35,827 nucleotides of DNA from a virus. A program made the translations under genes and the position numbers. The notes under the pieces were generated by a model. It saw nothing but the letters and a program-made list of their open reading frames with translations, was not told where the DNA came from and made no database searches. The DNA lies in IMG/VR virus record IMGVR_UViG_3300042402_001646, positions 1 through 35,827 of that record; one strand, written 5' to 3'. Below, in pieces: positions 1-35,827 of the stretch; within the stretch, counting starts at the first letter, position 1, and each line of letters starts with the position of its first letter.

Positions 1-553
1 CAAAACAATAAACCTTTTTTGATTTTCTAATTCCATTAGTTATTTTGTTTTCTTCCGTATGTCTAAAATTAATAGAGCCATCACCTCCATTAGTGCTATT
101 CATTAAATTAGCACCGCAAGATTTATACATAGCAATTAAATTAATTTCTTTTTTCTTTACTTCTTCAAAATCAAATGTAGAATCCAGTTCTATTGCACAT
201 ATTTGCTTTTCATTTCTTAAATACTTTTGAATCCATCTATCTTTTTTTGTTTTTAAGTATTTGCTTTCAGAAGTATGCTCATTAAGTCTTGTTTGTATTT
301 TCTTTTTTGTAAAACCAATATACCTAATTAATTCTTGCCCATCAACATAAAGTCCATATACTTTATAACATATTTTACTTCCTTTATTTATTTCCTCATT
401 TCTACCATTATCAAATGCTTTATCCATTTGCTCCTTTTCCATTTCTTTGGCTTGTTCAAAAATATTACTTGGTAATGAGTAATCATTTTGCTTCCAAAGT
501 GTTTCATATAACCATTCAACTGCTGTCATCTTGGTTTCATCTCTGGGTTTCAT
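1..553 (-). CDS. GIY-YIG homing-type endonuclease, N-terminal 184 residues (partial at window edge)
   Basis: This gene runs leftward off the start of the window. Residues about 9-50 form a small module (TAVEWL followed by FEQAKEMEKEQ) that also occurs in the neighbour at 1117-1314. The nuclease domain follows: GLY at 67-69, YIG at 78-80, the catalytic arginine in QTR at about 89, the metal-binding glutamate in KKKE at about 136, and an STNGGDG segment at about 153. That is the full GIY-YIG motif set. Such enzymes nick or cut DNA and are common as free-standing mobile genes in phages. The start ATG lies 4 nt after the stop of the upstream gene at 558. The frame is open to base 1, and the missing C-terminus is probably the piece at 35650-35826. 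Family call is firm; biological target unknown. Confidence 0.88.
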   Translation of the reverse strand, partial: MKPRDETKMTAVEWLYETLWKQNDYSLPSNIFEQAKEMEKEQMDKAFDNGRNEEINKGSKICYKVYGLYVDGQELIRYIGFTKKKIQTRLNEHTSESKYLKTKKDRWIQKYLRNEKQICAIELDSTFDFEEVKKKEINLIAMYKSCGANLMNSTNGGDGSINFRHTEENKITNGIRKSKKVYCF

Positions 554-557
554 AATA

Positions 558-887
558 TTATTTCTTTTTAAATTGTTCAAGATATTTTCCCTCAAAATGT
601 GCAGTTCTGTCACAAGAATATTGACCTATATTTTTAATCAAAAACCAGGCAAAATTCAACATATCTTCCTCACTATAACTTCTTTCTTTTTGCCATTCAG
701 CTCCTTCAATAAAACATTCTCTTGATGCATTACATATATCAATACCATTTATAACATAAACTCCTTCAATATATCTTTTCTTAGCGGCTTCTTCAATTGT
801 TTCTTTTTCCATATTATTATTTTTTAAATTACAATAGCATTCGTGTATGTCATTTGAGCCATAACACGCACAACTATTTGGTTTCAT
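558..887 (-). CDS. hypothetical protein, 109 aa
   Basis: I do not recognise a named family. The first 25 residues are Cys- and Asn-rich (CACYG, ECYCN). The rest contains AAKKRYIEG, an EGAEWQKER segment and EEDMLNFAWF, a pattern often seen in small soluble early proteins of Bacteroidota phages. An internal methionine at residue 26 (MEKETIEEAA, about position 812) is an alternative start that would remove the Cys-rich part. The longer start is kept because its ATG overlaps the stop of the upstream gene (884-887). It sits in the leftward run of small genes before the GIY-YIG nuclease. No membrane segment or signal peptide is visible. Confidence 0.6.
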   Translation of the reverse strand: MKPNSCACYGSNDIHECYCNLKNNNMEKETIEEAAKKRYIEGVYVINGIDICNASRECFIEGAEWQKERSYSEEDMLNFAWFLIKNIGQYSCDRTAHFEGKYLEQFKKK

Positions 888-1117
888 ATTGTGTTGTTTA
901 TTTCGGTTTTAACTTCTTGCCAATAATATCTATCAATTCTATACAATCCTTGTTCTGTTGAATGATGATTAAGTATTTCATCAACTGCAATTAATGCACA
1001 TTGCTTGGCTTTATTATTCATTTCTTTTTTCCAGTCTTTATAGACCTTTGTATCTGCAAATGGTATTTTGCCTAAAAACTTTTCTACTAATTCTTTTGCT
1101 TTTTCTTTTGCTTCCAT
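884..1117 (-). CDS. hypothetical protein, 77 aa
   Basis: A small charged protein, unknown function. It starts with a helix rich in Lys and Glu (EAKEKAKELVEKF) and has an AKQCALIAVDEIL helix in the middle, a combination I associate with small hypothetical proteins of Bacteroidota phages. Its start codon shares a base with the stop of the 65-residue gene upstream (1117), and its stop overlaps the start of the next gene (884-887), so it is translationally coupled within the leftward operon. No catalytic motif can be seen. Confidence 0.62.
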   Translation of the reverse strand: MEAKEKAKELVEKFLGKIPFADTKVYKDWKKEMNNKAKQCALIAVDEILNHHSTEQGLYRIDRYYWQEVKTEINNTI

Positions 1118-1314
1118 TAGTCTTGTTTATTAAAATTGTCGTTATAATACTCCTGCGCATTGTACTGTTTCGGCATTATAGCCCTTGAATAGCCAACGTG
1201 GTAGCTATTGATAATATTTTGCTTTTCAATTTCTTTGGCTAACTTTAGCAACTCTTTTGGAATGGCTAACTCATTCGCTAACCAGTCAACTGCGCTTATT
1301 TGTTTTGTGGGCAT
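1117..1314 (-). CDS. small AVDWL-module protein, 65 aa
   Basis: Residues about 5-45 match the N-terminal module of the GIY-YIG protein at 1-553: SAVDWLANEL here against TAVEWLYETL there, followed in both by a KEIEKQ or KEMEKEQ helix and a glycine-containing GYSRA or NGRNE stretch. The module stands alone here and is fused to a nuclease in the other gene. Its function is unknown; a DNA- or protein-docking role is a guess. The gene begins 2 nt after the stop of the upstream gene (1316). Confidence 0.65.
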   Translation of the reverse strand: MPTKQISAVDWLANELAIPKELLKLAKEIEKQNIINSYHVGYSRAIMPKQYNAQEYYNDNFNKQD

Positions 1315-1315
1315 C

Positions 1316-1732
1316 TTATTTTATTTTCAAATTATTTATCTGTATCTCAATCGGCACTTCTATACCCTCTGTACCATCTTTCTCTGCGTAACTGTTAAGC
1401 AGATAACCAATCGGAAAAGAACACTTCGGTGCTACTCTAAAAGCATATCCATCGTTAGCCTTGCACTCGATATAATATCCCCAGTGCAATCTAACCTTAA
1501 CAAGTTCACCGATTGCGTATCTGCCTAACCGTTGAATGATGCGCTGCCCTTTAATATACGCATAAAAGTATAACACACAATAGTTCTCTTCTTTGCGTAT
1601 TCCCAAACGAATGCTATTCCAGTGATGCCAACCTCTGGAAAATCCTATAACCTTTTGCACACCATTTGATTTCGCGAAATCAGAAATAATGAATTCGCAG
1701 GTTAACTTGGTAGGTTTATAAAGCAGTTTCAT
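1316..1732 (-). CDS. hypothetical protein, 138 aa
   Basis: Start chosen at 1732, where ATGA overlaps the stop of the upstream 63-residue membrane protein. The frame is open further upstream to 1894, but that extension overlaps the neighbouring gene entirely and is probably not translated. The protein is rich in aromatic and basic residues (SRGWHHWNSIRLGIRK near residues 30-45, then YFYAYIKGQRIIQRLG), suggesting a compact beta-rich fold. I do not recognise the family. The operon context is small leftward genes only. Confidence 0.6.
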   Translation of the reverse strand: MKLLYKPTKLTCEFIISDFAKSNGVQKVIGFSRGWHHWNSIRLGIRKEENYCVLYFYAYIKGQRIIQRLGRYAIGELVKVRLHWGYYIECKANDGYAFRVAPKCSFPIGYLLNSYAEKDGTEGIEVPIEIQINNLKIK

Positions 1733-1920
1733 TTTTTTAACCATTGCTGCATAAATCCTGCACCGCACACCGCACTGGTTAACGAGGCGCAAAAGGATAG
1801 TGTAAATGTAAGCAACTCGGAATTTCCAAAGAAAACTCCAGTCATTGCGAATTTGATTGCCCAAAATGACATAAATAGGGCTGATAATGCCCATAGGATA
1901 AGTGATGGTTTTGTTTTCAT
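1729..1920 (-). CDS. small membrane protein, 63 aa
   Basis: Two hydrophobic stretches are predicted to span the membrane: about residues 7-27 (ILWALSALFMSFWAIKF) and 36-58 (LLTFTLSFCASLTSAVCGAGF). The ends are basic. A two-helix protein of this size could be a holin-like or envelope-modifying phage protein, but nothing specific shows that, and it lies away from the recognised lysis genes. Its stop overlaps the next start as ATGA, so the two genes are coupled. Confidence 0.58.
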   Translation of the reverse strand: MKTKPSLILWALSALFMSFWAIKFAMTGVFFGNSELLTFTLSFCASLTSAVCGAGFMQQWLKK

Positions 1921-1932
1921 ATTTATAAATTG

Positions 1933-2115
1933 TTAGGATCTAATTCTAATTTCGGGGTCTAATTCTTCATTCAATAATTGTTCAAGTTTCGGGCTTAAAT
2001 GTACTTGATTTTTTCCATTAGTAATGTCGGTAAGCACCCAACCGCCACGAATTCCGTTTTCGCGGTCGGTTTCTTCAAATTCCCAATGCAATGTTAATGT
2101 TGTTGTTGTTGTCAT
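1933..2115 (-). CDS. hypothetical protein, 60 aa, first gene of the leftward operon
   Basis: Small soluble protein beginning with a run of threonines (MTTTTTLTLHWEF) and continuing with GIRGGWVLTD and an acidic C-terminal half. It reads like a short beta-rich protein of unknown function. It is promoter-proximal in the leftward unit: a TAnnTTTG element lies 24 nt upstream of the ATG. No homologue recognised. Confidence 0.6.
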   Translation of the reverse strand: MTTTTTLTLHWEFEETDRENGIRGGWVLTDITNGKNQVHLSPKLEQLLNEELDPEIRIRS

Positions 2116-2138
2116 AGTTATTTAGTTTTAAATTTTGG

Positions 2139-2166
2139 CAAATATAAAATAAAAATAATTAGCAAA
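2139..2166 (-). promoter_or_regulatory. leftward Bacteroidota-type promoter
   Basis: On the minus strand TTTG (2166-2163) is followed after 16 nt by TATATTTG (2146-2139), matching the -33 and -7 elements of Bacteroidota housekeeping promoters. The usual spacing is nearer 19 nt, so it is slightly short. It precedes the first leftward gene, whose ATG is at 2115. Confidence 0.5.
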
Positions 2167-2193
2167 CAATTTTATTTTTAAAAATATTATTAG

Positions 2194-2201
2194 TAGGTTT
2201 G
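2194..2201 (+). promoter_or_regulatory. rightward promoter -7 element
   Basis: TAGGTTTG fits TAnnTTTG and lies about 40 nt before the first rightward ATG at 2241. No convincing TTTG lies 19-21 nt upstream, so the call rests on position in the divergent intergenic gap and on the -7 match alone. Confidence 0.4.
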
Positions 2202-2240
2202 CGGTCGAAATAATTAATACTAACTAAAAACAACAAACAA

Positions 2241-2690
2241 ATGAAACCAAACACTTACACAAAAGCAAAAGAAAACATTACAAAAATTCGTAAACATTTG
2301 TACGAAAATTACAAAATTAATGAAAATATACTATACAAAGACATAGAAATATTTATGAATAATAATAATATTCATGGTATGAATTTTTATTATTTAGTTT
2401 ATTCAAAATGTTGCGTATTAGTTAAAAGAGGGGTATATAAAATAATGCCACAAATGTTTATTATGCAAATTGATAAAATAATAGAATTATCAAATATTGT
2501 TATAAAAGAAAAAAAATACACAAAACTGGCTAAAAAAAATAATGCAAAATTTTTTACTCCAACACTTTTTAGAAAAGAAAAAGAAATTGAAAAACAAAGT
2601 GAAACTTTAACCGAAGAAAGTTGTATTGCTTTTTTAAAACAATTAGGTTATAAAATATTGAAACAAATAAATAAATACGAAGAAATCTAA
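2241..2690 (+). CDS. hypothetical early protein, 149 aa
   Basis: First gene of the long rightward unit. Lysine- and asparagine-rich (AT-rich codons), helical, with no signal peptide or clear membrane segment. N-terminal part KAKENITKIRKHLYENYKI looks helical; the middle has FYYLVYSKCCVLVKRGVYKI, a hydrophobic beta-like stretch that could be part of a small winged-helix fold. The C-terminus has an ESCIAFLKQLGYKILK segment of the kind found in HTH-containing accessory proteins. I do not recognise a family. Position next to the divergent promoter would fit an early regulator, which is inference only. Confidence 0.6.
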   Translation: MKPNTYTKAKENITKIRKHLYENYKINENILYKDIEIFMNNNNIHGMNFYYLVYSKCCVLVKRGVYKIMPQMFIMQIDKIIELSNIVIKEKKYTKLAKKNNAKFFTPTLFRKEKEIEKQSETLTEESCIAFLKQLGYKILKQINKYEEI

Positions 2691-2711
2691 ACAAATTTAA
2701 CAACTAACACA

Positions 2712-2879
2712 ATGAAACAACTTATCCAACGCTTACTTTTCGGTTACCGAAACAACCCCGATGCGTACACTCCTAAAGGAGGCGCGAAATTAACTTATAA
2801 AGGTGGCAATGCTGAAGCCATACATTCTGCACTTGTATTAATGCAATATCAAATCAAACATGCCAAAGGAATCAATTAA
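2712..2879 (+). CDS. small hypothetical protein, 55 aa
   Basis: A short frame from ATG 2712 to TAA 2877-2879. The protein starts MKQLIQRLLFGYRNNPDAYT and continues with PKGGAKLTYKGGNAEA and a hydrophobic IHSALVLMQY helix. Codon use is ordinary rather than AT-run noise, it fills the gap between its neighbours, and its end overlaps the next gene (ATG 2860) by 20 nt in the close-packed style of this genome. Function unknown. Confidence 0.55.
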   Translation: MKQLIQRLLFGYRNNPDAYTPKGGAKLTYKGGNAEAIHSALVLMQYQIKHAKGIN

Positions 2880-3237
2880 AACACGCAACAGAAAGACAAG
2901 CCGCTACATTAGTGATGCTTATGTTAACATCATTAGACCTGAAGCAATCGACCCGAAGCACTGGGATATGTGGCTAAAACACAATGCAGGACTAACGCAA
3001 GTTGAAATCGCAATGATATTCCACGTTAAGAAATTCGAAGTGGTGCAAATACTTGCAACGGTTGTGGAGCTGCTAAAATACAAACCGAAAATTATCGAAA
3101 AGGAATGGACTCAAGAGTTTAGGGTTTGGATTGATGGCCAGTTGTTTAGAGATAAGATAAGGGCCAAACTACATGCCGCTTATAAGGTGGCTAAAAAAAC
3201 AAATAGTAATCATTTATTAATAATGTCAGAAGTATGA
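2860..3237 (+). CDS. HTH-containing hypothetical protein, 125 aa
   Basis: Basic N-terminus (ESIKTRNRKTSRYISDAY), then around residues 44-68 a helix-turn-helix-like stretch: LTQVEIAMIFHVKKFEVVQIL, with the typical Q-E-I-A and turn spacing. The C-terminal half is basic and helical (RDKIRAKLHAAYKVAKK). A DNA-binding early protein is likely; repressor, packaging or replication accessory roles cannot be separated. It is not next to terminase, which argues against a TerS role. Its stop overlaps the next start at 3234-3237. Confidence 0.55.
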   Translation: MPKESIKTRNRKTSRYISDAYVNIIRPEAIDPKHWDMWLKHNAGLTQVEIAMIFHVKKFEVVQILATVVELLKYKPKIIEKEWTQEFRVWIDGQLFRDKIRAKLHAAYKVAKKTNSNHLLIMSEV

Positions 3238-3578
3238 TGGTTGAACTACGAAAAAAACGAAGCGCAACAAGTGCTTATCAAGTTAAACCAATAATAAGGT
3301 GTGCTAAAAAAAAGCAATCTGTTTTTATTGTTTCAAAATTAATATTAAAACAAATGGATATTAACCCTGAAACCGATGGTATTATGTTTGGATTTAAAGA
3401 TAAAAAATTGCATATTTTTAAGGAACTAAAAGAAAGCGACAATTATCACTTATCGGTTGCCGATGCCAACACGATGAGGTTTAGAAGCAATGATTTATTT
3501 GAGCATATTTCTAAACACTTTGGAAAACAAGATTTTACTATTGAACTGCAAAACGATTTAACATTTAAACTATTATGA
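3234..3578 (+). CDS. conserved-looking hypothetical protein, 114 aa
   Basis: The frame starts with two consecutive ATG codons (3234 and 3237); either may be used. The protein has a basic N-terminus, then alternating beta-like segments: QSVFIVSKLILKQM, DGIMFGFKDKKLHIFKE, YHLSVADANTMRFRS, then a helix and a final beta strand. That reads as a small beta-barrel domain, possibly AbrB-like or nucleic-acid binding, but no diagnostic motif is visible. It overlaps both neighbours by ATGA-type junctions and directly precedes the DNA methyltransferase, which it may accompany. Confidence 0.55.
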   Translation: MMVELRKKRSATSAYQVKPIIRCAKKKQSVFIVSKLILKQMDINPETDGIMFGFKDKKLHIFKELKESDNYHLSVADANTMRFRSNDLFEHISKHFGKQDFTIELQNDLTFKLL

Positions 3579-4201
3579 TAAACTTTCACAACTGCGACAA
3601 TATGCAGTTTATGGCTGATGTGCCTGATAAGTATTACGAACTTGCCATTTGCGATATTCCTTATGGATTGGGGGATAAGTTAACGCAAGGTGGAACGTGG
3701 GCGGCTAAATATAAAAAGGGGGATGCCGATTGGGATAAGTTACCACCAAAAGAATATTTTGAACAATTATTTAGAATATCACAAAATCAAATTATTTGGG
3801 GTGGAAACTATGTTGACCTACCACCGACAAGAGGTTTTGTAATTTGGGATAAAGTGGCATTGATGGACACAATGGCTGACTGCGAGTTTGCGTGGACTTC
3901 ATTTGATAGAAACGCAAAGATTTTTAGGCATGTTAGAAATACATCTGAAAAGCGCATTCATATTACTCAAAAACCTGTTGCCCTTTACGAATGGCTATTA
4001 TCAAAATACGCAAAGCCAAACGATAAGATAATTGACACTCATGGTGGAAGCGGCTCAATAGCCATAGCAGTTGACAAAGCGAACACATTAGATAAAACAA
4101 ACTATACACTTGACATTATTGAACTCGATAAGGATTACTTCGATGCCTCACTTAACCGATTTAAACAATACAAATCACAAACAACACTAAACTTAAAATG
4201 A
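3575..4201 (+). CDS. DNA methyltransferase (N6-adenine or N4-cytosine, beta class), orphan
   Basis: Transfers a methyl group from S-adenosylmethionine to an exocyclic amino group in DNA. The catalytic motif IV is DIPYG at residues 26-30 (D-I-P-Y rather than the common DPPY). The motif order is catalytic motif first, then ITQKP at about 131-135, then the SAM-binding DTHGGSGS at about 154-161; this IV-before-I order is that of beta-class enzymes. At 208 aa it is short for the class, with a small region for target recognition. No partner restriction nuclease lies nearby, so it probably protects phage DNA from host restriction or marks it for replication or packaging. It overlaps both neighbours by 4 nt. 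Confidence 0.85.
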   Translation: MINFHNCDNMQFMADVPDKYYELAICDIPYGLGDKLTQGGTWAAKYKKGDADWDKLPPKEYFEQLFRISQNQIIWGGNYVDLPPTRGFVIWDKVALMDTMADCEFAWTSFDRNAKIFRHVRNTSEKRIHITQKPVALYEWLLSKYAKPNDKIIDTHGGSGSIAIAVDKANTLDKTNYTLDIIELDKDYFDASLNRFKQYKSQTTLNLK

Positions 4202-4464
4202 ACATAACCGCAGAACAACCCCGAATCAAACCAAGCAACACCCAACTTAAACAAGAATACAAACAGATGTTGGCACTTGTTGAACACAACGGATCCCGAC
4301 CCGCGAAATGCAATCCAATAACCGAAGCGGCTAAACAATTTGGCTACACTCGACCCGGTATTGCCAGACTTATGAATGGTAAAGTTGACCGTTGGAAGCC
4401 TCAACATTTTATGATTTATGATTTTCTTAAAAATTATTTGTCTGTAAATCAACAACTTAAGTAA
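4198..4464 (+). CDS. HTH-like hypothetical protein, 88 aa
   Basis: Residues about 42-61 read ITEAAKQFGYTRPGIARLMN, a good helix-turn-helix pattern with ALA at the first helix and a recognition-like second helix. The rest is basic N-terminally and hydrophobic C-terminally (FMIYDFLKNYLSVN). It is coupled to the methyltransferase by an ATGA overlap, so a role as regulator of that gene or as a DNA-binding partner is plausible, though unproven. Confidence 0.55.
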   Translation: MNITAEQPRIKPSNTQLKQEYKQMLALVEHNGSRPAKCNPITEAAKQFGYTRPGIARLMNGKVDRWKPQHFMIYDFLKNYLSVNQQLK

Positions 4465-4503
4465 TTAGCTAAAAATAAAATTAGGAGGTAAAGAAATAAA
4501 CTC

Positions 4504-4511
4504 TATATTTG
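4504..4511 (+). promoter_or_regulatory. promoter -7 element before the 4551 gene
   Basis: TATATTTG fits TAnnTTTG and lies 39 nt before ATG 4551, in an 86-nt gap. No clear TTTG lies upstream at the expected distance. The element also argues against an earlier TTG start at 4509, which would fall inside it. Confidence 0.42.
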
Positions 4512-4550
4512 TGCTATCAAATAACAACAACAACTAAAAACACTAACAAC

Positions 4551-4862
4551 ATGACAACAGAACAATTAAAAACTAAAAAAATTACATTAGCAACTTTAAA
4601 AAGCTTTATAAATAAAAATGAAGTTTATATAAAAATGGAATCTTCATTTGATGGCATGAGTGACATGATTGAATATGATAAAAATGCAAAGTATATGCCT
4701 GCTCAAAAAACAGATAACAATGTTAAAAACACACTTGGACTTAACGGTTTATGGTTAGTAGGTAGTTCAAGAAATTATTTTAGATACTTTGAAGATGAAA
4801 ATTTTTATGGTATAGATGTTACCAACTGCTGCGGAAGTTCTTTAATAGCAGTTAAAAAATAA
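4551..4862 (+). CDS. conserved hypothetical protein, 103 aa
   Basis: Start chosen at ATG 4551, downstream of the promoter-like element. The N-terminal half has LATLKSFINKN followed by ESSFDGM, and the C-terminal half has GLWLVGSSRNYF, YFEDENFYGIDV and NCCGSSLIAV. I recall this order of motifs from hypothetical proteins of Bacteroidota and their phages, but no function is known to me. The two adjacent cysteines in TNCCGS stand out. It is followed by a GC-rich hairpin (4872-4888). Confidence 0.68.
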   Translation: MTTEQLKTKKITLATLKSFINKNEVYIKMESSFDGMSDMIEYDKNAKYMPAQKTDNNVKNTLGLNGLWLVGSSRNYFRYFEDENFYGIDVTNCCGSSLIAVKK

Positions 4863-4871
4863 AACAAACAA

Positions 4872-4888
4872 GGGGGCTAAACACCCCC
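4872..4888. terminator. GC-rich intergenic hairpin
   Basis: GGGGG (4872-4876) and CCCCC (4884-4888) can pair around a 7-nt loop. There is no U-tract on the plus strand, so it may act as an RNA-stabilising or processing hairpin rather than a strong terminator. It lies between the stop at 4862 and the ATG at 4918. Confidence 0.4.
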
Positions 4889-4917
4889 AATTACTAACCC
4901 AATAAAAACAAACTAAC

Positions 4918-5208
4918 ATGAACACAATCAACATTATCACAAAAGTATCAACGCTAACAACGTGGCAAATCGAAAATTCTAAAGAGCGCATCGAATACGA
5001 ATCAGACAATGAAACGTTCTACGTATGGAATAAAGACAACGAAATAACCGCTTCTATTGACCGTAAAGATGCATTCTGGACTATGCAACTATGTGACCTT
5101 GCAGTAAGCAACGACAAGCACGAAATCAACTTGCAATTCAACGATTACATCCCGCACACCTCATTTCTTTCAATGGTATTAACCGATTTTTTACACAAAA
5201 ACAAATAA
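4918..5208 (+). CDS. hypothetical protein, 96 aa
   Basis: Soluble, mixed-charge protein with several aromatic positions (TTWQIENSKERIEYES, FYVWNKDNEITAS, DAFWTMQLCDLAV). No family recognised and no signal or membrane segment. It starts just after the 4872-4888 hairpin and lies 10 nt before the DUF3127 gene, so it probably belongs to the recombination/replication group that follows. Confidence 0.6.
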   Translation: MNTINIITKVSTLTTWQIENSKERIEYESDNETFYVWNKDNEITASIDRKDAFWTMQLCDLAVSNDKHEINLQFNDYIPHTSFLSMVLTDFLHKNK

Positions 5209-5218
5209 ACAAACAATT

Positions 5219-5542
5219 ATGACAATCAAAGGCACAATTAAGCGCATAGGCGCAACGACAACAGTTAGTGATGGAAAGTTTAGCAAACGCGAATTAGTAC
5301 TCACCACAACAGACCAGTACCCACAAATCGTATCAATTGAACTACAACAAAAAGCCTGCTCAATAGCGGATTCATTAACAGTAGGGCAAGACATTGAGGC
5401 TCACATTAACATCAGAGGTCGTGAGTGGACATCACCGCAAGGTGAAGTTAAGGTGTTCAACACTATTGCATGTTGGAAGATTGATAGTAATCCATTTACG
5501 GAGGCAGCAGCACCAAGTAATAATCAAGAAGTCCCATTTTAA
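5219..5542 (+). CDS. DUF3127 OB-fold protein, probable ssDNA-binding protein
   Basis: The body matches the DUF3127 pattern: an N-terminal IKGTIKRIG strand, KRELVLTTTDQYPQ in the middle, a conserved VGQDIEAHINIRGRE stretch and a C-terminal ACWKI strand. DUF3127 proteins are thought to adopt an OB fold. The protein ends in EVPF, resembling the acidic, hydrophobic tip (DDIPF type) that bacterial SSB proteins use to contact partners. Together with the following RecT-like gene this suggests binding of single-stranded DNA in replication or recombination. The ssDNA-binding role is inference; the domain call is good. Confidence 0.78.
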   Translation: MTIKGTIKRIGATTTVSDGKFSKRELVLTTTDQYPQIVSIELQQKACSIADSLTVGQDIEAHINIRGREWTSPQGEVKVFNTIACWKIDSNPFTEAAAPSNNQEVPF

Positions 5543-5564
5543 TAATAACTAAAAACAAATAACA

Positions 5565-6260
5565 ATGAACACACAAGTAAGCACAGTAACAACAATTAAC
5601 ACTACTGATATAATGAATATCAGTAAAGCATTTTATGAAAGCGGAATGTTTACCGACATTAAAAGTGTTGCGCAGGCTATGGTCAAAATATCCGCAGGGC
5701 AAGAAATCGGAATACCTCCATTCGCCTCAATGACTGGTATACATATTATACAAGGAAAGCCAACTATTGGTGCTGGTTTAATAGCATCACGTTTAAAAGG
5801 TAGTGGCAAGTATGATTATCGTGTTGTTGAGGCCTCTGAAAAGGTTTGCTCAATTGATTTCTATCAAGGTAACACAAAGATAGGCAATAGCACATTCACT
5901 ATTGAGGATGCGAAAAAAGCACTAACCAAGAACATTGATAAATTTCCAAAGAATATGCTATTTGCAAGGGCTATCAGTAATGGTGTGAAGTGGTATTGCC
6001 CAGACATCTTTAGTGGACCAGTGTATGTGCCAGAGGAAATGCAAGTAATAACTACTGAAGAGGCTACCCACATCGAAGTTGACACAACTATTGATGAGAT
6101 TATCAATGACATTCAAGTATGTGTTAGTTTAGATGAATTACAAGCTATTTGGAAAGCAGTTCCTAAAGACATTAAACTTGACTTAAGAGTATTAGCAGCA
6201 AAGGATGATATGAAAGCTAAATTAACAACTATTTCATTAACATCTAAAACCGAAGCATAA
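5565..6260 (+). CDS. RecT-like single-strand annealing protein
   Basis: Residues 44-77 contain AGQEIGIPPFASMTGIHIIQ followed by GKPTIGAGLIASRLK, a pattern shared by phage proteins annotated as RecT-family recombinases, with the following YDYRVVEASEK and DAKKAL segments also typical. Such proteins anneal complementary single strands during phage recombination and replication. At 231 aa the length is slightly short for the family, and the C-terminal about 60 residues look like a variable partner-binding tail. It sits between the DUF3127 and Gp157 genes and overlaps the latter by one base (TAATG junction at 6260), supporting a recombination operon. A partner exonuclease was not found next to it. 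Confidence 0.72.
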   Translation: MNTQVSTVTTINTTDIMNISKAFYESGMFTDIKSVAQAMVKISAGQEIGIPPFASMTGIHIIQGKPTIGAGLIASRLKGSGKYDYRVVEASEKVCSIDFYQGNTKIGNSTFTIEDAKKALTKNIDKFPKNMLFARAISNGVKWYCPDIFSGPVYVPEEMQVITTEEATHIEVDTTIDEIINDIQVCVSLDELQAIWKAVPKDIKLDLRVLAAKDDMKAKLTTISLTSKTEA

Positions 6261-6754
6261 TGAAACTAACAATCTATCAAATCGAACAAAGCTATAACCA
6301 ATTAGCTGAAGAACTTATAGAGAATGGGGGTGAGTTAACCCCCTCTCTTGAGGAAGCACTTGCCATTACCGAAGAACAACTGCAAAACAAATCTGTTGCC
6401 TATTCATTTGTTATTAAGCAAATGGATGCAGATGTTGAAATTATTGAGGCTGAAATAAAGAGGTTGCAGGCAGCAAAGAAACAACGTGAGAAAGCATCGG
6501 ATTATTTAAAGGATCGCATTAAACACGCAATGGATTTATTTAGCATTGAAGAAATTAAAACACCATTGGTCAAGATTAACTTTAGAAAATCTGAAACAGT
6601 TGAGGTGGATGATGTTAACAAATTGCCTGCTGCATTCAAAGTGGTAAAGGTAACAGAACAAGCAGATAAGGTAGCTATTAAAGCAGCACTTAAAGATGGT
6701 GTTGAGGTTGCTGGATGCAGCATTGCAACACATCGTAATTTGCAGATTAAGTAA
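6260..6754 (+). CDS. siphovirus Gp157 family protein
   Basis: Matches the Gp157 family (named from Streptococcus thermophilus siphovirus Sfi proteins): N-terminal IENGGELTPSLEEALAIT, a central coiled coil (about residues 45-90, IEAEIKRLQAAKKQREKA), then IKTPLVKINFRKSETVEVDD and a C-terminal AIKAALKDGVEVAG followed by the NLQIK end. Length (164 aa) is normal for the family. Gp157 genes lie with phage recombination genes, as here; their biochemical function is not settled, and resistance or DNA-binding roles have been proposed. A GGGGGT/ACCCCC pair inside the gene near 6326-6343 is most likely a by-product of coding sequence. Confidence 0.85.
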   Translation: MKLTIYQIEQSYNQLAEELIENGGELTPSLEEALAITEEQLQNKSVAYSFVIKQMDADVEIIEAEIKRLQAAKKQREKASDYLKDRIKHAMDLFSIEEIKTPLVKINFRKSETVEVDDVNKLPAAFKVVKVTEQADKVAIKAALKDGVEVAGCSIATHRNLQIK

Positions 6755-6770
6755 TTAATTTATATATTTA
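6739..6770 (+). promoter_or_regulatory. promoter driving the 6776-6870 leader RNA
   Basis: TTTG at 6739-6742 is separated by 20 nt from TATATTTA at 6763-6770 (one mismatch to TAnnTTTG). A start point near 6776-6778 is expected, just before the first strand of the structured leader. Confidence 0.55.
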
Positions 6771-6775
6771 CAAAG

Positions 6776-6870
6776 TTGTTTCGGTCTCACATTATAGAAA
6801 CATAATAATATTGGCCCTTATAGAGGCGCAAGGAAGTGAGACCCCTTGCAAATCTTTAAGGGCTTTTTTA
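6776..6870 (+). ncRNA. candidate structured RNA with pseudoknot and terminator-like end (leader A)
   Basis: Several complementary segments are interleaved. P1: GGTCTCAC (6783-6790) with GTGAGACC (6836-6843), 8 bp. P2: GCCCTTA (6814-6820) with TAAGGGC (6857-6863), 7 bp, followed by six T. P3: GCAAGG (6828-6833) with CCTTGC (6844-6849), whose 10-nt loop contains the second strand of P1. P1 and P2 cross, so they form a pseudoknot if both exist. An alternative hairpin CCCTT/AAGGG (6843-6847 with 6858-6862) before the T-run looks like an intrinsic terminator and competes with P2 and P3. The RNA could be a free sRNA or a leader attenuating the gene at 6883. Confidence 0.5.
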
Positions 6871-6882
6871 ATTTTATACACA

Positions 6883-7056
6883 ATGTACACATATTATTTA
6901 TGCAATGATGGAGGATTTAATACTATTGAACTTCCTATTTTAATTTTTTCAAATTCAGAATTTCACTATGATGAATTTTTTAGTAATTACAGAGTTGAAA
7001 AGCACGAATTAAATGACAATGATGAATTAATAATTATTTGCGAAAAAATTTATTAG
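6883..7056 (+). CDS. hypothetical protein, 57 aa
   Basis: Start chosen at ATG 6883, after the leader's T-run; an earlier TTG-type frame start would lie inside the structured RNA. The protein is acidic and aromatic, starting MYTYYLCNDGGFNTIELPI and ending in DNDELIIICEKIY. No family recognised. Its position directly after the leader makes it the likely regulated gene. Confidence 0.5.
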   Translation: MYTYYLCNDGGFNTIELPILIFSNSEFHYDEFFSNYRVEKHELNDNDELIIICEKIY

Positions 7057-7059
7057 CCA

Positions 7060-7188
7060 ATGAAAATATTTTTTATAAAATCACCAAGTGGCAAACTATA
7101 CACACTAAACGCTGAATCAAAGTTTCACGCGATACAAAAAGCAATAGTTAAGGATGACTTTAAGTATAATTCAAAGCAATACAAATGA
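7060..7188 (+). CDS. small hypothetical protein, 42 aa
   Basis: A short frame from ATG 7060 to TGA 7188. It begins MKIFFIKSPSGKLYTLNAES and continues FHAIQKAIVKDDFKYN, reading like a small beta-then-helix protein. It starts 3 nt after the previous stop and its stop overlaps the next start as ATGA (7185-7188), the packing seen across this genome, which supports it as a real gene. Confidence 0.5.
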   Translation: MKIFFIKSPSGKLYTLNAESKFHAIQKAIVKDDFKYNSKQYK

Positions 7189-8060
7189 ATCCTATTTTTA
7201 ATTATTACGAAGCCGACATCAAACGTAGCACTCCATTAGGTAGTGTTACGCTTGAATATCTTATAAACGCTATTAGAACACCTAAAAAGGACATCCGCAA
7301 TGTATTTGAGGAGATACGTATTGCAGAGGAAAAAAAAGACATGGCAACAAAGCAAGCATTGAAGTCAAAACTATATTCATTTACTCCATGTGTTTATGTT
7401 AACGGGCCGCGTAAGTATTCTAACATTCAACATTGGACTGGCTTACTTGTTTTGGATTTCGACCATTTAGCATCCGATGTGGCAGTTGAATTCAAAGAGT
7501 ATTTATTTAACGAATACAAATACATCATAACCGCGTGGTTATCCGCTTCGAGGCATGGTGTTCGCGCACTGGTTAAGATTCCGATTTGCACTTCGGTTGA
7601 TGAATTCAAACACTATTATGCAGGCATTGAGCGACACCTCAACTGTTACAATGGGTTTGATACCGCGCCAAAAAACTGCATTTTACCGATGTTTATCAGT
7701 TACGATGCCGATATTTTACACAGAAACGATGCGCAAACGTGGTCAACAAAACACATTGAAATTGTTAGGCCTGCAACAAAACAATACATAATTGATGACA
7801 AAACATCTGTTATTGAAAAGATTATTGCTAAACGTATTAATACCATAACCGATACTGGGCATATTATTTTAAGAGCAACTTCGTACTTGCTCGGAGGGTT
7901 TGTTGGCGCGAATTATATTGATTATAATGATGCCATTTCTTTAATCAATAACTTAATTGATTCGCAAAGTTACCTATCAAAAAAGCCTGATGTTTATAAG
8001 CAAACCGCAAAACAAATGGTGGATAAGGGTTTAAATTTTCCTACTTATCTATCTAAATAA
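7185..8060 (+). CDS. VirE_N / BT4734-like primase-type protein
   Basis: Residues about 60-180 match the BT4734/VirE N-terminal domain: SFTPCVYVNGPRKYSNI, then GLLVLDFDHL (DFD at 91-93), then SASRHGVRALVKIP at about 120-133, then a helix and ISYDADI at about 171-177. DFD and the SRHG segment correspond to metal and catalytic motifs of the archaeo-eukaryotic primase fold to which this domain is related. The remaining C-terminal about 90 residues have a helical region like those of primase-helicase linkers. The next large gene is a helicase, so the two likely work as a split primase-helicase at the replication origin. Domain call strong; priming activity is inferred. Confidence 0.8.
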   Translation: MNPIFNYYEADIKRSTPLGSVTLEYLINAIRTPKKDIRNVFEEIRIAEEKKDMATKQALKSKLYSFTPCVYVNGPRKYSNIQHWTGLLVLDFDHLASDVAVEFKEYLFNEYKYIITAWLSASRHGVRALVKIPICTSVDEFKHYYAGIERHLNCYNGFDTAPKNCILPMFISYDADILHRNDAQTWSTKHIEIVRPATKQYIIDDKTSVIEKIIAKRINTITDTGHIILRATSYLLGGFVGANYIDYNDAISLINNLIDSQSYLSKKPDVYKQTAKQMVDKGLNFPTYLSK

Positions 8061-8062
8061 AT

Positions 8063-8092
8063 TTTGCAATTAAAAATATTTAGTTATATTTG
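8063..8092 (+). promoter_or_regulatory. promoter driving the 8097-8196 leader
   Basis: TTTG at 8063-8066, an 18-nt spacer and TATATTTG at 8085-8092 followed by C. This is one of the best matches to the Bacteroidota promoter consensus in the window. Start point expected near 8097. Confidence 0.62.
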
Positions 8093-8096
8093 CATC

Positions 8097-8196
8097 GCTT
8101 ATTCAGTATGAAAACATTCAAAAATCCCATCATTTACACTGCCTAAAGTTACGACCGTAACAACTGGATAAGCCTTTGTATTTGATGGGTATTTTT
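8097..8196 (+). ncRNA. candidate pseudoknotted leader RNA (leader B)
   Basis: P1: GCTTATTCAGT (8097-8107) pairs with ACTGGATAAGC (8163-8173), 11 bp with one G-U. P2: AAAAATCCCATCA (8120-8132) pairs with TGATGGGTATTTTT (8183-8196), 13 bp with one bulged T. P3: GTTAC/GTAAC around a GACC tetraloop (8148-8161). The order is P1a, P2a, P3, P1b, P2b, so P1 and P2 cross as an H-type pseudoknot or as alternatives. P2 ends 3 nt before the ATG at 8200, so it would hide the start codon. The order of elements matches leader A although sequences differ. Confidence 0.5.
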
Positions 8197-8199
8197 ATT

Positions 8200-8388
8200 A
8201 TGAAAAACCAAAAAACAAAAAAAGAAAGATTAGAGTATCTTGCAGGATTAGCAATGCAAAGTTTTATTGTAAAAACTCAAAATAATTATGAATACTTTGA
8301 GCAAAAAAATATTAAACCTATATGTTTTGTTGCTATTCGAATTGCTCAAGAAATGATAAAACAAATTGATGAAAATGAACAAATTTAA
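8200..8388 (+). CDS. hypothetical protein, 62 aa
   Basis: Start chosen at ATG 8200, immediately after the structured leader; an upstream in-frame start at 8176 would lie within it. The protein is basic at its start (KNQKTKKERLEYLAG) and helical (VAIRIAQEMIKQIDENEQ). Unknown function. It overlaps the helicase gene by about 20 nt and is the first gene of the unit controlled by leader B. Confidence 0.55.
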   Translation: MKNQKTKKERLEYLAGLAMQSFIVKTQNNYEYFEQKNIKPICFVAIRIAQEMIKQIDENEQI

Positions 8389-9931
8389 GAAACCCGAAAA
8401 GAATTCAATCTACAACCCAGTAGATTGGTTTAATGAGTTTGGCACGTTTCAGCAAATATTTGAGGGCGATAAAAAATGTATTTCATTTTCAGATACGGAG
8501 GCAACTTATCCAGTTAGTGATGCAAGTGATTTGTCTAAAAGTCCTAATTTTATATTAAATAAAAACGGAAAGATTGACATTAAAAAGTCAAACCCATTTG
8601 ATTTAGCAACAGGGCAAAGCTTCAGTAAATTTATATTGTTGACAACGGTTAAATTTAAAGGCGATTACTTTCAAGCAATGAGTCACGTTTCTTATAATAT
8701 AATGCAAAACGAAATACCTTACATTCGCGTTGGCTCCGATTATTTTAAAGTAATTAAAAAAGATGACCGATATTCCGGAACTAATGTAATCTTAAAGTCA
8801 TGGAAAAAAGATGAAATAAAAGAGGATCATACGAAAAATATACTTTGCAAAATTTATAAGTTTGATGACTTCACAATTATTCCTAATAATGTGACTTTTA
8901 TTCCATCAAAAAACAATTGTTATAATTTGTATGCCAAATTCCCACATACAAAATATAGTGATACTGTTTACACCGATGACATTAGTGTAACACTTGGTTT
9001 ATTAAGTCACATCTTTGGCGAACAATTAGAGTTAGGTTTGAAGTACATGAAGTTGTTATACGAGTATCCTTGTCAAATATTGCCAGTGCTTTCTTTAGTT
9101 TCAACTGAAAGAGAAACTGGTAAGACAACCTTTTTAAATTATATTCAGATGTTATTTGGCGAAAATTCAACACTTATTAATCCAAGTGATTTAATGAGTA
9201 GCTTTAATGATGCCTATGCCACCAAGAATATAATTATGATTGATGAAACCGTAATTGAAAAGCAACACGTTGTTGAAAAACTTAAATCGTTGGCAACTGC
9301 AAAAACTATTTCAGTATCGCAAAAGTTTGTTCAACATTACAGCGTGCCATTCTTTGGTAAAATTATCGTTTGCACAAATAAGGAAACCGATTTTATGAGA
9401 ATAGATGACGAAGAGATACGCTTTTGGATTAGGAAAATTAACCCGATTGTTGGCAAAAAAAACACGAATATTGAAAATGATTTGTTTAATGAGATTCCTA
9501 AATTCCTTAAATATTTAGAACAACTTCCTGATATTGACTTTTCAAATTCTCGCATGGTATTCACTCAGGAGGAAATACAAACCGAATCGCTGGAACTTAT
9601 CAAAAAAGAAAGTAAAAACGGATTAAGAAAAGAACTTGAAATATACATCGAAGACTTTTTTAACAATAATAATTGTGATACATTTGAAGCAACAGCAAAA
9701 GATATAAAAGAGGAATGGTTTGAACATGATAGGGAAAAGATGTCTTACATTCTTAAAGTGCTTAAAAACGAAATGAAAATGTCACCACAACCGAATAAGT
9801 ATTATGTGCCATTTAATAAGACTAATATGTTGGATAAAAAGAAAGGAACTCCGTTTCTATTTGTGAGGGAAAATACTCAAACCGTTGAAAATGAATCTTA
9901 TAGTGATTATGAAAACAGACAACCATTTTAA
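8369..9931 (+). CDS. SF3-type replicative helicase (D5/primase-helicase like)
   Basis: An ATP-driven helicase likely unwinding the phage origin. The ATPase core is near the middle: Walker A STERETGKTT at about residues 245-254, Walker B IIMIDE at about 288-293, and the SF3 motif C segment GKIIVCTNK at about 330-338, followed by an arginine-rich RIDDEEIRFWIRK stretch. The N-terminal 200 residues include no clear zinc-binding primase motif, consistent with primase activity being in the previous gene. The C-terminal about 130 residues are charged, likely a DNA- or partner-binding domain. ATG 8369 is preferred to the TTG at 8366; ATG 8375 is also possible. The 520-aa length fits phage enzymes of this type. 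Confidence 0.85.
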   Translation: MKMNKFKKPEKNSIYNPVDWFNEFGTFQQIFEGDKKCISFSDTEATYPVSDASDLSKSPNFILNKNGKIDIKKSNPFDLATGQSFSKFILLTTVKFKGDYFQAMSHVSYNIMQNEIPYIRVGSDYFKVIKKDDRYSGTNVILKSWKKDEIKEDHTKNILCKIYKFDDFTIIPNNVTFIPSKNNCYNLYAKFPHTKYSDTVYTDDISVTLGLLSHIFGEQLELGLKYMKLLYEYPCQILPVLSLVSTERETGKTTFLNYIQMLFGENSTLINPSDLMSSFNDAYATKNIIMIDETVIEKQHVVEKLKSLATAKTISVSQKFVQHYSVPFFGKIIVCTNKETDFMRIDDEEIRFWIRKINPIVGKKNTNIENDLFNEIPKFLKYLEQLPDIDFSNSRMVFTQEEIQTESLELIKKESKNGLRKELEIYIEDFFNNNNCDTFEATAKDIKEEWFEHDREKMSYILKVLKNEMKMSPQPNKYYVPFNKTNMLDKKKGTPFLFVRENTQTVENESYSDYENRQPF

Positions 9932-10145
9932 TAGTAAAGTATTTTCTAAAAGTCTTTTCTATATTAAACTATTGATTACTAATTATTTAGAAAAAAATAG
10001 AAATAGAAAAGACATTTGGCAAACTACTATAAAAAATATTATCAAAAATAATAATAGGAATAGTTTTAGGCATTTACCTTTCTCTTTTTTCTATTTTTAT
10101 ATAAAATATAGTAGTAATAAGGGTTATAGCTTAGAAAAGACTTAG
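9909..10145 (+). CDS. doubtful hypothetical protein, 78 aa
   Basis: An open frame from ATG 9909 to TAG 10145, overlapping the end of the helicase by 23 nt. The product is very basic and rich in Asn, Lys and Phe (IKNIIKNNNRNSF, PFSFFYFYIKY). It crosses the TTAGAAAAGAC repeat cluster, so the frame could be a by-product of an origin region. No family recognised. Confidence 0.3.
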   Translation: MKTDNHFNSKVFSKSLFYIKLLITNYLEKNRNRKDIWQTTIKNIIKNNNRNSFRHLPFSFFYFYIKYSSNKGYSLEKT

Positions 10146-10205
10146 AAAAGTTATTAGAAAAGACTTAGAAAAAACTTTATTATCGTTTATGTTTTCTAAA
10201 ATCAA
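9941..10205. repeat. iteron-like repeat cluster, candidate replication origin
   Basis: The unit TAGAAAAGAC recurs. Inverted copy at 9945-9961 region (ATTTTCTAAAAGTCTTTTCT, 9941-9960). Direct copies: TAGAAAAGAC at 10004-10013, then TTAGAAAAGACTTAGAAAAG at 10131-10150 and the same start at 10154-10173. A half-unit in inverse orientation (TTTTCTAAAA) closes the region at 10192-10201. The two long copies start 23 bp apart, about two helical turns. The cluster is A+T-rich, immediately follows the helicase gene and precedes the nuclease, the usual place for a phage origin. Function inferred. Confidence 0.5.
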
Positions 10206-10220
10206 TAAATCAAAATCAAT

Positions 10221-10751
10221 ATGAAAATCTACACAATCCCAGAATTCGAACTGTATTACCACAATCAATACAAACGGTCAAACATGGCCCAAGCATTTTG
10301 GCAAACATTACCGATTGAACGATTCAACCTCAACAAAAAGAAAGTTGTTAAGAAGCGAAAAGCGGAGCTCACAACTAATCACTTGGACTTGCCGGTAAAC
10401 AATGTTATCCAACCGAAAGAAACCAAAGATGCTTTCAACACTAATAAGTTTACTGACCTAATCATTGCATATCTTAAAGCAGTACATAGCTGCAATAGTG
10501 CAAGGCGCATAAGTAGTGAGGGCAGATATCGAAAGGGCATAGGTTACATTTCAGGATTGAACAAAGGTATGGAGGATATTCAATGTATATTGAAAGGGAA
10601 ACTATTTGCAATCGAAGTCAAAAGTCCAAATGACCGAATAGGTGAAGCGCAACTTAAACGCAAAGCAGCAATTGAAGCCGATGGAGGTTATTACATTGTG
10701 GCTACATTGTTTGAGCAACTGCAAACTGATTTATTGAGCATATTAAAATAA
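10221..10751 (+). CDS. VRR-NUC domain nuclease (resolvase-like)
   Basis: The C-terminal half matches the VRR-NUC branch of PD-(D/E)XK nucleases: GYISGLNKGMEDIQ (acid D119), KLFAIEVKSP (E132 and K134) and EAQLKRKAAIEADGGYYIV (Q144). These form the metal-dependent active site. Phage VRR-NUC proteins are thought to cut branched DNA such as Holliday junctions or replication intermediates before packaging. The N-terminal about 75 residues are basic and poorly conserved-looking, possibly for DNA contact. It lies between the helicase/repeat cluster and the terminase genes, consistent with a role between replication and packaging. Confidence 0.8.
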   Translation: MKIYTIPEFELYYHNQYKRSNMAQAFWQTLPIERFNLNKKKVVKKRKAELTTNHLDLPVNNVIQPKETKDAFNTNKFTDLIIAYLKAVHSCNSARRISSEGRYRKGIGYISGLNKGMEDIQCILKGKLFAIEVKSPNDRIGEAQLKRKAAIEADGGYYIVATLFEQLQTDLLSILK

Positions 10752-10763
10752 TACTTATCTTTG
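10733..10763 (+). promoter_or_regulatory. promoter of the packaging genes, possibly leaderless
   Basis: ATTG at 10733-10736, a 19-nt spacer and TATCTTTG at 10756-10763. The ATG at 10768 starts only 4 nt after the -7 element, where transcription should begin, so the transcript would have almost no 5' leader. Confidence 0.5.
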
Positions 10764-10767
10764 TGCT

Positions 10768-11124
10768 ATGAAAGCCGATGACAAAACGACCAAAAAACGA
10801 CCTCAAAAACTATTTAAAGGCGATGAGGGTGTTAAGTTTAGCAAAGACAATCAACCACCGCCTGAAAACAAAAGCAAAGGATGGGAGGCAAGGCGCGCGG
10901 AAAGGTTATTGACTCAAAAAATTATCGAAAAGTTAACGGGCTCAAACAACCTGGAGGAGTATGTCGATAGTTTATTTAACAACGCAAAGATGGGCAATGC
11001 TAAGGCCATTGACACATTGAATAACGGAATAGAGGAGCAAATAACTAAAACCGAAACGACCATCACAGACACGCGACCACCATCAACTGTCACGATGCCT
11101 GATGGCACTAAGATTGAAATTTAA
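10768..11124 (+). CDS. terminase small subunit candidate
   Basis: Assigned mainly by position: it directly precedes TerL, which starts on its last base. The N-terminal half is basic and unstructured (DKTTKKRPQKLFKGDEG, then PPPENKSKGWEARRAERL). Then come helices (LLTQKIIEKL, LEEYVDSLFNNAKMGNAKAIDTLNN), and the C-terminus is Thr-rich. A small helical DNA-binding or oligomerising protein with a basic tail fits a TerS, though no helix-turn-helix is obvious. It could instead be a packaging accessory protein. 118 aa is in the usual size range. Confidence 0.55.
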   Translation: MKADDKTTKKRPQKLFKGDEGVKFSKDNQPPPENKSKGWEARRAERLLTQKIIEKLTGSNNLEEYVDSLFNNAKMGNAKAIDTLNNGIEEQITKTETTITDTRPPSTVTMPDGTKIEI

Positions 11125-12434
11125 TGAATGTCGATTTACAAGCCAACCCAAAGCAATACGATTTCTATATACAAGCGATGGCAGCGGCACAAGGCGCGAC
11201 AGAGAAGCGCAATCTACTTTACGGCGGCGCTATTCGTGGTGGCAAGTCTTTCATCTGCGCCACGATCTGTTTGCGGTTGGCCTCAATGTATCCAAACAGC
11301 AAGTGGCATGTAATAAGGTCAGATTTCCCTAAATTAGTTAAGACAATCATACCGACATTCGAAAAAATTATCGATGGCTCACCACACTTTAGGTGGAGTC
11401 GCGATAAGTCAAACTACTTTTTAGAGAATACCAAAACAAAATCAAAGATATTCTTTATGGCTGAGAACATAAGCCATGACCCCGAACTTAACGCGTTTTT
11501 AGGACTTGAAACAAATGGTATATACTTTGAGCAGATTGAGGAACTGAGTAAGAAACTTTGGAATATAGGCAGCTCACGCGTTGGTAGTTGGTACATTGAT
11601 AAGATGCCAACGCCTTTGATATTAGCAACATTTAACCCGACTCAAACTTGGATTAAAGATGAGATACATATCCCGTATCTTAAAGGCGAATTAGGGCCAG
11701 AGTTTTACTATCAACTTGCTTTACCCGATGACAATGCTTTCGTAACTGAGGAGCAACGCAAGGTGTGGTCACGTATGGATGAGCGTTATAAGAGGCAGTT
11801 TATTGGTGGCGATTGGACAAACTTTGACATGGATGGCAATCGTTGGGCATACGCTTACGATTCGACTAAACACTTAAAGCCCGTTGAACTTAACAAACAA
11901 CTGCCAATAATACTTTCGTTTGATTTTAACCGTAATCCAATATGTTGCTCAGTGCTTCAAGTTATGCCGCCATCAACGATACGCGTTAAAGAAACAATTA
12001 AGTTAGCCAACAGCGACATCTATCAACTATGCGATGTGATTAAAAGCAAGTATGGCAATGCACTTTACCAAGTAACTGGCGATGCTTCAGGCAAGTCATC
12101 GAGTGCATTGGTGCAGGATAACCTCAACTATTATGTTGTGATAAGGCAAAAGTTTAACCTCAGCAACAATCAAATGTTGGTGCCAAGTGTTAACCCATCG
12201 TTAGAAGACAACCGAATGCTTGTCAACTCACTTCTTGCGCGTGGCAATGTCGAACTTGACCCACAATTTACTAAGGGCTTGCAATTCGATTTAGAAAACG
12301 TGGCGGTGTTGCCCGATGGGACAATAAAGAAAACAGACCGAAACGATCCGACTCAGCAAGCCGATGCATTAGACACTTTTCGATATGCATGTAACACTTA
12401 TTTAAAAAATTTCATATATTTGTCAAATGTTTAG
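11124..12434 (+). CDS. terL: terminase large subunit (ATPase-nuclease)
   Basis: Pumps phage DNA into the prohead and cuts it. Walker A is GGAIRGGKS at residues 34-42; the Walker B strand with its catalytic glutamates is GIYFEQIEEL at 132-141. The C-terminal RNase H-like nuclease shows the acidic residues expected: SFDF (D267), VTGDASG (D320), and ADALDTFRY (D414, D417). Length (436 aa) is typical. ATG 11124 overlaps the previous stop as TAATG. Its 3' end overlaps the following glycosyltransferase gene. The gene is more GC-rich than the early genes, in line with its neighbours. Confidence 0.93.
   Translation: MNVDLQANPKQYDFYIQAMAAAQGATEKRNLLYGGAIRGGKSFICATICLRLASMYPNSKWHVIRSDFPKLVKTIIPTFEKIIDGSPHFRWSRDKSNYFLENTKTKSKIFFMAENISHDPELNAFLGLETNGIYFEQIEELSKKLWNIGSSRVGSWYIDKMPTPLILATFNPTQTWIKDEIHIPYLKGELGPEFYYQLALPDDNAFVTEEQRKVWSRMDERYKRQFIGGDWTNFDMDGNRWAYAYDSTKHLKPVELNKQLPIILSFDFNRNPICCSVLQVMPPSTIRVKETIKLANSDIYQLCDVIKSKYGNALYQVTGDASGKSSSALVQDNLNYYVVIRQKFNLSNNQMLVPSVNPSLEDNRMLVNSLLARGNVELDPQFTKGLQFDLENVAVLPDGTIKKTDRNDPTQQADALDTFRYACNTYLKNFIYLSNV
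12415..12422 (+). promoter_or_regulatory. possible promoter -7 element before the glycosyltransferase gene
   Basis: TATATTTG lies 4 nt before ATG 12427, in the same leaderless arrangement as at 10756. No -33 element is visible and the site is inside the terL coding region, so chance is possible. Confidence 0.25.
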
Positions 12435-13035
12435 CGTAATTATTCCAACTATGTGGCGAAGTCCACGCATCATCAAGCTTGTTGAAGACCTTTGCGCATG
12501 CGAATTTGTCGGTGAGATTATTATAATTGACAACGATACAACCGAATATAGACCGTTGCCCCTTAGTGCTAAGTATGACATACACTTAATGGCTGAAAAC
12601 ATCTACGTAAACCCCGCGTGGAATTATGGAGTTGAGCGTGCTAAGTATGATAACATATTGATATGCAACGATGACATTAACTTTAATCCTGCATTCTTAT
12701 CGATATTCGATGACTCATTGCAGCACGTTGGTGTTATCGGAATGGCATTTGAAAACTACCAACTAAAAAAGGATGCTAACATACATTTGAAATCAATGAA
12801 GCAACGCCCATACGGATGGGGATGTATGATGTTAATGCATAAATCTAAATACGTTGCTATACCGGAAGACTTATTGATTGCAAATGGCGATGACTGGTTG
12901 GCACAAAATTCAACACCTTATGAGTTGCATGGCTTAAGTATTCAATCCGAGATTAGCACAACTACACAACTGCCTGAATTCGGAATGATTCAGTTGAATG
13001 ATAACGAAATTTATAAAACAAAGTATGCAAAGTAA
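12427..13035 (+). CDS. GT-A glycosyltransferase (family 2 like)
   Basis: Transfers sugar from a nucleotide-sugar donor. The N-terminus has the family 2 opening FSVIIPTMWRSP and a following IIIIDNDT strand. The metal/donor-binding acidic motif appears as ICNDDINFNPAF (NDD at about 81-83). A PYGWGCMMLMHK segment (about 128-139) resembles the acceptor-side loop, and GDDW follows at about 154. 202 aa is a minimal catalytic domain with no membrane anchor, so it likely acts in the cytoplasm. It is the first of three linked sugar/methyl-transfer genes after TerL, suggesting modification of virion or host surface. Acceptor unknown. Confidence 0.78.
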   Translation: MFSVIIPTMWRSPRIIKLVEDLCACEFVGEIIIIDNDTTEYRPLPLSAKYDIHLMAENIYVNPAWNYGVERAKYDNILICNDDINFNPAFLSIFDDSLQHVGVIGMAFENYQLKKDANIHLKSMKQRPYGWGCMMLMHKSKYVAIPEDLLIANGDDWLAQNSTPYELHGLSIQSEISTTTQLPEFGMIQLNDNEIYKTKYAK

Positions 13036-13582
13036 CGTAAATAAGTGGGACAATTGGTATAAAGACTTAGGAACAACACCGAGTGCATATAAGTATTCCG
13101 AAACGGAAACATACAATATAGCTGCCGATTTTTTAAGAGGCTTAGATGTTGTTGAAGATTGGGGAGTTGGAGCTGGTGGTTTTTTAAATCATTTACCAAA
13201 TGCAATTGGTGTTGATGGCAGCGATACTCCGTTTGCAGATAAGAAATTTATTGATTTATGTAATTATACGACATTGGCAAACGGAATACATCTAAGGCAT
13301 GTATTAGAACATAATTATAATTGGCAAAAAATATTAAATAACGCTTTATCCTCAGCAGTTAACAAGGTGGTAGTAACTTTGTTTATTCCATTAAGTGATA
13401 GTGAAACAAAAGAGTTGGCTCATAATTTAAAACATGGAGTTGATGTGCCTGATTTATCAATTTCAAAAAAAGAATTTAACGAAATATTAGAATCATTCTT
13501 ACCTAAACTTGTTGAAGTTCAAACGCTAAAAACACCAACTGGTTATGGGGTTGAAATTATTTACAAAATAACAAAGAAATGA
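13025..13582 (+). CDS. SAM-dependent methyltransferase (class I)
   Basis: Start chosen at ATG 13025, overlapping the end of the glycosyltransferase; an earlier start at 12998 is less likely. The SAM-binding loop is VEDWGVGAGGF (residues about 43-53), followed by a VDGS turn at about 63-66, and the HVLEH motif at about 92-96 is the typical post-IV signature of small-molecule and sugar methyltransferases. No DNA methylase NPPY motif is present. Linked glycosyltransferases suggest that it methylates a sugar, perhaps capping or decorating a glycan. 185 aa is short but sufficient for the fold. Substrate inferred only from context. Confidence 0.75.
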   Translation: MQSNVNKWDNWYKDLGTTPSAYKYSETETYNIAADFLRGLDVVEDWGVGAGGFLNHLPNAIGVDGSDTPFADKKFIDLCNYTTLANGIHLRHVLEHNYNWQKILNNALSSAVNKVVVTLFIPLSDSETKELAHNLKHGVDVPDLSISKKEFNEILESFLPKLVEVQTLKTPTGYGVEIIYKITKK

Positions 13583-14232
13583 AAATAAGACTTGTATCAT
13601 GCAACTTTGGAGATAATCAAAGTCTTATTATTAACAATCAAGAAGAGATTAATATTTTAAGTGTTGATATTAAAATATACAATGACTCAAACACACCATC
13701 AAGGTTATTGAGCATGCATCCAAGGTTAAAGGGTAAAATACCTAAAATGTTAGAATGGATTTCGGCACCTGGTTATGATTATTACATTTGGGTTGACTCA
13801 AAATTTACATTAAATAACGGTATAATTCAAACCCTTATTAATCAATTAGGCGATGCTGAGATAGGTTTGTTTAATCATTCACATAGAGATAGCATACAAA
13901 CCGAATTAGATTTTGTAAACATTTTAATTAAAGAGGGTAACCATTATTTAAATAGCAGATACGTTGGCGAACACATGGATAAACAAGTGGAGGATTATTT
14001 AAGCGATAATACATTTGTAGATGATAAGTTATTTTCTGCGGGTTGTTTTATTTATTCAAGCAAGTTGGTTGAAAATACTGAATATAATTTATTAAAAGAA
14101 TGGTTTTTTCACAATAACATTTATTCAGTTCAAGACCAATTAAGTTTACCATATTTATTACATAAGTTTAAAACAAAATATATTACCTTTGACTTTGATT
14201 TATTGAATACAGAATTAATGAATTATAATTAA
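13579..14232 (+). CDS. glycosyltransferase, DUF616/TOD1-like
   Basis: The N-terminus (IRLVSCNFGDNQS) and a central YYIWVDSKFTL segment with D at about 72-73 match the pattern of the TOD1/MUCI70 glycosyltransferase-like domain (formerly DUF616). Further downstream are RYVGEHMDKQVEDYL and, near the C-terminus, VQDQLSLPYLLHK, corresponding to the conserved DQ-L-S motif. It overlaps the methyltransferase gene as ATGA. Base composition is lower in G+C than the flanking terL gene, with TTA/AAT-rich codons, which may mark a separate acquisition of genes 13025-14232. Acceptor unknown. Confidence 0.7.
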   Translation: MKIRLVSCNFGDNQSLIINNQEEINILSVDIKIYNDSNTPSRLLSMHPRLKGKIPKMLEWISAPGYDYYIWVDSKFTLNNGIIQTLINQLGDAEIGLFNHSHRDSIQTELDFVNILIKEGNHYLNSRYVGEHMDKQVEDYLSDNTFVDDKLFSAGCFIYSSKLVENTEYNLLKEWFFHNNIYSVQDQLSLPYLLHKFKTKYITFDFDLLNTELMNYN

Positions 14233-14236
14233 AACC

Positions 14237-14596
14237 ATGCCAATACTTAACTGCCTAACAAGCTACACCCAAGACATTAGCGGCTGCGCTGAGGTATTAG
14301 AATTCAGTTCGCCCACATTCACAAACGATACTAACTACGTAATTAAGTTTACCTATTCAAACGGATGGGTGCTTAAAAAAGATGTAACAAGCGGCCTATA
14401 CGATGCAGTAATTGAAATGAACAATAACGGATTCTGGAACATCGGCACTGGTATCGTTAAGGTTGAAATACTAAATGGCTGCAATGTCACAAATTTTGAC
14501 ATTTGTGGGACTGTTTACTCATCGATTACACTTAACTTCATAAACATAACTGAAGATGATACAACTGCCATTATCCCTTGTCCTTGTCCTGAATAG
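14237..14596 (+). CDS. hypothetical protein, probable structural, 119 aa
   Basis: Beta-rich, with repeated short strands (NYVIKFTYSNGWVLKK, YDAVIEMNNNGFW, VKVEILNGCN) and a Cys-Pro tail (IIPCPCPE). I do not recognise a family. It starts right after the glycosyltransferase block and precedes the tail genes, so a small virion protein is plausible. Its 3' end overlaps the next gene by about 40 nt in another frame. Confidence 0.55.
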   Translation: MPILNCLTSYTQDISGCAEVLEFSSPTFTNDTNYVIKFTYSNGWVLKKDVTSGLYDAVIEMNNNGFWNIGTGIVKVEILNGCNVTNFDICGTVYSSITLNFINITEDDTTAIIPCPCPE

Positions 14597-14846
14597 CCTT
14601 GCTTGTTTAGGTGTTCATTGCCTAACGCGTGAGGGTATGTTATTCGAGAAAATAGCAAACTATATTCGCCTTTATGTTGGAGACTATTGGAGCAAACCAT
14701 TGTTTGATTGCCCGCCTTGTATGGCATCTGTTTGGGGTTTGATAGGTTGGTTATATTTTGTAACCGACTTGCACTTGATACCTTACTTACTTATCCTATG
14801 TGGCCTTAACGCGTTAACATCTAAAATGTATTACCATGGAGATTGA
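14556..14846 (+). CDS. membrane protein with CPPCMASVWG motif, 96 aa
   Basis: Three hydrophobic segments: about residues 3-22 (signal-like, PLSLVLVLNSLACLGVHCL), about 53-70 around DCPPCMASVWGLIGWLYFV, and about 74-90 (LIPYLLILCGLNALTS). The CPPC-MASVWG pattern is the kind shared by DUF1360-like small membrane proteins, whose CxxC lies at the start of a helix. Phages of Bacteroidota often have such a gene in the tail region; its role is unknown. The large overlap with the previous gene (14556-14596) is unusual, but both frames have credible products. Confidence 0.6.
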   Translation: MIQLPLSLVLVLNSLACLGVHCLTREGMLFEKIANYIRLYVGDYWSKPLFDCPPCMASVWGLIGWLYFVTDLHLIPYLLILCGLNALTSKMYYHGD

Positions 14847-15036
14847 AGATGCACATAAGTTTCTGCTAAGTTTAGGCTACACCTACACTGGTCAAACGTG
14901 CGGGTGTGGAGGCAGTGCAAAGAAGCGCACGTATAACAAAACAGACAATAAAGTAATAATTAATCTAAGAACTAAACACTATACCCACAACAATGAACTT
15001 CCGAAACCTATTCAAGAACTCGCCACCAACTTATAA
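14836..15036 (+). CDS. small Cys-Gly protein, 66 aa
   Basis: Contains TCGCGGSAKKRTYNK at about residues 21-35, a short Cys-Gly cluster followed by basic residues, then a hydrophobic strand (KVIINLRTKHYTHNN). A similar Cys-Gly cluster is in the 18-residue product at 24966. It overlaps both neighbours: 11 nt upstream and 44 nt with the chaperone gene downstream. Function unknown. Confidence 0.5.
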   Translation: MEIEDAHKFLLSLGYTYTGQTCGCGGSAKKRTYNKTDNKVIINLRTKHYTHNNELPKPIQELATNL

Positions 15037-15583
15037 ATCTGAATTCCCACTTGAATTTGCGTTCAAGTGTGGAGGCGTTGACTACTTTGAGTTTGTAGAT
15101 AAGAATAACCTACCTTACGAGCGTGGGTTAGAAGCGTTGACATTTTACCAAGAAATGCAGAATGGTGTCACAAACGATTACATTAAGAATTACAACGCAG
15201 CAATGAGCAAGTTGTTAAGTGATCCAAAGAAAATCAACCTTAACGAAATAATAAAACTACAAATGCGATTCGAGGAGCGTTGTAACTTCATTATAAGCAA
15301 GGATATTATTTACAAGGTCGCTTCGGTTGCGTTTGTGGATAAAAGTGAGCCATTGACACGTTATGACTTTAAGGCCAACGAAAAGAAGATAAAGAACTGG
15401 AAAGAGAATGCAGGCGATAGTTTTTTTTTGTCAATGCCAATAAAGAAATTAGTTCCGTTTTTAGCGAAGTCAGGCGACACTTCCCTGACGTATTTGGCGA
15501 TAGTGGAAAAGGTAGAGCAGATTCAACGGGATATAGTTTCGTTACAGACATTAGGGATGGAATTGCAAGCCGAGAAAGATTAA
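14993..15583 (+). CDS. tail assembly chaperone, short (gpG-like) form
   Basis: Directly precedes the tape measure gene, where long-tailed phages encode a tail assembly chaperone that coats the tape measure before tube assembly. The product (196 aa) is helical and charged, with FPLEFAFKCGGVDYFEF near the start, NEIIKLQMRFEERC in the middle and a coiled C-terminus (VEKVEQIQRDIVSLQT). At 15421-15429 the message has nine T in a row, read AGT TTT TTT TTG, an ideal -1 slip site; see the extension entry. The family has little sequence conservation, so the call rests on position plus the frameshift layout. Confidence 0.72.
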   Translation: MNFRNLFKNSPPTYKSEFPLEFAFKCGGVDYFEFVDKNNLPYERGLEALTFYQEMQNGVTNDYIKNYNAAMSKLLSDPKKINLNEIIKLQMRFEERCNFIISKDIIYKVASVAFVDKSEPLTRYDFKANEKKIKNWKENAGDSFFLSMPIKKLVPFLAKSGDTSLTYLAIVEKVEQIQRDIVSLQTLGMELQAEKD

Positions 15584-15702
15584 AGATTACCGTATTAAAA
15601 TATTTACCCGCGAATTATCAAATTAATTTACTAAATTTGTGGGATTTCTTTTTCTTTGCTAATGAGGCAAAGAAGCCACAACCAAAAACGCCTAAAAAGT
15701 AA
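15421..15702 (+). CDS. -1 frame extension of the tail assembly chaperone (gpGT-like)
   Basis: In the -1 frame a TAG lies at 15418-15420, directly before the T9 run, and the frame is then open for over 90 codons to TAA at 15700-15702. It passes the zero-frame stop (15583) by 117 nt, a stretch that otherwise has no start codon or gene. A slip at 15421-15429 would give a fusion of about 236 aa: 145 residues of the short form plus about 91 new ones (VNANKEISSVFSEV to the end FFFFANEAKKPQPKTPKK). This matches the gpG/gpGT design of lambda and many siphoviruses, where the extension binds the tape measure or tube protein. Confidence 0.72.
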   Translation, partial: FFFVNANKEISSVFSEVRRHFPDVFGDSGKGRADSTGYSFVTDIRDGIASRERLKITVLKYLPANYQINLLNLWDFFFFANEAKKPQPKTPKK

Positions 15703-15708
15703 TGGCAG

Positions 15709-17991
15709 TTGGAAAATGTAATAATTAAATTCGTTGCAGACACATCAGGACTTGAGCCTGCTATAAAGCAACTTGAATTACTTGGTAAGATAAGCAAAGA
15801 TGATGCGGCCGCGTTTGCGCAAGTAAACAATGAGCAAAAGGAATTCATTCAAAACTTAAATAAATCCACAACCGAAATGGGCAAATTGTCCAACGAGGTC
15901 GATGGGCTTATGGCTGAAATTCAAGCGGGAGTTATGGAGGGATTTGCCGACCATTTAGCTGAGGTAACAAAAGAAACAAAGCAAGCGGGTGGTGGCTTCA
16001 AGTCAATGAAGCAAGAGTTGAAAGAGTTAAAGGCGCAGATTAGTAGTGGGTCATTAGGCGAAAAGGAATTAAGAGAAGCCACAAAACGCGCGGCTGAGTT
16101 AACCGATACGATTGGCGATGTTAACGATAAGGTTAAGGCATTAGCAAGCGACACAAAGCGAATAGATGCGGTTGTGACTGCATTTAGAGGAATAGCGGCA
16201 GCGGCTTCGGTTGCTGCGGGTGCTGCATCGTTGTTTGGAAGTGAGAACGAGAAGTTAACTAAGACATTAGCGCAAGCCCAAGGCGCGATGGCATTGTTGC
16301 AAGGTGTTCAAGAATTAGCAAACATAGCCACAACTGAGGGCGCATTGAGAACAATGGTGTTGGATGGGGCACAAAAGGTTGCTGCGGTTAGTAGTCGCGC
16401 TTTAGGTGTAACGATTGCCGCTTCAACTGCAATGGCAACCGCAGGATTAAGTTTACTTATTGCGGGTATAGCTTACCTAATTATTACTATGGATGATGCG
16501 CGTGATAGTGCAACAGACATGAATAAAGCATTAGCAGATGATGCGGGTGTAAGACAAAAGGCAAACGATAAGTTGTTAAGCATGTTAAAAGATGGCTTAG
16601 ACAAAGAGTTGTTAATGAATAAACAAGCGCATGATAGAGAAATATTAGAACTTGATAAGAAATTTCGCGCTAAAACATTATCACAAGAAGCCTATCAAGA
16701 TGCGGTGCGTATTGAAGATGATTTGTTTTTATCTATTCAACAACAAACGAGAGATAAGTTTGCAAAGCAAGAAGCCGATGCAGCGAAAGCCCATCAAGAA
16801 AAGTTAGTGCAAGATAAAAAGATTGCTAACGATAAAGCATTACAAGCGCAACTTAGACAGATACGTGATGAGATAGCAGCAAATGAATTATTGATGCGTG
16901 AAACAAACGATTTGGATGCTAAGATGGCTTATTATGCTGCAATAACAAAACTAAAGCAAGACCAAGTTAGACTTGATAGTTCATTAACTGCAAATGAAAA
17001 GCAATTAGAAATTGCAACACTTAATGACCAACAACGTGCTTACGAAGAGTCATTTAATAAGCGCACAGAAACAGATATAGAAGCATTCAATGAAGCTAAT
17101 GAGGTAAAGTTGGAGGCTAATTTAGATTGGTGGGAAAAATACTTTCAAACCGAGGATGAATATAATGCTCGGTTATTAGAAAAGCGAAAAGAAAACGCTA
17201 AAATGTACACTCAATTTGCATTAGATCAAGCGCAAGTTATTTCCGACACTATATTCACTATTAATCAACAAAACCGAGATGCCGAAACCGCATCGATATT
17301 AGAAACACTTAGCATGCGTAAAGATGCCGAGTTGGCAAACAAGAATTTAACCGATGCACAACGCTTACAGATTGAGGAAAGATACGCACAACAAGAAGCC
17401 GAAATCAAAACACGCGCTTGGGAAGCACAAAAACAAGCGGCAACAATGCAAGCGATAATCAATGGAGCTTTAGCAATTGGTAACATACTTGCAACAGTTC
17501 CAGGCGGGCCATTGAATCCTGCAACCATAGCATCGTTAGCCGCGGCGGCCATAGCAACGGGCGCGCAAATAGCAATCATTCAAAACGCACAACCGCCAAA
17601 GTTTGCCGATGGTGGTATGGTAGGCGGTCAACTGCATTCAAGCGGAGGCACATTAATTGAGGCTGAGCGAGGTGAATACGTAATCAATAGACAATCAACT
17701 TCCGACTATTTGCCCTCGTTAAAGGTGCTTAATAGTGGCGAAGTTGAGCCTACATTCGCAAACAATATCTTAACTGCATTAGCCAACGGAACATTCGACC
17801 TTGCGGCACAATTTCAAACCAAACAAAGTGCAAGTAGTGATGGCATAAACTACGATAAGTTAGATCGGATTATGGCAAAGCACAAATCAAATTTAAATGT
17901 TAATATTGATGAGCAAGGTTTAACAACTTTTTTATTAAAAGAAAATAGCCGCGTTGAATTTAGAAACAAAAAAATGAGATACAGAGCATGA
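15709..17991 (+). CDS. tape measure protein, 760 aa
   Basis: Sets tail length and is threaded through the tube. N-terminal IIKFVADTSGLEPAIKQLE is the usual opening of tape measures in this group. Long helical, Ala/Lys/Glu-rich coiled-coil regions follow (about 20-170 and 290-560), with hydrophobic segments at about 205-260 (ending LSLLIAGIAYLIITM) and about 580-625 (GALAIGNILA, then AAAIATGAQIAI), then a glycine-rich FADGGMVGG and a short C-terminal domain. The only in-frame start is TTG 15709. An ATG at 15702 overlapping the chaperone stop would be ideal but is one base out of frame, see findings. About 760 residues predicts a tail of roughly 110 nm at 1.5 Å per residue. Confidence 0.85.
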   Translation: MENVIIKFVADTSGLEPAIKQLELLGKISKDDAAAFAQVNNEQKEFIQNLNKSTTEMGKLSNEVDGLMAEIQAGVMEGFADHLAEVTKETKQAGGGFKSMKQELKELKAQISSGSLGEKELREATKRAAELTDTIGDVNDKVKALASDTKRIDAVVTAFRGIAAAASVAAGAASLFGSENEKLTKTLAQAQGAMALLQGVQELANIATTEGALRTMVLDGAQKVAAVSSRALGVTIAASTAMATAGLSLLIAGIAYLIITMDDARDSATDMNKALADDAGVRQKANDKLLSMLKDGLDKELLMNKQAHDREILELDKKFRAKTLSQEAYQDAVRIEDDLFLSIQQQTRDKFAKQEADAAKAHQEKLVQDKKIANDKALQAQLRQIRDEIAANELLMRETNDLDAKMAYYAAITKLKQDQVRLDSSLTANEKQLEIATLNDQQRAYEESFNKRTETDIEAFNEANEVKLEANLDWWEKYFQTEDEYNARLLEKRKENAKMYTQFALDQAQVISDTIFTINQQNRDAETASILETLSMRKDAELANKNLTDAQRLQIEERYAQQEAEIKTRAWEAQKQAATMQAIINGALAIGNILATVPGGPLNPATIASLAAAAIATGAQIAIIQNAQPPKFADGGMVGGQLHSSGGTLIEAERGEYVINRQSTSDYLPSLKVLNSGEVEPTFANNILTALANGTFDLAAQFQTKQSASSDGINYDKLDRIMAKHKSNLNVNIDEQGLTTFLLKENSRVEFRNKKMRYRA

Positions 17992-20216
17992 ATTGGAAGT
18001 TCACATTAATAGACAGTTCAAGTGTTTCGACCGTTGTTGAATCGCCAGTTGGGTGGAATGGTATTGGTGGCAACTTAACACGTAACATTGTGCATCATGG
18101 CATCAATATAAACATCTCAACTGATTCATTTGAGTGGGTTGGTGAAGCTTACGATTTGCTTTATACCGAGTATCAAACAAATGGAGCCAATGGTCAATAC
18201 CAGGTGCAAATCGATTACGAGTGTGCCGAGGGCGATGGCTATACAAACTACTTTATAGGTGCATTTGACTTCAATACATTTGAAAGGCAATGTGCTGATT
18301 ATTGCTTTATAAAGTTAAGCGTTACCGCATCCAAGTGCACCGATGTGTTTATGAGTAGAATGGGTCAAGATGTTGACATTTTAACTACACAAAACTTTGA
18401 TGGCGAAACCATAAGCCCTATGAGTTATACTACTTTGAACATTGAAGGGCAGAATATATTATTGCAAAACAAAGCAAACAATGTAGATAGTGAAACATTT
18501 AATGAAACCTCAACCGATTTAAGTGGATTAACTGGCAATAGATATTATGATATTCCATTATTTTTGCCTAATAATCCATTAGCTGAGATGGGTAATATTG
18601 AAAGTGGCTCACCCGCTTGGAATGTTAACAATGTTTCTCCCGTAATTGTAGCGAAAAACGGAGCTTTAGACAACATAGTTTTTCCTTTAGCAGATGGCGA
18701 AAGTGATTTTGAAAACTACTTTCAATTTATGTATCTTTATGAGCCAGGCAATAATGATTGTGTAAATGATTTATCTATTGAATGGGTTGCAAAAGGAACA
18801 TTTGAGATTACACCTAATTACAACGGTAATGCAACAATAGTATTAAGGGCTAACAAACGCAATCCAATTACAAACGCTGATTTTGATGACTTAGGTACTG
18901 TTACAATAGCTACAACTGCAACACTAACAAATGGTGTAACTTTATCAATACCATTTGATGAAACATTTACTGGAACAACACCACAACCTTTGCCAAATAG
19001 TTATATTTCTTTTGTTTGGCATATTACAATTTTTAAATCAACTGCAAGCGCAGTAGATACAACTAATTTTGTTGTTGCTTATGATACTTTAACAAATTTT
19101 TATATGTATTCAGATAGTGCTTGCCCACCATCAGTTACGCGTTCAGTTCCATTGCCTGACTTGTTAGAGTTCTTACCGACTGCATACATGGACACAGATT
19201 GTCCATTGTTGGAGGTTGAGGCTGAGTTAAGAGATTGCTTAGATAGATATTCAATAACTAAGGGCTCATTTTTACGTGATGTAACTGAGCCAAGTGTTCC
19301 AAAATTATTTGTATCATACGAATATTTATTTGAGCAATGCCGCAAAATATTTAACATCGGTTGGGGGTTTGACAACAACGAAACCGAATTAAAGATTGCA
19401 CGTATTGAACACTTTTATAAATCAACAATAGTTGTTGATGTGGGATTGGTTGACAAAGCTATATTCACAACTGCAAAAGATTTGATTTACGGAACGATAA
19501 TGGTTGGATATAACAAGTGGGAAGCCGAAGAGTTTAACGGGTTGGATGAGATGAATACAGAGCGACAATACCGCAGAAACATCGACTCAAACCCAACTGA
19601 GTTAGACCTAATGGCTGATATCATAAGTGCAGGATATACGATTGAGGTAACACGTAGAAAAAACCAAGCCGAAACGGGCACAAGTGACTGGCGTTATGAT
19701 GATGACTTGTTTATTATTAATTCAGAAACTATTGATGGTTTTTTATATGCAATAAGAGGCATTGACAATGGCGCTGCAAACATCTATTCGCCATCAACAC
19801 GAATGAACTACGTGTTGACACCAGTGCGCAACTTGTTGAGGTGGTTTAAATCTATTGCCGCAGCTACACCGATAGCAACAAATGAATCGCAAATCTTTAC
19901 AAGCGGCACTGGTAATTACATTGCAACGGGTGAAATGACCGCAACTTGTCAAATCGAAAATCAACCTATTGCAGAAAACGTGACCATAAGCACTGCAATA
20001 ATGGGCGATGTTTACTATGAAACACCGATTTGGAAAACTGAATATGTGACTTTTACTGCTCCGTTTTCGATGGCAGACTTTGAAGATGTTAAAGTAAATC
20101 CTTATGGTGCAATTCGATTCAGATGCTCAGACACTTACTATATTGGTAACATTGTTGAAATAAATCACGATCCGAATGAGGGCTTAGCAGAATTTAAACT
20201 TTTAATTAGAAGATAA
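17988..20216 (+). CDS. tail tip / baseplate protein, 742 aa
   Basis: Follows the tape measure with an ATGA overlap, the usual position of distal tail or tip proteins (Dit/Tal-like). No enzymatic motif seen. The N-terminal region (WKFTLIDSSSVSTVVESP, GININISTDSFEWVGEAYDLL) is beta-rich and suggests a tube-closing domain; the middle contains a Thr-rich beta region, and from about residue 390 a section with CPLLEVEAELRDCL and FNIGWGFDNNETELKIARIE resembles the hub domains of long tip proteins. The C-terminus (about 690-742) resembles a small OB-like strand set. Cysteines are frequent. Exact homology not recognised. Confidence 0.6.
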   Translation: MNWKFTLIDSSSVSTVVESPVGWNGIGGNLTRNIVHHGININISTDSFEWVGEAYDLLYTEYQTNGANGQYQVQIDYECAEGDGYTNYFIGAFDFNTFERQCADYCFIKLSVTASKCTDVFMSRMGQDVDILTTQNFDGETISPMSYTTLNIEGQNILLQNKANNVDSETFNETSTDLSGLTGNRYYDIPLFLPNNPLAEMGNIESGSPAWNVNNVSPVIVAKNGALDNIVFPLADGESDFENYFQFMYLYEPGNNDCVNDLSIEWVAKGTFEITPNYNGNATIVLRANKRNPITNADFDDLGTVTIATTATLTNGVTLSIPFDETFTGTTPQPLPNSYISFVWHITIFKSTASAVDTTNFVVAYDTLTNFYMYSDSACPPSVTRSVPLPDLLEFLPTAYMDTDCPLLEVEAELRDCLDRYSITKGSFLRDVTEPSVPKLFVSYEYLFEQCRKIFNIGWGFDNNETELKIARIEHFYKSTIVVDVGLVDKAIFTTAKDLIYGTIMVGYNKWEAEEFNGLDEMNTERQYRRNIDSNPTELDLMADIISAGYTIEVTRRKNQAETGTSDWRYDDDLFIINSETIDGFLYAIRGIDNGAANIYSPSTRMNYVLTPVRNLLRWFKSIAAATPIATNESQIFTSGTGNYIATGEMTATCQIENQPIAENVTISTAIMGDVYYETPIWKTEYVTFTAPFSMADFEDVKVNPYGAIRFRCSDTYYIGNIVEINHDPNEGLAEFKLLIRR

Positions 20217-21100
20217 TGGCAGCGATATTAAATATACCTAATAGCTTTGTAACATTTTACAACCTGGCGAATGACTTAGGCATTCCCGAGTATGTAACTG
20301 ATACAGAATGCGGAATTCAAAAAGACTTTTGTTTACCGATTTATGATGAAAAAGATTTAGCTTTTCAAGTAAACATTGCATCAAGCGAAGTATTGACTTC
20401 TGCCAATATAGATGTTCAATTAATACCCGCATCAGGAACGGGAATAACCTTAACTGGGTATAGCATTTCAGTTGTGGCTAATGGCATTTATGGAGGCTCA
20501 ATACCGATTTATAATATTTATATTAACTTTTTTGGGAGTGATTTAACTAATGGAATAAGTGAGGGCGATTGTTTTCAAATAGGTATGCTTACGGGTGGCA
20601 GTATTGATTTAGCATATTTTGTATCTAACCAATGCTTTAAAAAGGTTAACGATAAATGTTTGACAACTAAACTTCAATACATAAACACATCTAATGCGTT
20701 TGGGTTTGTTTACAGAGCGTTTGGCACGTTTCCATTTATATCATTAACTTATAATTTTATCCGCTTACCATTATACTTTAAAGAGCCAAACATTAGCAGC
20801 GATAAAACTGTTTACGTTCGACCTGATGGAAGCCGCCAATTATTATCGGCCCGATTGGCTAAACGTTATAAAGGTTATGTCGATGAAGTGCCCGAGGAGG
20901 TGCATCAAAACTTAGTCATTGCATTGAATCATGATGGCATTTACTTCACACCCGAAAACTTTACAACTCAAATACAAGCACGATTTGAGGATGAGTATAA
21001 CAATAATTATCCCGAAATAATGCAGAACGTAAACATTTGGAGCTCAGATTTTACTATCTTTGAAACGCCATTTAACAACTTCAACTCTAACTGCCAATGA
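20216..21100 (+). CDS. tail-associated structural protein, 294 aa
   Basis: Starts on the last base of the tip gene (TAATG). Beta-rich N-terminal half (VNIASSEVLTSANIDVQLIP, then GIYGGSIPIYNIYINFFG). The C-terminal part contains YVRPDGSRQLLSARLAKRYK, then an acidic helix, then HDGIYFTPENFTTQIQARFEDEYN, which reads like an attachment domain. I do not recognise the family. Its place between the tip and a glycosyltransferase makes a tail or fibre-base protein likely. Confidence 0.55.
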   Translation: MAAILNIPNSFVTFYNLANDLGIPEYVTDTECGIQKDFCLPIYDEKDLAFQVNIASSEVLTSANIDVQLIPASGTGITLTGYSISVVANGIYGGSIPIYNIYINFFGSDLTNGISEGDCFQIGMLTGGSIDLAYFVSNQCFKKVNDKCLTTKLQYINTSNAFGFVYRAFGTFPFISLTYNFIRLPLYFKEPNISSDKTVYVRPDGSRQLLSARLAKRYKGYVDEVPEEVHQNLVIALNHDGIYFTPENFTTQIQARFEDEYNNNYPEIMQNVNIWSSDFTIFETPFNNFNSNCQ

Positions 21101-21966
21101 CAACTGGAATACTTTTAATAGGAATAGGCCATAAAAACTACGGGTGCATGGCTGCAAACCTTGCGATGTCATTGCGTGCAAACGGTTGTCACTTGCCTAT
21201 AACATTAGTAACGCAAGCCGATACTATCACGCGTTTAGATGAAGACTACAAAGCTTTGTTTACAGAGATAAAAGAAATCCCGCCACATTGCTACACACTT
21301 GCCGATAACGAAACTTGTTACATCAAAGCAAAGGCGCACATGGATGAGTTAACACCCTATGATTATACGTTGTTTATTGATGCCGATGTTATTATGATTA
21401 ACAACCATAAAATAAACGAGGTAATCGAATCACTAAATGGCATTGATTTCGCGGTAAAGAATAGCGGGTTTAAAAACTATGATAGTGATGAGATTACTGC
21501 CGATTCAAAGCAATGGGCTAACTTATTAGAAGTAAAAGAGGCATTTGGATTTACAACTGAAAAGATTTGGAATGTGCATTCCGAGTTTATATGGTGGAAA
21601 AAAGGCCATTCATTGTTTGCAAAGTGGGTAGAAAACTTTGAAAACATACGTGTAAAGAACATTGAGTTTGCAGGATGCATACCCGATGAATTGCCTTTAT
21701 GGATTGCAATGTGCCAGTTAGGTGTTGACTGCCATCAAGAAATGTATCACCCTACTTTTTGGCCGATGGATTCAACTAAAACAATGCGCTTAAAGGATTT
21801 AACAGATGATTATTGTGGTGTATCTATTGGAGGTAACAGAATAAGTGAAGTGCAATTAACAATCTATAACAACCTTGTGCAAATTCATGCATTAAGAATG
21901 AATATGCGATATAAATTTTTACAACAGCCTAAAAGAAGATGGGCTCCAGAACGCCATACTTATTAA
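21097..21966 (+). CDS. GT-A glycosyltransferase with DxD motif (GT8-like)
   Basis: N-terminal ILLIGIGHKNYGCMAANLA is the donor-binding opening of the fold. The metal-binding DxD is DAD at residues 95-97 in YTLFIDADVIM, preceded by CYIKAKAHMDEL. WNVHSEFIWWKKGHS (about 179-193) and PDELPLWIAM (about 205-214) are the conserved acceptor-side features seen in similar phage enzymes. No membrane anchor. It sits within the tail and head genes rather than with the 12427-14232 sugar block, so it may modify a virion protein. Overlaps the previous gene as ATGA. Sugar and acceptor unknown. Confidence 0.75.
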   Translation: MTTGILLIGIGHKNYGCMAANLAMSLRANGCHLPITLVTQADTITRLDEDYKALFTEIKEIPPHCYTLADNETCYIKAKAHMDELTPYDYTLFIDADVIMINNHKINEVIESLNGIDFAVKNSGFKNYDSDEITADSKQWANLLEVKEAFGFTTEKIWNVHSEFIWWKKGHSLFAKWVENFENIRVKNIEFAGCIPDELPLWIAMCQLGVDCHQEMYHPTFWPMDSTKTMRLKDLTDDYCGVSIGGNRISEVQLTIYNNLVQIHALRMNMRYKFLQQPKRRWAPERHTY

Positions 21967-23703
21967 ATGGAAACCGAAAACAAATACATTATTATTGATG
22001 CCGATATCGTTGCCGATGTCGCACGTAATCCACATATTGAGGATGAAGAGTATGTTAACTTTCAATACTATTCTGATGGAGAATATCCGCGTAAATTAAT
22101 TGATGAGGTAAGACCAAACGAGCACATAATCGTTAAGGAGTATCGCAAGAAAACTTATGAGGCGGTTTTTAGCGAAGTTTACGATCGCGTATTGAATGCA
22201 CTAAATAAAATACAACGTGCGGATGGATTCTTTTTAAAGTTTCCCGACACGCAATATCCAAGAATTGCCAAAGATGAGGACTTAAAAACATACCTCACAA
22301 AAAACTTTACCGCTTCTAAGTCGTTAATGAATTGGGCCTTTCAAGTTGGGTTAAAACAATATACAATCGATGCTAATGGTGTTATTATTGTGTGGGCGGA
22401 ACAAGCTGAGCCAACTGAATATAAGAAGCCGAAACCTTACGTAATAAATTCAAGCAGTATTGTTTATCATTACGAGGGCAATTCAATTGTTTATAAGGAT
22501 GATGACAATGGCAATGTATATTATTCAATTGATAAGATTAGTTGGTCAAAGTGGCGCAAGAAAAAGAAAGGCAACGGGTTTGATTTAGTTGAGGAAACAT
22601 TCCATGGCTTAGGTGTATTCCCTGGCTTTACAATTGGCGGTGTTGTAGAAGAGGAGGAGGAGTTGGGCCGCGAATATCAAAGCAGATTAAAGGCAATGTT
22701 ACCATGGCTTAACGTGGCAACGGTTGAGTTTAGTGATTTACGCGCCGAGATAACGCAGCACATACATTCAACGGTTTGGATTTACCAAGATGAGCAATGT
22801 AAAAGTTGCAACGGTCAAGGATTTACGTTTACCAAAGAGCAAGAGCGTGTGCCATGTACTAATAGTAAATGTAAGGATGGGCAGATACCGACATCGCCCT
22901 ACGAAACTATACGTGTAAGACCTGCCAAAACAACGATGGGAGAAGTGCCAGCACCGACTCCACCAATGGGCTACATACAGAAGCAAACAGAGATTGCAGA
23001 GTTGCAGGACAAACGCATAAACGAAATGCGTTATCGTTCTTTGGCTGCCATCAATATGCAGTTTTTAGAAGCACAACCAGCGGCTCAAAGTGGTGTTGCA
23101 AAGGCATACGATAGAGATGAAACTAACAACACTTTTTACGGTGTTGCAGTTGATATGGGAACGATAATGACAAACATTGCGGAGTTATGTGCGATGTGGA
23201 GATATAAAGAGATATACGATGTTGAAACCATTAAGTCAATGGTGCCCGTTTGCGTTGTTCCAAATCAGTTTGACATCTTAGGCAGTCAACTAATATTGGA
23301 AGAGATTAAAGCGGCTAAGGATAGCGGTCTAAACGATGCGGTGTTAAGTGCGCAAGAGTTGGAATATATCGTTAAACGTTTCCCGAATGACATCGCAATG
23401 CAAGATATGTTACGCGATGCATTCAACCTTGACCCTGCAAGTGGTAAAACGCAAGAAGAGAAAGCGTTGTTGGTTAGCAATAAGATGCTATCTAAAACCG
23501 ATGCGGTTATAAGCACATACATTCAAGACTTTGTTCAACGTGCATACGCTGAGAATCCTGAATTTAACCGCTTAGATAAGTCAAAGCAACAAGCGGTATT
23601 GAATGGATTTGCAGTTGAGAAATTGAAAGAAATAAACACTAAGGACATATTGTTTAATCAAATATTTGGTGCTACTATTGTAGATAATGGCGCAAGCGAA
23701 TAA
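21967..23703 (+). CDS. portal protein with inserted zinc-knuckle-like domain
   Basis: Size (578 aa) and position before the MuF, scaffold and capsid genes identify the portal: the dodecameric ring for DNA entry and exit. Supporting features are the long helical stem region and EIAELQDKRINEMRYRSLAAINMQFLEA (about 340-370), like portal crown/stem helices, and a helical C-terminus. Residues 278-302 contain CKSC, NGQGFTFTKEQERVP and CTNSKC (Cys 278, 281, 297, 302), a DnaJ-like Cys4 zinc site. It is inserted near the clip/stem junction and flanked by Pro-rich linkers (about 319-334). The next start lies inside its 3' end (23687). Confidence 0.78.
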   Translation: METENKYIIIDADIVADVARNPHIEDEEYVNFQYYSDGEYPRKLIDEVRPNEHIIVKEYRKKTYEAVFSEVYDRVLNALNKIQRADGFFLKFPDTQYPRIAKDEDLKTYLTKNFTASKSLMNWAFQVGLKQYTIDANGVIIVWAEQAEPTEYKKPKPYVINSSSIVYHYEGNSIVYKDDDNGNVYYSIDKISWSKWRKKKKGNGFDLVEETFHGLGVFPGFTIGGVVEEEEELGREYQSRLKAMLPWLNVATVEFSDLRAEITQHIHSTVWIYQDEQCKSCNGQGFTFTKEQERVPCTNSKCKDGQIPTSPYETIRVRPAKTTMGEVPAPTPPMGYIQKQTEIAELQDKRINEMRYRSLAAINMQFLEAQPAAQSGVAKAYDRDETNNTFYGVAVDMGTIMTNIAELCAMWRYKEIYDVETIKSMVPVCVVPNQFDILGSQLILEEIKAAKDSGLNDAVLSAQELEYIVKRFPNDIAMQDMLRDAFNLDPASGKTQEEKALLVSNKMLSKTDAVISTYIQDFVQRAYAENPEFNRLDKSKQQAVLNGFAVEKLKEINTKDILFNQIFGATIVDNGASE

Positions 23704-24604
23704 AGAAATACAAGCAACATTAAACGCCATTGATAATGGTTTGATTACTTGGAATGAGGCGATGCCTAAAATCCAAGAGCAAATCTATCGGAGGCTGTTA
23801 CAATTCCAACGCGAGTTAGGTGTTCAAGGCGATACGATTACAAACTCAGTCAAGAACATCAAACTATTATCCAGTCTTAAGAGTGATTTAGAAACAATCA
23901 TTTTAGATGATTCTGACTATAGCGAAAGTGTAACGAAATTTGCAAAGCTTTACGATAAGGTAAACGCGTTAAACTTTTCTTACTACAAAGCGCTTGAAAA
24001 GAAATTCAAACCGCCTAAAGTAGTTGAGGCAATAAGGCAACAATCAATATCGGTTACGTTGGAGGGGTTAACCGAATCGGGATTGAATCAAAACCTCATT
24101 ACGCCAGTGCGCGAAATGATTAACACCTATGTGACTACCGGTGGAAGTTACTCTAAGCTATCAAAGGAACTAAACAACTACATCAATGGCACACCAACGA
24201 TTGATGGCGCGTTGGTTAGATACACTAAACTGATTGCAACCGATTCAATCAATCAATACAACGCAACCGTTAACCAAGCTATAAGCGCGGATTTGGGTTG
24301 GGATTGGTTTCGCTATGTAGGCAGCAATATAAAGACAACACGAACGTTTTGTAAGGCATTAACTCAAAAGCAATACTATCACAGAAGCGAACTGCCAAAG
24401 ATTATCAAAGGCAACTTTGCCGAATTTAAAGAAATGAAAGGACAAATATATGACCGCACTGGCTTACCTGAGGGAATGATTGAGGATACTAACCCAAGTA
24501 ACTTCCAAACTTATCGAGGTGGTTATAACTGCGGTCATCAAGCATATCCGATACCCGCTTCGCTTGTACCTAAGAATATAATTGCTACATTTGCAAATAA
24601 ATAA
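23687..24604 (+). CDS. MuF-like minor head (head morphogenesis) protein
   Basis: Follows the portal and overlaps it by 17 nt, as for SPP1 gp7 and Mu gpF. The C-terminal half contains RYTKLIATDSINQYNATVNQ (about 183-202), then GWDWFRYVGSNIKTTRTFCK, then a GGYNCGHQAYPI ending at about residue 289, which matches the conserved arginine and Cys/His features of the MuF domain. The N-terminal half is helical. These proteins are incorporated in the prohead and help DNA ejection or head assembly. At 305 aa there is no toxin or nuclease C-terminal fusion. Confidence 0.75.
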   Translation: MAQANKEIQATLNAIDNGLITWNEAMPKIQEQIYRRLLQFQRELGVQGDTITNSVKNIKLLSSLKSDLETIILDDSDYSESVTKFAKLYDKVNALNFSYYKALEKKFKPPKVVEAIRQQSISVTLEGLTESGLNQNLITPVREMINTYVTTGGSYSKLSKELNNYINGTPTIDGALVRYTKLIATDSINQYNATVNQAISADLGWDWFRYVGSNIKTTRTFCKALTQKQYYHRSELPKIIKGNFAEFKEMKGQIYDRTGLPEGMIEDTNPSNFQTYRGGYNCGHQAYPIPASLVPKNIIATFANK

Positions 24605-24621
24605 TTAAACCCAATAATAAA

Positions 24622-24966
24622 ATGGAAACAAATCCGACACTATTTAAATTATTAAAGATTACAAACGTGCGAAATGAAGTTAATTACTTCCCACTAAACC
24701 GCACTAACAAACAATTTCACGAAACTTATAAGCGTTCTTTGAGCAATGAAAAGCGCGAGAAGTACAAAGTTGAGGAAGTTGAGTTAACAACCGAGCAAGC
24801 TGCAGAGTTAGGTGTTGCAGAAGCACACGCTATTCTTTACCCACCGACACGCAAAGGGCAACCGAATGCTGCAAACACAAACATCATGGAGATGCTTATT
24901 GCGCAAAATGCTAAGTTAATGGAGATGTTAGAGGCTAAAAACGAAACCACTAAACCAAAGAAATAA
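24622..24966 (+). CDS. hypothetical head-region protein, 114 aa
   Basis: Charged, helical, ending in a leucine/methionine-rich coiled helix (NIMEMLIAQNAKLMEMLEAK) and a basic tail (KPKK). The body has TTEQAAELGVAEAHAIL, then YPPTRKGQPN as a linker. Unknown family. Located between the MuF gene and the tiny Cys peptide, before the scaffold. It could be a small head or scaffold accessory. Its stop overlaps the next ATG (TAATG at 24964-24968). Confidence 0.58.
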   Translation: METNPTLFKLLKITNVRNEVNYFPLNRTNKQFHETYKRSLSNEKREKYKVEEVELTTEQAAELGVAEAHAILYPPTRKGQPNAANTNIMEMLIAQNAKLMEMLEAKNETTKPKK

Positions 24967-25022
24967 TGGCAAAGCAAACTAAACCTAAAGGCGGCTGCAA
25001 AGGATGTGGCGGTGCACGTTAA
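24966..25022 (+). CDS. 18-residue Cys-Gly peptide
   Basis: MAKQTKPKGGCKGCGGAR followed by TAA. It is too short for standard callers but starts on the stop of the previous gene (TAATG) and fills most of the gap before the scaffold gene. Its basic start and CKGCGG motif resemble the TCGCGG motif of the 14836 product. A translated peptide is plausible, though a leader or chance frame cannot be excluded. Confidence 0.42.
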   Translation: MAKQTKPKGGCKGCGGAR

Positions 25023-25045
25023 TTATAATTTAAAACATAAACAAA

Positions 25046-25924
25046 ATGGCAATATTAGCTGATACAATTAAAAAATTACTTACCAAAGCGGGTTTTGACC
25101 TTAACTCTGAAACATACAGACAACTAATCGGCATCAAAGAACTTGTTGCCGAGATACCTGATGAGGTGGACCAATCATTGACAACTCTTATGAGTGCAAA
25201 TGAGGCTAAAAATAACATCGACATTAAGAAACATTTTAAAGCCGAGGCACTAGATCCGTTTAACAATAAAGTTTCAACATGGCTTAAAGACAATGGCGCC
25301 GATGATGATACTATCAAACTGATTACTGATGACCCGAACACTTATAACAAAGTTGAGGTTGCAATTAAAAAGATTGCTGAATTGAAATCAAAGCAAATTG
25401 ATGGCAAAGGCGATAAGGCAGAACTTGAACGTAAGATTAACGAACTAAGTGCACAACTTTCTAAGGCCGCAACCGATGCCGCATTCGAAAAGCAAAGTGC
25501 TATCGATGCGATTGTTGCAAAGTATGATGGCGAGTTTACAGAGATGGAGATTAATCGCATCATATCATCTAAAAAGTTGCCTGGTCAGTTTGGTTTGGAT
25601 GTTGAATCTAAGATTGCGCGTGAGTTTTTAAATAAGAAACTTGCTGAAAAAAGTGCGGCAATAAAAAAAATTGATGGTAAGTTAAAATTAGTTGCAAAAG
25701 ATGATGATAAAATGCTTATCTTTGACAACGGAAAGGAACTCGACCTTGACACTCTCACAGATATGGCCTTGGCCGACAACAAGTTTTTGAAAGTATCTGA
25801 CAATGGAGGCGGTATGCCACCAAAGTCGACACAGAGCCCACAAAGCTCATCTAAACCATCTGCCGCGGCAGCCAACGCTTTAAGCGACTTAGACATCGCA
25901 TTGCAAGGTTTCGGGCAGAAATAA
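25046..25924 (+). CDS. capsid scaffold protein candidate
   Basis: Immediately upstream of the major capsid gene. The product (292 aa) is acidic and helical with a long central coiled coil (about residues 110-160, KIAELKSKQ to KINELSAQL), a Glu/Lys-rich middle and a low-complexity Gly/Pro/Ser linker (about 253-275) before a short C-terminal helix (ALSDLDIALQGF), which would contact the capsid protein. Scaffold proteins in siphoviruses share this layout. No protease motif is visible. A sequence TATCTTTG at 25717 inside the gene resembles a promoter but is probably chance. Confidence 0.7.
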   Translation: MAILADTIKKLLTKAGFDLNSETYRQLIGIKELVAEIPDEVDQSLTTLMSANEAKNNIDIKKHFKAEALDPFNNKVSTWLKDNGADDDTIKLITDDPNTYNKVEVAIKKIAELKSKQIDGKGDKAELERKINELSAQLSKAATDAAFEKQSAIDAIVAKYDGEFTEMEINRIISSKKLPGQFGLDVESKIAREFLNKKLAEKSAAIKKIDGKLKLVAKDDDKMLIFDNGKELDLDTLTDMALADNKFLKVSDNGGGMPPKSTQSPQSSSKPSAAAANALSDLDIALQGFGQK

Positions 25925-25938
25925 ATACATAAAATATC

Positions 25939-27051
25939 ATGGCATTAGGTTATTGCCCCGCGATGCTCCAACATATGAAATTCATAATTGGACAAAACGC
26001 ACCAGAACATAAGATTACTCCTACGGGATTTTTACGCGCTGCCTTAGAGAAAGGCGCAAACGCGACACCAATCGCTGACTCTTTACAACTTGCAAACACT
26101 GCGGGTCATATTAAAGATTTGAGATTGAAATACTACCAACGTACAACACCTGCACAAATGTCAACTGCTGACAACTGTGATATTGACTTAGTACAAGCGT
26201 ATGATGAGATTACTATTGATACAACTTCAATTGTAAAATTCGGATTACACTTTGACCAAGCAACAATCGCACGTTACTGCGATGAGGCTTCTGCAACTGT
26301 ATCAATAGGTGGTGCACCAACTCCATTTATGCAAGAGCACTTAGCAGGTTTAATGGCTGCTATGAATGGTTTTGTTGGTAAGATTGACCAAACATTGTTA
26401 GGTCAAGTAACATGGGGTACAAACGTAGTAACTGGAAACAATACTGCGGTTACCGTTAACTTCAACGATGACTCTACTGTAAACAACTTCTCTGAGGGTT
26501 GGACAAAAGTATTAACTGATTACAGAAGCAATGAGGGTCAAGGTAGACCAATCGTTGTTGGTAGTGGTTTGGTTGATTCTGCTTACGTTCAATCTTTAAA
26601 TCCTGCAATGACTCAATACGCTACGTTAAACAACGCGGCTGCTGCGGGTAACATTGATTATTACCATGATATCTATTCAGGTACATCTTGGGGGTCAAAT
26701 CAATTTGCAGTATTGATGCCTGGAACATTTGGTATTGTTGAATTAGACAGATACAAAGGATTCAGAGCTCAACAACTTGGTTTATCTACATTCTGGAACA
26801 TGGCAATGCCATTTGAAATGCCAGGAAGTGAGGGAACTTTAGGTATGTTAAACATCGATTTCCAATTAAGAGAGATTGACTGCCCGACTGAAACTACGGT
26901 TGGTTACGAATCTGCAACACTTGGAGCGGGTTATTCTTTGATTATGTCTAAGAGATTTGCATTATGGCAAGTGCCAAGTGATGCTTACTTAGCATCTGAC
27001 AGATTAACTGGCAACAATGGAAGTTTACGTTACACCGCAACTAACTCTTAA
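25939..27051 (+). CDS. major capsid protein
   Basis: Main head protein, assigned from place (after scaffold, before connector genes), length (370 aa) and composition. Codon use differs from neighbours, with many AAC, TAC, GGT, TCT and CCA codons, as in highly expressed genes. The product starts ALGYCPAMLQHMKFII and includes TPTGFLRAALEKG, QAYDEITIDTTSIVKFGLHF, a Gly/Ala-rich middle, and FGIVELDRYKGFRAQ followed by GMLNIDFQLREIDCP near the C-terminus. No strong HK97 delta-domain cue is visible. No cleavage site identified. The next gene begins only 2 nt later and carries a strong hairpin in its first codons. Confidence 0.78.
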   Translation: MALGYCPAMLQHMKFIIGQNAPEHKITPTGFLRAALEKGANATPIADSLQLANTAGHIKDLRLKYYQRTTPAQMSTADNCDIDLVQAYDEITIDTTSIVKFGLHFDQATIARYCDEASATVSIGGAPTPFMQEHLAGLMAAMNGFVGKIDQTLLGQVTWGTNVVTGNNTAVTVNFNDDSTVNNFSEGWTKVLTDYRSNEGQGRPIVVGSGLVDSAYVQSLNPAMTQYATLNNAAAAGNIDYYHDIYSGTSWGSNQFAVLMPGTFGIVELDRYKGFRAQQLGLSTFWNMAMPFEMPGSEGTLGMLNIDFQLREIDCPTETTVGYESATLGAGYSLIMSKRFALWQVPSDAYLASDRLTGNNGSLRYTATNS

Positions 27052-27053
27052 AA

Positions 27054-28076
27054 ATGAGTTGTTTTGACGGAATCGTAAAACTTAACGGTTGCTCAATTAC
27101 AGAGGTGCCGCAGGCTGTTTATTCTTTAAACAGCCTGCCAGGCATTTCATTAAAATCATTTGAGCAAGTAGCCAATAGTGAGCAACAAAACTACATTGGC
27201 GTATGGAATGCTATCAATGAACGTGCTGAGGCGCGAATGAAAAATCAAATCATATCGTACATGTCAACCCGTTACGATATCAAAAGAGTGCGTAGGACAG
27301 TCGATGTGTTTGGCGATGATGAGTTACCCTCAACAAGTAACAATTTATTCAAGGGCATCGTTATAAATTCGGCTTACACACTTGTTGACAATTGGAAGAT
27401 TAGCCCATTGCAAACCACAAGCGTTGACAAAATAAGATTTTACAAGTCGGCAACAACAACTGCAACGACAATTGATGTAAAGTTTTTTAATTATTTATCT
27501 AAGGAAGTACTATTCACTAAGACCTTAACCGTTGCAAATATGGTTAATGGTTGGAATGAATTCTCTATATTAAAACAATTCGATTGCGCTATTTTGGCCA
27601 TCGGATTTTTAGACACAAACATTAACGGTGTTACTTATTCAACCACCGATTCAGATACGTTTTTTGCAAGTTGCTTTAGCGCATATTATGATTGCGGAAC
27701 ATGCGGTCAAATCAATGGTTTTGTGTCATCAAATGCAAGCACAAACGGAACACTAACGTACAACACTATTGCTGACTCATTACAAGTGTTGTTAACGCTT
27801 GGATGCAGTTATGATTCTGCGGTGTGCTCAAATAGATTGCTGTTTGCTGAGGCTTATTGGTATGCATTAGGCATTGAGTTTATGACTGAGCGTTTATACT
27901 CTGAGCGCACAAACTTTTACACAACCGTTAAACGTGAGGAGGCTAACGAGTTGTTAGCACTTTACACTACACGTTATGAGGAAGCAATTAAGAATGCATT
28001 AGGCGGCATTAAATTAGAATGTGATGCATGTTTAGAATGCAACAGTCAAGTACAAGTGTTTACTCAGCTACCTTAA
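27054..28076 (+). CDS. head-tail connector region protein, 340 aa, Cys-rich
   Basis: Position after the capsid gene points to a head completion or connector protein. The C-terminal region has a helix with EFMTERLYSERTNFYTTVKR and EEANELLALYTTRYEEA, then CDACLECN near the end. A CGTCG motif lies at about 220. The middle half is beta-rich. No named family recognised. The beginning of the gene carries a perfect 12-bp inverted repeat (27110-27138). Its stop overlaps the next start (TAATG at 28074-28078). Confidence 0.58.
   Translation: MSCFDGIVKLNGCSITEVPQAVYSLNSLPGISLKSFEQVANSEQQNYIGVWNAINERAEARMKNQIISYMSTRYDIKRVRRTVDVFGDDELPSTSNNLFKGIVINSAYTLVDNWKISPLQTTSVDKIRFYKSATTTATTIDVKFFNYLSKEVLFTKTLTVANMVNGWNEFSILKQFDCAILAIGFLDTNINGVTYSTTDSDTFFASCFSAYYDCGTCGQINGFVSSNASTNGTLTYNTIADSLQVLLTLGCSYDSAVCSNRLLFAEAYWYALGIEFMTERLYSERTNFYTTVKREEANELLALYTTRYEEAIKNALGGIKLECDACLECNSQVQVFTQLP
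27106..27144 (+). terminator. very strong hairpin just inside the gene after the major capsid gene
   Basis: GCAGGCTGTTTA (27110-27121) and TAAACAGCCTGC (27127-27138) form 12 perfect bp around a 5-nt loop; TGCC (27106-27109) and GGCA (27141-27144) extend the stem by 4 bp with a 2-nt bulge. Lying 52 nt into the downstream gene, it could pause or terminate polymerase, or protect the 3' end of capsid mRNA. No T-run follows. Confidence 0.5.
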
Positions 28077-28516
28077 TGGACATAACCTCTAACATACCAT
28101 TTGTAATTGGCAATATACTTGCTAAGTTTCGCGAACTTGGAAACCCCGAAACGGTTTCAAGGGCTGCGGCTATTGCGGTGCTGCCTGAATTGCGTTATCG
28201 CATTCACGTAGAGGGAAAGAATTCAAACGGTGGTGCAATCGGAACTTATAGCAATAGCTATTTAAAGATTCGTGAGCAAAACAATAGAGGCACAAGCACT
28301 AAGGTAATTATATCGTTAACACGCCAACTTGAAAACGGCTATACATTAAAGGCAACCGAGAAAGGTTACACAATAGGCAACACATCGCCCGCAAACGAGG
28401 AGATAATCGGTCACTTAACTGAAAAGTATGGCGACATTTGGCAGTTAACAGAACGTGAGCTTGAGATGACTCAAATCGTGGCGCAAGAAACCGCTTTATT
28501 AATAATGAACAAATGA
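28076..28516 (+). CDS. head-tail joining / tail completion candidate, 146 aa
   Basis: Start chosen at ATG 28076, overlapping the previous stop; an earlier frame start at 28028 would lie inside the previous gene. Contains ELRYRIHVEGKNSNG and IGTYSNSYLKIREQNN, then alternating strands (KVIISLTRQLENGYTLKA) and a C-terminal helix (QIVAQETALLIM). This helix-plus-sheet layout fits HK97 gp10-like neck or tail completion proteins. Located between connector and tube genes. Family call tentative. Confidence 0.55.
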   Translation: MDITSNIPFVIGNILAKFRELGNPETVSRAAAIAVLPELRYRIHVEGKNSNGGAIGTYSNSYLKIREQNNRGTSTKVIISLTRQLENGYTLKATEKGYTIGNTSPANEEIIGHLTEKYGDIWQLTERELEMTQIVAQETALLIMNK

Positions 28517-29064
28517 ATTTAAAGCAAGTAATAACCGAAATTGACAACGCTATTATCGCAGCGTTACCATTAACACCTAACAAGGCGTTTGGACTTGCTG
28601 AGTTTTACTACGATGGCGAGAAGCGTTATCCTGGCATTAACATTAATGGCGAAGTAACTAACTGTTTATTGCAAGATCAATACGCAATAAGTTGGTATCA
28701 TCGTTCGGAGTCATCACGTTTAACAGTAATTGAAAACAATTTTGGTGACAAGATGGATAAGGTGGAGGAAACAACACCCGTTACGCTTGTTATCTATGCA
28801 AATAAAACATTAACATCGCAAACAATTAAGGATATATTTGTTTCGGCTATTCCAAGTGTGTTAAGTAAGTTAGTGTGTGAGAGCATTAACGTATTTGATT
28901 GCACATTCGAGTTAACGGAAACCGAAATGAATTCAACTTTAGTGTTTCGTGAGGAATGTTCAATACCCGATGTGAGAGTCGGTCTAAACCATGGACTGTT
29001 AGCAGTTCGATACGAAATCAAACAAACATATCGCAGAGGCTGTACGGTCATTTGCGAATGCTAA
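28513..29064 (+). CDS. tail terminator / joining protein candidate, 183 aa
   Basis: Coupled to the previous gene by an ATGA overlap and directly before the tail tube genes, the place of a tail terminator. Alternation of strands and helices (TVLYAN-like VTLVIYANKTL, IKDIFVSAIPSVL) fits the alpha/beta fold of that family. The C-terminus is Cys-rich (RRGCTVICEC). Family assignment by context only. Confidence 0.5.
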   Translation: MNLKQVITEIDNAIIAALPLTPNKAFGLAEFYYDGEKRYPGININGEVTNCLLQDQYAISWYHRSESSRLTVIENNFGDKMDKVEETTPVTLVIYANKTLTSQTIKDIFVSAIPSVLSKLVCESINVFDCTFELTETEMNSTLVFREECSIPDVRVGLNHGLLAVRYEIKQTYRRGCTVICEC

Positions 29065-29076
29065 AAACAAATAATC

Positions 29077-29619
29077 ATGGCATATTATCCATCGGGTTGT
29101 GATGAAAACATTACCGCCCACACTTGTGGTACTTGCGGCGTTGAGTTATCTCGCGTAAGAGGAACTGCATTTATAAATAAAAGCTATTACCCGACACTAT
29201 CTACTGACTTCGAAGATGAAGCATTGTGGAATGCGGGCATAGCATCAGGAGCAATCATTGTTTACCCTGAAACACAAGGCGAATTTGATGGTGGAACACC
29301 TAACATGGGCCAAGGTTATGGCGATACTGAAGAGAGTTTAAATTCTTACACTTTCTTATTGTCGTTTAAAGACCCTAACTATGTAGGCAACCGTAATCAT
29401 TACAATAGCGTTAAGGGCTCACGTAATTTTCACGTAGCATTTAGAAGTGAAACAGTGCTTGCCATTAGTGATGAGCCTTGCACAATCGTACCAAAAAATC
29501 CAATTGCTAACGACTTAAAAGTTGAGCGCACTTGGGATGTAGAAGTTAAGTGGACATCTGACAACTTCCCTGAAGAGTCAGCTATTCCGGCTAACTTGTT
29601 TACTTGTTACGTAGTTTAA
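29077..29619 (+). CDS. major tail tube protein candidate, copy 1
   Basis: Paralogue of the gene that follows. Shared elements in order: MAYYPS opening, Cys motif (CGTCG), ELSRVRGTAFINK, an acidic W-containing segment, GAIIVYPETQGE, GGTPNMGQGYG, FKDPNYV, HYNSVKGSRNF, SET and NPIANDLK. A beta-barrel tail tube role is inferred from position after the neck genes and from the 180-aa length. There is no sheath gene. It is followed by a GC-rich hairpin at 29625-29652, which may lower expression of the second copy. Confidence 0.6.
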   Translation: MAYYPSGCDENITAHTCGTCGVELSRVRGTAFINKSYYPTLSTDFEDEALWNAGIASGAIIVYPETQGEFDGGTPNMGQGYGDTEESLNSYTFLLSFKDPNYVGNRNHYNSVKGSRNFHVAFRSETVLAISDEPCTIVPKNPIANDLKVERTWDVEVKWTSDNFPEESAIPANLFTCYVV

Positions 29620-29624
29620 TCATT

Positions 29625-29652
29625 GGCGGTAACACCCCGTAAGGTGGCCGCC
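29625..29652 (+). terminator. hairpin between the two tube paralogues
   Basis: GGCGG (29625-29629) pairs with CCGCC (29648-29652) and an inner CACC (29633-29636) pairs with GGTG (29643-29646), followed by TTTAATACTTT. It is an imperfect intrinsic-terminator-like hairpin in the 50-nt gap, well placed to attenuate transcription after the abundant first tube protein. Confidence 0.55.
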
Positions 29653-29669
29653 TTTAATACTTTAAAATA

Positions 29670-30284
29670 ATGGCATTCTATCCATCAAATTGTAATACTA
29701 TTGAAAGTCATTTTGCTTGCGGCTTAAGCGGAAGCGGTGAATGCACAAGCATCGAGCTTGCACGCGTTCGTTCGGTGGCATTGATACACAAAACATTCTA
29801 CCAACAGTTAATGACTGACCCCGAATCAACATTGATTTGGCAAACGGGCATAACTGCGGGAATGATAATCGTTTTGCCACAAACACATGGCGAATATAAC
29901 GGTGGAAGTCCTATCGTTGGGCGTGGCTTTGGTTGGAGTGATGAAACATTGATTGCCTATAACTTTGAAGTAAATTATAAAGACCCCGATTACGTTTCTA
30001 ACTTACCACATTATAATTCAATAACGGGAAGCCGCAATTTTTACTTAGCATTTTGCTCTGAAACATTGATGCGAATATCACAAAGACCAGGCACATTGAT
30101 TGCAAGTAATCCCGTTGCAAATTCATTAAAGGATGAGGTAAACTTTGTATTAAATTACAAATGGATACACGATAAGATGCCATTGGAGTTTAGCATTCCA
30201 GATGGTGTATTTGTTTGCGCTCCATCAGTTGTTTATGGTGCAAGTTTTGACAATAGTTTTGATGAATCATTTGATATACCTTAG
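29670..30284 (+). CDS. tail tube paralogue, copy 2
   Basis: Homologous over its whole length to the previous gene, by eye about 40% identical: MAFYPS opening, ELARVRSVALIHK, IIVLPQTHGEYNGG, YKDPDYV, HYNSITGSRNF, SETLMRIS, NPVANSLK. It has an insert in the Cys region (CGLSGSGEC) and a unique C-terminal tail of about 22 residues ending FDNSFDESFDIP, with repeated Phe-Asp units. It could be a minor tube, a tube-end or an attachment variant. Role inferred. Confidence 0.6.
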   Translation: MAFYPSNCNTIESHFACGLSGSGECTSIELARVRSVALIHKTFYQQLMTDPESTLIWQTGITAGMIIVLPQTHGEYNGGSPIVGRGFGWSDETLIAYNFEVNYKDPDYVSNLPHYNSITGSRNFYLAFCSETLMRISQRPGTLIASNPVANSLKDEVNFVLNYKWIHDKMPLEFSIPDGVFVCAPSVVYGASFDNSFDESFDIP

Positions 30285-30286
30285 AT

Positions 30287-32515
30287 ATGGCACAAAAAAA
30301 TAGGGCAAACATGCTCACAGATATTGTAAGTAATATCTATAACAATTTAATAAACTTTATTACGGGCCAAAACGCGCAAGATAGGTTTGTAAATTTACTT
30401 GATAGCAGCCCAAATATATTATCGGATGCAAGTCAACCTAATGGCTACGTGTCAACCGATGCAAATAATGAAATGTTTTCAAGCTATTACGATGAGGAGA
30501 TTTCAAGAGCCGATTTAATTAGTGACTTAACTGCTAACTTAGCGGTTGGTGGTAAGTTTTACAGAATCAATGATGCGGTTGGATCAACTATAACATTGTT
30601 GGTTATTGCCGAAAGCAATATAAATTTATATTCAATAGGCACAGACATTACAACGGGTGAGCAAGGAACTTATGATATTACTCTTGACGTTTTTACACCG
30701 CTTTCAGGCAGCGGCAACGCCAACATAACCACAATAACAGTGGCAGCCTTAGCAGCATTAGAAACAGCAGGAACATTAAGTCTAACGACACTTTACATCG
30801 TAACCGATTCTACACCTTACAAGTTAATGTGCAAGGCTGAAACAGTATCACAATTAAGCAAAACTGCAACAATTGTTGATGATGTTTATTCTGGTGTTGT
30901 TCAGTATGATTTGCAAGGGAATAGTTGGGATAATGGGAGTATTTATGATGCTGATGGCAATGTGTTTTCGGGAACACTTCCAAGCAGCTATACATTGGGT
31001 GCAGGCTCAATAAGAAATAATTTCTTTTCAGGTACAAGTGCTATTTTTGGAACAGGTTGCGAGGGTAATACACTTTATGCGAGAGCAGATGTAGAGTTTG
31101 GGAATAGTTGTGTTGGTAATACTGTTGGTGTAGGGTCATCAAGTTTTATTTTTGGAAATGATTTAGTCAATACAACTATTGATGGAGACATAAATGGATT
31201 TGATTGCACAAACTTAACCAATTATGGTTTTCTTTATAACAACGTATATGCATCGACAATATTTACAGATGGAACAGATATTTACCACCGTTACTTTGAC
31301 CCAGCAAATAATAGGATAGTAGTTACGTTAATGACATCGCCGTTTACTGTTAGTTATATTGGTCGTGGTACAGTTACAAGTGTAGGTTTATCAATGCCAT
31401 CAGCATTCAGCGTTGCAAGTAGTCCAGTTACAACAAGTGGAACAATAGCGGTAACTGGTGCAGGTTTATCAAGCCAATATGTGAGAGGTGATGGTTCATT
31501 AGCTAACTTTCCATCAAGTGGTGGCGGTGGTGCATCAGTAAACTATTATCTTAATGGTTCAGTAAGTCAAGGCACATTTGGTGGTGTGGCAATGCGTGAG
31601 GTTAATAGAACACCTATCATTGGCACTGGTACTGATTTCACGATTGCTGCTGATGGTTATATTCAATCATTTATTACTGATGCAAATGACCCAAATCAGT
31701 TAGTAATTCCAGCAGGAAATTGGAACTTTGAAACATATTTCAGCGCATCAAGTGGCGGTGGTTCACCATCATTTTATATTGAATTGCATAAGTGGGATGG
31801 GGCAACATTGACATTAATTTCATCGAATTCGTTAACACCCGAAGGGATTACCAATGGCACTGCAATTGACTTGTATTTTACTGCAATAGCAGTTCCACAA
31901 ACAACCCTTGCATTGACCGATAGATTAGCGGTTCGAATCTACGTTAACAATAGTGGTCGCACGATAACATTGCACACGGAAAATAGTCATCTATGCCAAG
32001 TAATAACAACATTTACAACTGGTTTAACTGCATTGAATGGGCTTACTGAACAAGTTCAAACATTGGCAGTTGGAACAAGTGGAACTGATTTCGCAATAAG
32101 TTCAGCATCTGGAATTCATAACTTTAATTTACCTACTGCTTCAGCATCTAACAGAGGCGCATTGTCATCTGCTGATTGGAGTGCGTTTAATGCATTAAAA
32201 GTTGAGAATCTATCACTACAAGATGGTGGCTCAAGCATAGCAGCAACAACGTATACATTAGAACTTTATGCCCAATATGCATACACTATTAATCAACTAA
32301 AAATTATCTCTGCATCTGGCACTTGCACAGTAGCAGTTAAGATAAATGGAGTAGATGTAACTGGCATAAGTGCAGTATCGGTAAGTAGCACCATAGCAAC
32401 TGCTAATGCAAGTGCAGCAAACATAGTTGCAATCGGTGATAAGATAACATTGGTAACAACATCGAATAGTGCATTGACTAACTTACAAGCATCTTTAAAA
32501 ACAACCAGAATATAA
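30287..32515 (+). CDS. tail fibre / receptor-binding protein, 742 aa
   Basis: N-terminal region (about 1-110) has an attachment-like helix (MLTDIVSNIYNNLINFITG) and FYRINDAVGSTITLL. Residues about 225-330 are Gly/Asn-rich with a repeating pattern (FGTGCEGNTLYARADVEFG, then NSCVGNTVG), like a beta-helix. About 365-415 contain GTVTSVGLSMPSAFSVAS, followed by TTSGTIAV and QYVRGDGSLANFP, typical of fibre proteins in Bacteroidota phages. The C-terminus is Ser/Thr/Ala-rich with trimer-like repeats. It should bind host surface glycans. Family by motif; receptor unknown. Confidence 0.72.
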   Translation: MAQKNRANMLTDIVSNIYNNLINFITGQNAQDRFVNLLDSSPNILSDASQPNGYVSTDANNEMFSSYYDEEISRADLISDLTANLAVGGKFYRINDAVGSTITLLVIAESNINLYSIGTDITTGEQGTYDITLDVFTPLSGSGNANITTITVAALAALETAGTLSLTTLYIVTDSTPYKLMCKAETVSQLSKTATIVDDVYSGVVQYDLQGNSWDNGSIYDADGNVFSGTLPSSYTLGAGSIRNNFFSGTSAIFGTGCEGNTLYARADVEFGNSCVGNTVGVGSSSFIFGNDLVNTTIDGDINGFDCTNLTNYGFLYNNVYASTIFTDGTDIYHRYFDPANNRIVVTLMTSPFTVSYIGRGTVTSVGLSMPSAFSVASSPVTTSGTIAVTGAGLSSQYVRGDGSLANFPSSGGGGASVNYYLNGSVSQGTFGGVAMREVNRTPIIGTGTDFTIAADGYIQSFITDANDPNQLVIPAGNWNFETYFSASSGGGSPSFYIELHKWDGATLTLISSNSLTPEGITNGTAIDLYFTAIAVPQTTLALTDRLAVRIYVNNSGRTITLHTENSHLCQVITTFTTGLTALNGLTEQVQTLAVGTSGTDFAISSASGIHNFNLPTASASNRGALSSADWSAFNALKVENLSLQDGGSSIAATTYTLELYAQYAYTINQLKIISASGTCTVAVKINGVDVTGISAVSVSSTIATANASAANIVAIGDKITLVTTSNSALTNLQASLKTTRI

Positions 32516-33309
32516 TGGGTAGAAGACTGATATACATAAGACCTGCTGCTGGTTACTTACCTCTAACAACCGCGTGGATAGCAGCAACATCGGAAACCGA
32601 TACAACTATTTTGAATGCTTTGAATACATTTGAGGCAGGCTTGGATGCTAATAGTTTGACTGGAAAGTTCAATGCTTTATATCCTATGGTTGGTGGAACA
32701 TCAACAAAGCATTCTTACAACTTTATGAATACATCAACTTTTCAATTGTCATTTTTGGGATTTTGGAGTCATTCAGCAAATGGAGCATTACCTAACGGAA
32801 CAAATGCATACGCAAATACTTTTTTACAACCATCAATAACATTAACTACTTTTAATTCTCATTTAAGTTTTTATTCAAAAACTTCCGTAGTAAATGCAAA
32901 TAGAATCTCTATGGGTTCTACAAATTCACCTGCATTCACAACCGCACATCAGTTAATATTAAAATTTACCGATGGTAATATGGTTACTACGATAGATAAT
33001 AATTTAGTAATTGCAGCTACCGCAAATGCTACTTCTACTGGTTGGTATATGGGAAGTAGGACTGCCAACAACTCTTTGAAATTATATAAAAATAATTCTT
33101 TAGTTGCAACAAACACTACAATAACAACTGCAATTGCAAACACGTGGTCAATTTTAATTAGTGCAAGAAATGAAAGCGGCACTGCTTTAAGGTTTGATAA
33201 TAAACAATGTGCATTTGCATCAATAGGAAGCGGTTTAAGTGATGCAGAGGCATCAACATTATACACATTAGTACAAGCATTTCAAACAAGTTTATCAAGA
33301 GCAGTATGA
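32515..33309 (+). CDS. second tail appendage protein, lectin-like candidate
   Basis: Starts on the last base of the fibre gene (TAATG), so it is coupled to it. Small polar residues dominate (Thr, Ser, Asn, Ala) in beta-strand patterns, for example QLSFLGFWSHSANGA and SLKLYKNNSLVATN, and the C-terminus FASIGSGLSDAEASTLYTLVQAF resembles the last helix of LamG/concanavalin-like fibre domains. Such proteins bind surface carbohydrate. No enzymatic motif. The family match is tentative. Confidence 0.58.
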   Translation: MGRRLIYIRPAAGYLPLTTAWIAATSETDTTILNALNTFEAGLDANSLTGKFNALYPMVGGTSTKHSYNFMNTSTFQLSFLGFWSHSANGALPNGTNAYANTFLQPSITLTTFNSHLSFYSKTSVVNANRISMGSTNSPAFTTAHQLILKFTDGNMVTTIDNNLVIAATANATSTGWYMGSRTANNSLKLYKNNSLVATNTTITTAIANTWSILISARNESGTALRFDNKQCAFASIGSGLSDAEASTLYTLVQAFQTSLSRAV

Positions 33310-33539
33310 AGCTAACAGAATTAACAGAAGAAGAAAAACTAACTTATGTAGGTTTGCTTACGGAGTTACAAAAAGATGAATTAGTTGGGCAGTTATATGC
33401 GCCCTATTCTTATTACAATCCTATTCAAGATTTTTACGATAATTGGATAATTTCGGTCGGAGAAATTGAATGCTCAAAAGAAGAATTTATTTGGTTAAAA
33501 AATGTACCTTTGATACCTTATACTCAAAAACAAAATTAA
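33306..33539 (+). CDS. small acidic protein, 77 aa
   Basis: Overlaps the appendage gene as ATGA. Acidic, aromatic-rich product (TEEEKLTYVGLLTELQKDEL, QDFYDNWIIS, ECSKEEFIWLKN). The small size and position straight after fibre genes are like fibre-assembly chaperones, but no family is recognised. Another frame in its 3' end (33470) would be only an extension of the next gene's frame. Confidence 0.52.
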   Translation: MKLTELTEEEKLTYVGLLTELQKDELVGQLYAPYSYYNPIQDFYDNWIISVGEIECSKEEFIWLKNVPLIPYTQKQN

Positions 33540-33544
33540 ATTTT

Positions 33545-33751
33545 ATGATTCATTCACACCACCCCGACAATAGCATATTAGTTATCATTACATCGGTCAT
33601 CATTCAAGCAGGTGTGTGGACATCAGACTGGTTCGGTAATATGAATCTAACTGGCATTTATGACACCATTTATGACTTTGCTAAACTTGGTGCATTAGTA
33701 GTTTCAATGTGGGCATCGTATAGGGTTGCAAAGAAAAACAAGAATGACTAA
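33545..33751 (+). CDS. small membrane protein, 68 aa, holin candidate
   Basis: Start chosen at ATG 33545; an in-frame upstream start at 33470 would lie in the previous gene. Two hydrophobic segments: about residues 10-26 (ILVIITSVIIQAGVWTS) and 46-62 (LGALVVSMWASYRVA), with a basic Lys-rich tail (KKNKND). This two-helix, charged-end design fits class II holins. It faces the leftward holin candidate across the convergent region. Function not proven. Confidence 0.5.
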   Translation: MIHSHHPDNSILVIITSVIIQAGVWTSDWFGNMNLTGIYDTIYDFAKLGALVVSMWASYRVAKKNKND

Positions 33752-33920
33752 TCAAGAAATAGTCGCAGTTAAACCATTGATATTAGTACTTATTATATTG
33801 TTAGTTTACCTTATTGCAATGTTGTATCAGTATAGAGAAATAGCCAAGAATGTAGGTCGCTTCTTTAAAGGCGGTGTTGTTGCGTTGTTGGTAATGCTTG
33901 GAATTATTGATGACAAATAA
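33744..33920 (+). CDS. small membrane protein, 58 aa
   Basis: Start chosen at ATG 33744, overlapping the previous stop by 8 nt. One strong hydrophobic segment (about residues 9-30, KPLILVLIILLVYLIAML) followed by a basic amphipathic region, then a second hydrophobic stretch (GGVVALLVMLGII). It forms a pair with the preceding gene, perhaps a holin and its partner, at the end of the rightward unit. Confidence 0.5.
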   Translation: MTNQEIVAVKPLILVLIILLVYLIAMLYQYREIAKNVGRFFKGGVVALLVMLGIIDDK

Positions 33921-33966
33921 CAAAGCCCTCACATTTCTGCAAGGGCTATGACCTAACTAACATTGA
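33915..33966 (-). ncRNA. candidate small RNA ending in a hairpin
   Basis: A near-consensus promoter (33973-34003) points leftward, with a start expected near 33966. Within 20-40 nt the RNA meets an inverted repeat, AGCCCT at 33947-33942 and AGGGCT at 33929-33924 (minus strand), followed by TTGTTATTTG. The predicted product is about 50 nt. CCCTTGCA and AGGGCTTT in the hairpin recur in leader A at 6843-6866. It could be a short regulatory RNA, or an antisense start that reads into the 3' end of the rightward unit. Confidence 0.4.
33924..33947. terminator. hairpin in the convergent gap
   Basis: AGCCCT and AGGGCT form a 6-bp stem with a 12-nt loop in the 65-nt gap between the convergent transcription units. 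The minus-strand side has a weak U-rich tail, the plus side none, so it acts chiefly on leftward transcripts. Confidence 0.5.
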
Positions 33967-33972
33967 ACGAGG

Positions 33973-34003
33973 CAAAGATACTAATTTATTTCAATCCTAC
34001 AAA
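33973..34003 (-). promoter_or_regulatory. near-perfect leftward promoter inside the end of the spanin gene
   Basis: Minus strand: TTTG (34003-34000), 19-nt spacer, TATCTTTG (33980-33973) followed by C. This is the best TTTG-N19-TAnnTTTG match in the window, yet it points at no leftward gene, only at the hairpin. Confidence 0.6.
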
Positions 34004-34552
34004 CAACCAAAGCATAAACATAGCCCCACCAACACACCACGCTGCTATCTTACCTTTGCGTTGTTGTTTCGTTTCTTGTTTACTTATCACTAACAGAGTG
34101 CTATCGGTTACATTCTCCGCTTTGTAGTTAACTATTAAACTATCCTTAATTGTTGATACCGAATCACACAATTGAAAGGCAGTAAATAACGCTGCATAAC
34201 TACTGTCCTTAACATTGATTATCTCATCGCACAACACGAACACTGTGTCACACTCTTTTGGCAACGTATTACGCAGTTTCTTAAGCAAAGCTATGTTAGT
34301 GTTGCTTAATGATATTTCACGCTTTCTAATGCTATCTTTTGCGTTATTGGCAACTTGCAGTCTTCGGGTAGCTGCTTCCAGTTGATTCAGCAATATTGCT
34401 TGTTCTATACCAAATTGCTTCTTCATCATTTCCGCTTCTGCTTTGTAATCGAATGGGATAGGCTTCGGTTTCTCCTTTGCGCAATGGTTAAGACCTATTA
34501 CTAATAGCAAGCATAGTGCTGCGAATGTGATAAGTTGGTGTTGTTGTTTCAT
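33986..34552 (-). CDS. spanin candidate (unimolecular design), 188 aa
   Basis: Start chosen at ATG 34552, 10 nt after the upstream stop; an earlier start at 34582 would overlap that gene. N-terminal hydrophobic stretch LITFAALCLLLVIGLNHC with a cysteine at residue 24, then a Lys/Pro region, a long coiled-coil middle (about 35-165), and a C-terminal membrane segment (about 168-186, IAAWCVGGAMFMLWLFVGL). A signal-like N-terminus plus coiled coil plus C-terminal anchor is the layout of a u-spanin, which bridges both membranes and fuses them during lysis. The lipobox is not canonical (LNHC), so the N-terminus may instead be a plain membrane anchor. Last gene of the leftward unit. Confidence 0.58.
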   Translation of the reverse strand: MKQQHQLITFAALCLLLVIGLNHCAKEKPKPIPFDYKAEAEMMKKQFGIEQAILLNQLEAATRRLQVANNAKDSIRKREISLSNTNIALLKKLRNTLPKECDTVFVLCDEIINVKDSSYAALFTAFQLCDSVSTIKDSLIVNYKAENVTDSTLLVISKQETKQQRKGKIAAWCVGGAMFMLWLFVGLK

Positions 34553-34562
34553 ATTGTTATTT

Positions 34563-34817
34563 TTAGCACCCATCCCCATCAATAACCGCAGTTGTTGTAG
34601 GCTTTTCGGTTGTGAATTTAGTTAAGAATTTAGTATTAATCAATAAGAATGTTGCTGCCAAACCACCCCAAAACGCTTGTCGTAAACTGATTAAACCTTG
34701 CGTTTCTGCGAGTGCTAAAGATGTCTGAATGAATGGTAGCAAAACATAGATTAAGTAGTCTGCAATCTTCTTCAGTTGGCGGTTGTCTGGGCTTCGGTAC
34801 TTTTGTTTTAGATTCAT
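34563..34817 (-). CDS. holin candidate, 84 aa
   Basis: Two predicted membrane helices, about residues 18-38 (IADYLIYVLLPFIQTSLALAE) and 46-66 (AFWGGLAATFLLINTKFL), flanked by a basic N-terminus and a polar C-terminus. It sits between the lysin candidate and the spanin candidate, the normal context for a holin. Holins form holes that let lysin reach the peptidoglycan. Family not recognised; call from topology and neighbours. Confidence 0.6.
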   Translation of the reverse strand: MNLKQKYRSPDNRQLKKIADYLIYVLLPFIQTSLALAETQGLISLRQAFWGGLAATFLLINTKFLTKFTTEKPTTTAVIDGDGC

Positions 34818-34828
34818 TTTTGTTTTAT

Positions 34829-35038
34829 TTATTCGTTAGCTTCAACAATGTCAATAGTTATAAATGATTCTTTATCCAAGTAACGACCATTATTGTATTG
34901 ATGTAAAAAAATAATTTGTTCTTCTTTTGTCATCTTTTTGCTAACTGTAAAAAATCCAGAGCCTAAAGTAGAATCGTTTTGTTTACTGGTTATTTTAAAT
35001 CTATAACAAAAATTAGATTTTAATTCTTCTTGCATCAT
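34829..35038 (-). CDS. hypothetical protein, 69 aa
   Basis: Soluble, mixed charge, with KSNFCYRFKITSKQNDS and GSGFFTVSKKMTKEEQIIFLHQYNN, ending DIVEANE. Small basic-then-acidic protein, no family recognised. Two methionines begin the frame (35038 and 35035). Positioned in the lysis cassette between the lysin and holin candidates; a lysis-related or unrelated accessory role cannot be decided. Confidence 0.55.
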   Translation of the reverse strand: MMQEELKSNFCYRFKITSKQNDSTLGSGFFTVSKKMTKEEQIIFLHQYNNGRYLDKESFITIDIVEANE

Positions 35039-35039
35039 T

Positions 35040-35225
35040 TCAATTAATTATTTCCCATTCAAATTTACCCTTAATATTCCATTCAACCAAAGGCATTATC
35101 AAATCGTTTTTATCTTTGCGCCTAAAATAAACGTGGTCAATCTTTCGACCACCGATAACAATGAAATCAATCTTGCTAAAGGTTATTACCTCCTTGCCAT
35201 TAGTGTAGCGTGTGTTGCGTGTCAT
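35040..35225 (-). CDS. hypothetical protein, 61 aa
   Basis: Small, basic, beta-rich (VITFSKIDFIVIGGRKIDHVYFRR, LVEWNIKGKFEWEI). Coupled to the lysin candidate by an ATGA overlap (35222-35225). Unknown function. Confidence 0.55.
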   Translation of the reverse strand: MTRNTRYTNGKEVITFSKIDFIVIGGRKIDHVYFRRKDKNDLIMPLVEWNIKGKFEWEIIN

Positions 35226-35653
35226 ACGATTGTAAGTGTAAAAGATTCTTTGCCCATTACCTCAATAAGTTTCTTTAGCGCAGGTGTTGACCTCAGCAGT
35301 TCAACTATCCCATCCCCGTTAATGTCACCATAGCCATTTCCAACACCAATGCAGCCAAGCAAATCGGGTTTGCGTGTCTTTGGGTTAGGACTGCCGACAA
35401 AGTTCGCCTGATGCACTAAAATAAAGTCACGATTGGGAACATCTAAAATATGGTAGTGTCTTGGATACTTCTTTGATTCACGATAGACAACATTATAAAC
35501 ACCCTTTGGTATGCAACTTATTTGAGGTGCATTGTTCTTGTATGGCAGTTCGATAGTGTCACAAGCAAATATTACTTTGCCATTTTCGTAACTAATCCAC
35601 TTGCCCAGCGTTTGTTTGTCTTGTAGTATTCGGGTTATTATTGCTGATTTCAT
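35222..35653 (-). CDS. DUF5675 protein, lysin candidate
   Basis: Sequence follows the DUF5675 pattern: TRILQDKQTLGKW, TIELPYKNN, SCIPKGVYNVVYRE, RHYHILDVPNRDFILVHQAN, and LLGCIGVGNGYG. His 81 and Cys 101 in these last motifs resemble an L,D-transpeptidase-like His/Cys arrangement, but the enzymatic role of the family is not established to my knowledge. The GDINGDG segment at about 109-115 looks like a dockerin or EF-hand calcium loop. It lies first in the cluster with holin and spanin candidates, so a cell-wall role is a fair inference. Its ATG overlaps the stop of the endonuclease piece upstream. Confidence 0.7.
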   Translation of the reverse strand: MKSAIITRILQDKQTLGKWISYENGKVIFACDTIELPYKNNAPQISCIPKGVYNVVYRESKKYPRHYHILDVPNRDFILVHQANFVGSPNPKTRKPDLLGCIGVGNGYGDINGDGIVELLRSTPALKKLIEVMGKESFTLTIV

Positions 35654-35826
35654 ATTATTTTATATCCGTTTATTGATTGATTTAATTTTCTTTTTTTAAC
35701 TACAAAACTATGTTTTTTGCCTAAAAAATTAGCAGCATTAATTAAAGATTCAAATGTAAAAATTTCTCCATCTTTTTCTAATTTAGTTTCAGTAAATCTA
35801 AATTTTTGCATACCTTTTGTTGATAT
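35650..35826 (-). CDS. C-terminal piece of the GIY-YIG endonuclease (partial at window edge)
   Basis: Frame open from the window edge to TGA 35652-35650. It includes FTFESLINAANFLGKKHS and VVKKRKLNQSINGYKI, resembling the NUMOD/HTH DNA-binding tail of phage GIY-YIG enzymes. If the molecule is circular it completes the gene that begins at 553, but the two frames need one extra base to match. A separate short gene from an internal ATG (MQKFRFTETK) is the alternative. Confidence 0.6.
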   Translation of the reverse strand: MSTKGMQKFRFTETKLEKDGEIFTFESLINAANFLGKKHSFVVKKRKLNQSINGYKII

Positions 35827-35827
35827 T

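Follow-up and report, generated by a model that had tools for sequence, protein, structure and literature searches.

The stretch of phage DNA analysed here (the window, a virus record in IMG/VR with a length of 35,827 bases) contains a 128-nt gene-free region (6755–6882) between a Sipho_Gp157 gene and a small gene whose ATG lies at 6883. This raises the question of whether the region, referred to as leader A, encodes a functional RNA and, if so, what that RNA does. Because relatives keep its design with changed yet matching loop sequences, leader A is a genuine, so far uncatalogued RNA, which probably gates the genes behind it.

Architecture of leader A

The elements of leader A and the genes around it are as follows.

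6260–6754, plus strand: Sipho_Gp157 gene (E 2.3e-35), immediately upstream of leader A; the slot anchor in relatives
6739–6770, plus strand: Bacteroidetes-type promoter motif (TTTG 6739–6742, N20, TATATTTA 6763–6770)
6777–6802, plus strand: P0, the 5' hairpin (TGTTTC 6777–6782 / GAAACA 6797–6802), with P1a in its loop
6783–6790, plus strand: P1a, GGTCTCAC, 5' strand of the loop–loop (pseudoknot) helix; 8-bp repeat partner of P1b
6814–6863, plus strand: terminator-like hairpin (P2 6814–6824/6853–6863, P3 6828–6833/6844–6849, apical loop 6834–6843)
6836–6843, plus strand: P1b, GTGAGACC, located within the terminator-like hairpin's apical loop; 8-bp repeat, with covariation
6864–6869, plus strand: T6 tract, the termination point predicted from the sequence
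6883–7056, plus strand: 57-aa gene, the first one after leader A, with no Pfam or PHROGs match
7060–7188, plus strand: second small gene (ORF, 42 aa), with no function assigned from Pfam or PHROGs
7185–8060, plus strand: BT4734-like_N (PF08800) primase-type gene (E 1.7e-13), behind leader A

Leader A consists of two hairpins, P0 and a longer one built from P2 and P3, with loops that are complementary over the 8 bp of P1; the T6 tract follows. The 7-bp core of P2 (GCCCTTA 6814–6820 / TAAGGGC 6857–6863) extends to 10 pairs with one U·U mismatch, and P3 (GCAAGG 6828–6833 / CCTTGC 6844–6849) holds GTGAGACC within its loop. The transcript is predicted to start near 6775–6778. The 98-nt RNA has a fold energy z of −3.5 against 200 dinucleotide shuffles, and the pseudoknot RNA is present as a single copy, with no long direct repeat between 6735 and 6895. 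A first-pass annotation had listed the promoter motif, the interleaved 8-bp and 7-bp repeats, a third stem, the T6 tract and the 128-nt gene-free stretch, and each was located again where it had been placed. The helices of that list are all present; a fourth, P0, had been missed, and it is this helix that sets GGTCTCAC in a hairpin loop.

The promoter motif resembles the Bacteroidetes consensus of TTTG/−33 and TAnnTTTG/−7 given in excerpts of PMC7366714. By itself the motif occurs at chance frequency in the AT-rich window genome (10 TATATTTR against 9.5 expected); its support comes from its position and its recurrence in relatives. The host is probably a member of the Bacteroidota, because of the promoter type and because cultured phages with BT4734_N protein relatives (~40% identity) infect Flavobacterium and Cellulophaga.

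A search of the window against Rfam 15 gave no match at the gathering threshold, and relaxed-limit scores over the leader A region were at chance level, far below the thresholds. Assignment to a known RNA family was accordingly rejected, in agreement with the annotation, which had recognised no known riboswitch class.

Covariation and chance controls

Relatives were collected by searches with the BT4734_N, Gp157 and DUF5906 genes, giving 40, 79 and 80 loci, partly on the same contigs; loci often share a contig, and locus counts are not phage counts. All support for the leaders comes from uncultured contigs. In most relatives a promoter motif and an RNA with this topology, in several unlike sequence types, occupy the position behind Gp157 (slot A). 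For the type found in the window (type 1), 30 distinct similar RNAs were aligned (alignment A1) on a structure of 30 pairs comprising P0, the crossing helix P1, P2 and P3. Paired cells amount to 98.4% (shuffle mean 83.6; reached by none of 500 shuffles). Changes on both sides of a pair are seen in 17 of the 30 pairs (shuffle mean 11.3) and in 168 cells (shuffle mean 60.8), and none of the 500 shuffles reaches either value. When the partner was moved by 1–3 columns, 28–50% of cells were paired and 3–14 cells carried a two-sided change. A measure of further pair types is not clear, being reached by 45 of 500 shuffles.

All four helices covary, the crossing P1 included. In P0, 2 of 6 pairs show two-sided changes with 100% of cells paired, and in P1, 4 of 8 pairs do so with no one-sided changes and 99.6% paired. 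G–U pairs occur in P2 and P3 and in no cell of P1. Judged by this comparison of sequences, the crossing helix of leader A is beyond chance. The annotation had named a lack of covariation among the findings that would refute its reading, and the paired segments do covary. Chance structure was rejected on the same ground as an explanation of leader A and of the second leader described below. An earlier argument, that P1 is 'frozen' within types while P2 and P3 drift and so has an outside partner, was dropped as circular, the types being defined by P1.

A descriptor of the architecture scoring at least 22 gave 137 matches in 796 kb of real sequence, which is slot-enriched and contains redundant loci, against none in 422 kb of shuffled sequence. 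A looser descriptor run over whole genomes was weakly specific, giving 18 real matches at a score of at least 28 (0–2 per shuffle) and 106 at a score of at least 22 (50–77 per shuffle). Because of this poor specificity, P1 pairs from a single locus are treated as candidates only.

Leader B and slot C

A second leader with the topology of leader A lies at 8063–8199, behind the BT4734_N gene (slot B).

8063–8092, plus strand: leader B promoter motif (TTTG N18 TATATTTG)
8097–8173, plus strand: leader B P1 (GCTTATTCAGT 8097–8107 / ACTGGATAAGC 8163–8173)
8126–8197, plus strand: leader B terminator-like hairpin (CCCATCA 8126–8132 / TGATGGG 8183–8189, inner stems, T-rich tail)
8200–8388, plus strand: gene directly behind leader B, 62 aa; position 8185, within the stem, is an alternative start in the ORF list
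8369–9931, plus strand: DUF5906 helicase/'DNA primase' gene (PF19263, E 8.6e-18), behind leader B

The fold energy z of leader B is −3.0. Across four sequences all 102 of 102 cells are paired, and two-sided changes occur in 5 of 26 pairs (8 cells). Slid controls gave no two-sided change; 22 of 500 shuffles reached 5 pairs and none reached 8 cells. Within P1 of leader B, two-sided changes are seen in 2 of 10 pairs across the same four sequences, with 100% of cells paired.

A third position in relatives (slot C) carries GTAGGAG/CTCCTAC with clear kissing hairpins. Among the contigs listed, four (L226, L231, L241 and L244) have a kissing leader here with a gene directly behind it, whereas the window, L218, L223, L234 and L239 have a plain terminator instead. 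A second promoter motif separates the plain terminator from the next gene in L218, L223 and L239. The window's own slot C (33900–34010, minus strand) contains a promoter motif of the TTTG N19 TATCTTTG type at 33973–34003; a short, plain terminator comes next, without a gene on the same strand.

Genes behind the leaders

A pattern filter was passed by 89 unique leaders, one of which is an antisense echo (the leader of L145, L150 and L151 matches on both strands). P1 pairs were filtered out if they lacked a promoter motif, a T-run or a perfect stem (5 nt or longer), and 10 of the 33 named pairs yielded nothing under it (1f, 1g, 6b, 8b, 9, 10, 12, 14, 15 and 16). In 88 of the 89 an ATG follows the start of the T-run by no more than 30 nt (median 18 nt), and transcription would therefore have to pass the terminator to reach the gene. 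In 87 of the 89 the reading frame is at least 30 aa long or runs off the contig.

The genes in this position encode BT4734_N/PriCT/VapE-like primases, DUF5906 helicases, one C5 methylase and many small unknown proteins; HNH and GIY-YIG endonuclease genes are also found. Genes similar to that at 7060–7188 are often directly behind a leader in relatives, and no toxin family was matched among the downstream proteins examined. GIY-YIG and NUMOD/HNH genes directly behind kissing leaders were observed at L213:727–1488, L223:12067–12576, L075:2931–3485 and L314:1540–2133. As such genes start directly behind the leaders, homing-type endonucleases share the kissing-leader unit with replication genes.

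The leader was absent from the intergenic stretches read in cultured phages with VirE-N genes, namely Cellulophaga phi18:1, phi17:1 and phi12:1 and Flavobacterium FPSV-S1, lotta8-1 and pippi8-1, and replication genes therefore do not need a leader everywhere. A blastn search of 2 kb against cultured relatives gave no match, and tblastn of the helicase against phages found nothing. A covariance model of type 1 only, with strict filters and no positive-control genome in the set, gave 0 matches in 395 Bacteroidota genomes. The element was not found described in the portions of the open-licence PMC literature consulted, and no similar element was seen in the excerpts of PMC4490671 and PMC2864571.

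Proposed mechanism

On balance leader A is more likely than not a cis-acting, promoter-proximal conditional or leaky terminator (an attenuator) that is tuned by P1. RNA polymerase would start near 6776 and make P0, the loop of which would display P1a. The terminator hairpin would follow, displaying P1b in its apical loop, and once P1b emerges P1a would pair with it to form a loop–loop pseudoknot beside the U-tract. The timing or disturbance of this pseudoknot would set the share of polymerases that stop at 6864–6869 as opposed to reading into the gene at 6883 and the primase-type gene. Leader B would act likewise on the DUF5906 helicase operon. A switch between termination and readthrough at leader A is plausible from its layout; termination, readthrough, the joint formation of P1 with P2/P3 and the direction of the effect are what we infer.

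Predicted folds bear on how the two states relate. When the RNA ends at P1b, 87 of the 89 unique leaders have P1 in their best nested fold (the exceptions are type C and one type 13), and in the finished RNA the terminator stem is part of the nested fold in 85 of the 89 (the exceptions are one each of 1c, 1e, 8 and 14b). Without pseudoknots the P1 and terminator states alternate; with pseudoknots they can coexist. The first-pass annotation had proposed a competing hairpin, but the helices do not form a classical, mutually exclusive antiterminator–terminator pair: although the nested folds alternate, P1b is located in the apical loop of the terminator and not in its stem, and both could form at once. 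The placing of P1b in the apical part suggests that P1 and the terminator are meant to coexist. For the same reason P1 may leave termination unaltered, unlike the pairing in classical antiterminators.

Besides the covariation, the start codons close behind the T-runs and the leaders in every slot-A locus kept, the contrast at slot C supports the attenuator: a kissing leader is followed directly by a gene, whereas a plain terminator is followed by a new promoter motif (L218, L223 and L239). Against it, the same kinds of gene lie behind types 1, 1b, 1c and 2. No gene-specific input is visible, because the loop type is tied neither to the downstream gene nor to the tree of the flanking gene. The lack of a leader in the stretches read from cultured VirE-N phages also counts against it.

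Loop types and action in trans

The loop pairs of slot A are of the following types.

Type 1 (the window's), slot A: GGTCTCAC/GTGAGACC
Type 1b, slot A: GATTCCAC/GTGGAATC
Type 1c, slot A: GGTTCGAC/GTCGAACC
Type 2, slot A: ACC(C)GCCAA/TTGGCGG(G)T
Type 3, slot A: GTTGCGGC/GCCGCAAC

Types 4 and 5 are found in slot B of relatives. A pattern scan for the P0 stem gave further pairs in other backbones, for example GATCTCAC/GTGAGATC in L253, and L314 combines the window's P1 with other stems. Scanning IMG/VR with the P0 sequence gave 91 stretches, which contain 55 unique 85-nt segments: 29 belong to known types, two carry new pairs (L253 and L267) and the rest are mostly unrelated sequence. A likeness of GGTTCGAC to the tRNA T-loop was dropped as other alleles do not fit it.

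The number of P1 loop pairs is 31, of which 16 recur in several loci (15 with at least two loci, which may share a contig, together with type C) and the remainder are single-locus candidates. Up to three leaders are found per phage. Slot-A loci were left out where Gp157 was partial or below 70% identity, where fewer than 150 nt lay downstream, or where they were duplicates. A leader is present at all 60 loci kept. In 50 of them it stands immediately behind Gp157, identified by a P1a motif within the first 70 nt, and the other 10 have a type-6 leader at +288 to +701 nt. The downstream genes tested for this slot encode BT4734_N, PriCT or VapE-like primases. On the Gp157 tree of these 60 loci the leader type changes at least 31 times, against 32.4 ± 1.5 (range 28–35) in 200 label shuffles, and by this measure leader type is unlinked to the upstream gene tree. 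For the 1.56 kb that end at the leader, L110 and L112 share 99% identity; they then continue with types 2 and 3 and unrelated downstream sequence. Such shuffling fits an exchange of leader-plus-gene cassettes. It is also compatible with alleles selected for specificity, and these data do not distinguish between the readings.

The strongest rival to the attenuator starts from these observations. The terminated leader of ~95 nt would act in trans on nascent leaders of sibling copies and enforce termination there, and the P1 alleles would be immunity or incompatibility types, comparable to those of P4 CI RNA, the c4 RNA of P1/P7 or the RNAs of plasmid copy control. Both partner strands lie in apical hairpin loops, which is the geometry of an antisense kissing pair. 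Non-cognate P1a–P1b combinations of the 31 pairs reach Watson–Crick runs of at least 6 in only 20 of 930 cases, although single-locus pairs were chosen for complementarity and the cognate side of this specificity table is partly circular. In 11 genomes with at least two leaders, co-resident leaders never match (longest run 4 nt). The shuffled types on the Gp157 tree and the type switch between L110 and L112 also speak for it, and the position before primase and helicase genes is like that of the P4 CI RNA, which gates replication genes in the excerpted account of PMC4825925. Against this, both strands are present in one molecule, and pairing in cis should win. No integrase or repressor was found among the scanned window proteins and no lysogeny is evident. 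One scan of genome contigs gave no close prophage, with three distant matches at 27–40% identity. In L110 and L112 the sequence downstream changes along with the leader, and the exchange may reflect cassette hitch-hiking. Action in trans is thus considered unlikely.

An extension of the trans reading is that the mutually non-matching loop types serve as RNA 'passwords', a terminated leader shutting off, through loop–loop pairing, the replication operon only in sibling genomes of the same type. Under it the types would form immunity or copy-number groups in phages that have no visible protein repressor, with selection maintaining their diversity and cassettes spreading them. This is judged quite unlikely.

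Other readings

Alternatively the leader could be a recognition element for antitermination, in that a phage or host protein would recognise the kissing shape and the polymerase would then read through. In its favour, the shape is kept while the sequence varies and one architecture stands before unrelated genes, but no sequence common to all types is shown, and this reading is doubtful. The HK022 put RNA and the lambda Q/6S-RNA arrangement are of this general kind, RNA or promoter-proximal elements by which polymerase is made to pass terminators.

It is improbable that leader A is a stable free small RNA of ~95 nt that acts elsewhere, with the nearby gene incidental. The RNA is bracketed by a promoter motif and a T-run and closed by hairpins at both ends, yet a start codon lies within 30 nt in 88 of 89 leaders. 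Over the 19 whole phage contigs examined, each P1 strand of types 1, 1b and 1c was found a single time, within its own leader. For types 4b and C, whose strands are 7 nt long, recurrence there is close to the chance rate or a little higher. The annotation had allowed for a free sRNA; one that used P1 to act on other mRNAs of the phage is disfavoured, as the 35.8-kb window has no second perfect 8-nt match to P1a or P1b.

Control of translation, in which a hairpin that ends ~18 nt ahead of the AUG in the readthrough mRNA would hide or expose the start region, agrees with the median of 18 nt from T-run to ATG. The type-1 fold shows no pairing with the start-codon region, and a T-run is seen in every type, though the filter required it and it is not independent evidence; this reading is very doubtful. 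A metabolite riboswitch is highly improbable: the 5' position, pseudoknot and terminator-like end would suit one, but there is no Rfam match, loops and stems differ between types, and the downstream genes concern replication, methylation and endonucleases.

Comparison with known systems

In the P4 CI RNA and its seqA–seqC elements, RNA–RNA pairing within or between leader copies is linked to premature termination (excerpts of PMC4825925). Leader A similarly appears from its position and complementarity to be an untranslated leader with internal complementarity before replication genes. It differs in that CI is a processed piece with targets on both sides, whereas here the partners occupy the loops of two adjacent hairpins, of which one is the terminator-like hairpin. 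The c4 RNA of phages P1 and P7 (RF01695) determines immunity specificity and has been proposed to carry complementary strands in loops (excerpts of PMC12197685). It differs from leader A in its target, ant mRNA in the region of the ribosome binding site, and the RF01695 model gave no match in the window at the gathering or a relaxed score.

The antisense RNA of pT181 is made from the opposite strand, while the leaders here carry both partners in one transcript. An antisense TAnnTTTG motif was found by motif scan in 15 of the 89 unique leaders, and the window's leader is absent among the 12 listed. Plasmid ColE1 RNAI/RNAII and R1 CopA/CopT are likewise pairs of RNAs from opposite strands, with loop–loop contacts of several bp and allele specificity. 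The contacts between stable hairpins are alike; in the leaders, however, the partners are in one RNA. Type III toxin–antitoxin loci (ToxIN-like) contain a repeated pseudoknot RNA, then a terminator, then a toxin gene; leader A is single copy, with no long direct repeat, and the downstream proteins tested match no toxin family. According to excerpts of PMC3753616, pT181-type attenuators couple kissing hairpins to a terminator, with specificity in the loop and upper stem, as seen in engineered orthogonal sets. In an attenuator of this kind the antiterminator would share the terminator stem; in leader A, P1b lies in the apical loop. A kissing loop ties the upstream domain of the cobalamin riboswitch to its regulatory domain (excerpts of PMC7689651), and no aptamer is recognised in leader A.

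Should the leaders gate transcription, a single RNA architecture would control replication, methylase and homing-endonuclease genes across a large group of uncultured phages of Bacteroidota type, whose hosts have yielded few descriptions of RNA regulation by phages. Natural loop pairs that do not match one another, numerous at a single locus, form a test set for the specificity of short loop–loop contacts and make RNA-based phage immunity directly testable. Even a modest reading adds a covariation-supported RNA family absent from Rfam 15.

Additional features of type-3 and type-6 loci

In type-6 loci (L068 at ~3993–4280, and similarly L070, L075, L084, L086, L091 and L102) the ~290–700 nt between Gp157 and the leader contain repeated CACATTGA / TCAATGTG motifs, perhaps a replication origin or a regulator site. 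Type-6 leaders, such as that of L068 (4277–4374), have an extra small hairpin (TTGGC...GCCAA), which separates the 5' kissing hairpin from the terminator. In type-3 leaders (L042 slot A and L112) GAGUA lies opposite GAAA between P2 and P3, which we take to be a candidate bulged-G (loop E) motif from its resemblance.

Follow-up and report, generated by a model that had tools for sequence, protein, structure and literature searches.

In ColE1 (RNA I/RNA II kissing) and in pT181-type attenuation, RNA controls replication genes through a loop-loop pairing of seven bases. The leader of T4 gene 32 carries a 5' pseudoknot on a phage replication gene, whose own product controls translation. HK022 put is a structured antiterminator RNA at the start of a phage transcript, which has no built-in terminator and whose sequence is kept. 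Type III toxin-antitoxin RNAs have tandem repeats of a pseudoknot ahead of the gene for a toxin. In corrinoid riboswitches, a loop-loop contact favours the terminator (P. megaterium metE) or prevents one (A. halodurans cobT), according to PMC10653944. No description of the leader design presented here was found in the literature that was searched, with subscription papers and most preprints lying outside its scope. PMC11697453 concerns FopS sRNAs, which are unrelated to the leaders, and in PMC8040213 a candidate with a palindrome is named that lies close to phage D5 domains in Bacteroidetes.

In this paper we looked at two leaders, A and B, in a viral record of 35,827 bases, which was analyzed over its whole length and is called the window. 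We suggest, with a probability of roughly 60%, that the leaders act in cis as transcription attenuators, each defined by its structure. Both leaders lie where the first-pass annotation had placed them, on the plus strand, as are their parts and the ORFs named behind them, and both have a -7 promoter box of the Bacteroidota type; the naming of the boxes is based on TAnnTTTG, which we take to be the Bacteroidota consensus.

In leader A (6777-6869) a promoter is followed by the strand P1a, by a terminator-like hairpin, P2, and by a T-run with a start codon behind it. Its -7 box TATATTTA (6763-6770) is followed by a 5' hairpin, P0 (TGTTTC/GAAACA, 6777-6782 with 6797-6802), whose loop carries P1a GGTCTCAC (6783-6790), and by an unpaired linker (6803-6812) with an AATATT motif that was picked post hoc. 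The terminator-like stem P2 (6813-6824 with 6853-6864) shows covariation in the class A elements described below. P3 (6828-6833 with 6844-6849) closes a 10-base loop that bears P1b GTGAGACC (6836-6843), and six T's (6864-6869) form the T-run, 13 bases 3' of which the ATG is found. Leader A is thus predicted to be a loop-loop (kissing) fold, with P1a in the P0 loop and P1b in the P3 loop. In the earlier description the P0 hairpin had been missed, and the order 'P3, then P1b' given there for leader A was wrong, as P1b lies inside the P3 loop.

Leader B (8097-8196) likewise runs from a promoter and P1a through P2 to a T-run and the start codon behind it, and is without P0. Its P1a GCTTATTCAGT (8097-8107) starts 4 nt 3' of the -7 box TATATTTG (8085-8092) and forms an 11-bp P1 with P1b ACTGGATAAGC (8163-8173), spanning both P2a (8126-8132) and the hairpin P3 (GTTAC-GACC-GTAAC, 8148-8152/8157-8161). 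Here P3 does come before P1b, as had been described. P2a pairs with P2b (8183-8189), which leads into the T's (8192-8196), and the ATG stands 3 bases further on. Leader B is an open pseudoknot. The first-pass annotation had claimed one architecture for both leaders: the crossing order P1a, P2a, P1b, P2b is common to A and B, and in both P2b has a T-rich end, but the architecture is not identical, A being of the kissing type and B an open pseudoknot. From reading their sequences, the variants keep neither the leader ORF of B nor the in-frame TTG ORF of A, and both ORFs were rejected.

Behind the leaders are the small ORFs that had been named before, each ahead of a replication-type protein: an ORF of 57 aa (6883-7056) behind leader A, which has no family match and is replaced by other genes in relatives, ahead of a BT4734-like/VirE-N protein of 291 aa (7185-8060), and an ORF of 62 aa (8200-8388) behind leader B, ahead of a DUF5906/phage primase-like protein (8366-9931). 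The region at 6755-7184 of the window, between a Gam-like gene (6260-6754) and the VirE-N gene, is in the window and in relatives a hotspot of gene exchange, where promoter and leader are retained while the genes downstream change.

We searched the window with a crossing-stem descriptor that required a TAnnTTT(G/A) box with P1a no more than 50 nt away, a P1 (7 bp or longer) that crosses a P2 (6 bp or longer), P2 ending at a T-run and an ATG within 26 nt. Leaders A and B are the only two matches in the window (scores 25 and 26), compared with 0.083 matches per window, none scoring at least 25, in 60 dinucleotide shuffles of 500-base blocks. A looser descriptor, with neither promoter nor start codon, gave 4 matches in the window, A among them and B missed, and 2-8 per shuffle; because of this yield stems alone are not significant, and they were rejected as evidence. 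The significance is carried by context and covariation and not by stems alone. The T-run and the start codon were built into the descriptors, and their presence in descriptor matches is no independent evidence.

In related viral contigs, of which 40 loci encode the 291-aa BT4734/VirE-N protein, whole or in part, at 82-100% identity, three further sequence-unrelated classes, C, D and E, were found besides A and B. Pattern searches gave 65 (A), 15 (B), 8 (C), 16 (E) and 7 (D) stretches, some of which are not real elements; L001, a piece of the window, and identical stretches were removed before counting. The class A alignment contains 25 distinct elements from 36 distinct pattern cores in viral contigs, the 11 cores left out being 10 chance matches and one incomplete element. 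In these elements P1a reads GGTCTCAC, GGTTCGAC or GATTCCAC and the exact partner is present each time; every P1 pair is kept in 25/25 elements, and both sides have changed in 4/8 pairs of P1, 5/11 of P2 and 5/6 of P3. P0 shows no covariation in class A because its sequence does not vary there, and it occurs with other sequences in other families. Overall, 99.7% of the cells are paired and 14 of the 31 pairs have changed on both sides, with a covariation score of 0.458 vs 0.184 for shuffled and 0.04-0.075 for slid alignments.

Compensatory changes were also seen in classes B, C, D and E and in two further families. Class B has 3 versions of P1, all paired, with both-sided change in 3/11 pairs; classes D and E show covariation in P3, the class E P1 being invariant. 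In class C the P1 GATTCAC/GTGAATC has only one both-sided change among its 7 pairs, and it was kept because the alternative CGAAGTAA/TTGCTTCG, often favoured by the scan, is absent in L006 and L036; C2 has one A-C mismatch in P2. A class C hairpin, ATTAGG-AGT-CCTAAT (within L006:4900-5021), is a possible antiterminator that overlaps P2a; it is weaker in C2. Classes C and D, like RAP44, deviate from the kissing form. Among the distances listed, the start codon follows the T-run at 5-20 nt, mostly 12-15, in class A (48 distinct contexts), at 3-4 nt in class B (8 contexts) and at 11-12 nt in class C (14 contexts).

A covariance model of class A, R1, was built with P0, P2 and P3 and with P1 left out. 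A covariance-model search of Bacteroidota phages had been proposed. R1 matched Cellulophaga phage phi10:1, outside the phage group of class A, end to end (E 2.4e-5), and phi10:1 carries P1 as GTACGAC/GTCGTAC, although R1 contains no P1. A pattern made from the stretch 3' of the T-run in phi10:1 and hemulen9-1 fetched ten contigs, which after dropping identical stretches held five distinct elements beyond those two (L317, L321, L322, L323 and L324). P0, P1 and P2 are present in 5/5, with the P1 letters GTGAGAAG, CCATCAC, GTGAGATTTA, GTGAGACG and GTACGAC; L324 is near-identical to phi10:1. The T-run is short in phi10:1 and L322. In elemoE, which was fetched by blast and is 73% identical to elemoA over the region, 4/7 P1 pairs have changed on both sides. 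Among 26 representatives the cognate 5' and 3' parts score 10-21, while 650 non-cognate pairs average 7.0, with 17 at 11 or more; many of the representatives were selected by P1, and these scores serve as an illustration. Between T-run and start codon, the stretch TTTAATAGTTnTnGGTAATCTTnAAACC shows strong conservation at two loci (L240:10344-10390 and L292:14878-14930), where the leader 5' of it diverges.

Twenty named Bacteroidota phages were scanned whole, phiST minus its last 114 bases. The crossing-stem descriptor gave 7 matches in 7 phages vs 1.8 expected, 6 of them scoring at least 24 vs 0.35 expected. A stricter kissing descriptor, requiring a P0 hairpin, a loop-loop P1, P2, a T-run, a promoter and an ATG within 75, gave 10 matches in 9 phages vs 2.2 expected, and all 10 score at least 29 (0.5 expected), a cut that was fixed after seeing the scan results. 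The FPSV-S1 match at 18158 lies inside a coding region and was counted as chance. The nine accepted elements are all intergenic and belong to 8/20 phages: phi10:1, RAP44, P12002L, hemulen9-1 (two), elemoA, FCL-2, 11b and B40-8. No element was accepted in the other 12/20, including lotta8-2, FPSV-S1 and phi18:2, in which the VirE-N gene of the window is also present, and none was found in B124-14, where similarity to B40-8 exists only in sequence further downstream. As controls, lambda gave 1 match (score 26), T4 none and 360 kb of host-bin DNA of the MAG G016 two (25 and 27); none of the three reaches 29 or shows an excess over shuffles. The five sequence-unrelated classes, together with the recurrence in other phage genera, support the earlier suggestion of a general design in this phage group. 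In RAP44 (L245:13721-13890) the P1b of the terminator loop, GCACTTGGATTAACA, could pair with the 5' end or with the start codon, because it also matches the start-codon region ATGTTAATCCAA.

A search of 395 Bacteroidota genomes with R1 gave a match only in G016, where contig C74 carries a class A element (L127, 674-765; Bacteroidetes MAG ZE-17mar17-168). This was the sole real element among 48 class A pattern matches in genome-collection contigs. It is probably a phage contig that was binned with its host and is a hint to the host, although the link of G016 to the host is uncertain.

The genes behind the class elements are exchangeable. From reading the translations, they include the MKIF and MYTYY small proteins, a DnaJ-like protein, HNH endonucleases, a primase directly and DNA methylases. 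One gene can follow elements with different P1 letters, so that no single gene product goes with the element. The gene that comes next in FCL-2 and P12002L has matches to families of phage replication initiation (phrog_428, 4.7e-32; phrog_678, 1.1e-37); phi10:1 and hemulen9-1 have an ORF of 70-72 aa, then a protein weakly matching primosomal families and then a primase; in elemoA a replication protein and a primase/helicase come after an ORF of 75 aa. Exceptions to this placement are RAP44 (109-aa ORF, then Ant), B40-8 (Rha), hem2 (HNH), 11b (48-aa ORF) and class E (methylases). The class E elements (L049, L170, L193, L200, L202, L207 and L211) mark another exchange site, ahead of methylase-like genes of several kinds (MNVLSLFDG, MNVVSLFNG, MNKIFNEDCL).

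The geometry of the loops is regular. E, hem2 and P12002L have 8-base loops on both sides, in each of which seven bases pair and the one at the 5' end does not. In A and phi10:1 the P0 loop is 0 + 8 (or 7) + 6 (or 5) and the P3 loop 2 (or 1) + 8 (or 7) + 0, of which hem1, L317 and L323 are the mirror image, with elemoA close (3+7+0 and 0+7+9). FCL-2, B40-8, L321, L322, elemoE and 11b have less regular loops. The stems of both hairpins stay intact with the loops paired, and for this reason P1 seems to connect two formed hairpins instead of competing with them. In 15/19 elements P0 or P1a starts 3-6 nt 3' of the -7 box, the outliers being L322 and D (10 nt), RAP44 (1 nt) and B40-8, which has no box by the pattern used. 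The linker motif RA(A/C/T)ATT occurs in 17/19 elements vs 6.2 in shuffles, with the motif chosen post hoc and some families related.

The helices and their crossing are well supported by sequence comparison, which also supports the order from promoter through leader and T-run to start codon, and the recurrence. A promoter and a hairpin like an intrinsic terminator are found ahead of the start codon, and since they stand in a fixed order, with the 5' strand between promoter and hairpin, a conditional terminator would be the simplest reading; from the same fixed order we infer that the design is regulatory. Corrinoid riboswitches, in which a terminator is set by contact between loops (PMC10653944), are a precedent for such a reading. 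RNA polymerase would begin a few bases 5' of P0 (or P1a), producing a leader of 90-120 nt. Its 5' end, in A the P0 loop, would pair with the loop of the intrinsic terminator hairpin to give a kissing-loop or pseudoknotted terminator, and transcription would halt at the T-run, if such terminators function in Bacteroidota as we assume. A signal would then let the polymerase through to the small gene and to the replication or accessory genes downstream; the trigger may be a factor that binds the RA(A/C/T)ATT linker, the best candidate for a binding site. That kissing favours the terminator is a guess, towards which we lean because paired loops fit both hairpins.

Another explanation is a stand-alone small RNA gene, with a promoter, a structured RNA of ~95 nt and a terminator, that acts in trans and is near the genes by coincidence. 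The RNA between promoter and T-run is indeed compact, with its 5' and 3' hairpins in contact, which would suit a stable sRNA, and one gene is seen behind different P1 letters. Yet the start codon is close by, at a distance that is typical of each class (distinct contexts of A, B and C), the element has the orientation of the gene, and there is no conserved seed except the short linker motif, all of which makes such an RNA gene rather unlikely. The start of P0 or P1a so close behind the -7 box and the position next to the start codon would also fit a 5' UTR that stabilizes the mRNA or tunes translation, with P0 blocking 5' decay and a T-run that does not terminate. This we consider unlikely to a somewhat higher degree, as a T-run directly after P2 is also found in L317, L321, L322 and L323, which were fetched without requiring it. 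Chance crossing stems in AT-rich gaps, of which the loosest descriptor yields several per shuffled window, are hardly credible against the class A covariation, the P1 that was found blind and the shuffle controls.

The attenuator could have a second role, which we find improbable. The terminated short RNA may also be a trans regulator, whose free loops pair with the cognate loops of nascent leaders; each phage would have a compensated pair of loops, private to it, by which its own genomes are counted or relatives of the same loop type are blocked when they superinfect, and replication modules would be gated in this way across Bacteroidota phages. Such a system can be likened to RNA incompatibility, here for phages.

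In kind, the design is an attenuator; what is new is a kissing terminator with no recognizable aptamer and with changing sequence, ahead of phage replication genes. That the fold recurs while its sequence changes suggests a type of genetic switch not yet described. If this is true, it is an RNA control device set by its fold rather than its sequence, which RNA searches based on sequence would miss and which recurs in several genera of Bacteroidota phages, repeatedly ahead of replication-initiation or primase genes. It would give a testable handle on replication timing in these phages and portable, loop-swappable terminators for a phylum that is poor in genetic parts. Rfam 15 at gathering score gave 0 matches in the window and, on 10 loci bearing elements, only 4 tRNAs, all in L321; no corrinoid aptamer was matched in either set.

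Compared with the known systems, ColE1 and pT181 differ in that both loops here are in one molecule, and no antisense gene was identified. In T4 gene 32 the situation is also different, as here genes are exchangeable behind one element. Like HK022 put, the leaders are structured RNAs at the start of a phage transcript, with an effect on termination that is proposed here, but they have a terminator-like hairpin built in and their sequence changes. The leaders are also like the corrinoid (B12) riboswitch with its L5-L13 contact, where, according to PMC10653944, the loop of a hairpin further 5' pairs with that of the hairpin in the expression platform, which decides terminator formation; here the loop pairing is supported by covariation in class A, and an effect on the terminator is proposed. 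Compared with what is described there (PMC10653944), no aptamer is recognized here and the kissing loop is on the terminator hairpin itself, the contacts are mostly 7-8 bp rather than 3-5, and the loop letters are not conserved between classes.

Follow-up and report, generated by a model that had tools for sequence, protein, structure and literature searches.

A family of pseudoknotted leader RNAs on small promoter cassettes in viruses of Bacteroidetes-type bacteria

Main finding

A conserved structured RNA leader almost certainly lies between the primase gene and the genes of a 62-aa protein and a replicative helicase in a virus of Bacteroidetes-type bacteria. The stretch of DNA analysed here, called the window, comprises positions 1 to 35,827 of IMG/VR record IMGVR_UViG_3300042402_001646. 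The window leader and its kin very probably form an uncatalogued family of gene-control RNAs, and these leaders move as promoter-plus-RNA cassettes. Judging from sequence and comparison, we give a probability of about 0.5 to the reading that the leader would act in cis as a pseudoknotted 5' attenuator, partial or conditional, on a small mobile promoter-leader cassette. To our knowledge, little is known about gene regulation in Bacteroidetes phages; here, a structured-RNA family absent from Rfam recurs with strong covariation, and its occurrence in cultured phages (Gundel_1, phi19:1 and probably 11b) makes it testable at the bench.

Promoter and fold of the window leader

The promoter claimed by an earlier note on this DNA is of the Bacteroidetes type, not of the E. 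coli sigma-70 type. The Bacteroidetes consensus is TTTG/TANNTTTG, with a -7 element TAHHTTTG and a G at -5 (PMC6847099). Counted from the G at -5 of the -7 box according to that rule, the predicted +1 coincides with the first base of the first stem, and the leader RNA would be about 100 nt long. As regards an antisense transcript, no opposite-strand promoter box was found close behind the window leader.

In the predicted fold (Table 1), the RNA 5' end forms a crossing helix with a strand inside the loop of a long helix, P2. The 11-bp stem, the 13-bp stem, their crossing and the small tetraloop hairpin all lie where the earlier note had placed them. The 13-bp stem, which had been described as ending just ahead of the start codon, is more than a mask for that codon: it is terminator-like, with an A-run pairing a U-run. 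Missing from that account were the terminator-like U-run, the mobility of the cassette and a second copy of the same architecture at 6775.

Table 1. Features of the two leaders and of neighbouring genes in the window
Feature	Position	Strand	Remarks
-33 box TTTG	8063..8066	+	Directly 3' of primase stop codon (8058-8060); sequence and consensus (PMC6847099)
-7 box TATATTTG	8085..8092	+	Predicted transcription start G8097
Strand a of crossing (pseudoknot) helix, RNA 5' end	8097..8107	+	GCTTATTCAGT; 11 pairs with 8163-8173, one G-U; 100% paired in 6 distinct relatives, 5/11 pairs compensatory
A-rich linker ATGAAAACATTC	8108..8119	+	AAAAYATT core common to classes A, B and C with few exceptions (alignments)
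5' strand of long helix P2	8120..8138	+	AAAAATCCCATCA 8120-8132, 13 pairs with TGATGGG-T-ATTTTT 8183-8196 (T8190 bulged); inner TACA 8135-8138, 4 bp with TGTA 8177-8180 (13+4-bp helix in all)
Small hairpin GTTAC-GACC-GTAAC, 5 bp	8148..8161	+	2/5 pairs compensatory
Strand a' of crossing helix	8163..8173	+	ACTGGATAAGC
3' strand of P2	8177..8196	+	8177-8180, 8183-8189, 8191-8196; ends in U-run TATTTTT, terminator-like
-7-like box TATATTTA of second leader	6763..6770	+	
Second leader, same architecture, class E	6775..6875	+	Covariation in 12 distinct relatives
5' hairpin of second leader	6778-6782/6797-6801	+	
Kissing strand a GGTCTCAC / a' of second leader	6783-6790 / 6836-6843	+	
Hairpin b of second leader	6828-6833/6844-6849	+	
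P2 of second leader	6814-6824/6853-6863	+	
U-run of second leader	6864-6875	+	
DUF3127 protein, predicted fold of single-stranded DNA-binding protein	5219..5542	+	Putative trans-acting partner
57-aa ORF behind second leader	6883..7056	+	No Pfam family
BT4734-like primase gene, upstream of leader	7185..8060	+	Stop overlaps or abuts helicase start in leaderless relatives
62-aa ORF	8200..8388	+	No Pfam family; relatives conserve the start, ATG 8200
DUF5906 replicative helicase/primase-type protein	8378..9931	+	Class B or C leader directly upstream in relatives

Equally good crossing stems arose in 0 of 1000 dinucleotide shuffles of the window leader, and the nested part of the fold alone gives z = -3.3. 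In the 35.8 kb, the AT-rich stretch at about 9920-10020 is the sole other one to score as high or slightly higher for crossing stems; pairing alone is therefore not unique, and the comparative test decides.

That test was carried out on an alignment (A6) of six distinct relatives of the window leader (class A), including the much diverged L275, which was found by the class A covariance model. Pairing is kept in 99.5% of 197 base-pair cells, and in 11 of the 33 pairs both partners have changed (crossing helix 5, P2 4, hairpin 2), a result equalled by none of 500 shuffles. When partners were moved by 1-3 columns, 37-43% of cells remained paired, a comparison that favours the structure because it was first seen in one of the six sequences; the double changes are independent of that. 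The covariation analysis proposed by the earlier note shows paired bases that covary. The idea of chance inverted repeats without function draws on the fact that AT-rich DNA yields crossing stems and that another stretch of the window scores as high, but it is refuted by compensatory changes in three classes and by recurrence with promoter and start codon, and its probability is negligible.

Around the leader, ATG 8185 (in frame, inside P2) was considered as a start and rejected; since it is ATA in relatives, ATG 8200 is taken as the start. The stretch behind the helicase gene (9950-10180) is possibly an origin or iteron region: at about 10130-10177, AT-rich DNA contains short direct repeats of the TTAGAAAAGAC type, and at about 9952-10013 there is an inverted repeat of 11 bp, GTCTTTTCTAT/ATAGAAAAGAC. 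The portal, terminase and structural proteins of the 35.8-kb record match PHROGs other than the T4-type ones, and the window virus is probably not a T4-type phage.

Leader classes sharing one architecture

The RNAs that relatives have between their primase and helicase genes differ from one another and follow a common architecture. In classes B and C, the order is: 5' hairpin, strand a, A-rich linker, P2, hairpin b (with a' in its loop), third hairpin, P2' and U-run. The 7-nt a and a' are fully complementary in 30 of 30 distinct class B/C sequences (one pair is G-U in L037); in the covariation analysis, which covered 17 of these 30, 99.2% of cells are paired and 26 of 36 pairs are compensated. 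In class E, strand a lies inside the loop of the 5' hairpin, which makes the interaction a kissing loop; across 12 distinct sequences, 98.1% of cells are paired and 17 of 30 pairs compensated. It is to this class that the second window copy belongs, which was found by the class B model and precedes the 57-aa ORF ahead of the primase gene. Different-looking leaders, termed class D, were seen in L078 (about 190-60 nt before position 2923) and L220 (G039:8207-8771); in L078, pairing is possible between the RNA 5' end and the loop of a terminator hairpin that precedes a start codon, that is, the same principle as in the other leaders without the shared linker.

Classes A, B and C have in common only the promoter, the AAAAYATT linker core and the U-run; the remaining sequence differs and the architecture stays. 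A pseudoknotted leader ahead of genes might suggest a metabolite riboswitch, and a response to a metabolite had been proposed for this one. But nearly all sequence outside the helices, promoter, A-rich linker and U-run varies between classes, with no pocket sequence conserved across them; because sequence changes in this way while architecture stays, a metabolite aptamer is unsupported. The downstream genes are, moreover, unrelated, and there is no Rfam match. Such a riboswitch is highly improbable.

Distribution in phages and genomes

Many IMG/VR contigs carry similar elements. So do isolate phages of Tenacibaculum and Cellulophaga and, with a weaker case, one of Flavobacterium. A scan for the architecture over 1.5 Mb of collected loci gave 47 distinct matches at a score of at least 50, 43 of them with a promoter-like box, and none at that score in a single-strand dinucleotide shuffle of the same DNA; having been built after examples had been seen, and with a few matches that are plainly coding-strand chance, the scan gauges recurrence and is not a blind discovery. 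Among the isolates, clear elements precede the antirepressor gene of Tenacibaculum phage Gundel_1 and gp030 of Cellulophaga phi19:1. Weaker ones precede a replication protein gene in Gundel_1 and PHG11b_62 in Flavobacterium 11b; these two score 45-46 against a noise of about 42-45 in those records, and what speaks for them is where promoter and start codon lie. No element was found in isolate phages 6H, phi39:1 and Bacteroides B40-8. Searches of the isolate phages (blastn with leaders, tblastn with the helicase) gave no homologous replication genes, and the blastn rows were at chance level, although closer inspection showed one of them, in Gundel_1, to be real.

In 85,000 bacterial and archaeal species genomes (GTDB), the class B/C pattern had 0 matches, a partial negative given that the scan was for the exact pattern; helicase profiles run against GTDB genome contigs led to two distant loci without clear leaders. 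A single genome can hold several elements: the 17.9-kb contig of L027 has four, with four different a/a' pairs.

Mobility and downstream genes

Many relatives without a leader have a primase stop codon that overlaps the start of the helicase gene; carriers have the -33 box, the -7 box, the RNA and the U-run between the two genes. In class B carriers, the last primase codons read LQNR or LQNK whatever the primase subtype. Copies of the RNA with 93-100% identity stand before genes that show no relationship over their first 100 nt (40-53% identity when measured in the same way, with gaps allowed), and close relatives can be without the element. These are the observations behind the statement that the leaders move as cassettes.

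What lies downstream varies. Besides the 62-aa ORF and the helicase gene, it can be a gene for an HNH_3 endonuclease, for a DUF6291 protein or for a weakly methylase-like protein. Presence of the RNA is not tied to that of the 62-aa ORF, each having been gained or lost independently (L035 versus L045). Class A leaders precede HNH_3 endonucleases, with NUMOD4 in 2 of 3; such leaders before HNH homing endonuclease genes were noted at other genomic sites (L049, L106, L107, L109), which suggests that the class A leader travels with, or is spread by, these genes. In L114 (IMGVR_UViG_3300044613_000756), a class B leader stands before a 722-aa protein whose sequence looks like a fusion of helicase and DNA methylase.

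Near-identical RNAs ahead of unrelated genes could also denote a free small RNA gene, that is, a promoter, a structured RNA of ~100-125 nt and a terminator, placed between genes, acting in trans and with the downstream gene as a passenger expressed through leaky read-through. The cassette does include a promoter and a terminator-like end, and the RNA begins at or beside a helix. But the start codon is 4-19 nt away in 43 of 46 cases, copies differ greatly outside the helices, even within one genome, so that few constant stretches remain through which they could share a target, and the element is inserted before a presumably essential helicase. A free small RNA is accordingly judged rather improbable.

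Possible mode of action

The leaders end in a stem followed by a U-run, as intrinsic terminators and attenuators do. After P2, the frequency of T is 0.83-1.0 at six positions, versus 0.29 upstream of other start codons, where T6 occurs in only 4 of 199; a T-run was among the collection criteria of the class B set, which bears on this statistic. From the end of P2 to the start codon there are 14-19 nt in most elements, and 4-19 nt in 43 of the 46 elements with a start codon. In L045, L047, L052, L053, L056, L073 and L074, the leader lies directly before the helicase gene. This gene is presumed essential, and another promoter would not fit in; any termination here would therefore have to be incomplete, and a strong unconditional terminator at this place would hardly be viable.

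In the attenuator reading, transcription would start at G8097 and the first ~80 nt would fold, the RNA 5' end pairing with a strand in the P2 loop; P2 and the U-run would then make an intrinsic-terminator-like end just before the start codon. Some polymerases would halt at the U-run, giving a ~100-nt RNA, and the remaining ones would read into the 62-aa gene and the helicase gene, with the pseudoknot setting or switching the fraction that reads through. Termination itself, its partial or conditional nature and any signal on the pseudoknot are presumed, as is the role of the pseudoknot in classes without an evident antiterminator. The reading draws on the conserved structure, promoter geometry, U-run, start-codon spacing, recurrence before unrelated genes and several copies per genome. 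The class B linker contains a second version of the 3' P2 strand; by pairing with the 5' P2 strand, this segment can form a competing antiterminator-like hairpin that covaries in part; it was not detected in classes C and E, nor, by eye, in the window leader. Against attenuation, the conserved pseudoknot is compatible with P2 and not exclusive of it, no switching route is evident, and the tight 3' spacing could come from genome compactness. A leader peptide, for which class A has an ATG in the linker, was discarded: the frames (12, 13, 25 and 34 aa, by eye) are not conserved, and class B lacks the ATG.

The main rival is a translational operator similar to that of T4 gene 32. T4 gp32 acts as a repressor of its own mRNA: it binds a pseudoknot and from there spreads across the A+U-rich segment that follows (PMC3014915). 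By analogy, a phage SSB would nucleate on the pseudoknot, spread over the U/A-rich stretch to the start codon and repress replication genes once single-stranded DNA is saturated. Here, too, a U/A-rich segment extends from the pseudoknot to the start codon; the window leaders lie in a replication operon (before the primase block and before the helicase), one Gundel_1 leader precedes a replication protein, and the operon encodes, at 5219-5539, the DUF3127 protein, whose AlphaFold model (mean pLDDT 77.7) has only single-stranded DNA-binding proteins among its top 50 Foldseek matches (best E 1.8e-5). The C-terminal tip of this protein (...QEVPF) resembles SSB tails. But the U-run stands immediately behind the stem, as in terminators; the SSB gene at 5219 is itself without such a leader (the gap to the preceding ORF is about 10 nt); leaders also precede HNH endonuclease, methylase-like and antirepressor genes; and no conserved protein-binding sequence was found. 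Such an operator seems unlikely; if it were true, the leaders would be a much larger case of it.

The 5'-terminal position at +1, the structure-driven conservation and the location in early or replication operons would also suit an RNA that modifies RNA polymerase, by analogy with HK022 put-like antitermination (a precedent in PMC9378689), or a 5' mRNA stability element. Neither by itself explains the U-run, and the conserved sequence core expected of a polymerase-binding RNA is missing; both are improbable.

As to the earlier proposal that the leader controls the 8200 gene and the helicase, a conserved structured leader at that place is strongly supported by covariation, by promoter and start-codon geometry and by relatives with a leader directly before the helicase. 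The suggested response to phage replication state is possible, considering that the leaders lie in the replication operon and that an SSB-fold protein is encoded 3 kb upstream.

More speculatively, and with considerable doubt, the attenuator reading may extend to a superfamily of phage promoter-pseudoknot-terminator cassettes, whose read-through would be controlled by a pseudoknot, kissing or linear, that passes through a terminator. With up to four copies per genome and mutually different kissing sequences, each gene would have its own insulated RNA switch, and the cassettes would serve as exchangeable regulatory joints for plugging in new genes.

Comparison with known systems

The leaders are very probably a new family of cis-regulatory phage leaders, placed in none of the families tested. 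With Rfam 15 at the gathering threshold, no match was obtained in the window, in the class A-E loci or in isolate Gundel_1; below threshold, the window leader had no plausible match, and phi19:1 had none up to E=1. No description of these leaders was found in the openly accessible literature searched; in that literature, pseudoknot-based control of read-through, if the attenuator reading is true, would likewise be without description.

Among catalogued motifs, STAXI is a tandemly repeated pseudoknot motif near DNA-handling genes, and Flavo-1 is a Bacteroidetes RNA motif (PMC2864571). The leaders share the pseudoknot with STAXI, but no tandem structure was seen here; Flavo-1 (RF01705), although from Bacteroidetes, gave no match.

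With the gene 32 operator of T4, T2 and RB69, the leaders share (i) the position in a phage mRNA leader; (ii) a pseudoknot and then a U/A-rich stretch at the start codon; (iii) a replication operon; and (iv) an SSB-fold protein. They differ from it in the terminator-like stem and U-run, in their many unrelated targets and in the several different copies per genome, and the SSB gene itself has no leader of this kind. Classical transcription attenuators likewise have a leader with a terminator-like hairpin and U-run before the first gene, and class B has a competing hairpin with partial covariation; here, however, there is neither a leader peptide nor a known sensor, the pseudoknot passes through the terminator loop, and the window class has no evident antiterminator.

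Finally, the PeSL cassettes of T4-type phages are mobile promoter/stem-loop motifs (Arbiol 2010 and Comeau 2014, as cited in PMC4503421). As far as the definition given in PMC4503421 goes, the likeness is one of analogy: a promoter and a terminator-like structure between genes, tied to gene shuffling. In contrast, a Bacteroidetes promoter here precedes a structured RNA, which would be transcribed as a leader with a covarying pseudoknot, and both phages and hosts are others. On that definition, PeSL cassettes are the nearest analogue for a mobile promoter-terminator cassette.
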